From Chthonomonadales bacterium (GTDB lineage Bacteria > Armatimonadota > Chthonomonadetes > Chthonomonadales > CAJBBX01), in NCBI GenBank assembly GCA_020849275.1, contig JADLGO010000061.1, positions 1-56,965 of the forward strand: 56,965 bases of DNA, written 5' to 3'. The position numbers and the translations under genes were made by a program. Numbering within the stretch: the stretch's first letter is position 1; every line of letters starts with the position of its first letter. Positions 1 to 56,965 of this stretch are shown here, piece by piece. Below the pieces are notes generated by a model, which worked only from the letters and a program-made list of their open reading frames with translations, did no database searches and was not told where the DNA came from.

Positions 1-73
1 CAAGCTTGCCCAAAACCTCCAAACGCCGCTGTTGTCTGACGCTCAATGTGATTGTCCCCATACCCATTAGCAT
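1..73 (-). CDS. Transposase N-terminus (partial, ISNCY-like)
   Basis: Only the first two dozen codons are in the window. Read from 73, 67 or 61 (three in-phase ATGs), the peptide contains TITLSVRQQRRLEVLGKL. This resembles the start of ISNCY/IS1202-type transposases, where a short T-x-S/T-x-x-E/Q-x-x-R-L-E-V-L segment precedes a helix-turn-helix. The match is recalled from the family pattern and the fragment is too short to prove it. The start is uncertain: an AGGGAC motif sits about 12 bases before the ATG at 73. Confidence 0.4.
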   Translation of the reverse strand, partial: MLMGMGTITLSVRQQRRLEVLGKL

Positions 74-125
74 GCGGACAAAGTCCCTGAGCAATAACAC
101 CGGACATATTCCCTGAGCAGTTACA
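1..125 (-). mobile_element. Insertion sequence end, cut by the left window edge
   Basis: The minus strand opens a reading frame that resembles a transposase N-terminus and runs off the window. Between it and the neighbouring operon lie two 26-bp tandem units (75-100 and 101-126), as expected for the terminal region of an insertion sequence. The outer end probably lies near the TTACA at 121-125 (TGTAA on the minus strand), but no inverted repeat partner or target duplication can be seen because the other end is outside the window. Confidence 0.5.
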
Positions 126-126
126 A
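75..126. repeat. Two 26-bp tandem repeats at the IS end
   Basis: Units at 75-100 and 101-126 share CGGACA, three variable bases, then TCCCTGAGCA, followed by a less conserved A/T-rich tail. Exact 26-bp spacing and position between the transposase start and the element edge suggest transposase-binding terminal repeats. Confidence 0.6.
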
Positions 127-142
127 CTTTTCTCAACACCCC

Positions 143-171
143 TTGACAAGCACGATTCCGGACGGTAGCAT
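143..171 (+). promoter_or_regulatory. Sigma70-type promoter of the mauE-like operon
   Basis: TTGACA (143-148), a 17-bp spacer and TAGCAT (166-171) match the primary sigma-factor consensus. Transcription would start near 178, about 100 bases before the GTG at 281. The promoter lies just outside the insertion-sequence end. Confidence 0.65.
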
Positions 172-280
172 AGCGTGTTCTCGCGTCCACGACCGCCGAT
201 CATCGCCCTTCCGTCCGCTCGGCGAACGAGCTCCTGGCGCGGCCAGCACCGTAGGCCAGGCAGAGGAGGTGGCAAGAACC

Positions 281-772
281 GTGATCGTACGACGGCCGTT
301 CACCTTGCGGCTGTCGGCACCGCGTTCGCCGCGACGATGCCAAGCGGCCGCGGTGGCTCGGCTCGCGCTGTGCGGCGTCTTCGCCTGTGCGGCGTTGGCC
401 AAGGCGCGGAGCCTGGAGGAATTCCGCGCTACTCTGAGCGCGTCCATGCTGGTGCCCCACGGTTTCGTCAAGCCGGTCGCCTGGGCCGTGATCGCCGGCG
501 AGATGACGATCGCGGTCGCCCTCTGCCTCCCGCGGTCGCGACCGGCAGCGTTGCGGGCAAGTGCGGCCCTCTGTTCCGTCTTCCTGGGGTACTCCTTTTG
601 GCGCGGTGTGCAGGCGATCGCCGCACCGTGCCACTGCTTCGGAGCGTTGTTCACCATGGCGCCGTGGCACGGTCTGGTGCTCAATGCGGCCCTTCTGGGC
701 GTCATCGCGTGGCTGATGGTGGCCGAACCACCGTGGCCAGATGGACTGCACCTCGCGGAAGGAACGTCGTGA
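281..772 (+). CDS. MauE/DoxX-like integral membrane protein
   Basis: A 163-residue polytopic membrane protein resembling the MauE/DoxX-like family, which includes methylamine-utilisation MauE and related proteins linked to thiol redox or electron transfer in the membrane. Hydrophobic segments lie at about residues 25-40, 62-80, 90-110 and 130-148. The sequence A-K-A-x-x-L-x-x-F after the first segment is typical of the fold, and a C-H-C-F motif follows the third segment. The GTG at 281 was chosen because a GAGGAGGT ribosome-binding site lies at 263-270; an upstream in-phase TTG at 143 is part of the -35 box. The stop overlaps the ATG of the next gene, which suggests translational coupling with the Cys-rich secreted protein that may be its partner. 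No methylamine dehydrogenase is present, so a role in that pathway is not implied. Confidence 0.65.
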   Translation: MIVRRPFTLRLSAPRSPRRCQAAAVARLALCGVFACAALAKARSLEEFRATLSASMLVPHGFVKPVAWAVIAGEMTIAVALCLPRSRPAALRASAALCSVFLGYSFWRGVQAIAAPCHCFGALFTMAPWHGLVLNAALLGVIAWLMVAEPPWPDGLHLAEGTS

Positions 773-1116
773 TGACGAAAGTGCTCGCTTCGCTTGCCGT
801 CGTCGGCCTGCTCGCATCCTTGCTGGCGATGAGTTCGCCGAGATTGCTGGCCGGGGGAACCGGCAACGGTCAGATCTGCAACGCGCCGACGGTATGCCCT
901 GAGGTTCCCTGCAGTCGCATGCTTGGCTCGGATCCCCCGGTCTACTTCGACCAGGTGCAGACGCCGCACCAGCGCTGCACGACGGGTGACGGGACGTGCA
1001 GCAACTTCGGATCCCTGGCGTGCGCGGTCAAGCATTACTACACCGGCTCCACCTGCGATCCGGCGACGATGCAACCCGGCGCGGAATACCTCATGGCCGT
1101 CTGCTGTGGTGTGTGA
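772..1116 (+). CDS. Small Cys-rich secreted protein
   Basis: A 114-residue protein with an N-terminal signal peptide (hydrophobic residues about 5-20, likely cleavage before GGTGNG). The mature part contains nine cysteines, including a terminal Cys-Cys pair two residues from the end. I do not recognise the family. The ATG overlaps the stop of the MauE-like gene by one base, so both are probably made together. MauE/DoxX-like proteins are often linked to disulfide chemistry, so this exported Cys-rich protein could be a substrate or partner; that is inference from context. Confidence 0.65.
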   Translation: MTKVLASLAVVGLLASLLAMSSPRLLAGGTGNGQICNAPTVCPEVPCSRMLGSDPPVYFDQVQTPHQRCTTGDGTCSNFGSLACAVKHYYTGSTCDPATMQPGAEYLMAVCCGV

Positions 1117-1248
1117 CTGGCATGTGACGTGTGCGCCGCTCCACGCCGCCCGCGGCACCGTGCCTCGGTGGACATCGGCCGAACGGTGGGCGGGATCGGC
1201 ACTTCACGGAGGACCATCGGCGATGGAGGGCGACCGGAGGCGCGAGCC

Positions 1249-2346
1249 ATGTGGATCCATGTGGGCGCTTCGACGGGGACGGCCGGCCAATGGCGGACCT
1301 GGCTGCCGACGCTGGCCTGCTCCGTGGCGCTCCTGACCGCCGCCCAAACGTGCGGCGGTCAGGGAGCGAGCCGACGGGACGCAGATCGACTGGTCCAGGG
1401 CATTGAGTGCGCCCGAGCCCGGATCCGGTCCGTTAAGTGCGTGATCACCACGTTCGGTCGGAACTCCGGTGCCCAGGCCAGGGCCGAGAACGGAACGATC
1501 GTCCCGCCGATGTCGGAGTACCGCAAGACGATCGTCGCCAGCAAGGGGCGCAAGTGGTACTCCGAGGATGTCACCGACACGCGGGGGCCGGTCTCATATC
1601 GGAACCTCAGTGACGGCAACCAGGCGTACATGGTGTTCGCTCCACGAGACCCCGGGTCCCGGCAGCCGACGCTGTGGCAGCCGATGGGTGGGAGGTCCGG
1701 AGGGCCGAAGGAGTGGATGTATGAGGTGCTCGGCAGGGATCTGTCGACCCTGCTCAAAGAGCACAGGTACCGCGCGGTAGCGCCCTCATCGGCTGCGAGC
1801 AGGTTCGGCCCGCTGATCACGGTGACGTTCTCTCCGAGCGACCTGGGCGATCCCCATATGAAGCCCGCCACGGCCGACATAGCCCCGGAGCGCGGTTTCA
1901 CGGTGGTGGGCGTGCGCACCGACGGCAAAGTCGTGCAGGAGACCGCGGAACTCACCCGGCGAGACGGGATCTGGTTGCCGTCGCGGTTGATTCGGCGCTT
2001 CTACCTCTATTCCAGGCCGTTTCGGGACGAGATCGTCACGTTCGGCTACCTCGGATTGAACGACATCCCCGATAGCCTCTTCGCCATCGAGATGCGGCCG
2101 GGGGACGCCTACCAGGACGGGCAGGCGCGGTACCGGATCGGTCCGAGTGGCGAGCGCATCTTCCAGTGGAGCCTGCAGCCGACGGCAGACCGCAGGATGG
2201 CGACCGGCTGGGCGTTCATCGCGAGCCTGGCGGTCGTCGTCCTCCTCGGCCTGCGCGGACTGACACTTCGACGCCGGAGTTCCACCGCACCCGAAACAGG
2301 CCGAGGCGGACACCATGTGCCTGTCGACCGTGGGAGGTCCACGTGA
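1249..2346 (+). CDS. Secreted LolA-like protein with C-terminal membrane anchor
   Basis: A 365-residue protein with a signal-like N-terminus (hydrophobic about residues 18-32), a long domain rich in beta strands, and one C-terminal transmembrane helix near residues 327-345 followed by a basic tail. The domain begins with a helix containing D-x-L-x-x-G-I-x-x-x-x-x-R-I-x-S-V-K, like outer-membrane lipoprotein-sorting (LolA/LolB-type) folds common in Planctomycetota and Armatimonadota; the resemblance is weak. The ATG at 1249 has a CGGAGG site at 1235-1240; an in-phase start at 1129 has no such site and gives a non-hydrophobic leader. The 3' end overlaps the next gene by 32 bases, consistent with one operon. 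Confidence 0.55.
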   Translation: MWIHVGASTGTAGQWRTWLPTLACSVALLTAAQTCGGQGASRRDADRLVQGIECARARIRSVKCVITTFGRNSGAQARAENGTIVPPMSEYRKTIVASKGRKWYSEDVTDTRGPVSYRNLSDGNQAYMVFAPRDPGSRQPTLWQPMGGRSGGPKEWMYEVLGRDLSTLLKEHRYRAVAPSSAASRFGPLITVTFSPSDLGDPHMKPATADIAPERGFTVVGVRTDGKVVQETAELTRRDGIWLPSRLIRRFYLYSRPFRDEIVTFGYLGLNDIPDSLFAIEMRPGDAYQDGQARYRIGPSGERIFQWSLQPTADRRMATGWAFIASLAVVVLLGLRGLTLRRRSSTAPETGRGGHHVPVDRGRST

Positions 2347-4852
2347 GCTGAGCCGCAGCGCGGCCCCGACCTGCCGCCGCGCACCGACGGTCGGCGTGAG
2401 CGTCCTGCTGGCGGGAATGAGCGCGTTCGTGGTTGTGTGCTCCGCACGGTCGCTGGGCGCACTGCACGGGTTCGCCTACCCGGGATTCGACCTGGCTGTC
2501 TTCTCCCAAGCATCCTGGCTGATCGGACAGGGAGAGAAGCCGTTCGTAACCGTCCGCGGCGTCCACATTCTGGGCGACCATTTCAGCGCAATCCTCTACC
2601 TGCTTGCCCCGCTCTGCCGGCTCGGGCGCGTTGCCGCGTCCCTCCAGATGATCCAATGCGTCGCTGTCGCCCTGGGAGCCATACCGGTCTATTGCCTCGC
2701 CCGCCGGGCCACGGGATCATCGCTCATCGCGCTCGTGTTCGGGCTCACCTACCTGTTCAATCCGTCCGTCCAGAGCTTCGGAACGCGCGAGTTCCACCCC
2801 GACACCCTGTTCACACCGCTGCTCCTCTGGACATGGTGCTGCCTCACTGCCCGCCGGTGGAGCGGTTTCTACGCGTCAATCGGTCTCATCGCACTCGTCA
2901 AGGAGACGGCCGTCCTCGCCATCGTCCCATTAGGTGTTTATGTCGCGTTCATCGACCTCCGACGTGGCGCGGCGACCCTCGCCGTGGGCCTGGCGATGTT
3001 CCTGGTCGCGCTGGGAACGATGCAGCACTTCAGCGGCGATGCCCCGTTACCCTATGCCGAGTTCATGTACGGCCGCTATGGGCGCACGCCCATCGCCGTA
3101 GCGTGGATCGCGGCCACGAGGCCGGACCTGGTGACCCGAGCCGCGGCGGACCCGCAGGGTGTGGACTACCTGAGGGGGTTAGCGGAACCTCTGGCCTTCG
3201 CGCCGATCCTGGCTCCGGAGGTCGCGGCAACGGCAGTGCCACACGTCGTGGCGAACCTGCTGGGTAGGCGGCCTTCGCTTCGCCAGGCGGACATGTGGTA
3301 CAGCGCCACCGTCGTTCCCACTTGCTTCGCGGCAGCCATCATGGGGCTGGCACGTTGCCGCCGCTGGCGCGTGCGAGCCGCGACGGCGCTCCTCCTGGCT
3401 AGCCTGCTCGCCGCCGCGTTGATGGGGAGCGCCCAGGGGCCTCTGGCTCAGCCGCGTACGATGGCCTTGCCCCCACCGACTCCCGGCCAGGCCTGCGAGA
3501 TCGGCCGTGCCCTCGCTCGCATCCCGAGAGGCGCACAGGTCTCCGCGTCGACAGCATTGTTGCCGCGATTGAGCGAGCGGCCGCGGGTCTACAACTTCCC
3601 GAGCCCCTTCTACCATTGGTGCTGGGGCACGGGCATGGAAGCCCTGACGCAGCAGGAGGGACTGGACATGCCGCGATGGACGGACAGAGAGTATCGCGAT
3701 GCGATGGATCGTGCGCCCGTCGAATGGGTGGCCCTTCGGGCACAGCCGGACGCGACGATCCCGCCCGAGGTGTACGAGCCGCTGGTCCGCGCGCTGCTAT
3801 CGTGCTCACGTTACGGCATCACGGATGTGCGCGGCGGCTTCGTGCTGCTGCGCCGGGGAGCGAGCCACCGGGAGGGGATCCGCGGACTGGAGCAGGAGAC
3901 TGGGGTACAGATCCGCTCGGATCCCGATCTGCTGGCCGCGCTTGCGCGACTGCGCTGCCAGGCCAGTCCGCGTGAGCAGCTCCCTCCGCGGGTCCAGGGG
4001 ACGCCGGCCCGTCGCGCGACCGGCGGCCCCGACCGTCGGGCAACCCGTTCCCTGGCCGGGCCCACCCGGCGCCGCGCCCGCGGCTTCACGCTGATCGAGC
4101 TGCTAACCGTCGTCGGCATCCTGGCGGTGCTGGTCGGTCTGCTGCTGCCCGTCCTCTTCCGTGCTCGCGAGGCAGCCCGCGGCACGGCCTGCCTATCCAG
4201 CCTCCGGCAGATCGGCTCGGCGGTGCTGATGTACCTGGACGACCACGGCGGCGCCTACCCGATGAACCGCCTGCCGGACTCCACGCACGCAGCGAGCGGA
4301 TGCACGGCTGCCGATCCGACCTATCAGCCCGAAGACGACCTCGTGGGGACGAGCCTCAACTGGAAGCGATGCGTGCTCCCCTATCTGCGAACCCGCGCTT
4401 CCCTGCGGTGCTCGTCCAACGCCTACGGCTGGGAACAGGGCGGCGACGAGTCGAACTGGGCGTACCCGGAACCCCTCCGGTTGCCCGCTTCCTACGCTCT
4501 CAACGGCAGCTTTTTCAACGAGGCCGTACCGGCCTGCTGGTATGGCGAGAGGGACCTGCGGCCGCGGTACCTGGCGGAAATCGACGCACCGGCCAGCCTG
4601 CTCCTGGTCATCGAGTCGCGCTTTCGCTACCCGGACCTGGGCGGATGGTTCCTCTACCGCAGGGGCCCGGCCGGCGGCGAGCAAGGGCCGTTCCAGTCGC
4701 ACAATGGGTCGTGTAACTGGCTCTTTGCTGATGGACATGCCAGGCGCCTCAAGCCGCAGACCACCTGCTGGCCACCGATGTGGACCGACCGCTACGTGGA
4801 CCGATCGAACGCGTGCGCGTTCCTTCACGAGCTCGCGGGCGAGTACCGCTGA
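2315..4852 (+). CDS. DUF2079 membrane protein fused to a DUF1559 prepilin-like domain
   Basis: An uninterrupted 845-codon frame with two parts. Residues about 28-400 are a polytopic membrane protein with the features of DUF2079 (predicted GT-C-like membrane proteins): an early G-F-D-L-A-V-F-x-Q segment, then about eight hydrophobic helices. Residues about 400-540 form a soluble domain. A proline/arginine-rich linker (about 540-588) leads into a prepilin motif, G590-F-T-L-I-E595, with its hydrophobic helix. A DUF1559 domain follows, ending in the H-X9-DG signature near residue 805. No ATG or GTG in a good context lies just before the prepilin motif, so a separate downstream gene start is not obvious. 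If the fusion is real, prepilin peptidase could cut it internally. A read-through assembly error joining two genes is the main alternative. Confidence 0.65.
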   Translation: MCLSTVGGPRELSRSAAPTCRRAPTVGVSVLLAGMSAFVVVCSARSLGALHGFAYPGFDLAVFSQASWLIGQGEKPFVTVRGVHILGDHFSAILYLLAPLCRLGRVAASLQMIQCVAVALGAIPVYCLARRATGSSLIALVFGLTYLFNPSVQSFGTREFHPDTLFTPLLLWTWCCLTARRWSGFYASIGLIALVKETAVLAIVPLGVYVAFIDLRRGAATLAVGLAMFLVALGTMQHFSGDAPLPYAEFMYGRYGRTPIAVAWIAATRPDLVTRAAADPQGVDYLRGLAEPLAFAPILAPEVAATAVPHVVANLLGRRPSLRQADMWYSATVVPTCFAAAIMGLARCRRWRVRAATALLLASLLAAALMGSAQGPLAQPRTMALPPPTPGQACEIGRALARIPRGAQVSASTALLPRLSERPRVYNFPSPFYHWCWGTGMEALTQQEGLDMPRWTDREYRDAMDRAPVEWVALRAQPDATIPPEVYEPLVRALLSCSRYGITDVRGGFVLLRRGASHREGIRGLEQETGVQIRSDPDLLAALARLRCQASPREQLPPRVQGTPARRATGGPDRRATRSLAGPTRRRARGFTLIELLTVVGILAVLVGLLLPVLFRAREAARGTACLSSLRQIGSAVLMYLDDHGGAYPMNRLPDSTHAASGCTAADPTYQPEDDLVGTSLNWKRCVLPYLRTRASLRCSSNAYGWEQGGDESNWAYPEPLRLPASYALNGSFFNEAVPACWYGERDLRPRYLAEIDAPASLLLVIESRFRYPDLGGWFLYRRGPAGGEQGPFQSHNGSCNWLFADGHARRLKPQTTCWPPMWTDRYVDRSNACAFLHELAGEYR

Positions 4853-4975
4853 CTCGCCTCGCCATCCCCGCGCCCCGCCTGGCGAAGGACATCCCGCCCG
4901 CCCCAACGAATACGGCTCGCGACCCCGCCCGCCCGAAGGCCGGCGAGCGGCGCTTCGTGCGCCCTCCCGCCAGGG

Positions 4976-4989
4976 CTGGCACGTGCCAG
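4976..4989. promoter_or_regulatory. 14-bp perfect palindrome overlapping the SMP-30 ribosome-binding site
   Basis: CTGGCACGTGCCAG is perfectly self-complementary and shares its last two bases with the AGGAGG site (4988-4993) of the gene at 5001. It could be a repressor operator or an RNA stem that hides the ribosome-binding site. Confidence 0.4.
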
Positions 4990-5000
4990 GAGGAGCCCGT

Positions 5001-5948
5001 ATGTGGAGACGCGCGGCGCCGGGGGCGCTGCTGGCGGCCGCCGCGCTCATCGCGGCCGGCCTCGCGCCCGCTTCGGGAGGAGCCCCGGAGCCTGGACTTG
5101 AGCGCGTGTGCGACGGCCTGGAGTTCCCCGAGGGGCCCGCGTGGGATGGGCGAGGGCACCTGTTCGTCTCCAACTGCGGCGCCGACTACATCACCCGCGT
5201 GGCCCTGGACGGCGCCCTCGTGCGCCGATGGCTGTCGGCCGCCGACACCGGGCCCGGCGGCTTCCGCAGAACTAACGGGATGGCCGTCCACCGCGACGGC
5301 TCCCTCTTCGCCTGCGACTTCGGCCGCAACGCCATCGTGCGCGTTCGCCCCGACCGCCGCTGCGAGGTGGTGGCCGACCGCTGCGAGGACCGACCGTTTC
5401 GCGGGCCCAACGACCTCGCATTCGACCCGAAAGGCAACCTCTACTTCACCGACCCCGTAGGATCCAACGAGCACAGCCCCGTGGGGTGCGTCTACCTGGT
5501 GGAGCGCGGCACCCGACGCGTGCGCCGCGTGGCCGAGGGCATGGCCTTCCCGAACGGCGTGGCGCTCTCCGCCGATGCGAGATGGCTCTACGTGGCCGAG
5601 TCGCGCTACTTCCGTGTGGTCCGGTTCCCCATCCGCGAGGACGCGGCGCTGGGCGAGATGGAGCCGTGGTGCCAGCTTCCCGCCAACGGCGACCCGGACG
5701 GCATGGCCTTCGACCGCGCCGGCAACCTCTGGGTGGCGCAGTTCGGCCTGGGCGCCGTCCGCGTGATCGACCCGTCGGGCCGCATCGCGCGCAGCGTCAC
5801 CATGCCGGGGAGGACGCCCACCAACCTGGAGTTCGCCGGGAAGGGGCTGCGGACGCTTTACATCACGGAGCCAGAGACGAAGTCGCTGTACAGGCTGCGC
5901 GTGGAGGCCGGCGGCCAACCGCTCTTCTGCGCGCCCAGACCACGCTAA
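5001..5948 (+). CDS. SMP-30/gluconolactonase family protein, secreted
   Basis: A 315-residue beta-propeller hydrolase of the SMP-30/gluconolactonase/LRE-like family, which opens sugar lactones using a bound divalent metal. A signal peptide occupies residues 1-28. Family motifs are visible in order: F-P-E-G-P-A-W with the metal-binding Glu, N-G-M-A, G-P-N-D-L-A-F-D-P-x-G-N-L-Y-F-T-D, F-P-N-G-V-A-L and D-P-D-G-M-A-F-D-x-x-G-N-L-W-V. The ATG at 5001 has a strong AGGAGG site; the in-phase sequence upstream overlaps the previous gene and is not protein-like. The isomerase and dehydrogenase that follow on the same strand suggest a sugar oxidation or catabolic cassette. Export implies it works in the periplasm or outside the cell. 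Confidence 0.8.
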   Translation: MWRRAAPGALLAAAALIAAGLAPASGGAPEPGLERVCDGLEFPEGPAWDGRGHLFVSNCGADYITRVALDGALVRRWLSAADTGPGGFRRTNGMAVHRDGSLFACDFGRNAIVRVRPDRRCEVVADRCEDRPFRGPNDLAFDPKGNLYFTDPVGSNEHSPVGCVYLVERGTRRVRRVAEGMAFPNGVALSADARWLYVAESRYFRVVRFPIREDAALGEMEPWCQLPANGDPDGMAFDRAGNLWVAQFGLGAVRVIDPSGRIARSVTMPGRTPTNLEFAGKGLRTLYITEPETKSLYRLRVEAGGQPLFCAPRPR

Positions 5949-5995
5949 CACTGCCCCGCGGCCGCCACGGCCGGGGCGCATCGGGGAGAGAGACC

Positions 5996-6823
5996 ATGTA
6001 CATGGCGTTGAGCCCGGGGGCGCTCGGCCTCCGGGTTGGCAGTCTTTCGGAGGCCATCGACCTGGCGAAGTCCGCCGGCTATGGCGGCGTGGAGGTGGGG
6101 ATCCACGAGGTTGCCTCGCTCGTGGACGCGCGCGGCGCCGAGAGCGTGCGCGCCATGTTCGATGAGGCCGGGGTTCGCCCGGCCGGGTGGGGCATGCCCG
6201 TCAAGTGGAACGGCTCCGAGGAGGAGTGGCGCCAGGGCGTGGACGAGTTGGGGCGGCTCGCCAAGGCCGCGCAGGCCATCGGCTGCCCGCGCACGATGAC
6301 ATGGGTCCTCTCCGGATCCAACGACAGGCCCTACGAGGATAACCGCCGGTACCACGTTGAGCGCTTCAAGCCCATCGCCGAGGTCCTCGGCGCTCACGAC
6401 TGCCGCCTGGGCCTGGAGTTCCTGGGGCCCAGGCACATTCGCGCGGGCCTGAAGCACCCCTTTATCTACAAACTGGGCGACATGCTGGAGTTGGGCGCCG
6501 AGATCGGGCCGAACGTCGGGCTCCTGCTGGACGCCTGGCACTGGTACACCTCCGAGGGCACGCTGGACGACCTGCGCGCGCTGAGACCCGAGCACGTGGT
6601 CTACGTCCACATCAACGATGCGCCCCCTGGCGTGCGCATCGAGGACCACATCGACAACCAGCGCTGCCTGCCGGGAGCTACGGGGGTCATCGACCTGGTT
6701 GGCTTCCTGCGCGCTCTGGCCGAGATCGGCTACGATGGGCCGGTGACGCCCGAGCCGTTCGGCGGCCCCGCCACGTGGGCCGCGGACGGCCTGCGCAGGG
6801 TCTGGGAGCAGGCGGGGCTCTGA
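5996..6823 (+). CDS. Sugar phosphate isomerase/epimerase (xylose isomerase-like TIM barrel)
   Basis: A 275-residue cytoplasmic TIM-barrel protein of the AP-endonuclease-2/xylose-isomerase-like superfamily. The four conserved metal ligands appear as Glu141 (in LGLEF), Asp179 (in LLLDAWHW), His205 (in YVHINDA) and Glu253 (in VTPEPF). This is the pattern of IolE/IolI, hydroxypyruvate isomerase and related epimerases. The substrate cannot be told from sequence. The ATG at 5996 follows a GGGGAGAG site. The gene starts 47 bases after the SMP-30 gene and is followed 39 bases later by a zinc dehydrogenase, so the three probably act on the same sugar or polyol. Confidence 0.8.
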   Translation: MYMALSPGALGLRVGSLSEAIDLAKSAGYGGVEVGIHEVASLVDARGAESVRAMFDEAGVRPAGWGMPVKWNGSEEEWRQGVDELGRLAKAAQAIGCPRTMTWVLSGSNDRPYEDNRRYHVERFKPIAEVLGAHDCRLGLEFLGPRHIRAGLKHPFIYKLGDMLELGAEIGPNVGLLLDAWHWYTSEGTLDDLRALRPEHVVYVHINDAPPGVRIEDHIDNQRCLPGATGVIDLVGFLRALAEIGYDGPVTPEPFGGPATWAADGLRRVWEQAGL

Positions 6824-6862
6824 GGGTGGGCGGCCCGGCGCCGTCGGCGCGGGAGGTGTGCC

Positions 6863-7894
6863 ATGCGCGCGATCGTGAACCTGGAGGGTCGACCCGACCG
6901 GGTGGAGATGCAGGAGAGGGCGGTTCCGACCATCGGCGCCGACGACGTACTGCTGCGCGTGCGCGCCGTGGGCGTCTGCGGCTCGGATCTGCACCAGTGG
7001 CACGCGACGCACTCCTGGCCGGTGAGCTATCCGGTGGTTCTGGGCCACGAGTTCGCGGGCGAGGTGGAGCGCGTGGGGGCCGCGGTGCGCGGCTTCCGCG
7101 AGGGCGACCGCGTGGTCAGCGAGACGGCGGCGGTGGTGTGCGGCGCCTGTGCGTGCTGCCGCGGTGGGCTCTACAACCTGTGCCCGGAGCGCAAGGGCTT
7201 CGGCTACGGCGTGGACGGCGCGATGGCCGACCGGGTGCGCGTGCCGGCGCGCTGCCTGCACCGGGTGCCGGATGCCGTGCGGTGGGAGGACGCCGCGCTG
7301 ACCGAGCCGGCGTGCGTGGCGGCCAACGCGGTGCTGGAACTCTCGCGCGTGCGGCCGGGCGACTTCGTGGTGGTGCTGGGGCCGGGGCCCATCGGCCTGA
7401 TGGCGATGCAGATGGCGGGCCTGGGCAGCCCGGCCGAGCTCTGGGTGGTGGGAACGCGCCGCGACGGCGCGCGCCTTGCGGCGGCCCGCGCGCTCGGCGC
7501 CACGCGCACGCTCACCGCGGAGGACGAGGACGTGCTCGCCGCGGCCCGCGCGTGCGGCGACCGTCTCGGCGCGCACCTGGTGATCGACTGCGCCGGCGTC
7601 TCCGCCGCCGTCGGGCTGGCGCTGGAGATGGTGCGCCCCGCGGGGCAGATCACGAAGGTCGGCTGGGGCCGCGAGCCGCTGGGCGTGTCGCTTGACCCGC
7701 TCGTGCAAAAGGCCGTCCGCCTTCAGGGCTCCTACAGCCACAACTGGACGACGTGGGAGCGCGCGCTGGGGCTGCTGGCCTCGGGGGCGGTCCTGGCGGA
7801 GCCGTTGCGGCACGTCTTCCCGCTGAGCGAGTGGCGCGCGGCGTTCGAAGCGATGGACAGCCTCCAGGTACCCAAGAGCGTGCTCGTGCCCTGA
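6863..7894 (+). CDS. Zinc-dependent alcohol/polyol dehydrogenase (MDR family)
   Basis: A 343-residue medium-chain dehydrogenase like sorbitol or threonine dehydrogenase. The catalytic zinc site is seen as Cys39 (GVCGSD) with His62-Glu63 (GHEF). The structural zinc loop has Cys93, Cys96, Cys99 and Cys107. The NAD(P)-binding Rossmann motif is V-L-G-P-G-P-I-G near residue 170. It would oxidise a polyol or sugar hydroxyl to a ketone in the cytoplasm. The ATG at 6863 has a GGGAGGTG site. It is the last gene of the lactonase-isomerase-dehydrogenase cassette, which fits inositol-like or sugar-acid catabolism. Confidence 0.85.
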   Translation: MRAIVNLEGRPDRVEMQERAVPTIGADDVLLRVRAVGVCGSDLHQWHATHSWPVSYPVVLGHEFAGEVERVGAAVRGFREGDRVVSETAAVVCGACACCRGGLYNLCPERKGFGYGVDGAMADRVRVPARCLHRVPDAVRWEDAALTEPACVAANAVLELSRVRPGDFVVVLGPGPIGLMAMQMAGLGSPAELWVVGTRRDGARLAAARALGATRTLTAEDEDVLAAARACGDRLGAHLVIDCAGVSAAVGLALEMVRPAGQITKVGWGREPLGVSLDPLVQKAVRLQGSYSHNWTTWERALGLLASGAVLAEPLRHVFPLSEWRAAFEAMDSLQVPKSVLVP

Positions 7895-7944
7895 TCCCCT
7901 CGCCGACCCCGCCGCGAAACGCCGCGGCATGGGTCACCGTAGTA

Positions 7945-8001
7945 GTGGCGAAGGTCCATCGCGACCGCCCGACAGACGTCTGCCGGGCGTCGTGGCGAAG
8001 G
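7945..8001. promoter_or_regulatory. 24-bp palindrome flanked by 10-bp direct repeats, upstream of lemA
   Basis: CGCCCG, one base, CAGACGTCTG, one base, CGGGCG (7966-7989) is an interrupted palindrome with a single mismatched pair. The decamer GTGGCGAAGG occurs on both sides (7945-7954 and 7992-8001); the second copy adjoins the lemA ribosome-binding site. This could be an operator or an RNA hairpin controlling lemA-htpX. Confidence 0.4.
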
Positions 8002-8011
8002 AGGAAGCCCG

Positions 8012-8569
8012 ATGATAGGGTTGACCATCGTGATCGTCGTCCTGGGGGTGGCGCTCGTGCTGTTCTTCGTGGCCGGCTACAACCGCCTCGTGACTCTGCG
8101 CAACCGCGCGCGCAACGCCTGGTCGCAGATCGACGTGCAGCTCAAGCGGCGCCACGACCTGATCCCGAACCTGGTCGAGACGGTGAAGGGGTACATGGCG
8201 CATGAGCGCGAGGTGCTGGAGGGAGTGACGAAGGCCCGCCAGCAGGCCATCAGCGCCACCGGCGTCGCGGCCACCGCCGAGGCAGAGAACGCGCTGACGC
8301 ACTCGCTGCGCTCCCTGTTCGCCGTCGCCGAGAGCTACCCGCAGCTTCGCGCCAGCGAGAACATGCGGAACCTGCAAGAGGAGCTGAGCTCCACCGAGAA
8401 CAAGATCGCCTTCGCGCGTCAGTTCTACAACGACCAGGTGATGGGCTACAACACCGCAACCGAGCAGGTTCCGTGGAGCACGCTTGCGAGCATGTACGGC
8501 TTCAAGCCGATGGAGCTGTTCGAGATCGAGGACGTGAAGGAGCGCGAGGTGCCGCGCGTCGCCTTCTGA
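8012..8569 (+). CDS. lemA: LemA family protein
   Basis: A 185-residue protein of normal LemA length: one N-terminal transmembrane helix (about residues 3-23), then a long helical domain. Characteristic segments are Y-N[23 protein letters not shown], [13 protein letters not shown], and near the end F-A-R-Q-F-Y-N-D. The function of LemA is not well defined; it is membrane-bound and very often next to an HtpX-type protease, as here. A GAAGGAGGAAG site precedes the ATG. The htpX homologue begins 23 bases after the stop, so the two form an operon. Confidence 0.93.
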
Positions 8570-8592
8570 CGACGGGAGGATCGCGACGCGAC

Positions 8593-9963
8593 ATGTACGA
8601 GCAGATAGCGCGCAACAGGCGGGACTCGGCGCTACTGGTGACGGTCGTCACGGTGCTGCTGCTGGGGCTCGGCTACGTGATTGCTCGAGCCTGGGGGATG
8701 CCAGGGTGGGGCGGCCTGGCCATCGCGGCGGCGGTCGCCGGGTTCACCTTCCTGATCAGCTACTACCAGGGCGACGCCATCCTGCTGGGCGTGAGCCGGG
8801 CGCGCCAGATCGAGAAGAAGGACAACCCGCAACTCTTCAACGTGGTCGAGGAGATGGCGATCGCCTCGGGCCTGCCGTTGCCGCGCGTCTTCGTCATCGA
8901 CGATAGCGCCCCGAACGCCTTCGCCACGGGTCGCGATCCGCGCTCGGCGTCGGTGGCGGTGACCACCGGCCTGCTCTCCAAGCTCAACCGCGACGAGCTT
9001 CAGGGCGTCATCGCGCACGAGATGTCCCACATCCGCAACCTGGACATCCGGCTGTCCATGCTCCTGGCCGTGATGGTCGGGAGCATCGCGCTGCTCTCGG
9101 ACATGTTCGTGCGCTCCACCTGGTACGGCGGCGGGTCGCGCCGGCGCAGCAGCCGCGAGAACGACGGACAGGCCGTTTTCGCCATCCTCGCGCTCGTGCT
9201 GGCCATCCTGGCCCCGCTCTTCGCGAAGATGCTTGAGATGGCGGTGTCGCGGCGTCGGGAGTACCTGGCGGACGCCAGCGGAGCGCTGATCACGCGCTAC
9301 CCGGCCGGGCTGGCCTCGGCGCTGGAGAAGATCTCCTCCGACCGTGAGGTGCTGGAGGTTGCCAATCGCGCCACGCAGCACCTCTACATCGTCAACCCCA
9401 TCCGGTCGTTCGAGCAGAGGGCGGCCGGTCTGTTCGACACGCACCCGCCGATCAACGAGCGCGTGCAGCGTCTGCGCGCCATGGCGCTGCAGCCGGCATC
9501 CCCTGCGGGCGCGGACGGCACGGCGCCGGAATCGGACGGCGCGATGCCCGTGGGCGCGGTCGGCCTGGTAGGCGGCCCCGCCGCCTCAGAATCGGGCCCC
9601 GCCGTGGACGGCGCGGCGACCTGCCCGCGGTGCGGCGAGGAGCTCGGCAGGGGCCGCGTGGAGGGCCGCGACGTGCAGGGCTGCCGCCAGTGCGGCGGCG
9701 TCTGGCTGGCGGACGCGGACTTCCGCGATCTGCTCGCGCGGGCGCCCGGGCGGCTTGACGCCGTGGACCGCCGCTACCCGAACGTGATCGGCGGCGGCTG
9801 GGACAGCGTGACCGCGCGCCGATGCCCGCGCTGCGGCATCGGCCTCGCAGCGTACCGTCCGGACTCGGCGCCCGACCTCTCGCTGGACCGCTGCCCGCGG
9901 TGTCGCGGCCTCTGGTTCGACGACGGGGAGCTTTCGGCGGCCGCGCGCTCTACGCGCGGCTGA
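8593..9963 (+). CDS. htpX: HtpX-like M48 zinc metalloprotease with two C-terminal zinc ribbons
   Basis: A 456-residue membrane protease. Two transmembrane helices lie near residues 14-33 and 40-57, followed by the M48 domain with H142-E-M-S-H146 and the third zinc ligand Glu223 in REYLADA, and a further hydrophobic pair near 157-172 and 194-212. HtpX proteins degrade damaged membrane proteins. Most end near residue 300; this one adds about 150 residues. The extension carries two TFIIB-type zinc ribbons: C344-P-R-C with C364-R-Q-C, and C411-P-R-C with C434-P-R-C, each followed by a G-x-W-x-x-x-x-x-(F/L) tail. The ATG at 8593 follows GGGAGG; the in-phase frame before it overlaps lemA and is not used. 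Confidence 0.9.
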   Translation: MYEQIARNRRDSALLVTVVTVLLLGLGYVIARAWGMPGWGGLAIAAAVAGFTFLISYYQGDAILLGVSRARQIEKKDNPQLFNVVEEMAIASGLPLPRVFVIDDSAPNAFATGRDPRSASVAVTTGLLSKLNRDELQGVIAHEMSHIRNLDIRLSMLLAVMVGSIALLSDMFVRSTWYGGGSRRRSSRENDGQAVFAILALVLAILAPLFAKMLEMAVSRRREYLADASGALITRYPAGLASALEKISSDREVLEVANRATQHLYIVNPIRSFEQRAAGLFDTHPPINERVQRLRAMALQPASPAGADGTAPESDGAMPVGAVGLVGGPAASESGPAVDGAATCPRCGEELGRGRVEGRDVQGCRQCGGVWLADADFRDLLARAPGRLDAVDRRYPNVIGGGWDSVTARRCPRCGIGLAAYRPDSAPDLSLDRCPRCRGLWFDDGELSAAARSTRG

Positions 9964-10021
9964 GGCGTGGCGCCATAGACGCGGGGCCTGGGCCCACGCC
10001 CTCTCGTACGCGACCGTCGGG

Positions 10022-11137
10022 TCAGGCCAGGGGGGCGCGCCAGGAGTAGGCGGGCGCGTCTTCGGGGAAGGCGAGACGGCCGAAGTCCCCGGCCAGCGGC
10101 TTGCCGCGCAGGACGTGGTCGGCGAAGTCGAGGAGCGCCCACCAGTCCTCCTCGTTCTGCTCATGGACGCCGGGGCGAAAGCGGATGCCGACGCGGCCGG
10201 GCACGCCGAGGAAGGCGAAGACCTCGCGGGCCGCCAGATACGTTTGCTGCGTGCCGCGCGGGTTCGCCCAGAGGTCGCCGAGGGCCTCCGTGCTCAGCAG
10301 GGCGCGCGGCGCCACTATCGCCTTCAGGGCGTGCTGGTCGAAGGGAAGCCGCTCCACCTGCCCGACTAACCCGGCAAAACGCGCATGGAACCAGTACGGG
10401 AAGGCGCGCACGATGGCGGCGATGTCCTCGCTGCCCTCGCCCTGCACGCGGAAGCAGCCAGCGCCGCCGCAGCCGCTGTTGTTGGGGGCCGTCAGGGCGA
10501 TGCGCTCGTCCGTGGCTCCGGCCAGCAGGGCGGCCTTGCCGCCGCGCGAGTGGCCGGTCACGGCGATTCGCTCCCCGTCGACCCAGCCGAGCGTCCGCAG
10601 GTAGTCGACGACGCGGTGGAAGCCCCATGCCCACGCGGCGAGCCGGCCGCCGTCATAGCCGGCGAACACCGAGTAGACTCCCGCGCGGTCGCGGCTGTCC
10701 GGGGCGATCTCCACGCGGTTGAACTCGGCCAGCACATAGCCGCGGCGCGCTACCTCGCCCACCACGGCCGGAATCGCCCCGTCCCAGTTGAGATCGCCGG
10801 AGATGATGGCGGGGAACGGTCCGTCGCCCGGCGGAACGGTCAGGCGCAGATGGGTGCTCAGACGGCGGCCCGGGCCCATGCGCAGGTGGACGGTGCGCTC
10901 CAGCGTGCCGGTGCGCCGGTCGCGGCGGGAGCGCACCGGTCGGGCGGAGATCGGACCGGGCTCCGGCGGCAGAGGGCCGTACTCGTAGTGCAGGGTGAGC
11001 TCCCGCAGCTCGGCGCGCCGCCGCTCCCAATCGGCGCGCGTCCGCACACGGCCACCGCCCGTCAGCGCGAAGAGGTCGGGCAGCTCCGCGACGGCCGGAA
11101 GATCGGCGGGCGCGGGCAATGGCGCGGCAGCGGGCAT
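10022..11137 (-). CDS. Alpha/beta hydrolase, CE15-like (glucuronoyl esterase/acetyl xylan esterase type)
   Basis: A 371-residue alpha/beta-hydrolase. The nucleophile elbow is G-H-S197-R-G-G-K, like the G-C-S-R-x-G-K of CE15 glucuronoyl esterases. Other shared features are G-D-L-N-W in the oxyanion region, P-N-N-S-G-C-G-G-A-G-C, A-P-R-A-L-L-x-x-E-A-L-x-D-x-W-A-N-P-x-G, and a likely catalytic His325 in GVHEQNEEDW. CE15 enzymes cleave ester links between lignin and glucuronoxylan. No clear signal peptide is seen from the chosen ATG, which has a GGGAGGTCC site. It is probably the last gene of a minus-strand operon with the thioredoxin-like and prepilin genes upstream (gap 73 bases). Confidence 0.75.
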   Translation of the reverse strand: MPAAAPLPAPADLPAVAELPDLFALTGGGRVRTRADWERRRAELRELTLHYEYGPLPPEPGPISARPVRSRRDRRTGTLERTVHLRMGPGRRLSTHLRLTVPPGDGPFPAIISGDLNWDGAIPAVVGEVARRGYVLAEFNRVEIAPDSRDRAGVYSVFAGYDGGRLAAWAWGFHRVVDYLRTLGWVDGERIAVTGHSRGGKAALLAGATDERIALTAPNNSGCGGAGCFRVQGEGSEDIAAIVRAFPYWFHARFAGLVGQVERLPFDQHALKAIVAPRALLSTEALGDLWANPRGTQQTYLAAREVFAFLGVPGRVGIRFRPGVHEQNEEDWWALLDFADHVLRGKPLAGDFGRLAFPEDAPAYSWRAPLA

Positions 11138-11210
11138 CGCGGACCTCCCACGCGCCCGCCCACGGGGCCCACCGGTCCCGTGGGCGGGCGACGGGTCCCG
11201 GCGGCCGGCC

Positions 11211-12536
11211 TCAACGCGCGGCCGCCTTCTCGGGCGCAGTCGACGGGATCGAGACGCCCAACCGCCGCAGGACGCCATCCAGCCGGTCGTCGCCGTCCAG
11301 GTAGCCGAGCACGGCGTCCACCACCTTGCCGTCGCGCCCGATCACGTAGGTCGTCGGGATGCCGGTGACGTTGTACTGCTTGCGGGCCAGGCTTTCGGCC
11401 GTCGCGCGGCCGGCGGAGTCGTAGCCGAAGAGGAAGCCATACCGATCGCGGTTGGCGGGCATCCACTTGTCGTAGGCATCCCGGTCGTCCCACACACAGA
11501 CAGCCAGCACGACCACGCCCTGGTCGCGCGCGGCCTCGTAGACCTTCTGCACATGCGGCATGCTGCGCTGGCACGGGCCGCACCAGGTGGCCCAGAAGTC
11601 GAGCACGACGATCTTGCCGCGGTGGTCGGAGAGCTTCAGCTTGCCGCCGCTCGCGGCGTCCACCGCGAAGTCGGGCGCCTCGGCGCCGGCGGCGAGCAGG
11701 CGCGGCCGGCGGGGATCCTCCGGCTCCGCGGCCGGGCGCTCGGCGCGCCGCAGGGTCAGCCTTGCGCCGTCCGGCGTGGCGGAGGCCGAGTAGAAGGTCG
11801 CGCCGTCGAGAGTGAACGGCTTGCCTACGGTGAACTGCTCGGGCCGCTCGTTGGTCCCCATGTAGCGCCCGTTGGCGTCGCGGTCCAGGAAGAGCCAGAC
11901 GGGCCGCTCGGTCGCCGCGCTGGCGGCTGGGGTAGCCTTCGCTGGCGCCGCCGGGGCGTCGAAGCGGGCGTCGGAGGCGTTCTCCACGAGCAGGGCACGG
12001 TAGTCCTCGCCATCGATCCGAACCGTGCCGACCCGACCGCCGGTGCGGAACACCAGTAGGGTGTCGCGGTTGGGCACGCGGAAAAGGGAGAGGCCGTAGT
12101 CACCCGAGGTGGTCTCCTTCCCGGCGTCGCCCCACGAGGCGCGCACCACGAAGTCGGTGTAGAGCGGTGCGCGCGCCGCTCCGGGCGGGTCGTCGGTCAG
12201 GTCGCCGTTGCGGTTCGCGTCCAGGTAGATGCGCCAGGTCTTCGCGTCGGACGTGTCGACGGCGAGCGTGTAGTCCGCGCGCGGGCCATCGCCGACGCGC
12301 AGCGAGGCATAGCGCAGGGGCGTGGCCGATCCCGGCGCGCGGCGGACGCTCTCCGGCTTCGCCTCGGCGAGGACGATCGGGCTGGGAGAGTAGGGCACGG
12401 CGGCCTCGACGGCGGCCTTCGGGTCGAGCTTCAGGTCGACAGTGAGCGACTCCTGCGCGCGCGCGCCGCCCGTGGCGGCGGCGCACAGGAGCACTCCAAG
12501 CGCGGCGAGCGCAGCGCGGTGCACGGTGGCCTGCAT
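11211..12536 (-). CDS. Secreted TlpA-like thioredoxin-fold protein
   Basis: A 441-residue exported protein. The signal peptide is residues 1-27 (cleavage after GGARA). Residues about 30-270 form a beta-rich domain of unknown role, with two D-x-(D/N)-x-(D/N)-G segments (YLDANRNGDL and FLDRDANGRYMG) that look like calcium-binding loops. Residues about 283-432 are a TlpA/AhpC-type thioredoxin domain with the redox pair W318-C-G-P-C322 and cis-Pro in GIPTTYVI. It would reduce or oxidise disulfides in the periplasm. The gene lies 33 bases after the prepilin gene on the same strand and is probably co-transcribed with it. Confidence 0.85.
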   Translation of the reverse strand: MQATVHRAALAALGVLLCAAATGGARAQESLTVDLKLDPKAAVEAAVPYSPSPIVLAEAKPESVRRAPGSATPLRYASLRVGDGPRADYTLAVDTSDAKTWRIYLDANRNGDLTDDPPGAARAPLYTDFVVRASWGDAGKETTSGDYGLSLFRVPNRDTLLVFRTGGRVGTVRIDGEDYRALLVENASDARFDAPAAPAKATPAASAATERPVWLFLDRDANGRYMGTNERPEQFTVGKPFTLDGATFYSASATPDGARLTLRRAERPAAEPEDPRRPRLLAAGAEAPDFAVDAASGGKLKLSDHRGKIVVLDFWATWCGPCQRSMPHVQKVYEAARDQGVVVLAVCVWDDRDAYDKWMPANRDRYGFLFGYDSAGRATAESLARKQYNVTGIPTTYVIGRDGKVVDAVLGYLDGDDRLDGVLRRLGVSIPSTAPEKAAAR

Positions 12537-12569
12537 CGGCCTACTCCTCTCAGGGCGTTCGCGGTTGGC

Positions 12570-13340
12570 TCAGGGCTTCTGGGTCATATAGTAGTAGTCC
12601 TGGTAGGGACTTCCGAGGGGGTACTCGGGCTTCAGCAGGTCCCCGATGCCGTAGCGGCGATGTGCCTCGGCGGTTGCCGCGGGGCTCTTGTCCGTGGTGC
12701 GGATGGTGGGCCGGTGGGCCTTGGCGTGGCCATCGAACCAGAGCACGGAGGCGAAGCCGTTGTGCCGACCGTGGAGGCACGGCGCGATCACCAGCGTGGA
12801 GGAGGGCGGCCAGAGCAGGAGCGTGCGCGCCGGCAGGCCGGTGGCCGGGTCGAGGAAGCCCGCGTCGGCCATCAAGATCGTCTCCGCAACCGCGCTGACG
12901 GCGGCCAGCGTGACGGGCACGTTTCGCACCCACATGTACTGCGCGTTCGGCGCGTATGCGAAGGGCTGCCCGCCGATGAGGGGGAGGTCTCGCGCGCTGG
13001 AGCACTCCTGGATCTGGTAGTTACGCATGTAGGGCTGAAGCAGGCCGGCCTTCGGATCGTTTACGCCGGTGGTCAGGTTCTGCAGGCCCCACCACTGCTG
13101 CACGAACCGCTCGCCGTTGAGCCAGTAGCCGTAGTTGCGGGGGAACACGACGTCGTCGTAGTCGCCTACGTACATCAGGAATCCCAGGCCGATCTGCTTG
13201 AGGTTGGAGACGCACTGCGCTTGGCGGGCCTTCTCGCGCGCCTGGGCGAAGACCGGGAAGAGGATCGCGGCGAGTATCGCGATGATCGCGATGACGACGA
13301 GCAACTCGATCAGGGTGAATCCGAAACGGGAGCGCCTCAT
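12570..13340 (-). CDS. DUF1559 prepilin-like protein (H-X9-DG type)
   Basis: A 256-residue type IV pilin-like or pseudopilin protein. A short basic leader ends in the prepilin peptidase site, G7-F-T-L-I-E, followed by the long hydrophobic helix. Next comes the conserved segment A-R-E-K-A-R-Q-A[11 protein letters not shown], and the C-terminal region has His, nine residues, Asp-Gly (in [12 protein letters not shown]). This architecture is abundant in Planctomycetota and Armatimonadota, where its role is largely unknown. The ATG has an AAGGAGTT site. A promoter lies about 112 bases upstream. It is the first gene of a three-gene minus-strand operon. Confidence 0.9.
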
Positions 13341-13459
13341 GACCTCCAACTCCTTTCGCGCCGCGCGGGGCGCGCCTCGTAGCATGCGGCCAGGCGAGAT
13401 GGCACGCGGCCGGGGGGCTATATGAGATAACCGATCGGCTTTGTCAGTTGCGTGGGGGA

Positions 13460-13489
13460 AGTATACTCGGGGCCGGGAGCGTGAGTCAA
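13460..13489 (-). promoter_or_regulatory. Sigma70-type promoter of the prepilin-TlpA-esterase operon
   Basis: On the minus strand TTGACT (13489-13484), an 18-bp spacer and TATACT (13465-13460) form a near-consensus promoter. Transcription would start near 13453, leaving an untranslated leader of about 112 bases. Confidence 0.6.
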
Positions 13490-13552
13490 TGGTCTTGACG
13501 CGCGATCCGCCTCGCGCGAGCGTCCCGGTCCGGCCGCGTCGGCGGCACGCGG

Positions 13553-14083
13553 TTACGCGCCCGGCCCGCCGAGGCGCTCGGCGAGTCCGATCAGCGTGGC
13601 CCTCTGGGTGGCTACATCCGGGTTCACCGTTATGTTGACCTTGCCCAGGTCGTCGATGACGGCGCCGACGTCGATGCCGGGCGCCTTGCCGGACGCGGGG
13701 CGCAGCGCGCTGGCCGCGTCGTCCGTAAGGCGCTGCGCTGTGCCGAAGTTGCGCCGCTCCAGCGCGATGGAGGCCGAGTAGAGCATGGCGCGGGCCCGCG
13801 CGACCTGAAGCTGCACGTTGGCGGCGTCGCGCTCGGAACGCGCGCTCACGGCGTCGGCCCGCGCGGCGTCCACCTGCTCGTCGTACCGGGCGCGCACCGC
13901 GGCCAGGTCGCCCCGGCCGTTGGTGAGGCCGACGCAGTAGAGCACTACGCCGACCACGATGACGAGCACGATGCCCCAGAGCACGCGCTTGGTGGCTGTG
14001 TCCCACAACGTGGACGGATGGAAGCGGCGAGGCGGCTGGGCGTCCGACGCCGGCGATGCGCTCGGTGGCACGTTGGTTAACAT
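13553..14083 (-). CDS. Single-pass membrane protein with a coiled-coil-like domain, unknown function
   Basis: A 176-residue protein: a proline/serine-rich N-terminus (about 1-30), one transmembrane helix (about 37-56), then an Ala/Arg/Glu-rich helical region (about 60-140) with heptad-like spacing, and a short C-terminal segment. I do not recognise the family. The ATG at 14083 was chosen because CAGGAGTG lies eight bases before it; an earlier in-phase start at 14191 lacks a site. It is divergent from cbpA with a 319-base gap between them and seems to be a single-gene unit. Confidence 0.6.
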
Positions 14084-14402
14084 CTGGGTCACTCCTGGAT
14101 GCGATGCTCCCGCCTCCGGGGCGCGGCGATCGGCGAGCGTGGGCGCCGTGGCATCGGCCACCACGGCAGGCACGCGCGGGAAGCCGGCCATGCCGGCCGC
14201 CTCGCACGTAAGAAGTACGCCCGAAAGGACGCGGCCGGTTCCAGTGCGGCGCCGCGAATGGGCGCATCACGCCGGGCGCTCCAGACCAGCACACCGAGCT
14301 CGGCGGCGACGTACGCCGGAACCGGCCGCGCGCCGGCAGCGTCGTAGGAGGCAGGGACGGCCGCGCTCGCCGCGCCGGCCCGTCCGCGCGCGAGGGGGAG
14401 CC
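14084..14402. other. 319-base divergent intergenic region, no gene seen
   Basis: This stretch separates the membrane protein (minus) from cbpA (plus). No consensus promoter, repeat or RNA gene was found by eye. It contains several short GC-rich inverted repeats of the kind expected by chance at this composition. Confidence 0.5.
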
Positions 14403-15368
14403 ATGCCCGTCACCTACCAGGACTACTACCAGACGCTCGGCGTGCCGCGCGACGCCACCACGGAGCAGATTCAGGCGGCCTACCGCCAGCTTGCGCGCAA
14501 GCACCACCCGGACGTGAGCAAGGAGCCGGACGCCGAGGAGCGCTTCAAGCAGATCAACGAGGCCTACGAGGTGCTGCGCGACGCGGAGAAGCGCCGCCAG
14601 TTCGACGCGCTGGGCGCCGGCTGGCGCGAGGGGCAGGAGTTCCGCCCGCCGCCAGAGTGGGCGCAGGGCCCCAACGTGCGCTACCGCGCCGTGGACCTCG
14701 ACGACCTCAACGGCGGCGGCTTCAGCGACTTCTTCGCCACGCTGTTCGGCGGCCGCGGCGCCGCACCGGGCAGCGCCGCCGGAGCGCGGCCGGTCTGGCG
14801 CATGCGCGGGCAGGACGTGGAGAGCGAGTTGACGATCCCGCTGGAGGAGGCCTACCGAGGCGGCACCCGCACTCTGACCCTCCACCAACTGGCGCCCGAC
14901 GGGGACGGGCAAACGCGGACGGCGACGCGCAGCCTGGAGGTGCGAATCCCCGCGGGCGCTCACGACGGCACGGTGCTGCGCCTGGCCGGCCAGGGCGGTC
15001 CCGGCGCGGGCGGCGGCGAGGCCGGCGACCTCTTCATACGCTTGCGGCTCGCGCCGCATCCCGTGTTCCGGGTTGACGGCCGCGACCTGACGGCGGACCT
15101 GCCCGTCACTCCCTGGGAGGCCGCGCTGGGAGCCGAGGTTCCGGTGGCCACGCTGGACGGAACGGTCCAGGCGCGCCTGCCAGCGGGCACGAGCTCCGGC
15201 AAGCGCCTGCGCCTGAAGGGGCTCGGCCTGCCCGACCGGCAGGGCCGGCGCGGCGACCTCTACGGCGCGGTGCGCGTGGAGGTGCCGCCGACGCTCAGCG
15301 AGCGGGAGCGCGCTCTCTTCGAGGAGCTGCGATCGGCCTCGAGCTTTGACCCGCGGCGGCGCGGCTGA
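14403..15368 (+). CDS. cbpA: CbpA-type DnaJ family co-chaperone
   Basis: A 321-residue J-domain protein. The J domain covers residues 5-72 with the essential H35-P-D37. A glycine-containing linker (about 75-140) follows, then two C-terminal peptide-binding domains (about 140-310) with V-R-I-P-A-G-x-x-D-G and G-D-L-(F/Y) repeats. The CxxCxGxG zinc-finger repeats of DnaJ are missing, so this is the CbpA/DnaJ-type-II form, which stimulates DnaK ATPase. A GAGGGGGAGCC site precedes the ATG. The next gene, 14 bases later, encodes a CbpM-like regulator, the usual partner of CbpA. Confidence 0.88.
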
Positions 15369-15382
15369 GAGAGGAGGGCGCG

Positions 15383-15706
15383 ATGGGCCAGATGCTGGTG
15401 AGCTACCGCGCGGCGCGGGTGGCGGTGGGCGAGCTGCTGGACTGCGACGCGCTTGCCGGCGCTGCCGGGCTGCATCCGGAGCTGGTGCGCCGTCTCTACC
15501 GCCTGGGGCTGGTGGTAGCAGAGGAGCACCGGGGCGGCGAGCCGCTCTTCGCGGCGGCGGCTGCCGTGCGCCGGTTGCGTCGGGCGACGCGCCTGCACGC
15601 GGACCTCGGCGTGGGCTGGGCGGCGCTCGGACTGGTGGTGGACCTGCTGGAGCGCGTGGAGGCGCTGGAATCCAGGCTGCGCGAGCTCGAGGACGAGGGC
15701 GAGTAA
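15383..15706 (+). CDS. cbpM: CbpM-like chaperone modulator (MerR-type fold)
   Basis: A 107-residue protein with a MerR-like winged helix: E-L-L-D-C-D-A-L-A[19 protein letters not shown]. The G-L-x-P-x-x-(V/I)-x-x-L-x-x-L-G-L pattern is typical of CbpM, and a leucine-rich C-terminal helix follows. In Enterobacteria CbpM binds the J domain of CbpA and inhibits it. The position directly after cbpA (14-base gap, GAGAGAGGAGG site) supports this role. A DNA-binding role cannot be excluded from the fold. Confidence 0.8.
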
Positions 15707-15738
15707 GGGGCCGCTGGCAATTTGCCTTCACCAGGCCC

Positions 15739-15766
15739 TTGACAAACGCCGAACGCATGGTATAAT
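15739..15766 (+). promoter_or_regulatory. Promoter of the initiator tRNA gene
   Basis: TTGACA (15739-15744), a 16-bp spacer and a perfect TATAAT (15761-15766). The predicted start near 15773 is only a few bases before the tRNA. Confidence 0.8.
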
Positions 15767-15768
15767 AG

Positions 15769-21095
<5,327 letters not shown>

Positions 21096-21131
21096 GCCCG
21101 CCTCCTCTCGCCGGCGACGTCGGCGCCCCGG

Positions 21132-21170
21132 CCTCGCCTCCAGCATACCCGCGCGCGGGAGGAGGCGAGG
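21132..21170. promoter_or_regulatory. Nested inverted repeats between divergent genes
   Basis: Outer arms CCTCGCCTCC (21132-21141) and GGAGGCGAGG (21161-21170) enclose the 12-bp palindrome CCCGCGCGCGGG (21148-21159). The region lies between the divergent SIS-protein and recQ genes and could be an operator. Confidence 0.35.
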
Positions 21171-21257
21171 GGAGCGCGGGCGAAATGGCCGGTATGAGCA
21201 CGACGCGGGCCGGCGGCAGGCCGCGCGCCCCGGCAAGCTGCCCCGCGAAGCCCGGCA

Positions 21258-23198
21258 ATGGCCGGTGAGCGCCCGGCCGCTCGCCTGCTGCGCGAGGTGT
21301 TCGGCTTCGGGGGCTTCCTGGCCGGTCAGCGGGAGGCGATGAGCGCCCTCTGGCGCCACGGCGCGGCGCTCGCCGTCTTCCCCACCGGCGCCGGCAAGTC
21401 GCTCTGCTATCAGCTTCCGGCGCTGCTGTTCGAGGGCGTCACGGTGGTCGTCTCGCCGCTCATCGCCCTGATGAAGGACCAGATCGACTTCCTGCGCTCG
21501 CGGGGCATCGCCGCCGCCCGGCTCGACTCCTCGCTCTCGCAAGAAGAGACGGCCGCCGTGCGCGACGGCTTGCGCGCGGGCACCATCAAGCTGCTCTACG
21601 TGGCCCCCGAGCGCTTCAACAACGAGCGGTTCCGCGATGAGCTCGGCCGGGCGCGGATCGCGCTCTTCGCGGTCGATGAGGCGCACTGCATCTCGGAGTG
21701 GGGCCACAACTTCCGGCCGGACTACCTCAAGCTCGTCGCCACGGCGCGGGCCCTCGGCGCCGAGCGCCTGCTGGCCCTGACAGCGACCGCCACGCCGCAG
21801 GTCGCCGCCGACATCCAGTCGGCGTTCGGCATCGTGCCCGAGGCAACCATCGTCACCGGCTTCTATCGGCGTAACCTGACGCTGCTGACCACCCCGGTGC
21901 ACGCCGACGACCGCGACACGCTGCTCGAGGCGCGGCTGCGCGCCCGGCCGCCCGGCGCCGCGATCGTCTACGTGACGCTCCAGAGGACCGCCGAGCGCCT
22001 GGCGGAGGCGCTGGCGACGGCGGGCCTCCCCGCGCGGCCCTACCACGCCGGCCTCGCGCCCGAGGAGCGGACCGCCGCGCAGGAGTGGTGGACGGCCGGC
22101 GCGCGCAACATCGTGGTGGCCACCATCGCGTTCGGAATGGGCATCGACAAGCCCGATGTGCGCTACGTCTACCACTACAACCTGCCCAAGAGCCTGGAGA
22201 GCTACACGCAGGAGATCGGGCGCGCGGGCCGCGACGGCCGCCCGTCGATCGTGGAGATGCTGGCGAACCCCGCCGACGTGCCGGCGCTGCGGAACTTCGC
22301 CTACGGCGACACGCCCGACCGCGGCGCGCTGCGCGGCGTGCTGGAGGAGCTATGGGCGCCCGAAGGACCGCTCGGCATCTCGCTTCCGGCGATGGCGGAG
22401 CGGCACGATCTGCGCCCCCTGGTCCTGCGCACCGCCCTCACCTACCTGGAGATGGATGGCCTGGTGGAGCAGGGAACGCCCGCTTACGCCGGCTACGACG
22501 TGAAGCCGCTCGTACCCGTGAAGCAGATCGTTGGCCACTTCCACGGCGAGCCGGCGCGGTTCATGGAGGCGATCCTGGGGGCGGCGCGCAAGCGGAAGCT
22601 CTGGTACTCTATCGATGTCGATGCCGCCGCCGGAGCGCTCGGCGCGGAGCGCCGCCGCGTGATCCGCGCGCTGGAGTACCTCCAGGAGCACGGCCTGGCC
22701 GAGTTGCGGTCGAGCGACGTGCGCCACCCCTACCGCATCATGCGCCCATCGGGCGACCTGGACGCGCTCGCTAGCGCGCTCGCGGAGCGCTTCGAGCGCC
22801 GCGAGACGCAGGAGGTTGAGCGCGTGCGGCGCGTGCTGGGGTTCGTATGCGCCGACGGCTGCCAGTGGAACGCGCTGGCCGGCTACTTCGGCGAGTTGCG
22901 CGCGGAACCGTGCGGACACTGCACCTGGTGCGTCACGGGCCGCGCGCAGGAGATGCCCGCGCTCGAGGAGCCCCCGCCACTGCCGGCGGGAGCCGACGTG
23001 CGTGCGCTCGAGACGCTTCATGCGGCGCACCCGGCGGCCCTCGGCACGGCGCGGCAGGGCGCGCGCCTCCTCTGCGGTCTCTCGAGCCCCGCGGCGAGCC
23101 GCGCCGGGCTCGGGCGCAGTGCTCTGTTCGGCGCGCTGGCGGGCCGCGACTTCCGCGAGGTGTTGGAATGGCTGCGCGACGCCGGATGGCGCCGTTGA
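21258..23198 (+). CDS. recQ: RecQ-family ATP-dependent DNA helicase
   Basis: A 646-residue superfamily-2 helicase. Walker A is F-P-T-G-A-G-K-S (41-48), motif II D140-E-A-H143, motif III T-A-T-A, and motif VI Q318-E-I-G-R-A-G-R-D-G-R. The aromatic-rich loop C-I-S-E-W-G-H follows the DEAH box, as in RecQ. The RecQ zinc cysteines (C...GYFGE...EPCGHCTWC) are present but lie near residues 536-562, about 150 residues later than in Escherichia coli RecQ, with a winged-helix-like region before them. No HRDC domain is evident; the last 70 residues form a small helical tail. It unwinds DNA during repair and recombination. No strong ribosome-binding site precedes the ATG. Confidence 0.9.
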   Translation: MAGERPAARLLREVFGFGGFLAGQREAMSALWRHGAALAVFPTGAGKSLCYQLPALLFEGVTVVVSPLIALMKDQIDFLRSRGIAAARLDSSLSQEETAAVRDGLRAGTIKLLYVAPERFNNERFRDELGRARIALFAVDEAHCISEWGHNFRPDYLKLVATARALGAERLLALTATATPQVAADIQSAFGIVPEATIVTGFYRRNLTLLTTPVHADDRDTLLEARLRARPPGAAIVYVTLQRTAERLAEALATAGLPARPYHAGLAPEERTAAQEWWTAGARNIVVATIAFGMGIDKPDVRYVYHYNLPKSLESYTQEIGRAGRDGRPSIVEMLANPADVPALRNFAYGDTPDRGALRGVLEELWAPEGPLGISLPAMAERHDLRPLVLRTALTYLEMDGLVEQGTPAYAGYDVKPLVPVKQIVGHFHGEPARFMEAILGAARKRKLWYSIDVDAAAGALGAERRRVIRALEYLQEHGLAELRSSDVRHPYRIMRPSGDLDALASALAERFERRETQEVERVRRVLGFVCADGCQWNALAGYFGELRAEPCGHCTWCVTGRAQEMPALEEPPPLPAGADVRALETLHAAHPAALGTARQGARLLCGLSSPAASRAGLGRSALFGALAGRDFREVLEWLRDAGWRR

Positions 23199-23252
23199 CG
23201 GTGCCTGGCCTCACGAGGCTCCGAACGGACCGGTGGCGGCGATGTCCGACAC

Positions 23253-26200
23253 ATGAAGGAGCGCTCATTGAACCGCATACCACTCTGGCACATCGCCGGG
23301 CGATGCCCGGCCAAGGCGGCCGCCATCGCGATTGCTGGTGCGTGGCTCGCCGTCGCGCTCTCCGCCAGCGCTCAGGCCCCGGCGCGGGCCCCCGAGGGGC
23401 TACCCGAGGCCCTGCTGTCCGAGCTCCGCACGCCCTCCGCACTGCCGGCCGGGCGCTACGAGGCCGTCGGGGAGTGGGAGGCCGAGGGCAAACAGGCCGC
23501 GCACATCATCGGGCGCGCTGTGGCGGATGCGGGGGCCTCGGGCGGGCGCGCGTGGCAGGCCAGGCCCGACGAGGATCGTCCCGGCTCGTATCTCCTCTAC
23601 GGGCCCTACGTCGAGCTTGCGCCGGGCGACTACGTGGCCTTCTTTCGCGTAAAGCTCCTGGAGGAGGCCGGTGAGGAGCGCGTGGCGGACACCGATTCCG
23701 TCACGAACCGCGCCACGGAGTCGCTGCGGCGCGCGCCGGTGCGCGGCAGCGAGCTCGCCGTCGGCCGCTGGGTCTCGGTGCCGCTCCCGTTCCACTATCC
23801 CGGAGGCCGTCTGGAGTGCCGGCTCCTCTGGACCGGGTATGCGGGGCTGCGTGTCGACCGCGTGGCGCTCTACCGCCTTCAGGGCGGGCACATCGACATC
23901 GAGGCCGGCCGGGCGCCCCAGCCGCGGGCGACCGGCAAGCCGAACGGCCTGGCGCTCGAAGGCAAGGCGACGCCCGCGCCGCCGCTCTTCCCGCGCTCCT
24001 CCGCGCCGGCTTCCACGCTCGTGGTGGCCGACATTTCGCGGCTCACCCCGGACGCGCAGCTCTGCGTCGTGACCCTTCAGGGCCTCGTCAACCGCTCGAA
24101 GCCACGCCTCTACTGCCTTCTGAGCGAGTTCGACTCGTCGTGGCTCAACTGGATCCGCCGTAACAAATGGGCGGAGGCCGCGCGGACCGAGCGCGACTGG
24201 CGTAAGCTGTTGACGCGCTTCCGCCCGGCCTACCGCGGCGTGGTGATCACGGACCCGGCGCTGCCCGCCACAAAGAACGTGGCGACGATGATCGCGGGCC
24301 TGGACGACGCGCTGGTCGTCTCGCCCCGGTTGGCCGCCCAGCTCCGCCTGCCGGTGGTGGCCGACCTGCGGGGCCGCTGGCGCACGAGCCTGGCCGCGTA
24401 TGCATGGGCGTTCGAGCGGCTCTGGCCGCGCCTGAACCACCGTCTGGCCGCGTGCCTCTGGCCCGACAGCCCCGGGCTGCGCGACTACCTCGTCCAGCAC
24501 CGCGCCGTCATCTTCTGGCTGCCCGGCCGCATCGACGGCGCGCGCCCCTACGAGCGGCCCGAGGCAGAGGTGCGCCAGGTTGAGGAGCTGCTGGCGCGCA
24601 TGCCGGCCAACTCGCCCATCATGGGCTATCCCTGGGCCGGCAAGGACGTGGGCATCGGCGAGTTGCCGGGCGTCGCGCTCTTTTCGGAGTTCGGGCACTA
24701 CCTCGTCGGGTCCGTCGACTGCACCAATCTGAGCGTCCACTCCGGCATCGCCGGCGTCTCCCTGCACCAACGGCGCCCACCCGCGCCGCGGCTCGACGCC
24801 CGCAAGGTGTACGTGTCGTACATCATGTCGGACGGCGACAACCTGCCGGTGCTCACCACGGTGAACTTCCCGCAGCTATGGAACGACCCCAACCGCGGCA
24901 AGTTCCCGATCGGCTGGACCCTATCGCCCAGCGCCAGCCGGCTGATGCCGGACGTGGTGAGCTACTACTACAGCACGGCCACGCCACAGGACGCGTTCGT
25001 GGCCGCCGTCTCCGGCGTGGGCTACACCTATCCCGACCTCTACGGCCAGCGCTATCGCGAGCCCGACCGGCCGCGCGTCTACGACGGTTTCCTGGACCTG
25101 ACGGCGAAGTACATGCGCGCCGCCGACCTGCGATCGGCCTGGGTGATGAACGCGACGCGGCCGGAGGTGATCTGCCGCTACGCCGAGCGAATCCCATTCC
25201 TGGAGGCGCTCTTCCCGGACTACGGCCAGAGGGTGCAGACCTACGCCGAGGCCACCTATCCCACCGCGCGCAACGTACCGGTGTTCCACGGAGTGACCGG
25301 CTGGCGCGAGGATGCCTCGCGCGAGGAGAAGATCCGGGAGATGGTGGAGCAGGTGCGCGCCTTCACCCCGAAGGAGCGGCCGGCCTTCCTGCACCTCTTC
25401 GTCTGGAACTGGGGCGCGGACCTGGGCGCGTTGCGCGAGGTCCTCCACCGGCTGGGGAGCGACTACGCGGCCGTGCGGCCCGACCACCTGGCCGCGCTCT
25501 ACCGGCAGTACCTCGCGCGCCGGGAGTTCCTGGCGCGCTTCCCGGGTACGCTGGTGGCGCTCGACGCCGGCCGGACCGTGCTCACGGGCGTCGTGCAGAA
25601 CGTGAGCGCGCACCCGCTCACACTGCGCTTCTCCGCGATGGACGGCCTGAACGCTCCGACGATCACGCCAGCCTCGGTCACCCTGGCGCCGTCCGCCTCG
25701 GCGTCCATCGAGGTGGCCGGCGCCGTGACGGCGGACCGCGTCGACCTGGAGGTGCGCGGCGCGCGCGGAGCCGAGCGTGTGAGCGTGACGGCGCGCCGGG
25801 TGCCCGCCGCCGAGCTGGCAGGCCCCGTGCCGGGCGACGCCGCGCTGCGGTTCGTGCGTGTCTTCGAGGCGGAGGGACTGGCGCACCTCGACGGGAGCGC
25901 CGAGGCCGACGCGGACGCCGGCGCGCGCCGCGTGTGGGTGGCCCGACCCGGTGACGACGAGCCCGGCTACGTGGCGTTCGGCCCGTACCAGCCGCTGCCG
26001 AAGGGCCGCTACCTGGTGGTCTTTCGCGTTCGGCGCGCGGGGTCGGGAGACGGCCGCGCCGCGACGCTGGACGTATCGACCGACGGCGGCGGCAAGGTAC
26101 TGGCGTCGCGGGACCTGGCCGGCGCCGACCTTCCGGCCGCCGCGTTCCGCTCCTTCCCGCTCATCGTCGACCACCCCGGCGGACCGATCGAGACGCGCGT

Positions 26201-26267
26201 TCAGTGGCACGGCACGGTGCCGCTCGCGATGGACAGCGTGGCCGTGTGGGAGCTCGTGCCGCGCTGA
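23253..26267 (+). CDS. GxGYxYP-family secreted protein (putative glycoside hydrolase)
   Basis: A 1004-residue exported protein. Residues 1-42 carry a signal peptide ending in SASA. The family hallmark G588-V-G-Y-T-Y-P594 sits in the central domain, which also has S-D-G-D-N-L-P and W-V-M-N-A-T segments. GxGYxYP proteins are predicted glycosidases of uncharacterised substrate, common in Bacteroidota and Armatimonadota. Residues about 45-215 and 870-1004 look like two copies of a similar beta-sandwich: both contain R-x-W-x-A-R-P-x-x-D and G-P-Y-x-x-L-x-x-G-x-Y-x-x-x-F-R-V. These flanking modules may bind carbohydrate. The start codon lacks a good ribosome-binding site; a TTG at 23268 is an alternative. 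Confidence 0.8.
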   Translation: MKERSLNRIPLWHIAGRCPAKAAAIAIAGAWLAVALSASAQAPARAPEGLPEALLSELRTPSALPAGRYEAVGEWEAEGKQAAHIIGRAVADAGASGGRAWQARPDEDRPGSYLLYGPYVELAPGDYVAFFRVKLLEEAGEERVADTDSVTNRATESLRRAPVRGSELAVGRWVSVPLPFHYPGGRLECRLLWTGYAGLRVDRVALYRLQGGHIDIEAGRAPQPRATGKPNGLALEGKATPAPPLFPRSSAPASTLVVADISRLTPDAQLCVVTLQGLVNRSKPRLYCLLSEFDSSWLNWIRRNKWAEAARTERDWRKLLTRFRPAYRGVVITDPALPATKNVATMIAGLDDALVVSPRLAAQLRLPVVADLRGRWRTSLAAYAWAFERLWPRLNHRLAACLWPDSPGLRDYLVQHRAVIFWLPGRIDGARPYERPEAEVRQVEELLARMPANSPIMGYPWAGKDVGIGELPGVALFSEFGHYLVGSVDCTNLSVHSGIAGVSLHQRRPPAPRLDARKVYVSYIMSDGDNLPVLTTVNFPQLWNDPNRGKFPIGWTLSPSASRLMPDVVSYYYSTATPQDAFVAAVSGVGYTYPDLYGQRYREPDRPRVYDGFLDLTAKYMRAADLRSAWVMNATRPEVICRYAERIPFLEALFPDYGQRVQTYAEATYPTARNVPVFHGVTGWREDASREEKIREMVEQVRAFTPKERPAFLHLFVWNWGADLGALREVLHRLGSDYAAVRPDHLAALYRQYLARREFLARFPGTLVALDAGRTVLTGVVQNVSAHPLTLRFSAMDGLNAPTITPASVTLAPSASASIEVAGAVTADRVDLEVRGARGAERVSVTARRVPAAELAGPVPGDAALRFVRVFEAEGLAHLDGSAEADADAGARRVWVARPGDDEPGYVAFGPYQPLPKGRYLVVFRVRRAGSGDGRAATLDVSTDGGGKVLASRDLAGADLPAAAFRSFPLIVDHPGGPIETRVQWHGTVPLAMDSVAVWELVPR

Positions 26268-26350
26268 GGCCGTGGGGCTTCCGCCACCGCTCCAGCGCGC
26301 CGGCATGGCACATCTTTCGGTCTCCGGCGTCATGTTGGCGCGCGTTGCTG

Positions 26351-26356
26351 TATAAT
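26351..26356 (+). promoter_or_regulatory. TATAAT -10 box placed for a leaderless transcript
   Basis: A perfect TATAAT ends seven bases before the GTG at 26363, so transcription should begin at or next to the start codon. No good -35 element was found 16-18 bases upstream. There is no ribosome-binding site before the GTG. Confidence 0.45.
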
Positions 26357-26362
26357 GGTGTA

Positions 26363-26815
26363 GTGAACGCATCCGCGATCCGTCGATATCGCGCGCTGCA
26401 CGCTTTCGCAGCGCTCGTGTTGGCACTGATGGCCTCCTCGGCCGGCGCCTCCTGGCGCTGTCTCGATGGCCGCGCCTGCACGGTCGCCTGCCCGATCGCC
26501 CATGCCGGGGGCCGGCTTACTCTCGCGCCCGCGGCGGGCCCGGCGGCCGCCCACCCGTGCTGCCGGTCGGCCGGAACCGCGCCGGCGGGCGTTGCCGCCT
26601 CCGGCTGCGTGCTGCTGGCGACTGGCTCGCCGGATGTGGTCACCACCTCCGTTCGGGCGGATCCGCCAGCCGCGGAGGTCGCCGTCTCGCCCGCTCCCGC
26701 GCCCGCCCTGGGCGCCGCGCCGCGCCCCACGCGCATCGCCGAGGCCGCCTCCCCGCCGCCGCGCGGCGTCCTGACCGCGCATCGCTCCCCCCGCGCGCCT
26801 CCCGCTCTCCGTTAG
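26363..26815 (+). CDS. Small secreted Cys-containing protein heading the efflux locus
   Basis: A 150-residue protein with a signal peptide (about 1-29, cleavage near SAGA). The mature N-terminus reads W-R-C-L-D-G-R-A-C-T-V-A-C-P, followed by H-P-C-C and S-G-C, and then a long Ala/Pro-rich tail. I do not know a named family; the W-x-C-x-(D/N)-G-x-x-C start is the most distinctive part. The clustered Cys and His could bind metal, which would suit the efflux genes downstream. The GTG start was inferred from the TATAAT box seven bases before it; the frame upstream overlaps the previous gene and is not protein-like. Low complexity makes the C-terminal half uncertain. Confidence 0.5.
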   Translation: MNASAIRRYRALHAFAALVLALMASSAGASWRCLDGRACTVACPIAHAGGRLTLAPAAGPAAAHPCCRSAGTAPAGVAASGCVLLATGSPDVVTTSVRADPPAAEVAVSPAPAPALGAAPRPTRIAEAASPPPRGVLTAHRSPRAPPALR

Positions 26816-26966
26816 CCTGACCGGACCCAGCCATGCCGCGCGTCTTCGCGCGAGCCGCTGATCGGGCTCCGGGACGCTTCAACGCTCGCCCGCCCCTTCC
26901 CGCCGCTCGCCGTGCGAGCCGGGGCGAGGGCTGGCGCAAGCCGTTCGACACAACGGAGAACCCACC

Positions 26967-27512
26967 ATGCAACGCACGCATCGCCGAGCGCGGCTGCGGC
27001 TGCGCTTCGGCCCCGGAACCCTCCTGGCGCTCATCGCAGCCGGCTTCCTGCTGGCCTCTCAGTGGCAGGCGCGCTCCGCCCGCACGATGGCTCGCTATCT
27101 TGAAGCGGATGCCACGGGGCGGCTACGGCCGGTCGAGCGCGCCGCGCCGACCGCCAACCCGGCGCCGCCCCTCTGGAAGCCCGAGCCCGGCTTGCTCCTC
27201 GCCCAGGGAGCGCGCTTGCGCCTGACGCCCCAACAGCGCCAGGTCGCCGCGGGCATCGACCGCGAGTGGCGCCGCGAGAGCGCCGCGCTCCGCTCCCGCA
27301 TGGAACGCGCCCTGCCCGGCGTGCCCACCGACGGCGAGCGAGGCGTGACCCTGCAGGGCCTTGAGAGGGGGTTGGCGCCCTACGCAGAGCTTTCGCGACT
27401 CTACGACGCGCGGCGCGGCCTGGCCTGGGCACGCGCCGAGGCCCTGCTCACGGCGGGACAGCGCGCCCTGCTGCGACCCCGTGCGCCGGCGGGCAGGGAG
27501 GCGGCGCGATGA
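26967..27512 (+). CDS. Membrane-anchored small protein, possibly a periplasmic metal-sensor-like protein
   Basis: A 181-residue protein with a basic N-terminus and one hydrophobic helix (about residues 18-32), then a mostly helical periplasmic region rich in Arg, Ala and Leu with L-T-P-Q-Q-R-Q-V. The size and the (L-T-P-x-Q-R) motif recall CpxP/CnrX-like heavy-metal-sensor proteins, but the typical metal ligands are not evident. The ATG has a GGAGAA site. Its last bases overlap the ATG of the TolC-like gene (ATGA), so it belongs to the efflux operon. Confidence 0.6.
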   Translation: MQRTHRRARLRLRFGPGTLLALIAAGFLLASQWQARSARTMARYLEADATGRLRPVERAAPTANPAPPLWKPEPGLLLAQGARLRLTPQQRQVAAGIDREWRRESAALRSRMERALPGVPTDGERGVTLQGLERGLAPYAELSRLYDARRGLAWARAEALLTAGQRALLRPRAPAGREAAR

Positions 27513-28849
27513 GCCAATCAGCTACGCTCGCCGCCCTGCTGGCAGCCCTGCTTGCCGCGGGCCCAGCCTTCGCTCAGGCCAGGCCGGCCACGGCGCTGTC
27601 CGGGGATGCGCGGCGAATCGCCGGCCCGCTCAGCGTGCGGCAGGCGGTCGAGATCGCGCTCCGTGAGAACCCCGCGATGCTCGCGGCCCGCGCCGACGCC
27701 GCCGAGGCGGCCGCCGGCACTCGATCCGCGCGCGCCATGACCTTACCGCAGGTCTCGGCCAACGGCTACCTGACCTCCGGCGACATGAGCAGCATGGTCG
27801 ACTCCGCGCCAGACGTGACTCCGCCCAGCGCGCGAATGGTGCCGCCGGGCGGGGTCGCGATCGCCAACCTGACCCTGATGGCGCCTCTCTACACCGGCGG
27901 ACGGCTGCGCGGCATGGTGCGGGCGGCCGAGGCCCGCGAGCGCGCCGCCACGGCCGGCATCGGAAGCGAGGCCGCGACCGCCGCCCTCGAGGTGAAGCGG
28001 GCCTACTACGGAGCACTGCTCGCCGCCGCCATGGCCGACGTCGCCGGGGCCCGCGTGACGGCCGACCAGGAAGCTGTCGCCAATGCGCGCGCTCTTCTCG
28101 AGGTCGGCCGGGGCATCGAGGCGAGCGTCCGTCGCGCCGAAGCCGAGCTCTCGGATGCCGAGCGCATGCTCGCCACCGCGCGCAATGAGCGCGCCGCGGC
28201 GCTCCTCAACCTGAGCGCCGCCCTCGGCGCGAGCCCGGACTCCGAGATCACGCTCTCCGACTCGCTGGCGTTCGAGCCGCCGGCCAGCGGCCTGGAGACG
28301 CAGATCGCCGACGCGGCGCGCCTGCGGCCCGAGCTGTCCGCCGCGCGGGATCGTGTGCAGGCGGCCACCGCCGACCTCGACGCGGCGCGCGGGTCGCTGG
28401 CGCCGCAGGTCTACGCGCTCGGCATGGCGGACGCCGACACGCGATCCCGCGGGTCGTCCGAGCGTGGCTACACCCTGGGACTCGCCCTGAGCCTGCCGTT
28501 GTTCGACGCAGGGCAGCGCCGGGCCGAGGTGGACGGCGCGCGCGCCCGCGAGGGCCGGGCCCGGGCCGAACTGCGCGCCGCCGAGCTGCGCGTGGGCACG
28601 GAGGTCCGCCAGGCGTGGCTCGACGTGCAGACCGGCGCCGAGAACTATCGCACCGCGCAGGCCGCCGTCCGCGCGGCGCAGGAGGCCTACGACGTGACCG
28701 CCCTGCGCGTGCGGAACCAGAAGGCCATCCAGGTGGAGCTTCTGGACGCCATCGCCGCGCTGACGCAGGCGCGGACCAACGTGGCCCAGGCGCTCTACGA
28801 CCACGCGCTGGCCGTCGCCAGGCTCCAGCGCGCCGTGGGAAGGACCTAA
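27509..28849 (+). CDS. TolC-family outer membrane efflux protein
   Basis: A 446-residue outer membrane channel protein. The signal peptide is residues 1-22 (ends AFA). Two OEP repeats follow, starting at L-S-V-R-Q-A-V-E-I-A-L-R-E-N-P and again around residue 260. The long Ala/Glu/Arg-rich helices form the periplasmic tunnel, and the P-L-Y-T-G-G and L-P-L-F-D-A-G segments mark beta-strand turns. It would form the exit duct of the tripartite pump whose adaptor and inner-membrane subunits are encoded directly downstream (gap 3 bases, then overlap). Confidence 0.9.
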   Translation: MSQSATLAALLAALLAAGPAFAQARPATALSGDARRIAGPLSVRQAVEIALRENPAMLAARADAAEAAAGTRSARAMTLPQVSANGYLTSGDMSSMVDSAPDVTPPSARMVPPGGVAIANLTLMAPLYTGGRLRGMVRAAEARERAATAGIGSEAATAALEVKRAYYGALLAAAMADVAGARVTADQEAVANARALLEVGRGIEASVRRAEAELSDAERMLATARNERAAALLNLSAALGASPDSEITLSDSLAFEPPASGLETQIADAARLRPELSAARDRVQAATADLDAARGSLAPQVYALGMADADTRSRGSSERGYTLGLALSLPLFDAGQRRAEVDGARAREGRARAELRAAELRVGTEVRQAWLDVQTGAENYRTAQAAVRAAQEAYDVTALRVRNQKAIQVELLDAIAALTQARTNVAQALYDHALAVARLQRAVGRT

Positions 28850-28852
28850 GCG

Positions 28853-31321
28853 ATGAAGAGGGTGACGATGATCGCCGCGCTGATGGCCGCCACGCTGGCG
28901 ATGGCGCCGGGCGCCGCCAGGCTGGCCTTCGCGGCCGTGACGGGGCAGGCCGGCCCCTACCGGGTGGAGGTGCGGACGAACCCGCCGGTGATCCCGGTGG
29001 GCAAGGTCCGCATGACGATCACGCTGTCGGACACGGCCGGCAAGCCGGTTGAGGATGCCAGCGTCCGTGCGATCGTCCAGATGCCCGGGATGCAGATGGG
29101 CGAGAAGGAGACCAGGGCCGCGCCCGTGCCGGGGAGTCCGGGGGAGTACGAGACCGAGGCCGCCTTCATGATGGCGGGCGCCTACGAGGCCACCGTCACC
29201 ATTGACGGCCCGGCCGGCGCGGCCACGGCCCGAATCCCGCTGGAGACCGGGATGGACACCGCCGGCGCGGGCGGCGGGTTCCCGTACGCCTGGGTCCTGG
29301 CGGCCCTCCTCGCCGCGGCGCTCGCCGCCTTCGTGATCCACCGCATGCGGCGCACGGGCCAGCGCGTCAACTGGCGGGCTGCTCTGAGGCCGGCAACACT
29401 CGCGGAGCTCCTGCTCATCGGTGTCATGATCGCCATCGCTGTGTATGGAGTGCGCCACTGGCGACGGCCCGGCGCGATGACGCCCATCGAGGCGCAGGCC
29501 ATGGAGATGGAAACGCCGCCCCCACCCGGCACCGCGCCCGTCACGCTGGCCACCGTGACTCGCGGCCCGTTCGTGAGCACGGTGCGCTACACCGGCCAGG
29601 CCGTTGGCTACAACGAGCGCGACGTGATCGCCCGGGCGCAGGGCTGGATAGTGTGGATGCCGTTCTACGCGGGCGACCGCGTGAAGGACGGCCAGCTCCT
29701 GGCGCGGCTGGATACCAGTCAGCAGAACCCGCAGGTGGCGCGGCAGGAGGCCGCCGTCGCCATGGCCCGGCAGGGCGTCGGCGTGGCGGAGCGCGAGCAC
29801 CGCCAGGCGCTAGCGGGCGTGAGCGAGGCGCGGGCGCTCGTCGCCGCTCGGCGCGACGGGCAGGCCGGAGCGCAGGCGGACGTGGCCGCCGCGCGCGCGG
29901 ACCGCGCGGACGCCGCCGCCGAGCTCGAGGCGGCCGGAACGCGAGTCGAGGCCGCCCGGGCGGGCTTGCAGGCCGCAGAGGCAGACTGGCAGTATTGGCA
30001 ACAAGAGCTCGAGCGCGAGAAGATGCTACTCGAGCGCGGGGCCGTATCGCGCGAGGAGTACCAGCGCGAGGCCGCGCAGGCCTCGGCGTCCGAGGCGAAG
30101 CTGAAGCAGGCCCGCTCCGAGGTGGCTCAGGCGCAGGCTCAGGTGCGCTCGGCGCAGGCGCGCGTTGCGCGCGCCGAGGCGGCGATCGCTGCGGCGGGGC
30201 GCAAGGCATCGCAAGCGGCCTCGGAGATCCGCGCCTCCGAGGCGGCCGTCCGCTCGGCGGAGGCCGCCGCGAGCGCGGCCCGCCAGCGCATCGCCCAGTC
30301 GGGCGCCGCGGTCGCGCAGGCCCGCGCCGAGCTCTCCGGGGCGGCGACCGCGCGCGAGTACAGCGAGGTCCGCGCGCAGGGCGACGGGGTGGTCACAGAG
30401 CGCGTGGTCAGCCCCGGAACGCTGGTCAACCCGGGCCAGGCGATCCTCCGTGTCGCCCAGGTGCGCCCGATTCGCCTGCAGGCCAACGTGGCGGAGTCCG
30501 ACCTCTCGCGCATACGGCCCGGCGCCCGAGTCCTCGCGCGCGGCCCCGACGCCGGCAAGCGGTCCGTCGTGGCGCGCGTCACCTCGATCGCGCCGGCCGT
30601 GGACCCGATCTCCCGGACCGGCCTTGTTGAGGCACTCCACGCCAACAGCGACGGGCGGTTCGTGCCCGGTCAGTACGTCGTGATGGACATCGCCATCGGA
30701 GGCAGCGAGGACGCGCTGAGCGTGCCCACGGCCGCCATCCGGACGCGCGTCGAGACCGCCCCGGGCGCCGAGGCGGAGGGAACCACCTCCTACGTGTGGG
30801 TCGCCTCGCCGGCCGCCGACGGCGGCGAGCGGACGGTGCGCGCCGCCAGCGTGCGCGTGGGCGCGAGCGAACGCGATATGACGCGGGTGCTCTCCGGCCT
30901 GCGGGAGGGTCAGCAGGTAGTGGTGGAGGGCGGCGAGGGTCTGCACGAGGGCGACACGGTGACCGTGCCCGAAGCCGACCAGGCTCCCGAGGCCCGCCCC
31001 GCGATGCCCGGACACGAGATGCCGGCCGCGCCGGGACACGAGATGCCGGGGGCCGCGGGGGCCAACGAGGCCACCGTCGAGGTGAGCTCGCGCGGCTTCA
31101 CGCCCGATCGCCTGACGGTGCGCGCCGGCGTGCCCGCCCGCGTCACGTTCGTTCGCAAAGACGAACAGAACTGCGGGCAGGAGGTGCTGCTGCCGGAATA
31201 CGGCATCCGCAAGGCGCTGCCGCTGAACCAGCCGGTGACGATCGAGTTCACACCTCGCAAAGGCGAGCTCGAGTTCACGTGCGGCATGAAGATGCTGCGC
31301 GGCAAGGTGGTGGCGCGATGA
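28853..31321 (+). CDS. Efflux adaptor fused to an N-terminal YtkA-like and a C-terminal cupredoxin-like domain
   Basis: An 822-residue protein combining three units. Residues 1-28 are a signal sequence. Residues 33-130 form a FixH/YtkA-like beta-sandwich (V-G-x-V-R-M-T-I-T-L, M-P-G-M-Q-M) followed by two transmembrane helices (about 144-163 and 184-200). Residues about 228-690 are a HlyD/RND periplasmic adaptor with split lipoyl halves, a very long Ala/Glu/Arg coiled coil (about 290-500) and R-x-L-L-x-A type barrel segments. A linker near 715-740 repeats P-G-H-E-M-P, rich in His and Met. Residues about 742-822 resemble a cupredoxin, with N-C-G-Q-E and T-C-G-M-K-M as likely copper ligands. Adaptors are usually 350-500 residues. 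The added modules imply copper or silver capture in the periplasm; the metal is an inference. Confidence 0.8.
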   Translation: MKRVTMIAALMAATLAMAPGAARLAFAAVTGQAGPYRVEVRTNPPVIPVGKVRMTITLSDTAGKPVEDASVRAIVQMPGMQMGEKETRAAPVPGSPGEYETEAAFMMAGAYEATVTIDGPAGAATARIPLETGMDTAGAGGGFPYAWVLAALLAAALAAFVIHRMRRTGQRVNWRAALRPATLAELLLIGVMIAIAVYGVRHWRRPGAMTPIEAQAMEMETPPPPGTAPVTLATVTRGPFVSTVRYTGQAVGYNERDVIARAQGWIVWMPFYAGDRVKDGQLLARLDTSQQNPQVARQEAAVAMARQGVGVAEREHRQALAGVSEARALVAARRDGQAGAQADVAAARADRADAAAELEAAGTRVEAARAGLQAAEADWQYWQQELEREKMLLERGAVSREEYQREAAQASASEAKLKQARSEVAQAQAQVRSAQARVARAEAAIAAAGRKASQAASEIRASEAAVRSAEAAASAARQRIAQSGAAVAQARAELSGAATAREYSEVRAQGDGVVTERVVSPGTLVNPGQAILRVAQVRPIRLQANVAESDLSRIRPGARVLARGPDAGKRSVVARVTSIAPAVDPISRTGLVEALHANSDGRFVPGQYVVMDIAIGGSEDALSVPTAAIRTRVETAPGAEAEGTTSYVWVASPAADGGERTVRAASVRVGASERDMTRVLSGLREGQQVVVEGGEGLHEGDTVTVPEADQAPEARPAMPGHEMPAAPGHEMPGAAGANEATVEVSSRGFTPDRLTVRAGVPARVTFVRKDEQNCGQEVLLPEYGIRKALPLNQPVTIEFTPRKGELEFTCGMKMLRGKVVAR

Positions 31322-34300
31322 GCGCCGATCGAAGGGCCGGGACGGGCGGCTCCGCCCCGGAGCATGGCGGGCGAGGCCTGAACGCCCTGCACATGATCCA
31401 CCGCTGGAGCATCGACCACCCCTACGTGATCATCGCCTTCTACGTAGCAATGGTCGCGATGGCCTGGCTCGCCGTGACGCGTGCGATGCCGCGCCGCTTC
31501 ATGCCCTACGTTGAGAGCCCGATGCTGGGGGTCGTTACGATGATGCCCGGCCTCTCCGCGCAGGAGATGGAGATCTACGTCAGCAAGCCGATCGAGGAGC
31601 AGCTCGTCAACATCCAGGGTATGCGCTTCATCCGCTCCACCTCCCAGGACGGCTTCTCCATCGTGACGCTGGAGTTCGACTACGGGCACAACATGCGGCG
31701 CGCGCTCTTCGACGTGCAGGCGCTCATGAACGTCGTGCAGGCCAGCCTGCCGGCGACGGGAGCCAACCTGAAGCCCTCGTGGGTCGTCCCGATCGACCCG
31801 CTGAACCTGCCGGTCCTCTCACTCAGCCTGCGCGGTGACCCCGCGCGCGGCTGGGACATGGCCCGCGTGCGCGAGGTCGCCGACAACGCGGTAGTCAACC
31901 GCCTCAAGCGCGTGCCCGACGTCTACTCCGTGGTGCCCTTCGGGGGCTACCGCCGCCAGCTTCAGGTCGTCGTCGACCGCAACAAGCTGGCCGCCTACCG
32001 GCTGTCCATTCTCGACGTGCGCGACGCCATCGACCGCTACAACGTGAGCCGGCCCGCCGGCAACCTGACCTCGGGAGGTTCAGAGGCGATCGTGCGCGTT
32101 GACACCCTGGCGCTCTCCGCGCGCGACGTGCTCAACTACCCGATCGCCGGCTTCACGCCGGGCCAGGCGACGCTCGCGGCTCCCGCCCCCGCCGCGCCAG
32201 AGGCGATGGGCGCGATGGGCGGAGGCTCGCCGCCCAGCGCCGCCGCCCCCGCCGCCCCCACGGCGGCGCCGGGCGACGTCTCGCCGCGCATCGTCTACGT
32301 CCGCGACGTGGCGAAGGTGATCGACGCCTACTGGGAGCGGCGCAGCGGCTATCACTACCTCAAGCACGACCCGGGCACCGCCGGGGAGGTGATCCCGTCG
32401 GTCCAGGTGTCGATCATCCAGAACCCCGACGCCAGCTCCGCGCGGGTCGTGCCGGCCGTCATGGAGGAGCTGCGGGGGATCGAGACGAACAACCCCGGCC
32501 TGAGCTTCGAGGTGGCCTACGACAACGCGCGGTTCGTGAACGTGCTCTTCCGCAACGTGTGGGATGAGCTGCTCGTGGCGGTGCTCCTCACGGGCCTCGC
32601 CGTCCTCCTCTTCCTGGGCGAGTGGCGCGGCACCCTCATCGCCATGATAACCCTTCCCACCTCGCTGGCGATGGCCGTCCTCCTGATGCTGCCGTTCGGC
32701 ATGACCTTCAACAGCGGCACGCTGATCGGCCTGCTGCTCTCCATCGGCCGGCTCGTGGACGACTCCATCATTGACATCCACGCCGTGGAGCGGCACCTGC
32801 GCATGGGCAAGAGCGCCAGGGACGCCACGATCGACGGCATCGCGGAGGTGCGCCTGGCGGTCATCGCCACCACCGTGATGATGGTCCTGGCCCTGACGCC
32901 GTTGCTGTTCACGGGCGGCATCACGGAGATGATGTTCCGCGAGCTGGTCTGGCCGCTCATATTCGGGCTGCTGGCCTCCATGCTCGTCTCGTTCACGCTC
33001 ACCGCGTTGCTCTGCGCCAACCTCCTGCGCCCCGAGTCCGCTCGCGACGCCGACCGTCGCCGCCCCGTCCTCCGCTGGCTCTACGTGGTGCTCGACCCGT
33101 TCCAGCGCGGACTCGATCGGCTGGAGACCGGCTACGCCCACGCGATCCGGTGGATGCTCAAGCACCGGTTCGCCAACCTGGTTCGCATCTCCGCCACGGT
33201 GGTCCTGGGCTTCACGTTCTACTACTTCATCGGCTCCGAGATGATGCCACTGGCCGATGTGGGCCAGGCGAGTGGGCTCCTGGAGATGCAGCCCGGCACC
33301 TCCTACGCCGGAACGGAGCGCGCCGTTCGCCGGCTCGAGCAGATCATGCTCAAGCACCCGGAGCTTGAAAAGGCCAGCATCGAGATCGGCGCCGAGTCCA
33401 TGTTCGAGAGCTGGAGCCCCTACTACACCGGCTACCAGATGCCCCAGGTGAACGCGGCCGCCATGATGCTCACCTTCAGCGACAAGGACGAGCGGCGCCG
33501 CACGATCTGGGAGGTGATGGACGCCGTGCAGGCCGAGGCGCTGCGCACGATCCCGGGCATCCGGCGGCTCCAGATCAAGGAGATGGGCTCCGACGTGATG
33601 GCGACGGCGGCCGCGCCAATCCACGTCAACGTCTACGGCCCGGACCTGGCCACGCTCGATCGCATCGGAGGCCAGGTGCTCGCGGTTGCCCGGAGGATGC
33701 CCGACCTGTTCCAGCCCGCCCGCACCTGGGCGATGGGCCTGCCAGACTACCAGATCGACGTGGACCCGGCGCGCGCGCAGGGGCTCGGTCTCTCGCCGGA
33801 GAGCATCAGCCAGCAGGCCTACTACGCCCTGCGCGGCGGCCTGACGAGCGAGTTCTACCGCCTGCCGAACCTTCGGCAGGGCACCATCCTGGTGCGCTAC
33901 GCACAGGAGGGACGGCGCGCCGAGAGGGACCTCGAGAGCCTCTACCTGACGACGCCGGACGGGCGGCAGGTGCAGCTCAAATCGGTGGCGAGCGTGCGGC
34001 GCACGGTGGCGCCAACGGCCATCGAGCACGATGGGCTGCGACGCGTGATCGGCGTGACCGGCTACTACCGCATCGGTCACCTTCCGTCGATGGACGTCGT
34101 GATGGAGCTGGTGGCCAAGACCTATGGAGGTGACCCGAAGCTGGGCATCGAGCCCGTCAACTTCCCGCCGGGCTACGGCCTGGAGATGCGCGGCGACATG
34201 ACGCAGATGATGGACAGCTTCCGGCGCATGCTCACCGGCCTGGGCCTGGCGTTAATCTTCATGTACCTGGTGCTGGTGATGCAGTTCCGGGGCTTCGTGC

Positions 34301-34815
34301 AGCCCGCGCAGATGCTCGCCTCGCTCCCCCTGGAGCTCTCGGGCGTCTTCATCGCGCTCTGGCTCGCCCAGCAGGCGTTCTCCACCGTGAGCATCCTGGG
34401 CATCATCGTGCTGACTGGAATGGACATCACAACGGCCGTGCTGCTCATCGACATGATCGCCCGCTACCGCGACCGGGGCGTGCCGCGCGACGAGGCCGTG
34501 GCGCGCGCATGCCCGCAGCGGCTCCGCCCGATCCTGATGACCGCCGGCATCGCGCTCGTCGTGCTCCTACCGATCGCCATTGCGCCCAGGACCGGACTGG
34601 ACGCCTACCAGCCGCTCGCAACGGCGGTGGTCGGAGGGCTGATCGTTGGGACCGCGCTGAGCCTGTTCGACATCCCGATCATGCACACGTACGTCGACGA
34701 CCTCATCGGCTGGATCCACCGTACCTTCCTGGGGCGCGAGTGGCGCTGGCCGGTGACGGAGGCGCCCGAAGAGGCGGGCGAGGGGCGCCGAGACGAGGGT
34801 CCCGCCGCGCGCTGA
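31318..34815 (+). CDS. RND efflux pump inner-membrane subunit (CusA/AcrB type)
   Basis: A 1165-residue resistance-nodulation-division transporter. It has the expected twelve-helix plan: helix 1 at about residues 33-52, a large periplasmic porter domain, a helix cluster at about 415-575, a second porter domain and a last helix cluster after about 975. The proton-relay motif in helix 4 is G-R-L-V-D-D-S-I. The stretch A-L-I-F-M-Y-L-V-L-V-M-Q-F-R begins the second cluster. An Ala/Pro-rich insert of about 35 residues lies near 285-320. The ATG overlaps the adaptor stop (ATGA). With the TolC-like duct and the metal-binding adaptor it forms a complete export machine across both membranes. The substrate cannot be read from this subunit alone. 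Confidence 0.9.
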   Translation: MSADRRAGTGGSAPEHGGRGLNALHMIHRWSIDHPYVIIAFYVAMVAMAWLAVTRAMPRRFMPYVESPMLGVVTMMPGLSAQEMEIYVSKPIEEQLVNIQGMRFIRSTSQDGFSIVTLEFDYGHNMRRALFDVQALMNVVQASLPATGANLKPSWVVPIDPLNLPVLSLSLRGDPARGWDMARVREVADNAVVNRLKRVPDVYSVVPFGGYRRQLQVVVDRNKLAAYRLSILDVRDAIDRYNVSRPAGNLTSGGSEAIVRVDTLALSARDVLNYPIAGFTPGQATLAAPAPAAPEAMGAMGGGSPPSAAAPAAPTAAPGDVSPRIVYVRDVAKVIDAYWERRSGYHYLKHDPGTAGEVIPSVQVSIIQNPDASSARVVPAVMEELRGIETNNPGLSFEVAYDNARFVNVLFRNVWDELLVAVLLTGLAVLLFLGEWRGTLIAMITLPTSLAMAVLLMLPFGMTFNSGTLIGLLLSIGRLVDDSIIDIHAVERHLRMGKSARDATIDGIAEVRLAVIATTVMMVLALTPLLFTGGITEMMFRELVWPLIFGLLASMLVSFTLTALLCANLLRPESARDADRRRPVLRWLYVVLDPFQRGLDRLETGYAHAIRWMLKHRFANLVRISATVVLGFTFYYFIGSEMMPLADVGQASGLLEMQPGTSYAGTERAVRRLEQIMLKHPELEKASIEIGAESMFESWSPYYTGYQMPQVNAAAMMLTFSDKDERRRTIWEVMDAVQAEALRTIPGIRRLQIKEMGSDVMATAAAPIHVNVYGPDLATLDRIGGQVLAVARRMPDLFQPARTWAMGLPDYQIDVDPARAQGLGLSPESISQQAYYALRGGLTSEFYRLPNLRQGTILVRYAQEGRRAERDLESLYLTTPDGRQVQLKSVASVRRTVAPTAIEHDGLRRVIGVTGYYRIGHLPSMDVVMELVAKTYGGDPKLGIEPVNFPPGYGLEMRGDMTQMMDSFRRMLTGLGLALIFMYLVLVMQFRGFVQPAQMLASLPLELSGVFIALWLAQQAFSTVSILGIIVLTGMDITTAVLLIDMIARYRDRGVPRDEAVARACPQRLRPILMTAGIALVVLLPIAIAPRTGLDAYQPLATAVVGGLIVGTALSLFDIPIMHTYVDDLIGWIHRTFLGREWRWPVTEAPEEAGEGRRDEGPAAR

Positions 34816-34856
34816 ACAAGGACGGGGGGACTTGCCGCCATCCACCCACCGGTACG

Positions 34857-34895
34857 CATGGAAGCCCGGCCTGCGCGGCAGGCCGGGCTTCCATG
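34857..34895. terminator. 18-bp perfect hairpin between convergent genes
   Basis: Arms 34857-34874 and 34878-34895 are perfectly complementary around a 3-base GCG loop. No T tract follows on the plus strand. Its position between the RND gene and the convergent PEP-CTERM gene suits a shared bidirectional terminator. Confidence 0.55.
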
Positions 34896-34928
34896 TCGAG
34901 TGCGCCGGCCTCCGGCGTCGAACGAAGG

Positions 34929-35795
34929 TCAGGCGCGCCGCTTCGGCCGGCGCGCCCGCGCGAAGCCGAGGAGAACCGCCGCGCCCGTCCCGAGCAGCGC
35001 CAGGCTGGAGGGCTCCGGCACCACGGGCGTGGCTGCCCCGATCTGGTTGCCGATGAAGTTCAGGATCAGGGTCGCGTTGTTCTCATTGCTGTAGAGCGTC
35101 GCCGGCGGGATGAAGAAGTTCATGAAGCTCACGTCGGTGTCGGCGAGCACGCCGCCCGCGCCGGCTCCGAGCGCGCCCGGAGCGATCTCGGCAAGGATGT
35201 TGCTGCCACTGCTCGTGCCGAGCACCGTCGTCAGGCCGCCCGGCGTGATCGGCGTGTGGGGCGACACCGCGAAGTCGTCGCCGAGCCCGAGCGTGCCGAA
35301 CGGCCCGGCGGTCGCCGTCGAGGAGCCGACGATGAGGCCGGCCGTCGCGCCGGTGGTGCCCCCGAAGCCGCTCACGCTGCCGCCGTCGAAGTGGGAGAGC
35401 ATCTGGCCAACGGCGTCGCTCGCGCCGGCGCCGCTGTCGGTCACGAGCACCAGGCAGCCGCCAGCGGTGACGAAGTCCGCCAGCGCACCGATCTCGGGCG
35501 CCGACAGCCCGCTGCGGACCTCGGTCAGGAAGAACAGGTCGACGCCGACCAGGCTGGCGGCGGTGACCGTGCTGACGGGAGCGGCGGCCGTGACGGTCTC
35601 GCCCACGATGCCGCCGAGGCCGAAGTTGGCGGGATTGGTCAGGCGGGTCATCAGATTGCTGTAGTCAGAGCCCGTGAACGGCCGATCGGACCGCGTCCCG
35701 TCGAACGATCCGATGACGAACTGGGCATGGGCCGCGCCGGCCACCAGAACGGCGGCCAGGACGAGCCCGGATGCCAGAGACAAGCGTCGCAGCAT
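34929..35795 (-). CDS. PEP-CTERM sorted exported protein
   Basis: A 288-residue secreted protein. The signal peptide is residues 1-24 (ends AHA). The C-terminus has the exosortase-type sorting signal: V-P-E-P-S-S-L-A-L-L-G, a hydrophobic helix and a basic R-A-R-R-P-K-R-R tail. The middle is Gly/Ala/Thr-rich and contains a Rossmann-like stretch (LADFVTAGGCLVLVTD). Its function is unknown. PEP-CTERM proteins are processed by exosortase and usually end up outside the cell or in the biofilm matrix; no exosortase gene is in this window. The ATG at 35795 follows GAGGAGG. A sigma54-like promoter lies about 107 bases upstream. Confidence 0.85.
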   Translation of the reverse strand: MLRRLSLASGLVLAAVLVAGAAHAQFVIGSFDGTRSDRPFTGSDYSNLMTRLTNPANFGLGGIVGETVTAAAPVSTVTAASLVGVDLFFLTEVRSGLSAPEIGALADFVTAGGCLVLVTDSGAGASDAVGQMLSHFDGGSVSGFGGTTGATAGLIVGSSTATAGPFGTLGLGDDFAVSPHTPITPGGLTTVLGTSSGSNILAEIAPGALGAGAGGVLADTDVSFMNFFIPPATLYSNENNATLILNFIGNQIGAATPVVPEPSSLALLGTGAAVLLGFARARRPKRRA

Positions 35796-35901
35796 ACGTG
35801 CCTCCTCGTATCGCGTTACCTTCTGCGAGCGGCGCAAGGGCGCCTGGAGCAGCGGTAGCGTGTCAGCCGAACGGCCGCACCACCCGCATCCAAAGGGCGA
35901 C

Positions 35902-35917
35902 TGCATGAAGCGTGCCA
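35902..35917 (-). promoter_or_regulatory. Sigma54-like (-24/-12) promoter of the PEP-CTERM gene
   Basis: The minus strand reads TGGCACG, CTTC, ATGCA. The GG and GC dinucleotides are separated by exactly ten bases, and only one core base departs from TGGCACG-N4-TTGCA. Transcription would start near 35890, giving a leader of about 95 bases. Confidence 0.45.
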
Positions 35918-35969
35918 GATCGCCGGCACTTGCGCGATGCTCGCCCCGCCGCCGGGTCGCCGGGGGCCC

Positions 35970-36476
35970 TCAGTCGGCCGCGCGCGCCTCGCGCTCCTCG
36001 AGCAGAGACCGTACCGCGCGCGCCAGGTCCTCGATCAGGCGGTCCTGATGCACGAGGTGGTCCATCAGGACACGAATCTCCTCCTCGGCCTTGCGGTTCA
36101 TCTCGTAGTCGTTCTGCGCCGCCATCCGGTCGTGCCGCGCCTCGCGGTTCTGGCTCATCAGCACCACCGGCCCGGTGTAGGCGGCCTGGAAACTGAGGGC
36201 GAGGTTCAGCAGGATAAACGGGTACGGATCCCATGCCTTGAGCGTCTCGGGATGGAGCGCAAGCCAGGCGTTCACCGCGATCCAGAGAAGGAGGATCGCG
36301 GTCTGAACGATGATGAACGGCCAGCTTCCCACGAGGGCCGTGGCGCGATCCGCCACGCGATCGCCCAGGCGTTTGCGCTCCTCGATGGTCTCGGCCAGGT
36401 TGCTAACGGGCGGGTGATCGTGCCGGTATAGCCCGGCCGGGCCCGGCCCGCGTGACGGCTCAGCCATGCTCGTCAT
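35970..36476 (-). CDS. DUF1003 membrane protein
   Basis: A 168-residue inner-membrane protein of the DUF1003 family. Two transmembrane helices lie near residues 49-72 and 85-107, joined by the conserved W-D-P-Y-P-F-I-L-L-N-L segment. The signature S-x-x-A-A-Y-x-x-P-x-x-L-M-S-Q-N-R and the charged helical tail (D-R-x-x-A-x-x-D-Y-x-x-N) are also present. The biochemical function is unknown. The ATG at 36476 has a CGGAGGAG site; a second in-phase ATG lies three codons later. It lies 174 bases upstream of the PEP-CTERM gene on the same strand but is probably transcribed separately. Confidence 0.9.
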   Translation of the reverse strand: MTSMAEPSRGPGPAGLYRHDHPPVSNLAETIEERKRLGDRVADRATALVGSWPFIIVQTAILLLWIAVNAWLALHPETLKAWDPYPFILLNLALSFQAAYTGPVVLMSQNREARHDRMAAQNDYEMNRKAEEEIRVLMDHLVHQDRLIEDLARAVRSLLEEREARAAD

Positions 36477-36605
36477 TCAAGGGCTCCTCCGTTGCGTTGC
36501 GCCGGTGAGCGCGAGGGCCTCCGGCCGTCGTCCGCCTGGCGCCGCGACCGCCTCCGGCGGTCGGTCCTGATCTGGCGGGTACCCACTACGCTGCTCGCCC
36601 GTGCC

Positions 36606-36635
36606 TTGACACGCAGTGGCGGCGCGCGTTACGAT
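36606..36635 (+). promoter_or_regulatory. Sigma70-type promoter of the epimerase-GH2 operon
   Basis: TTGACA (36606-36611), an 18-bp spacer and TACGAT (36630-36635). The predicted start is near 36642, about 45 bases before the ATG. Confidence 0.6.
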
Positions 36636-36686
36636 ACGGCCGCGTGGGCGCGCACGGCAAGCGCCCGGCGCCCGGAGGATACCCGC

Positions 36687-37877
36687 ATGACCCCTCGTTC
36701 GGAGCAAGAGCTCCTCGCCGCCTACCGCGATGGCCTGCTGACGGACACGCTGCCGTTCTGGATCCCCCGCGCGATCGACCGCGAGTGCGGCGGCTATCTC
36801 ACCGCGCTGGGCCGCGATGGGGCAGTGCTGCAGACCGACAAGGCCGTCTGGGTCCAGGGCCGCTTCGCCTGGCTGCTCGCTACCCTCCACCGCACCGTGG
36901 AGCCTCGCCAGGAGTGGCTCGATCTGGCCCGCCACGGGATCGACTTCCTGCAGACACATTGTTTCGACGCGGACGGGCGCATGTTCTTCTGGGTGACGCG
37001 CGACGGTCGGCCGCTGCGCAAGCGCCGCTACCTCTTCTCGGAGTGCTTCGCCGCCATCGCGATGGCCGCCTACGGCGCCGTGGCCGGCGATGACGGGTGC
37101 CGCGCCAGGGCCATCGAGCTGCTACGGCTCGTGCTGCGCTACCACACAGACCCGGCGCTCGCGCAGCCGAAGGTGGACCCCGCGACCCGGCCCATGAAGG
37201 GGCTGGCGATGCCGATGATCCTCCTCGTCACCGCGCAGGAGCTGCGCGGCGCTGGCGACGACGCCCTGTGCGACCGGGTGGTCGAGGAGAGCATCGCCGA
37301 GATCGAGCGCGACTTCGCAAAGCCGGACCTGGGCTGCGTCCTCGAGACGGTGGGCCCGGCCGGCGAGTTCCACGACACGTTCGAGGGCCGCATGGTCTGT
37401 CCCGGCCACTCCATCGAGGCCGGCTGGTTCATCCTGGAGGAATCGCGGCGGCGCGGCGGCGACGCTCGCCTGACGGAGCTGGGCACGCGCATCGTCGACT
37501 GGTCGCTCCGCATCGGCTGGGACGCCGAGCACGGCGGCATCCTTTACTACCGCGACGCGCGCGGGCTGCCGGGCGCCGAGTACTGGCACGACATGAAGTT
37601 CTGGTGGCCGCACAACGAGGCCATCATCGCTACGCTGCTGGCGCACCGTCTGACCGGCGACGCGCGCTACGCCCGCTGGCACGCGATGGTCCACGACTGG
37701 GCGTACGCGCACTTCCCCGACGCGCTGCACGGCGAGTGGTACGGCTACTTGCACCGAGACGGCAGCGTCTCGACGCCGCTGAAGGGCAACATGTGGAAGG
37801 GACCCTTCCACCTGCCGCGCATGCAGTGGTACTGCTGGCAGCTCCTGGAGCGCGGCTCCGGCGCAGGCGCGTGGTGA
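36687..37877 (+). CDS. N-acylglucosamine 2-epimerase (AGE) family sugar epimerase
   Basis: A 396-residue alpha/alpha-barrel enzyme of the AGE/cellobiose 2-epimerase superfamily, normally about 390-420 residues. Conserved features include K-x-x-W-V-Q-G-R-F (about 50-60), the R-Y-L-F-S-E-C-F segment, C-P-G-H-S-I-E-A-G-W with the catalytic His (about 240), and D-M-K-F-W-W-P-H-N-E-A with the second His (about 310). These enzymes invert C2 of glucose-, mannose- or GlcNAc-type residues in the cytoplasm. The gene overlaps by 4 bases a beta-mannosidase-like GH2 gene, which favours a mannose- or mannobiose-related substrate; that is inference. The ATG has a CGGAGGAT site. Confidence 0.85.
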   Translation: MTPRSEQELLAAYRDGLLTDTLPFWIPRAIDRECGGYLTALGRDGAVLQTDKAVWVQGRFAWLLATLHRTVEPRQEWLDLARHGIDFLQTHCFDADGRMFFWVTRDGRPLRKRRYLFSECFAAIAMAAYGAVAGDDGCRARAIELLRLVLRYHTDPALAQPKVDPATRPMKGLAMPMILLVTAQELRGAGDDALCDRVVEESIAEIERDFAKPDLGCVLETVGPAGEFHDTFEGRMVCPGHSIEAGWFILEESRRRGGDARLTELGTRIVDWSLRIGWDAEHGGILYYRDARGLPGAEYWHDMKFWWPHNEAIIATLLAHRLTGDARYARWHAMVHDWAYAHFPDALHGEWYGYLHRDGSVSTPLKGNMWKGPFHLPRMQWYCWQLLERGSGAGAW

Positions 37878-40800
37878 GCATCCGGCGCCCGAACCGCGCC
37901 CTCCTCGCAGCCGCGCTCCTGGCCGGCCTGTGCGTGCGGGCCGGCGCGGCGGCCCCGCTGGTGGGCGTGGTCGACGAGCGCCTGGTGATGCCTTACGAGT
38001 GGGCGAAGCCCGACGCGTCGGCCTGGTCGACGGCGGCCTATGTCGCCCCGTACGAGCGGCTGGGCTGCAGGGTGCGGGTGCTCGGCGCCGAGGACCTGAC
38101 GCCGGCCGGACTGGCGGGCATCCAGGTGCTGGCGATCCCCGGCGACCACGTCTACCCGGAGCGCGGCAGGTGGGGCGGTCCGGTCCTGCAGGCGATCGCG
38201 GCATGGGTGAAGGCCGGCGGCGTCTACGTGATGCCGATCGGCGTCTCGCACTGGGTCGCGCGCGACATCGCCACCGGCGCGCGCGACGCGGGGCACTTCG
38301 GGCCGGACGCGCTCGGCCTGACCTTCACGCAGTCCTCCGGCGCCCCTCCGCTCTCGCTCACGGCGCAGGGACGGGCCATCGGGCTGCCGGAGCCGCGCTT
38401 GGTGGGCGCCGCGCCGGCGCGGGCGCTGCGGCTCGACGGCCCGGCCGCCGTGCTCGCCTGGGACGCCGGCTACGTGCCGGCCGCCGTCGCCGTGCCGGTC
38501 GGCCGGGGTTGGGTGCTGAACAGCGGGTGCGGCGAGGCGATGTCGCCATCCTACGCCGACTGGTGGACTCGGACCTCGGCGCGCGCTGCTCTGGCCGCGG
38601 CGGCCGGGAAGCTGCGTGCGATGACCCTCGCGCAGACGCTCACGCGCGAGGGGCTCGGCGGCCTGTCGCTGGACGACCTGGATCGCCGCGCGTTCCGGCC
38701 CGGGCCCTCGCCGATGGCCGGCCCGGCGACCGCCGTGCGGCTGACTCCGGCCGGCGACGCGCGGGCGGGAGCGCGCCGCCGGGCGCGGCCGGGCATCGAG
38801 CGCTCGGGCGGCGGAGGGGTGTCGCTCGACGGCGACTGGGAGATGGTCGGCGCCGAGCCCGGCAAGGCCAGCGAGCGAGCCATGCTCGCGGGCAGGTCCT
38901 GGCCAGGCGCCGTGCGCGCCCGCGTGCCGGGAAGCGTGCACACGGCGTTGCTGGCCGCTGGCCGAATACCGGACCCCACCGTCGGGCTGAACGCCGACGT
39001 CGCGCGCGAGCAGAGCTACCGCGAGTGGTGGTTCCGGCGCGAGTTCGCGCGGCCCGACGGCCTGCGCGGCGGCCGGTTGGTGTTCGACGGCGTGGACTAC
39101 TCGTGCACCGTGTGGCTTAACGGTCGGCGTCTTGGTCGCCACGAGGGCGCTTTCGGAGGGCCGGAGCTCGAGGTGGCCGGCCTGCTGCGCGAGCGCAACA
39201 CGCTGGTGGTCCGCCTGGACCCGGCGCCGCGGGACTGGCAGATCGTCCTCAAGACGAACGTGGTGTACGGCTGGCATTACGTGAACCTTCCGTCCCTCGG
39301 CATCTGGCGCTCGGTTCGCCTGGAGGGCGAGCCCCCCGTGGAGGTGGAGCACCCCTTCGTGGCGGCCCGCGACGCGCGGTCCGGCGTCGTGGACATCTGG
39401 GCGAGGCTGCGCGGGGAGCGCGCGCGTTGGGCCGGCACGCTGGAGGGCGAGGTGTCGCCCGAGAACTTCACGGGCCACGCCTGGCGCTTCCGCCTGCCGG
39501 TGCGCGCCTCCTCCGGCTCGCGCGAGCTGCACCTGCGCGTGAAGGTGCCGGAGCCGCACCTCTGGTGGCCCGTGGACCTCGGCGCCCCGAACCTCTACCG
39601 TCTTCACCTCACCTTTCGGCCCCGGCGCGGCGAGCCCTCCGCCGTCACCACCACGTTCGGCATCCGCACCGTGGAGACGCGTCCGTTGCCGGGAGGACCC
39701 AACGCCGCGACCTACCGCTGGACCTTCGTCGTCAACGGCCGACCGCTCTTCCTGAAGGGCGCCAACTGGTGCATCCTGGACGCGCTCCTGCGCCTCGACC
39801 GCGCCCGCTATGCGCGCTTCCTTACGCTGGCGCGCGATCAGCACACGCAACTGCTGCGCGCCTGGGGCGGAGGGCTCGTGGAGACGGACGACTTCTACGA
39901 CCTCTGCGACCGCCTCGGCATCCTTGTCTACCAGGAATTCCCTCTCACGTGGCAGCGCTCCGAGGCCATCTCCCCCTCCGTAGCCGATGAGATCGCCACG
40001 CGCAGCGTGCGCCGGCTGCGCAGCCACCCATCGCTGCTGATGTGGGGCGGCGGGAACGAGCACTCGGGGCGCGGCCCTCTGGTGGAGCAGCTCGGACGGA
40101 TCTGCCTTGAGCTGGACGGCACCCGGCCATTTCACCGAACCGACCCCCACGGCGGCAGCCTGCACAACTACGACGTCTACTGGGGCGGGCAGCCGCTCGA
40201 CCGCAACCTGTCGCTTACCGCGCCCTTCATCGGCGAGTTCGGCCTGAGCTCGCCGCCCGTCATCGAGAGCATCCTCCGCTACCTGCCGGAGAGCGAGCGG
40301 AGCGTATGGCCGCCGCCGGAGTCCGGTAGTTTCGTGCGCCACACGCCCACGTTCAGTGCGCAGCACACGGACATCATGAACCGCTATGCCGGCGAATGGG
40401 CCGACACCGCTACGATGGCCGGCCTGGTGACGGGCATGCAGCTTGCCCAGGCCACCGGCATCCGGCACACGCTCGAGCGCGCACGCGCTCGCTGGCCGGA
40501 GGCCACGGGCGCCTGCTACTACAAGCTCACCGACGTCTACCCGGCGTGCGCCTGGGCAACGGTCGACTGGTACGGCGTGCCCAAGATCGCCTACTACCTG
40601 ATCCAGGACGCGTATGCGCCGATCCACGCGGTGGCGCTCTTCGAGAGCCTGACCGCGCCGGCCGGCAAGCCGCTCGGCCTGCCGGTAGTGCTTCTCGACG
40701 ACGCCGGGGCGCTGTCCGGCCCCTGGGAGGTGGTGGCGCGCGCCTACGACTCCGCGCTTCGCGAGGTCGCCTCCTCGCGCTGGAGCGGCTCCGGAGCGCC

Positions 40801-41176
40801 CGGGCGCGTGCGGCGGCTCGGCGAGCTCGTGGTGCCCGCCGAGCGCGCCTCCAGCGCGCCGCTGCTCATCGTCTCGGAGGTCCGGCGTGGCGGCCGCGTC
40901 GTGGACCGCACCTTCTACACGATGAACCACGCGGCCCGGCCCGGCGGCCTGTTTGACCTGCCCCGCACGCGTCTGAGCCTGCGGGCCGCGGGCGACCGCC
41001 TCCTCGTGCGCAACGAGGGCAACGTTCCCGCCGTGGGCGTGCACTTCGTGTGCCCCGCGATCTCGGATCGCTTCAGCGCGGAGGACGGCTACTTCTGGCT
41101 GGCCGCCGACGAGTCGCGCTCGCTGCGCGTGAGCCACACGCGCGGGGTGCGCGCGGCGGCCTGGAACGCGCCGTAG
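37874..41176 (+). CDS. GH2 beta-mannosidase-like enzyme with an N-terminal GATase-like domain
   Basis: An 1100-residue exported enzyme. A signal peptide (1-25) is followed by a domain of about 210 residues resembling class I glutamine amidotransferase/ThuA folds (I-P-G-D-H-V-Y near 94-100, then W-V-K-A-G-G-V-Y-V-M-P-I-G). From about 310 on it is a GH2 enzyme: a jelly roll with W-F-R-R-E-F and G-V-D-Y-S-C-T-V-W-L-N-G, an immunoglobulin-like domain, then a TIM barrel. The acid/base is Glu729 in WGGGNEH and the nucleophile Glu788 in FIGEFG. W-W-P-V-D-L-G-A-P-N-L-Y is typical of beta-mannosidases. The GTG at 37874 overlaps the epimerase stop (GTGA), so translation is coupled. Confidence 0.8.
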   Translation: MSIRRPNRALLAAALLAGLCVRAGAAAPLVGVVDERLVMPYEWAKPDASAWSTAAYVAPYERLGCRVRVLGAEDLTPAGLAGIQVLAIPGDHVYPERGRWGGPVLQAIAAWVKAGGVYVMPIGVSHWVARDIATGARDAGHFGPDALGLTFTQSSGAPPLSLTAQGRAIGLPEPRLVGAAPARALRLDGPAAVLAWDAGYVPAAVAVPVGRGWVLNSGCGEAMSPSYADWWTRTSARAALAAAAGKLRAMTLAQTLTREGLGGLSLDDLDRRAFRPGPSPMAGPATAVRLTPAGDARAGARRRARPGIERSGGGGVSLDGDWEMVGAEPGKASERAMLAGRSWPGAVRARVPGSVHTALLAAGRIPDPTVGLNADVAREQSYREWWFRREFARPDGLRGGRLVFDGVDYSCTVWLNGRRLGRHEGAFGGPELEVAGLLRERNTLVVRLDPAPRDWQIVLKTNVVYGWHYVNLPSLGIWRSVRLEGEPPVEVEHPFVAARDARSGVVDIWARLRGERARWAGTLEGEVSPENFTGHAWRFRLPVRASSGSRELHLRVKVPEPHLWWPVDLGAPNLYRLHLTFRPRRGEPSAVTTTFGIRTVETRPLPGGPNAATYRWTFVVNGRPLFLKGANWCILDALLRLDRARYARFLTLARDQHTQLLRAWGGGLVETDDFYDLCDRLGILVYQEFPLTWQRSEAISPSVADEIATRSVRRLRSHPSLLMWGGGNEHSGRGPLVEQLGRICLELDGTRPFHRTDPHGGSLHNYDVYWGGQPLDRNLSLTAPFIGEFGLSSPPVIESILRYLPESERSVWPPPESGSFVRHTPTFSAQHTDIMNRYAGEWADTATMAGLVTGMQLAQATGIRHTLERARARWPEATGACYYKLTDVYPACAWATVDWYGVPKIAYYLIQDAYAPIHAVALFESLTAPAGKPLGLPVVLLDDAGALSGPWEVVARAYDSALREVASSRWSGSGAPGRVRRLGELVVPAERASSAPLLIVSEVRRGGRVVDRTFYTMNHAARPGGLFDLPRTRLSLRAAGDRLLVRNEGNVPAVGVHFVCPAISDRFSAEDGYFWLAADESRSLRVSHTRGVRAAAWNAP

Positions 41177-41322
41177 GGCGGCCGCGCGGCGCCTGGCAGC
41201 CGGCCCCAGATGCGCGCCACCGAGCTTGCAAAGGCCCGGAACCCGGACGAACGAGAGCGCGTCTTGTTTGGGCCATACTGACGACGCAGGCCATGACTGT
41301 CTACGTCGCGCACGGGCGCAGG

Positions 41323-41353
41323 AGGGCGGGGCAACGCGGTACCCCGCCTTTCT
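41323..41353 (+). terminator. Rho-independent terminator after the GH2 gene
   Basis: Arms GGCGGGG (41325-41331) and CCCCGCC (41342-41348), extended outward by G-T and A-T pairs, enclose a 10-base loop. TTTCT follows from 41349. It lies in the 298-base gap before the Rieske gene, in which no other feature was seen. Confidence 0.6.
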
Positions 41354-41474
41354 GCTTGTCTGGCGATCGGGAGTTACGGGGATCCGGCGGCCCCGCGCCC
41401 GCGTACAGCCTTCTGGCGGCCGCATCGACGCGCCCCGCGCCAGGGGCGCCCCCGCGCCGCCGGGAGGTGTCGCC

Positions 41475-43208
41475 ATGACCGCCGAGGGCAGCGGCTACGT
41501 GCGGGTCTGCACGCTGGAGGAGGTGCGCGAGGGGTCGCCGCGCGTGGTGCACGCCGCGGGCCACACCATCGCGCTGTTTCGCCACGAAGGCCGCGTTCGG
41601 GCCGTCGACAACCGCTGCCCACACATGGGCTTCCCGCTCAGCAAGGGCAGCGTGAAGGATGGCATACTCACCTGCCACTGGCACCACGCCCGCTTTGACC
41701 TCTGCAGCGGTGGAACGTTCGACCCGTTCGCCGACGACGTGCGCGTCTATCCGGTTCGCATCGAGGGCAGCGAGGTGTGGGTCGACGCGGGACAGCCCTC
41801 GGCCGACCCGGCGGCACGGCACCGCGCGCGACTGGAGGACGGCCTCCGCCACGATCTACGGTTGGTGATCGCCAAGGCGGTCGTCGGCCTGGCCGCCGCC
41901 GGCGCGCCCGAGCGCGCGGCACTCGAGGTGGCGGCCGACTTCGGGACCCGGTACGCATCGGGCGGGTGGGGACCCGGCCTCACCATCCTCACCGCGATGG
42001 GCAACATCCTCCCCCTTCTGCGGGCCGAGGACCGGCCCCGCGCGCTCTACCAGGGCATCACCCACGTGGCGCGCGAGACGGCCGGGCAGCCCCCGGCCTT
42101 CCGGCAGGAGCCGTTGGCCACCACGGAGCGGCGGCCCGAGGTGTTCAAGCGCTGGTTCCGCGGGTTCGTGGAGATGCGCGACCGCGACGGCGCCGAGCGA
42201 ACGCTGCGCACCGCCGTCGCCGTCGGGTTGCCCATGCCCGTCGTGGCGGACATGCTCTTCGCCGCGGCCACCGACCACCGCTACCTCGACGCCGGGCACC
42301 CGATGGACTTCGCCAGCAAGGCGCTGGAGCTCCTGGACTTGATCGGCTGGGAGCACGCGGAGCAGGTGCTTCCCTCGGTGGTGCCGCGGCTCGCGCGCGC
42401 CCAGCGCGCCGAGGAGAGCTCCGCCTGGCGGCAGCCCGTGGACCTGGCCGCCCTGCTGTGGGCGGCCTTCGAGGAGCTGCCTGCGGCGGCCGCACGGGGC
42501 GCCGCCGCCCGGGCACCCTGGGAGGGCCTGGCGGGCCTGGTCGAGACCTTGCTGCGCGACGACCCGGCGGCTTCGGTGGCGGCGCTGGTCGCCGCGTTGG
42601 GCGAGGGCGCCGCGCCGGAGGCGCTCGCTCAGGCGGCGGCCTGCGCCGCGGCGCGGCGCGTGGCGCAGTTCCACACCGCCAACGAGTACGGCGACTGGGA
42701 CACCGCGCTGCACACCTTCACCTACGCCAACGCCGTGCACCAGGCGATGCGCCGCGCGCCCTCCCTGGAGCTGCTGCGCGGCGTGTTTGACGCCGCCATG
42801 AGCGTCTACCTTGACCGCTTCCTGAACACCCCGCCCGCGGCGCTCCCACGCCCCGGCGGCGGCGAGACATCTCCCGAGGCGCTGCTGGAGTTGCTCGACC
42901 GGCAGCAGCAGGTGAACGAGGCGGCCCGATGGGTGTCCGGCGTGCTCGACGGACAGGAGGGTGCCGCGCGGGCGATGGCCGCGCTGGGCGAAGGGCTGCT
43001 GCGCGAGGACGCCGGCTTCCACACGTTCCAGGCCGTCGAGGCGGCCTTCCGGCAGCGCGCCCTCCTCGGCGACACCGAGGAGGGGCGCGTGGCGCTCGTG
43101 GCCGCCGCGCGCTACCTGGCCGCCCACAGCCCCACGCCCCGCGCGCTCGGGCAGACCTACCAGATCGCGCTGCGCCTGCACCGGGGCGAGGCGCTTTACG
43201 AGGGGTAG
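41475..43208 (+). CDS. Rieske [2Fe-2S] protein fused to a large helical domain
   Basis: A 577-residue protein. Residues 6-108 are a Rieske ferredoxin domain with the cluster ligands C48-x-H50 and C67-x-x-H70 in the order C-P-H-M-G...C-H-W-H, similar to ring-dioxygenase ferredoxins and nitrite reductase small subunits. Residues about 115-577 are an alpha-helical domain that I cannot name. It contains His-rich segments: Q-G-I-T-H-V-A, T-D-H-R-Y-L-D-A-G-H-P, W-E-H-A-E-Q, F-H-T-A-N-E-Y-G-D-W-D-T-A-L-H-T-F and A-V-H-Q-A. The spacing of His and Glu/Asp suggests a metal-dependent oxidase fed with electrons by the Rieske domain; this is inference. No signal peptide is seen. A GGGAGGTG site precedes the ATG. 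Confidence 0.75.
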   Translation: MTAEGSGYVRVCTLEEVREGSPRVVHAAGHTIALFRHEGRVRAVDNRCPHMGFPLSKGSVKDGILTCHWHHARFDLCSGGTFDPFADDVRVYPVRIEGSEVWVDAGQPSADPAARHRARLEDGLRHDLRLVIAKAVVGLAAAGAPERAALEVAADFGTRYASGGWGPGLTILTAMGNILPLLRAEDRPRALYQGITHVARETAGQPPAFRQEPLATTERRPEVFKRWFRGFVEMRDRDGAERTLRTAVAVGLPMPVVADMLFAAATDHRYLDAGHPMDFASKALELLDLIGWEHAEQVLPSVVPRLARAQRAEESSAWRQPVDLAALLWAAFEELPAAAARGAAARAPWEGLAGLVETLLRDDPAASVAALVAALGEGAAPEALAQAAACAAARRVAQFHTANEYGDWDTALHTFTYANAVHQAMRRAPSLELLRGVFDAAMSVYLDRFLNTPPAALPRPGGGETSPEALLELLDRQQQVNEAARWVSGVLDGQEGAARAMAALGEGLLREDAGFHTFQAVEAAFRQRALLGDTEEGRVALVAAARYLAAHSPTPRALGQTYQIALRLHRGEALYEG

Positions 43209-43251
43209 GCCGGCGCGAGCAGGGGCGCCGAACTGGGCGCGTGGGCGGCGC

Positions 43252-44100
43252 TCAACCGAGGGCGATGGCCGCCACACCCGCCACCACGAGCGCCGCCGCC
43301 ACCACCCGGCTCCACCCTCCCTGCTCGCGCAGAACGCGCACGCCCGCCGCCACGCTCAGCAGCACCGAGACCGACCGCAGCGGCACCACGTAGGAGACCG
43401 GGGCGCCGCGAAGGGCCACGAGCACCATCAGGTAGCCGCCACCGCAGGCGAGGGCCGACGCCAGAAGGCGGCCCCAGCGGGCGAGACCACGGTGCTCCGC
43501 GCCGCGCCACGGCCGCAGAAGCGCTCCCTGCAGCGCGGCGCCGGCCCCGAAGGTCAGCCCAAGGTAGACCACCGGGTCCACGTAGCGCACGCCGGCCTTG
43601 TCGATGGCGGAGTAGGCGCTGGTGCAGAGCCCGGTGCCGATGGCGGCGCCCACCCCGGCGAGCGTGAGCCCTCGCTCGCCCGCGCGCAGGTCGGGCCAGG
43701 CCAGCAGCAGCACGGCGGCGCACACGGCCGCTATCCCCAGGCCGCCGAGCGGCGAGGGCCGCTCGCCAAAGAAGAGCACGCCCCAGAGCGCCGCGGCGGC
43801 GGGGGCCACGCCCCGGGCGATGGGGTAGGCCCGCGAGAGGTCATCGCTCGCGTAGGCACGCGCAAGGAGCGTGTAGTAGCCCGCGTAAAAGAGGCCCGTC
43901 CCAGCCACGCACAGCCACCCGGCCGGCGGAACGGCGAGCGGTCGCCCGGCGACCAGCGCCGCGGGCAGGCAGAGCGCCGCGCTCAGCACCTGAATCCACC
44001 AGCCATCGGCCAGAGCGCGCGGCGAGCGCTTCAGCTCCAGATTCCAGTAGACGTGTGCGACCGCCGAGGCTAGCACGAGGATCAGCGCCGTGCCGCTCAC
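43252..44100 (-). CDS. EamA/DMT-type transporter
   Basis: A 282-residue inner-membrane protein with about ten hydrophobic helices in two similar halves, as in the EamA (drug/metabolite) family. Typical elements are the helix-ending F-F-G-E-R-P-S-P-L-G-G-L-G-I-A in the first half, S-A-Y-S-A-I-D-K-A-G in the middle, and Y-V-V-P-L-R-S-V-S-V-L-L-S in the second half. The transported compound is unknown. The GTG at 44100 was chosen because the first helix begins there; codons upstream are not hydrophobic and overlap the corA promoter. No clear ribosome-binding site is present, so the start is less certain than the family. It is divergent from corA. Confidence 0.75.
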   Translation of the reverse strand: MSGTALILVLASAVAHVYWNLELKRSPRALADGWWIQVLSAALCLPAALVAGRPLAVPPAGWLCVAGTGLFYAGYYTLLARAYASDDLSRAYPIARGVAPAAAALWGVLFFGERPSPLGGLGIAAVCAAVLLLAWPDLRAGERGLTLAGVGAAIGTGLCTSAYSAIDKAGVRYVDPVVYLGLTFGAGAALQGALLRPWRGAEHRGLARWGRLLASALACGGGYLMVLVALRGAPVSYVVPLRSVSVLLSVAAGVRVLREQGGWSRVVAAALVVAGVAAIALG

Positions 44101-44129
44101 GGGGCAGGGCGGCCGCGACGCCTCGCCGC

Positions 44130-44138
44130 TGGTATAAT
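44130..44138 (+). promoter_or_regulatory. Extended -10 promoter giving a leaderless corA transcript
   Basis: TGG-TATAAT (TATAAT at 44133-44138) is an extended -10 element. Transcription is expected about seven bases later, exactly at the ATG at 44145. No ribosome-binding site lies in between. Confidence 0.5.
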
Positions 44139-44144
44139 GCGGGC

Positions 44145-45116
44145 ATGATCCGCGTGGACGTGGCCCGCGCCAAGCAGCTCTCCCGCGATGTCGACCACGG
44201 GAGCATCGGCGAGCACCTGAGGGACCCGAAGGCGGCCCTGTGGGTCGAGGTGTCCGATCCAACCGATACGGACTGGCGGACCCTTCGCGAGCAGTTCCCC
44301 TTCCATCCGCTCTCCATCGAGGACGCCAGCCGCCAGGAGCAGCGCCCCAAGGTCGATGAGTACCCTGGCTACCTCTTCCTCACCGTGCGCGCGTGGCGAA
44401 AGGGCGCCGAGCCGACGGCCGGCGCGCGCGAGGCCACCGCCGAGATCGACGTGTTTCTTGGCGCCAACTACCTGGTCACCGTGCACTACGGCGAGGTCGA
44501 GCCGATCACGCAGATTCGCGCCCGCTGGCGCCAGCACCCCGACCTGGTCCCCTGCAGCGCATCGTACCTGCTCTACGTGCTGCTCGACACCGTGGTTGAT
44601 GCCTTCTTCCCGGCCCTGGACGAGCTGGACGAGGCCATCGATGGCGTCGAGTCCGCGGCCTACTCCGGCGGCGACGTGGCGATGGGCGAAGCGATGCTCC
44701 TCAAGCGCCGCTTGCTGGTGCTCCGCCAGGCCGTCGCCCCCACGCGCGACATGCTCAACCAGCTCCTGCGCGTCGACATGCCCATCATCGACAACGGCGT
44801 GCGGCTCTACCTGCAGGACGTCTACGACCATGCGCTGCGGCTGGTGGAGCAGGTGGACCTGCACCGCGAGATCCTCTCCGGCGCCCTGGACGCCATGGTG
44901 GCGCAGGTGAGCAACCGGCTCAACCAGGTGATGAAGACGCTGACGAGCCTCTCCACGATCATGATGAGCGTCGGCCTGGTCGCGGGCATCTACGGGATGA
45001 ACTTCCGCCACATGCCCGAGTTGGAGCTGCAGTGGGGCTACTTCTTCGCGCTGGGCGCCATGGCGCTCGTGGCGGCCGCGCTCGTGCTCTACTTTCGGCG
45101 CATCCGCTGGCTCTGA
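44145..45116 (+). CDS. corA: CorA-family magnesium/divalent cation channel
   Basis: A 323-residue membrane protein of normal CorA length. The long N-terminal cytoplasmic domain has F-H-P-L-S-I-E-D and P-K-x-D-E-Y-P-x-Y-L-F. A long helix leads to two C-terminal transmembrane helices. The selectivity motif G-M-N sits at about residue 284 in IYGMNF, followed by a short acidic loop (H-M-P-E-L-E) and the last helix. It imports Mg2+ (or Co2+/Ni2+) as a pentamer. The ATG at 44145 follows the TATAAT box directly, and the gene appears to be transcribed alone. Confidence 0.92.
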   Translation: MIRVDVARAKQLSRDVDHGSIGEHLRDPKAALWVEVSDPTDTDWRTLREQFPFHPLSIEDASRQEQRPKVDEYPGYLFLTVRAWRKGAEPTAGAREATAEIDVFLGANYLVTVHYGEVEPITQIRARWRQHPDLVPCSASYLLYVLLDTVVDAFFPALDELDEAIDGVESAAYSGGDVAMGEAMLLKRRLLVLRQAVAPTRDMLNQLLRVDMPIIDNGVRLYLQDVYDHALRLVEQVDLHREILSGALDAMVAQVSNRLNQVMKTLTSLSTIMMSVGLVAGIYGMNFRHMPELELQWGYFFALGAMALVAAALVLYFRRIRWL

Positions 45117-45202
45117 AGCTGCGGGGTAGACTGACGTATCCGGGCTCGTTGGCGCGCGATGCACCGCGACGGCGCGAGGCGAGCGCGAGGGGAATCAATG
45201 CA

Positions 45203-46177
45203 ATGCACGGACGATTGACGCCGCCAGAGATCGAGCGCTTTCTCGAGGAGGGCTACCTGTGCGTGCCCGACCTCCTGCGGCCGAGCGACCTGGAGCCACT
45301 ACGCGAGGAGATCGCCGGGATCGTCGACGCGACCGCCCGAGGGCTGCTCCGCGAGGGCGCGATCGAGGAGGCGCACGCCGGCGAGGGCTTCGAGACACGC
45401 CTGACGCGGCTGCTGGCCGACCGGCCGGACCTGGCGCCCGCCTATTTCCGAGCGATCGAGGGAAAGGGTGGCGGCGGCCATGCCGGGCGCGCCATGTTCA
45501 ACGTCATCACTCACCCGCCCCTCCTCGACGCAGTCGAGGACCTGGTCGGCCCGGAGATCATCGGCTCCAGCGTCTATCGCATCCGCCCGAAGGTGCCCGG
45601 CCTCAACCGCGGCGTCGTGCCCTGGCACCAGGACAGCGGCTACTTCGCGCCGACCTGCGACGGGCATCTGGTCGTTACCTGTTGGATCCCGCTCGTCGAC
45701 TCGACGCCCGCGAACGGTTGCCTGCGCATGCTGCCGCGCACGCACGGCGCGGGCGTGCTCCCACATCACACCGGGGGAAACGCGGGCTTCCTCGTCATCC
45801 TGGACGAGGACCTGCCGGCTCCGCCGGAGGGCGCCGTGGCCGTGCCCGTGCCGCTCGGAGGCGTGCTCTTCCTGACGAACCTGACCCCTCACTGCTCCAC
45901 GCCCAACGAGACCGACGTGATCCGCTGGAGCGTGGACCTGCGCTACCAGGGCAGCGACGCACCCACGAACGCGTTCCATGGACCGCCCGAGGTCGACGCC
46001 ACGGCTCCGGAGGTGCGGATGGCCTGCTACCCGCCCGAGGCCGACTTCGTCGTGCGCAGCCGGGCGCTCCCGGACTCGGTCACCACGTTCGAGGAGTTCG
46101 CGGCGCGCCGGGCCCTCTATGAGCGCGCTGCCATCCCCGGCCCCCGCCGCGGCTGGCAGCCCGTGCCCACGCCCTGA
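45203..46177 (+). CDS. Phytanoyl-CoA dioxygenase (PhyH) family oxygenase
   Basis: A 324-residue Fe(II)/2-oxoglutarate-dependent oxygenase. The iron ligands are His142 and Asp144 in PWHQDSGYF and His230 in LTPHCSTPN; Arg241 (R-W-S-V-D-L-R-Y) should hold 2-oxoglutarate. The segment C-L-R-M-L-P-R-T-H is also characteristic. Members hydroxylate diverse small molecules, so the substrate is unknown. A GAGGGGAA site lies before the ATG at 45203. It sits between corA and a convergent GH2 gene, with no obvious pathway partners. Confidence 0.85.
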   Translation: MHGRLTPPEIERFLEEGYLCVPDLLRPSDLEPLREEIAGIVDATARGLLREGAIEEAHAGEGFETRLTRLLADRPDLAPAYFRAIEGKGGGGHAGRAMFNVITHPPLLDAVEDLVGPEIIGSSVYRIRPKVPGLNRGVVPWHQDSGYFAPTCDGHLVVTCWIPLVDSTPANGCLRMLPRTHGAGVLPHHTGGNAGFLVILDEDLPAPPEGAVAVPVPLGGVLFLTNLTPHCSTPNETDVIRWSVDLRYQGSDAPTNAFHGPPEVDATAPEVRMACYPPEADFVVRSRALPDSVTTFEEFAARRALYERAAIPGPRRGWQPVPTP

Positions 46178-46193
46178 CGGCCCGCCCCGCGCC

Positions 46194-49100
46194 TCAACGC
46201 CGCCCGGGCAGCAGGTCGATCGCGAACCGCCCCCGCAGCCGCTCGCCCGTTCGGACCGTGACCGGGCCCAGCCGACACTCGGCGAGCAGGTGCAGCCACA
46301 CGCCCTCGGGCGCGAGGGCGGCGCGAGCGTGCGCGTCCGCATGGGCGCGCAGGCGCAGCCCGGCGCCTCGCGGATCCTCCAGCCCGGCGCGGTAGACGTT
46401 GAGCTTCACGCCGCGGAAGTCGCGCGTCCCCATCTCGGTCTCGTCGAGCGCCCAGGGCCAGGCCGGGGGCGTCTCCTCGCTCACGGGCGGCCCGCCCGGG
46501 GCGCGGTGGGCGCGGGCCGTCCCTTCCACGCGGCTGATGCTGTCGGGCGGGTAGACGCCCCACTCCGACCACCGCTTCCAGCGCAACGTCTGGCATCCCG
46601 GCGCCAGCAGCACGCGCACGCCCACCTCGCGGACGGCGAGGTCCGGCCCCGTTCGCTCGTAGTCGTACTCCGCCCATCCGCGGCCCTTGCGATCGATCGT
46701 CCAGAGAACCCGGCCGTGGAACCCGTCGTAGCGGTCGCGCACCTCGATCCGCACTCCTTCGGGCGTCTCCCGAGCGTCGACCCCCTCCACCACGCGCGTG
46801 GCCATCTCGGGCAGCACGGCGTAGGGCAGCGCCCCCGGCGGGGCCAGGTCGCCGAAATCAAAGCGGGTCACGTGCGGCGCCGGCAGGGAGCGCAGCGCGT
46901 CCGGCCAGCTCTCGCCGCCCGTCAGCAAGGCTCCAGCGGCACGGTCGATGACGAGGCGAAAGCCGTCGCCCGTCACCACCAGGCGCCCGTCCTCCTCGCT
47001 CAACGCGGGCGGCCCGGCCGGCCGCGGGTCGGGGACCGGCGGAGCCTCGCCGAGCGTGGTTGCCAGCACGTTCACGAGTCGCCCGGCGACGTCGCGCGCC
47101 TCGACTCGCAAGGGCGTGCCCGGCCGCGTCCCGGTCGGCACCGGGATCTCGAGGGCGCCGATCTCGCCGGGTGCGGCCCGCACGCCGACGCGGCCGGAGG
47201 CGCGTCCCACGCGCCAGGTGAAGCGCAGCTCGGCCAGGTCGGTGAAGCTGTAGCGGTTCTCGACCCGAAGGCGCGCGCTCGGGCGGCCCGGCGACCACTC
47301 CGGGCGCCGCTCGGGGAACCAGGCCGGGCTGAAGATCAGCCTGGCGAGCCACGATTCCGGCTTGGGCCGCCGCCACGCGTCGATCAGGCCCCAGAAACCG
47401 TGGTGCCAGGCGTAGCCGACCTTGCGGCCGCCGGGCAGGTAGAAGGGCTCGTCGAGCGCCGCCCAGATCGCCCCCCCGATCACGCGGCCGGAGCGCACCA
47501 TGTCGCTCCAGGTGCCCGGTGGGATGCCAGGCTGCATGGAGTGCTGGCCGTAACCGACCGCGCAGCGACGGCCCCATTCGCCGCTCGGGTCGCTGTGCCC
47601 GGCGCCCCACAGCTCGCGCAGGCCCGGGTCGATCCGCGCGTCGGTCTGCTCATGGCAGATCGGGTAGAAGTACTCGCCGAGCAACACGGGCCTCGGGTCG
47701 TCCGGCAGTTGCGCGTCGTAGGGCGTTGGCGCGTAGTGCAGGTTGGCGATGTCGCACACGCGCTTCGGATCCGGGTTGTTGAAGGTGGTCGGGCGCGTGG
47801 GGTCCAGCTTCTTCACGAGCGCGTTGGAGAGCTCGAAGCACGTGTTGAAGGTAGACTCGTTGGCGAGCGACCAGACGATGACGCTCGCGTGGGAATGCAA
47901 GTAGTCCACCATGGCCGCGGTGGGCGTCAGGACCGCGCGCAGGTCGCGCAGCGTCTCGTCGGGCGCCACCCAGCAGAAGGGGGCCTCGACCTCCAGGTAC
48001 ATCCCGATGCGATCGGCCGCCTCGACCAGCTCCTCGGTGGGCGGATAGTGGACGCAGCGAATGTAGTTGAGGTTGGCCTCCTTAAGCAGGCGCACGTCCT
48101 GCTCGGCGCGCCGGGCGGTGTCGGCCCGTCCGGTCAGCGGGTCCGTCTCGTGGCGGCAGGCTCCCGCCAGCTTGACCGGGCGCCCGTTGACGTAGAGTTG
48201 CGCGCCCCGCACCTCCACCGTGCGGAAGCCGACCTCTCGCTCGACGCGCTCGAGCAGTTTCCCGCGCTCCAGGAGCTCGATGGCGACGTGGTAGAGGGCG
48301 GGCTTCTCGGCGCTCCATGGCCGGATGCCGGCGGCCCGCAGCGCAACGGCGGCGCGGCTCTCGCCGGCCGTCAGCGCGCTCAGCCGCGCCTCGCCGCTCG
48401 CGCCGGGCACCGCCCGCCCGCCGGGCTCCAGCACCGCCACGCGCAGCGCTACGTCCTCGGCGCTCCCGCCGTCCAGGTCCAGCACGGCCTCGGCGCGAAG
48501 GAGCCCGTCGGCGCCGTTGCCATCGAGGCCGGCCTGGAGCCGCAGCGCCCCCACGTGCAGGCGCGGCAACGCGAACAGGTGGACGGAGCGGTCGATGCCG
48601 CCCAGGTTGTGGAAGGCGTAGCCGGAGGAGTCGGAGAGGCGCTCGGAGGGCGTGTCGACCGTCATCTCCAGGTCGATCCGGTTGGGCTCGCCCGGCCGGA
48701 TCGCCGCCGTCACCTCCCACTCAACCGGCGTGAACAGGTTCTCGCTGCGACCCAGGTAGACGCCGTTGAGCCAGTAGCGCGTGCCGGCATGGATGGCGTC
48801 GAAGCGCAGGAAGACGCGCCGCCCCTTCCATGCGGCGGGAGGCTCGAACGAGCGGACCACGCTCACCGGCCGGTCCGGCGGGAGGTCGAAGCCCTGCTGA
48901 ACCCACTGACCGGGCACTCGGAAGGGCTTCCACTCCGGCGCGTCCAGCGGGGCCGCGCGCGCCGTCTCGGGCGCGTCGGCGCGCAGGCGCCAGACGCCGT
49001 CGAGCGTGTGGCTCGCCTGGCGCAGGCCGGCCACGCGCCGCGGCATCGGCCGAAAGCGCGGGGGCTCGAAGCGCAGCGCCTCGGGGCCGAGCGCCGCCGT

Positions 49101-49859
49101 CGCGCGCGTGGCGCCGCGCCGCGCCTCCACCTCCACGCCGGCCTCGCGCGCGGCCCGCGCGAACACGGAGCGCTGGAAGCGGAAACCGCCGTCGGCGCCC
49201 GCGCGGGCCGTCGCCAGCGGCGCCGCCGAGCCCGCGGCGCGCAGCGTCACCTCGGCGCCCGGCGCCGGGTCCCACGCCAGGTCGAGCGCTCGGCCCTCCA
49301 GGTCGCCGAGCAGGCCGGCGAGCCCGTCCAGGCGCAGCACCTCCGGCGACGGCGCGTCGGCCCACAGCTCCACGGCGGAGACCACCACGTTCACCGGTCC
49401 CTCGAGGCGGCACGAGAGGACCAGGCGCCCGTCGCGCACGGTCTCCGGCGGGATCGCGAAGAGGAGGCGCTCCGAGCCGCCGCGCGGCAGGGGGTGTGGC
49501 GCGTGAAGGCGAGTGCCGCCGGCCCAGAGGCTCTGCACGCGCGCGTTGAACGCTTCGTTGGCATAGGTGACGGCCACCACGTAGCGACGCGCCGTCCGCA
49601 GCCCCTCGTAGGCGACCTCCACACTGCGCCAGTCCCACGCCACGGTGCGAGCCTTCTCGTCACCGGGCACCTCGGCGGGCGAGTAGGCGTGCGCATTGAT
49701 GGTGCGCACGTGAGGCTGGCGACCGGGCGCGCCGCAGTCGTCGAACTCCTGCAGGTGGAACCCGGGCGGCATGGCGAGGAGCGCGTGGTCCATGTGGCTG
49801 TCTCCGGCGGCAGCTCCGCAGGCGGCGACGAGGAGCAGGCAGACGGCAAGCGATCGCAT
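46194..49859 (-). CDS. GH2 beta-galactosidase/glucuronidase-like enzyme, probable lipoprotein
   Basis: A 1221-residue exported enzyme. The N-terminus has a signal sequence with a lipobox-like V-A-A-C (Cys14), so it may be lipid-anchored. Residues about 20-270 form an extra beta-rich module. The GH2 sugar-binding, immunoglobulin-like and TIM-barrel domains follow. The barrel starts at V-N-G-R-P-V-K-L-A-G-A-C-R-H-E-T-D-P. The acid/base is Glu668 in WSLANES and the nucleophile Glu729 in LLGEYFYP. About 300 residues after the barrel form further beta domains. The exact glycoside cleaved cannot be told. The ATG has a GGGAGGTCACC site. It differs in architecture from the other GH2 enzyme, so the two are not recent duplicates. 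Confidence 0.82.
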   Translation of the reverse strand: MRSLAVCLLLVAACGAAAGDSHMDHALLAMPPGFHLQEFDDCGAPGRQPHVRTINAHAYSPAEVPGDEKARTVAWDWRSVEVAYEGLRTARRYVVAVTYANEAFNARVQSLWAGGTRLHAPHPLPRGGSERLLFAIPPETVRDGRLVLSCRLEGPVNVVVSAVELWADAPSPEVLRLDGLAGLLGDLEGRALDLAWDPAPGAEVTLRAAGSAAPLATARAGADGGFRFQRSVFARAAREAGVEVEARRGATRATAALGPEALRFEPPRFRPMPRRVAGLRQASHTLDGVWRLRADAPETARAAPLDAPEWKPFRVPGQWVQQGFDLPPDRPVSVVRSFEPPAAWKGRRVFLRFDAIHAGTRYWLNGVYLGRSENLFTPVEWEVTAAIRPGEPNRIDLEMTVDTPSERLSDSSGYAFHNLGGIDRSVHLFALPRLHVGALRLQAGLDGNGADGLLRAEAVLDLDGGSAEDVALRVAVLEPGGRAVPGASGEARLSALTAGESRAAVALRAAGIRPWSAEKPALYHVAIELLERGKLLERVEREVGFRTVEVRGAQLYVNGRPVKLAGACRHETDPLTGRADTARRAEQDVRLLKEANLNYIRCVHYPPTEELVEAADRIGMYLEVEAPFCWVAPDETLRDLRAVLTPTAAMVDYLHSHASVIVWSLANESTFNTCFELSNALVKKLDPTRPTTFNNPDPKRVCDIANLHYAPTPYDAQLPDDPRPVLLGEYFYPICHEQTDARIDPGLRELWGAGHSDPSGEWGRRCAVGYGQHSMQPGIPPGTWSDMVRSGRVIGGAIWAALDEPFYLPGGRKVGYAWHHGFWGLIDAWRRPKPESWLARLIFSPAWFPERRPEWSPGRPSARLRVENRYSFTDLAELRFTWRVGRASGRVGVRAAPGEIGALEIPVPTGTRPGTPLRVEARDVAGRLVNVLATTLGEAPPVPDPRPAGPPALSEEDGRLVVTGDGFRLVIDRAAGALLTGGESWPDALRSLPAPHVTRFDFGDLAPPGALPYAVLPEMATRVVEGVDARETPEGVRIEVRDRYDGFHGRVLWTIDRKGRGWAEYDYERTGPDLAVREVGVRVLLAPGCQTLRWKRWSEWGVYPPDSISRVEGTARAHRAPGGPPVSEETPPAWPWALDETEMGTRDFRGVKLNVYRAGLEDPRGAGLRLRAHADAHARAALAPEGVWLHLLAECRLGPVTVRTGERLRGRFAIDLLPGRR

Positions 49860-49996
49860 CGGTGACCTCCCCCGCGGGGCGGGCTCTCGCCGCGCGGCCT
49901 GGCCCTCATTCGGCTCGGCGGCCGGGCCCTCCTGCGGAGCGGGGCCGCGGGCCGGAGGTGTTGCCCGGCGACGCGTGGCCTCCCGTCGGCGCGCTC

Positions 49997-51064
49997 CTAG
50001 CCGCCGCAGAGCGCCCGGTAGGTGGCGATCACGCGCTTCACGTAGGCCTGCGTCTCGCGGTAGGGCGGCACGCCGCCGTACTTGCGCACCGCGCCCGCGC
50101 CGGCGTTGTAGGCGGCCATGGCGAGCTGGATCTGCCGCCAGGTGAGGGCGCCGTCCGGCGTGCCCTCCTCGCGGTAGATGTCCAGCTTCTGGCGCAGCAG
50201 GTTAACCGAGGTGCGTACGTTCTGGATCGGGTCGTAGGGGTTCTCCAGGCCGTTGGCGCGCGCCTCCTCTGGCATGATCTGGCCGAGGCCCATCGCGCCC
50301 TTGCTGGAGGTGGAGCGCGGCTTGAAGTCCGACTCCGCGATGATCAGCGCGACCACCAGCCGCGGGTCCACCCGGTGACGCTGCGCGAAGTAGAGCAAGC
50401 TCACCGTGATGGCGTCCACCTCCTCCATCGTCAGCCGGCGGTTGTGGTTGGCGATGAAGCCCGCGTAATGCGGGTAGATGGCCTGCGCCACCGGCGACAG
50501 ATAGCGGCGCGCGAGCTCGGACACGGGGCCCTGGACGCCCTGCGTGGCCCGGGCGCGGTAGCCACGCGAGGCCAGGGGGGAGCGCTCCACCGCGCGGCGC
50601 TGGCGGGCGCGCGCCGCCGCCCTCTGCTCGTGCAGCACGGCATCGCGCTCACGCTGGGCCACCTCGCCCTCGTAGGCGGCGCCGAGCGCCTGCAGCGGCG
50701 CCACGTTGCCCACGCCGCTCTCCACCACGCGCGCCAGCACGCGAACGCTCGGCCGCGTGGTGGCGGTCAGCAGCGGGGAGTCGTTGGGCGGGGCATCCAG
50801 CAGCAGGTCCTTGCCGTCGGCGAGCGTGAGCAGGAAGGCGGCGCTGTGCTCGCGCTGAATGGAGCCGCTGACGATGCCCCGCAGCTCCAGCACGCGCCCC
50901 GCGTAGTCGGACGGGGCGCGCTCGACGGTGGCGTAGGTGAGACGGCGGTCGAATCCGACCGACCGGCGCAGCTTCAGGTACTCATCGACGGGCATCGCGC
51001 GAGCGGGCACGAGGGGAGCAAGGATCAGCAGACCCAGCAGGGCGGAGCGAATCGGGGTTCTCAC
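49997..51064 (-). CDS. Lytic transglycosylase (SLT domain)
   Basis: A 355-residue exported murein-cleaving enzyme. A signal peptide (1-23) precedes an OB-like domain (about 40-130; Y-A-G-R-V-L-E-L-R-G-I-V-S-G-S), then a basic linker. The SLT domain is at about 215-350, with catalytic Glu244 in IIAESDF, S-S-K-G-A-M-G-L-G-Q-I-M-P and A-Y-N-A-G-A-G-A-V-R-K-Y-G-G-V-P-P-Y-x-E-T. It cuts glycan strands to allow wall growth or insertion of envelope machines. The GTG at 51064 was chosen for its GGAGG site and because a signal peptide begins there. It lies 127 bases after tRNA-Ser on the same strand. Confidence 0.88.
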   Translation of the reverse strand: MRTPIRSALLGLLILAPLVPARAMPVDEYLKLRRSVGFDRRLTYATVERAPSDYAGRVLELRGIVSGSIQREHSAAFLLTLADGKDLLLDAPPNDSPLLTATTRPSVRVLARVVESGVGNVAPLQALGAAYEGEVAQRERDAVLHEQRAAARARQRRAVERSPLASRGYRARATQGVQGPVSELARRYLSPVAQAIYPHYAGFIANHNRRLTMEEVDAITVSLLYFAQRHRVDPRLVVALIIAESDFKPRSTSSKGAMGLGQIMPEEARANGLENPYDPIQNVRTSVNLLRQKLDIYREEGTPDGALTWRQIQLAMAAYNAGAGAVRKYGGVPPYRETQAYVKRVIATYRALCGG

Positions 51065-51191
51065 GGGCGAGCCTCCGGAGATGGGGAACAGGGCGCGGCG
51101 CACCGGCCGCGCCCCGCGTCCCGCCCTACCGGCGCCGTTGCGCCGGCGGCGGTTCCTCGCGCACCGGCGGCGAGCACCGGCGCAACGGCGG

Positions 51192-51283
51192 CGGAGAGAC
51201 CGGGATTCGAACCCGGGGTAGGAGCTTAACACCCCTACAACCGCTTAGCAGGCGGCCGCTTTCGACCTCTCAGCCATCTCTCC
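51192..51283 (-). tRNA. tRNA-Ser (GCT)
   Basis: A 92-nt class II tRNA. The acceptor stem pairs GGAGAGA with TCTCTCC; the anticodon loop CTGCTAA gives GCT for AGC/AGU codons. A long variable arm (GTAGG/CCTAC) identifies serine. The T arm is CCGGG-TTCGAAT-CCCGG. CCA is not encoded (the DNA reads CCG). Confidence 0.95.
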
Positions 51284-51294
51284 GAGACGCGAGC

Positions 51295-51324
51295 ATTCTA
51301 ACACAAGACATCGGCAGATCGCAA
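51295..51324 (-). promoter_or_regulatory. Promoter of tRNA-Ser
   Basis: On the minus strand TTGCGA (51324-51319), an 18-bp spacer and TAGAAT (51300-51295), with a predicted start a few bases before the tRNA. Confidence 0.6.
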
Positions 51325-51445
51325 GCCCATCCTCAGGCGCGCGGGCGCGCGATGGGTCGCCCACCTCGCGCGACCGCGCGCACAAGGGATAGGCCGCCGC
51401 CGCGTCGAATCTGTGCCTCGCCACGCAGAGGCAACGGAGGATCGG

Positions 51446-53092
51446 ATGACGACGGGACGAGACCGCCGCACGGCGGCCCGGGCGGCGGCGTGCGGGCTGG
51501 CGCTCGCGGCGACGCTGGCGCTCGGGGCGTGCGGACGCTCGGGGCAGAGCGGCGCCGGGGGGGCCTACAGCGTGCAGGGCGGCAACGTCCTCCGCTACGC
51601 GCTGCAGAGCCGCCCGACCACGCTGGACCCCGCGCTCGTGGAGGACGGCGACACCATCGACCTGCTCATGCAGGTGTTCGAGGGCCTGGTGCAGTGGGAC
51701 GTGAGCAACCAGGTCGTCCCCAACCTCGCCGAGAAGTGGGACGTCAGCCCCGACGGCAAGGTCTACACCTTCCACCTCAACCCCAACGCGCGCTTCCAGA
51801 AGCCCCACGCGCGCCCCGTGACGGCCGACGACGTGGTCTACAGCATCACGCGATGCCTGCTCCCCGCCACCCGGTCGCCCACCGCGAAGACCTACCTCTA
51901 CGACATCGTGGGCGCCGCGGACGTCTACGAGGGCCGCGCCACGGCGGTCTCCGGGCTCCAGGCGCTCGACCCGCACACCGTGCGGATCACCATCGACCGC
52001 CGCAAGCCCTACTTCCTCGGCAAGCTGACCTACCCGACCGCCTACGTGGTGTGCCGGGAGGCGGTCGAGAAGAACCGCGGCGCCATCGACGAGAAGGCGA
52101 TGGTCGGCACCGGGCCCTTCGCCCTGGCCGAGTACCGCCTGGGCTACAGCGTGACCCTGGCGGCCAACCCGGACTACCACGGCGGCAAGCCGATCCTCTC
52201 CGGCATCGAGCGGCCGGTCCTTGCCGACTCCAATGCCCGCCAGACGCGCTTCGAGAGCGGCGGCACCGACATCACCGACGCGCAGCGCGCCGACCTGAGC
52301 CGCATCCGCCAGGACGCCACCCTCGGCAAGGAGCTGCGCGAGTTCGACCGCGCCAACATCTGGTACCTGGCGCTCAACCAGAAGGCCTTCGCCCCCTTCC
52401 GCGACCGCCGCGTTCGCCAGGCGATCGCCATGGCCATCGACAAGGACGCCCTCATCCGCCTGGCGCTCAGCGGCACCGCCGTTCGCGCCAACGGCATCAT
52501 CCCGCCCGGGGTTCCGGGCTACGACCCCTCCTACCGGGGCCTGCCCACGGACCCGGCCAGGGCGCGCGCCCTGCTCGCCGCCGCCGGCTACCCCGGCGGC
52601 AAGGGCTTCCCGCGGCTGACGATCTCCTTTCGCCAGGGGTACAGGTACATCGAGGACTGCGTGGTGGCCATCCGCAGCGACCTCAAGCGCAGCCTGGGGA
52701 TCGAGGTCGACATCCAGCAGGTCGAATGGGCGCAGTTCCTCACCCAGCGCAGCGACGGCACGATGCCCTGCTACTGCCTGCGCTGGTCGGCGGACTACCT
52801 GGACCCGCAGAACTTTCTCTCGCTGATGCTGCACTCGGGCTCGCCGGAGAACTCGATCGGCTACCACAGCCGCGAGTTCGACGGCCTGTGCGACCGGGCC
52901 GACGTGGAGCCGGACCCGGCCCGCCGCATCGCGCTCTACCGCCAGGCCGAGCGCGTCGCCGTGGAGGACGCGCCCTGGGTGTGCCTCTACCACCTCCACG
53001 ATGTGGAGCTCCACAAGCCGTACGTCAAGGGGATCCGCGACTCGCTGATGGGCCACCTGCCGCACGTGACCACCAGCGTGGCGCGCCACTGA
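51446..53092 (+). CDS. Peptide/nickel ABC transporter substrate-binding lipoprotein (SBP family 5)
   Basis: A 548-residue periplasmic binding protein of the DppA/OppA family. The signal peptide ends in a lipobox, L-G-A-C (Cys near residue 28), so it is lipid-anchored. Family landmarks are L-D-P-A-L-V-E-D, Q-V-F-E-G-L-V-Q-W, P-N-L-A-E-K-W-D-V-S-P-D-G-K-V-Y-T-F-H-L, P-V-T-A-D-D-V-V-Y-S-I and G-T-G-P-F. It delivers oligopeptides to an ABC importer, but no permease or ATPase gene is nearby. The ATG has a CGGAGG site. The aminopeptidase that follows 46 bases later fits use of imported peptides. Confidence 0.88.
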   Translation: MTTGRDRRTAARAAACGLALAATLALGACGRSGQSGAGGAYSVQGGNVLRYALQSRPTTLDPALVEDGDTIDLLMQVFEGLVQWDVSNQVVPNLAEKWDVSPDGKVYTFHLNPNARFQKPHARPVTADDVVYSITRCLLPATRSPTAKTYLYDIVGAADVYEGRATAVSGLQALDPHTVRITIDRRKPYFLGKLTYPTAYVVCREAVEKNRGAIDEKAMVGTGPFALAEYRLGYSVTLAANPDYHGGKPILSGIERPVLADSNARQTRFESGGTDITDAQRADLSRIRQDATLGKELREFDRANIWYLALNQKAFAPFRDRRVRQAIAMAIDKDALIRLALSGTAVRANGIIPPGVPGYDPSYRGLPTDPARARALLAAAGYPGGKGFPRLTISFRQGYRYIEDCVVAIRSDLKRSLGIEVDIQQVEWAQFLTQRSDGTMPCYCLRWSADYLDPQNFLSLMLHSGSPENSIGYHSREFDGLCDRADVEPDPARRIALYRQAERVAVEDAPWVCLYHLHDVELHKPYVKGIRDSLMGHLPHVTTSVARH

Positions 53093-53138
53093 GAGGCGCC
53101 CGGCCGCCGACGGTCGGGGCGCCAGGAGGGACGGGCCG

Positions 53139-54497
53139 TTGGCCGACACGTGCCAGGAGACCGGGGCGCTCTGCCCCGAGCGAATAGGGCGCTTTCGACG
53201 GGAGTTCGAGGCCGACTCGCGGCACCGCGCGGCGCTCAACGCCGTGACGCGCACGCCGGTGCGCGGCGTCGCCATGAACCGCGAGGCGGTGGCGCGCCAC
53301 AACCACACCTTTTCGCACGTGGTGAAGGCCGGCGAGGCCACCAGCCAGAACGCGAGCGGGCGCTGCTGGCTCTTCGCCGGGCTCAACGCGTTTCGAATGG
53401 CGACCGCCGAGAAGCTCAACCTGGAGAACTTCGAGTTCTCCCAGAACTACCTGATGTTCTGGGACAAGCTCGAGAAGAGCAACTACTTCCTCGAGAGCAT
53501 CCTGAGCACGCTGGACGAGGAGGCCGACAGCCGTTTGATCGCCTGGCTCGTGCAGTCGCCCATCCAGGACGGCGGCCAGTGGGATATGTTCGTCAACCTC
53601 GTGCGCAAGTACGGCCTCGTACCCAAGCAGGCCATGCCGGAGACCGAGAGCAGCGGCAGCACGGGACAGATGAACGAGCGCATCACGGAGAAGCTGCGCG
53701 AGCACGCCGCGCGCCTGCGCCGCGACCACCGCGCAGGCGCGGCGGCCAACGAGCTGCGCGCGCGCAAGGAGGCCATGCTCGGCGAGGCCTACCGGATGCT
53801 CTGCATCCACCTGGGCGAGCCGCCGGAGCGCTTTGAGTGGCAGTGGCGCGACAAGGACAAGGAGTTCCACCGCGACGGCGTGCTGACGCCGCGCCAGTTC
53901 CTGGAGCGCTACGTGGAGTGCGACCTGACGTCGATGGCCTGCCTCATCCACTGCCCGCAGGAGAGCACGCCGCTCAACCGCGTCTACACCATCGATTATC
54001 TGGGCAACGTGGTCGGCGGGCAGATCATCCGCTACCTCAACGTGGAGCCGGAGACGATGAAGCGCGCGGCCATCGCCATGCTCAAGGACGGGCGTCCGGT
54101 GTGGTTTGGCTGCGACGTGGGCAAGGCGTTCGACCGCGACCTGGGGCTGATGGACGCGGACCTCTACGAGTACGGGGCCGTCTACGGCACGACCTTCGAC
54201 ATGACGAAGGCCGAGCGGCTGGACTACGGGGCGAGCCAGATGACCCACGCGATGGTGCTCACCGGCGTGGACCTCGATGAGGCGGGTCGCCCTCGCAAGT
54301 GGCGCGTGGAGAACTCGTGGGGCGACAAGGGAGGCGAGAAGGGCTTCATGGTGATGACGGACGCGTGGTTCGACCTCTACAACTACGAGGTCTCGGTGGA
54401 CCGCAAGTACCTCTCGCCGGATCTGCTGGCGGCGCTGGATGGCGAGCCGGTCCACCTTCCCCCCTGGCACCCGATGGGCGCGCTGGCGCTCGCCTGA
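53139..54497 (+). CDS. pepC: Aminopeptidase C (C1B bleomycin-hydrolase family)
   Basis: A 452-residue cytoplasmic cysteine aminopeptidase, the usual length for PepC/bleomycin hydrolase. The oxyanion Gln70 and nucleophile Cys76 lie in Q-N-A-S-G-R-C-W-L-F-A, His370 in M-T-H-A-M-V-L-T-G, and Asn392 in V-E-N-S-W-G-D. Other family stretches are F-S-Q-N-Y-L-M-F-W-D-K-L-E-K and D-G-G-Q-W-D-M. It trims N-terminal residues from peptides. The start is a TTG with an AGGAGG site nine bases earlier; the first in-frame ATG would remove the conserved N-terminus. It is probably co-transcribed with the peptide-binding protein upstream. Confidence 0.9.
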   Translation: MADTCQETGALCPERIGRFRREFEADSRHRAALNAVTRTPVRGVAMNREAVARHNHTFSHVVKAGEATSQNASGRCWLFAGLNAFRMATAEKLNLENFEFSQNYLMFWDKLEKSNYFLESILSTLDEEADSRLIAWLVQSPIQDGGQWDMFVNLVRKYGLVPKQAMPETESSGSTGQMNERITEKLREHAARLRRDHRAGAAANELRARKEAMLGEAYRMLCIHLGEPPERFEWQWRDKDKEFHRDGVLTPRQFLERYVECDLTSMACLIHCPQESTPLNRVYTIDYLGNVVGGQIIRYLNVEPETMKRAAIAMLKDGRPVWFGCDVGKAFDRDLGLMDADLYEYGAVYGTTFDMTKAERLDYGASQMTHAMVLTGVDLDEAGRPRKWRVENSWGDKGGEKGFMVMTDAWFDLYNYEVSVDRKYLSPDLLAALDGEPVHLPPWHPMGALALA

Positions 54498-54505
54498 CCT
54501 CCTTC

Positions 54506-54533
54506 GGGGCCCCGCCGCGGTCGGCGGGGTCCC
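54506..54533 (+). terminator. GC-rich hairpin after pepC
   Basis: Arms 54506-54517 and 54522-54533 pair over 12 positions with one G-T wobble around a CGGT loop, nine bases after the pepC stop. No T tract follows, so termination is only probable. Confidence 0.4.
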
Positions 54534-54628
54534 GGCCGCATCGTGCTCTCCCCCTCGGACCCGGCCGCGCCCCGGTCCTCGTGCGCGCGTGGATCGGTCG
54601 CGTCGCGGCCTCGCGTGCCATGCCCCCA

Positions 54629-54642
54629 CCTCACCGGCCCCG
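54629..54642. repeat. Partial CRISPR repeat remnant
   Basis: CCTCACCGGCCCCG matches bases 9-22 of the array repeat and lies immediately before the first, degenerate repeat, 22 bp from the same segment in that repeat. It looks like a decayed terminal copy. Confidence 0.5.
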
Positions 54643-56819
54643 GCTGTAATCCTCACCGGCCCCGAAGGGCCGGTGCAACAAGGCCATCGGCCGCACGAGC
54701 GTTCAGGGGCAGGCGTTTCAATCCTCACCGGCCCCGAAGGGCCGGTGCAACGGGCGCATTGCCGATGAGGTCGGGCTCAGTCACGCGGTTTCAATCCTCA
54801 CCGGCCCCGAAGGGCCGGTGCAACCCTCCGGCACGTCCTGCGCGACCTACGGCGCGGGCGGGGCGTTTCAATCCTCACCGGCCCCGAAGGGCCGGTGCAA
54901 CTCGGGCATTCCCGCGCCGCCTGCTACGGAGCACGCAAGTTTCAATCCTCACCGGCCCCGAAGGGCCGGTGCAACCATGCCCCGCCAAGGAGAGGAGAGA
55001 GATGAGAGCAGTTTCAATCCTCACCGGCCCCGAAGGGCCGGTGCAACTGGGGGGGGAGGAGCCCGTACTCGGCGAGCCCCGAGCGTTTCAATCCTCACCG
55101 GCCCCGAAGGGCCGGTGCAACATGTCGGTGCCGACGCGCTCGGCGCGCGCCGGGTGGTTTCAATGCTCACCGGCCCCGAAGGGCCGGTGCAACGACTGAA
55201 TCCACTGGCAGAGGCCATCCAGACACACGTTTCAATCCTCACCGGCCCCGAAGGGCCGGTGCAACCCTGTCGCGGCAGTACGCGCAGGTCCGGTTCCTGC
55301 GTTTCAATCCTCACCGGCCCCGAAGGGCCGGTGCACCCTTAAGGCGACGCTGCGCGCCCTGTTGGGCGCGGGCACGTTTCAATCCTCACCGGCCCCGAAG
55401 GGCCGGTGCAACGCGCCGGAACGTCGGGCCACTTGTCGCCGGAACCGACCGTTTCAATCCTCACCGGCCCCGAAGGGCCGGTGCAACCAACCTGCTGGGG
55501 GACTACTCGTTCGAGCTCGGGACGTTTCAATCCTCACCGGCCCCGAAGGGCCGGTGCAACCCCCTCCCCCCCTGTTACAGAATCCCCCCATGGTGCGTTT
55601 CAATCCTCACCGGCCCCGAAGGGCCGGTGCAACCTGACCGAGCTCCGCCCCGACGACCTGCTGGAGCAGGGTTTCAATCCTCACCGGCCCCGAAGGGCCG
55701 GTGCAACGGCGAGAACAGCCGGTGGAAGCTAGCGAACTTCGTGTTTCAATCCTCACCGGCCCCGAAGGGCCGGTGCAACACGCGGTTGAGGCGGCCATCA
55801 CTGCGCGGGTAAGCGGTTTCAATCCTCACCGGCCCCGAAGGGCCGGTGCAACTGCTCGACTCGGTCGGCAGCGAGATGGTGTGGGGAAGTTTCAATCCTC
55901 ACCGGCCCCGAAGGGCCGGTGCAACGCGATCGGGTCGATCGTGGTTGGAGAGGATTGAGGTGTTTCAATCCTCACCGGCCCCGAAGGGCCGGTGCACCCG
56001 GGAGCATGTGGGCGAGGTCCTGCCCGTCACGTCGCGGTTTCAATCCTCACCGGCCCCGAAGGGCCGGTGCACCTACCGTCCGCGCGACGTCGACAACGCG
56101 CGCGCCGCGGTGTTTCAATCCTCACCGGCCCCGAAGGGCCGGTGCAACATCCCGTCCTCGGTCCAGGCAGAGTTGCTGTAGGCGAGGTTTCAATCCTCAC
56201 CGGCCCCGAAGGGCCGGTGCAACGACCCGTTGCCGGCTCGCTAGGAGCCACCGCCTGCCCCATGTTTCAATCCTCACCGGCCCCGAAGGGCCGGTGCAAC
56301 GTGCCGTGCCCGGCGCTGCTGGCGTGGCGCGAGATTCTGTTTCAATCCTCACCGGCCCCGAAGGGCCGGTGCAACCGCCCGCAGGTTGCCCAAAGGATCG
56401 GATACCGCGCTCGTTTCAATCCTCACCGGCCCCGAAGGGCCGGTGCAACACGTGGGCGGGAGCGTCAGGCCGAACGGGTACAGGCGTTTCAATCCTCACC
56501 GGCCCCGAAGGGCCGGTGCAACCACCCTCTCACCTTTCGCGCGCGTAGAGATGGCCGCCGTTTCAATCCTCACCGGCCCCGAAGGGCCGGTGCAACTCAC
56601 GCTGCGATTGCCGGCACGCCACGGCGATGCCCAGTTTCAATCCTCACCGGCCCCGAAGGGCCGGTGCAACGGCAGCGGGCCAGCGCCCACTCCCGGACCT
56701 GCAGGGGTTTCAATCCTCACCGGCCCCGAAGGGCCGGTGCAACGGGCACGTTCGAACTCGACCGGGTTCCGGGGTTCAACTGGTTTCAATCCTCACCGGC
56801 CCCGAAGGGCCGGTGCAAC
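54643..56819 (-). CRISPR. CRISPR array, 30 repeats of 37 bp and 29 spacers of 35-40 bp
   Basis: Repeats start at 54643, 54715, 54788 and so on to 56783. On the plus strand each begins GTTTCAATCCTCACC and ends GGGCCGGTGCAAC. The arms CACCGGCCC and GGGCCGGTG form a 9-bp stem around CGAA; on the minus strand this loop is TTCG closed by C-G, the stable UUCG tetraloop. The minus-strand repeat ends in ATTGAAAC, the common 5' handle of type I and III crRNAs. The repeat at 54643 is degenerate in the bases that form that handle, as expected at the leader-distal end. Both facts point to minus-strand transcription with the leader beyond 56819. Other variants: repeat 8 (55157) has a G for C, and repeats 10, 19 and 20 have C for A one base before their plus-strand end. 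No cas gene is in the window, so the type is undetermined. Confidence 0.97.
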
Positions 56820-56834
56820 TACCGGCCGCAATGC

Positions 56835-56965
56835 AAGCTGCACATTCCACCGCGAGCCGCGCAGCGATTCCGCTCCATGACGCGCAGTGATTCCGGCGGA
56901 AGGCGCGCACCGATTCCGCTGTAGTCCGCGCACTTCTGACGCCCGTTAGGCGCGGGACAAACTCC
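56835..56965. mobile_element. Regularly spaced short repeats; probable insertion-sequence end abutting the array
   Basis: The core CGCGCA-x-x-GATTCCG occurs at 56858, 56881 and 56904, each 23 bp apart. A partial copy (CGCGCAC) lies at 56927, and the ATTCC alone is found again at 56844. Exact 23-bp phasing of short cores is seen in the multiple terminal repeats of IS21-family elements. A transposase gene would lie beyond the window edge. Alternatively the repeats are part of the CRISPR leader. Confidence 0.45.

Follow-up and report, generated by a model that had tools for sequence, protein, structure and literature searches.

How RND metal pumps obtain their substrate, and what share a chaperone has in the pump, is a question studied mainly on CusCFBA. 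The window analysed here, a stretch of 56,965 nucleotides from a Chthonomonadales bacterium (contig JADLGO010000061.1), encodes an RND adaptor with additional domains on both sides of its core, and so raises the question of whether a pump could capture copper on its own adaptor. The operon has the following layout, all on the forward strand and in window positions, with the basis of each assignment in brackets:

26363-26815, forward: leader ORF, a small exported Cys-rich protein with the end RAPPALR-stop (recurrent layout, enrichment)
26792-26803, forward: RAPP codons, three residues ahead of the stop
26816-26966, forward: intergenic stretch with the GGAG of the next gene, for which folding predicts pairing with the final leader codons
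26967-27512, forward: membrane-anchored periplasmic helical-hairpin protein, LTXXQ/CnrX/Spy-like, 181 residues (AlphaFold2)
27509-28849, forward: TolC-like outer-membrane channel, OEP (ATGA overlap with the preceding gene)
28853-31321, forward: triple-domain periplasmic adaptor, 822 residues (single frame, Pfam, AlphaFold2, structure comparison)
31318-34815, forward: RND permease of a separate subfamily (ACR_tran; ATGA overlap with the adaptor gene)

Architecture of the adaptor

The original prediction of a single 822-residue YtkA-HlyD-cupredoxin adaptor was borne out by Pfam, by AlphaFold2 and by recurrence of the arrangement in 27 species. Behind a signal peptide, Pfam places YtkA at residues 32-115 (E 4e-14, 53.4 bits against a cut-off of 25.9), HlyD_D23 at 441-609 (E 2e-21), together with HlyD_3, and Cupredoxin_1 at 734-821 (E 5e-16). 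All of these matches exceed their gathering scores, including those from the proposed domain searches on the two termini. An assembly artefact can be ruled out because 27 Armatimonadota species share all three parts in one frame. The AlphaFold2 model, calculated with a 46-row alignment as input, has a mean pLDDT of 86.6 and a low pTM of 0.44, so that it does not give the mutual arrangement of the domains. It contains beta domains at 30-131 and 738-821, two very long hairpin helices at 291-394 and 400-502, and a disordered linker at 713-736. When compared with solved structures using VIA-align, residues 225-706 match MacA, TMexC and AcrA with Z about 19. The parts of the adaptor are:

28940-29245, forward: YtkA/CrdA-like domain, residues 30-131 (Pfam YtkA; CrdA 9ll4, Z 13.2)
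29081-29101, forward: MPGMQMG motif, residues 77-83 (motif comparison among adaptors)
29285-29458, forward: two transmembrane (TM) helices, residues 145-168 and 180-202 (AlphaFold2 secondary structure)
29471-29509, forward: post-TM Met motif GAMTPIEAQAMEM, residues 207-219, with M209, M217 and M219 (conservation)
29531-30970, forward: HlyD core, residues 227-706 (AlphaFold2, structure comparison)
29723-30034 and 30050-30358, forward: HlyD hairpin arms, 104 and 103 residues (AlphaFold2)
30989-31060, forward: flexible linker with two PGHEMP repeats, residues 713-736 (AlphaFold2)
31061-31318, forward: CupA-type cupredoxin, putatively binding Cu(I) (phmmer, structure comparison, ligand conservation)
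31172-31174, 31280-31282, 31286-31288 and 31292-31294, forward: codons of the cupredoxin ligands C774, C810, M812 and M814 (alignment to CupA)

The pair of TM helices would presumably place the YtkA domain and the HlyD core both in the periplasm. Hairpin length varies among adaptors via long coiled-coil insertions, and that of L045 (8791-11814) is >100 residues longer.

Putative copper sites on the adaptor

The cupredoxin fold expected at the rear is present in the predicted structure: residues 734-822 superimpose on CupA with bound Cu(I) (4f2e) with Z 15.4 and 1.4 Å over 88 residues, and with the same Z of 15.4 on 4f2f, the metal domain of pneumococcal CopA (VIA-align). By sequence search alone, phmmer relates the domain to CupA with E 6e-18. 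The Cu(I) sites of CupA are C74/C111 and C74/M113/M115 (PMC5646241), and C774, C810, M812 and M814 of the adaptor align with these ligand positions. All 30 adaptor fusions have the pattern, C..CxMxM, and aligned standalone cupredoxin relatives keep the same Cys/Met ligands. The rear domain is therefore of the CupA type by its fold and by its two Cys and two Met ligands, and is a putative Cu(I)-binding domain.

The joining P-G-H-E-M-P repeats of the original prediction do exist, in two copies, though in the window protein only among the 30 cupredoxin-fused adaptors. The linker has a pLDDT under 50, and across these adaptors its length ranges from 13 to 62 with variable composition and no conservation of His or Met. 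We rejected the repeats as a conserved metal site; since the linker is unconserved and modelled as disordered, a metal role for it is unlikely.

At the front of the adaptor, residues 28-132 match silver-bound CrdA of Helicobacter pylori (9ll4) with Z 13.2 and 2.1 Å over 100 residues (VIA-align). The Met-rich Cu(I) site of CrdA reads MMxEMPGMxxMxEM (PMC9182242); MPGMQMG of the window resembles it in shorter form, and we counted it as having the Met-rich motif of CrdA. MPxMxMG occurs in 36 of the 39 YtkA-bearing adaptors. YtkA-domain proteins of Bacillus subtilis have a role in copper trafficking and help CuA assembly. Just after TM2, M209, M217 and M219 of GAMTPIEAQAMEM are each at least 90% conserved among 46 adaptors. 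The sequence of Escherichia coli CusB has an M-x(14)-M-x-M stretch close to its N terminus, and by this analogy the post-TM motif may be the same kind of site as the N-terminal Met site of CusB.

Exchange of the rear module among relatives

Adaptor cores were found at E <= 1e-60 in 99 of 291 Armatimonadota genomes. The full triple fusion occurs in 27 Armatimonadota species and three further fusions are cut by contig ends; these 27 + 3 span six family groups, mostly the group including Fimbriimonadaceae. Other Armatimonadota adaptors have one to four HMBD modules, a Met-rich tail or nothing in the rear slot, and some of those without a cupredoxin also lack the YtkA part. The same position is filled by a cupredoxin, HMBD or Met-rich tail in Armatimonadota and by YtkA in cyanobacteria. 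On a tree of the adaptor core, in which the deepest forks are weak, the four rear-slot states need 13 changes as opposed to 28 in shuffles: the modules are clustered and inherited over stretches, yet have changed repeatedly. This amounts to a natural swap experiment, in which one slot of a single adaptor chassis takes four or more kinds of metal module and 27 species have two chaperones fused together, and suggests that copper-capture parts are swappable on efflux pumps like plug-ins. Because one chassis takes swapped modules, a model of the adaptor as a metal funnel becomes testable by domain swaps.

Separate CupA-type cupredoxin fusions, some with an N-terminal HMBD, are found on CusB-type adaptors of Rhodothermota and Bacteroidota, and Acidobacteriota adaptors likewise carry cupredoxin fusions (loci L064, L066, L067, L068, L069, L071 and L093).

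Copper genes around the relatives

Inside the window, the genes flanking the operon include no copper genes; the Cu ATPase of the window genome has an N-terminal cupredoxin of the same type as the adaptor. In six of the 27 cupredoxin-fusion loci with flanks, a Cu P-type ATPase lies no more than about 10 kb away, compared with a chance expectation of about 0.25 loci from about 1.8 hits per genome. One locus, L045 in genome G048, is a copper island in which a CupA-like protein, a CopA-type ATPase, a Cys-rich leader and two cupredoxins accompany the triple adaptor, permease, LTXXQ protein, TolC and a MerR-type regulator. A standalone cupredoxin is encoded in 10 of the 27 cupredoxin-fusion loci, and SilB already fuses CusF, so that the proposed replacement of the separate metallochaperone holds only in part.

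The nearest permease relatives outside Armatimonadota reside on cyanobacterial plasmids. There, 6 of 7 loci encode FixH/YtkA as a separate protein close to the pump (four annotated as FixH, two by profile), and in 5 of the 7 the adaptor has another YtkA domain at its C terminus. That a domain is fused to its partner in some lineages and stands alone in others is a classic sign of shared function. Around these plasmid pumps are multicopper oxidase and metal P-type ATPase genes, CopZ, a cupredoxin gene, RppAB two-component genes and regulators that respond to heavy metals; some of the relatives also have arsenic and mercury genes nearby. Two candidates for Csp-like, Cys-rich four-helix copper-storage proteins, named from sequence, also lie near pump relatives (L048, 3627-3965; L170, 4976-5335).

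A permease unlike CusA

Outer-membrane channel, adaptor and permease share one operon, as in CusA/SilA-type heavy-metal RND (HME) pumps. The permease itself is 42-47% identical to its cyanobacterial plasmid relatives and <30% to all else outside the phylum. Identity to MdtB, CusA, AcrB and Synechocystis CopA is <28%, and orthology to the last of these was rejected at 24%. The permease lies under every NCBIfam cut-off, scores higher on multidrug models than on CusA/CzcA, and reaches 298.8 bits against the CusA/CzcA model TIGR00914, below its cut-off of 701.

We compared the permease with the CusA Met triad (M573/M623/M672) and proton relay (D405/E939/K984). The columns aligned to the triad hold L654, L718 and V760, and those aligned to E939 and K984 hold T1038 and I1072; only D405 has its counterpart, D481. 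Three methionines, M657, M717 and M761, lie within 1-3 columns of the triad positions, and as a stand-in for the triad the shifted set fails, M657/M717 not being kept in cyanobacteria. Methionine is nonetheless among the most conserved residues of the periplasmic parts (16 of 39 at >=95%, level with Gly), and about a dozen are invariant in the Armatimonadota and cyanobacterial permeases and mostly missing in CusA, MdtB and AcrB. The invariant residues include M756, M761, M961, M964 and M965. This Met set, unlike that of CusA, offers a handle for testing Cu(I) passage. TM4 reads VDDSIIDIH and the TM10 Lys/Glu is replaced by Thr, so that the proton relay looks unusual, unlike those of AcrB and CusA. 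Unusual residues of the permease are D486, H488, D1036 and T1038; the cyanobacterial relatives do not share D486 and H488.

As the permease is not CusA-like by sequence, the system is not simply a CusCFBA variant, and copper, as opposed to silver or something else, is only its presumed export substrate. Cu(I) transport by the permease is the weakest link in reading the operon as a copper pump.

A candidate copper-sensing leader peptide

The first ORF of the operon, which the original prediction did not include and for which we chose a GTG start although other starts are possible, has a hydrophobic N terminus, from which export was judged by eye, and Cys pairs. It sits about 0.7 kb upstream of the TolC gene and 0.15 kb upstream of the LTXXQ-like gene. 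Among the 60 loci whose upstream sequence is long enough, 44 have a Cys-bearing ORF ending in R[AS]PP upstream on the same strand; in most of these 2-3 residues follow the motif, and SPP or RPP often precedes it by about a dozen residues. Within 2.6 kb upstream and on the same strand, 44 of 816 ORFs are Cys-rich and of this RAPP type; for the rest of these loci the figure is 7 of 9039 (Fisher p about 6e-41, from related loci that are not independent).

RAPP is the arrest motif by which CruR senses copper in Bordetella (PMC9426467); CutF in Rhodobacter works similarly, and CutF-like ORFs have been reported ahead of OEP/RND/HlyD genes (PMC9973294). The window ORF shares their layout, being an exported first gene of the operon with a Cys motif, CC instead of CXXC, and a C-terminal RAPP. 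Membership of DUF2946 was rejected: Pfam gives no match in the window leader ORF or in nine relatives, and the best match in the window genome is elsewhere and below the cut-off. We regard the ORF as a candidate copper-sensing translation-arrest peptide, similar to CruR and CutF and of a family without a Pfam model, and by the same analogy the pump operon is probably controlled by a copper-sensing leader gene. A RAPP leader of this kind would extend copper-type translation-arrest leaders to Armatimonadota and tie them to an RND pump.

The intergenic stretch has a fold z of -1.89. Between the leader tail and the Shine-Dalgarno sequence, 6.9 pairs are expected versus 1.6 with shuffled tails, of which 0 of 40 came as high, and a ribosome stalled at RAPP would undo this predicted pairing with GGAG. 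Such pairing is not a general feature, at least 3 expected pairs being found in 12 of 28 loci only; the mean is 2.9 against 2.0 with shuffled tails. Our scan near the leader found no sigma-70 promoter and no intrinsic terminator. Six bases ahead of the GTG (26363) stands a TATAAT, at 26351-26356, for which the scan gave no -35 match; the leader ORF could therefore be translated from a leaderless mRNA.

Proposed mechanism and alternative explanations

We consider it quite probable that the operon encodes an efflux pump for copper, probably Cu(I), that bears chaperones on its adaptor, with metal binding and transport deduced from the features above. In the mechanism we propose, periplasmic copper would be caught both by the membrane-proximal YtkA domain and by the flexibly tethered cupredoxin, which would each pass it to the post-TM Met motif, the presumed counterpart of the N-terminal Met site of CusB, and from there to the permease, and the pump would eject it through TolC. 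When the nascent Cys-rich leader peptide senses copper, the ribosome would stall at RAPP, freeing the ribosome-binding site of the next gene and turning the operon on by the logic of CutF. Capture of copper by the adaptor is well supported as a prediction: of the copper or silver capture that had been proposed, the kinship with CrdA and CupA, the retained Cu(I) ligands and the copper genes around the relatives are in place, and binding itself is predicted from sequence and models.

It is unlikely that the pump is mainly an exporter of another soft metal (silver, or Hg/Au) or of a wide range of metals, and looks like a copper pump through shared thiol and thioether chemistry. Cu(I) and Ag(I) have common ligands and CrdA was crystallised with silver, HMBD modules are found in varied metal pumps, and the arsenic and mercury genes near some cyanobacterial relatives point the same way, but the neighbours of the relatives are mostly copper genes and the RAPP/Cys leader type is linked to copper in both studied cases. 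Somewhat less probable still is that the copper domains supply envelope enzymes or buffer copper, with a secondary or different pump substrate such as drugs or lipids. The help given to CuA assembly by B. subtilis YtkA-domain proteins would fit, as would a permease nearer by profile score to multidrug pumps than to CusA; however, the domains form one protein with the component that feeds the permease and occupy a slot where relatives carry HMBD or Met-rich metal modules, and the permease retains its invariant Met set. That the rear domain is an ordinary blue-copper (type 1) electron-transfer cupredoxin is highly improbable: it has a cupredoxin fold, but we rejected a type 1 centre on the ligands, which include no His and consist of Cys and Cys-x-Met-x-Met in 30 of 30, and its closest structures are CupA and the CopA metal-binding domain.

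Beyond the copper pump itself, we give roughly even chances to a wider modular design. This would be an uncharacterised RND subfamily of Armatimonadota and cyanobacteria in which CrdA-type, CupA-type, HMBD and Met-tail chaperones are swapped, fused or split on an adaptor chassis, with a permease Met path unlike that of CusA and, in Armatimonadota, a copper-sensing RAPP arrest peptide at the head.

Comparison with known systems

SilB of Cupriavidus metallidurans is a precedent for a metal pump adaptor whose HlyD core is followed by a chaperone module, there a C-terminal CusF-like domain (Bersch et al. 2011, reviewed in PMC4446572). SilB differs in the OB-like CusF fold and in serving an HME pump, whereas the window adaptor has a CupA-type rear, a CrdA-like front and a non-HME-like permease. 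CusCFBA of E. coli is likewise a tripartite pump with a periplasmic chaperone step and a Met-rich N-terminal adaptor site; there, however, CusF is separate, and the Met triad and proton relay of CusA are missing at the aligned columns of the window permease. CupA and the CopA metal-binding domain of Streptococcus pneumoniae share fold and Cu(I) ligands with the rear domain, and CupA is membrane-tethered, but it serves a P-type ATPase and the window cupredoxin is part of an RND adaptor. CrdA, from the H. pylori CrdAB-CzcBA system, has the YtkA-type domain, the Met-rich motif and the tie to an RND metal pump, yet is a separate secreted protein, whereas the window domain is adaptor-fused and membrane-anchored.

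The leader ORF resembles CruR (DUF2946, Bordetella) and CutF (Rhodobacter) in standing first in its operon, in being small, exported and Cys-bearing, and in its C-terminal proline motif. It differs in having no DUF2946 match and in the placing of its cysteines: CC and further Cys lie some 65-90 residues ahead of RAPP, instead of CXXC about 46 residues ahead. CopBAC of Synechocystis is an RND copper resistance system on a cyanobacterial plasmid, but its permease is 24% identical to that of the window; the closer cyanobacterial relatives form another subfamily, of which our searches found no characterised member. A literature search that covered few subscription journals found no account of a cupredoxin fused to an RND adaptor or of an Armatimonadetes copper system. 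What is new is the fusion at both ends of one adaptor, the exchange of modules in its rear slot, an RND subfamily of its own and a leader ORF of the copper type; the fused CusF domain of SilB was known already.

Other features of the operon and window

The best structural match of the 181-residue helical-hairpin protein is CnrX (Z 8.7, within the noise range for helical models), followed by CpxP, Spy and ZraP in a range of Z 7-8.7. Pfam LTXXQ matches 14 of its 24 relatives and not the window protein itself. A metal-sensing or protective role is plausible. In relatives of the Fimbriimonadaceae type (L056, L140, L163, L164, L166 and L170), the LTXXQ-like protein has CGxxxCxCH before the membrane helix, in the presumed cytoplasmic N terminus; the motif is absent from the window protein. 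Farther along the window, a CRISPR array at 54686-56819 holds 29 copies of the repeat GTTTCAATCCTCACCGGCCCCGAAGGGCCGGTGCAAC with 72-77 nt spacing.
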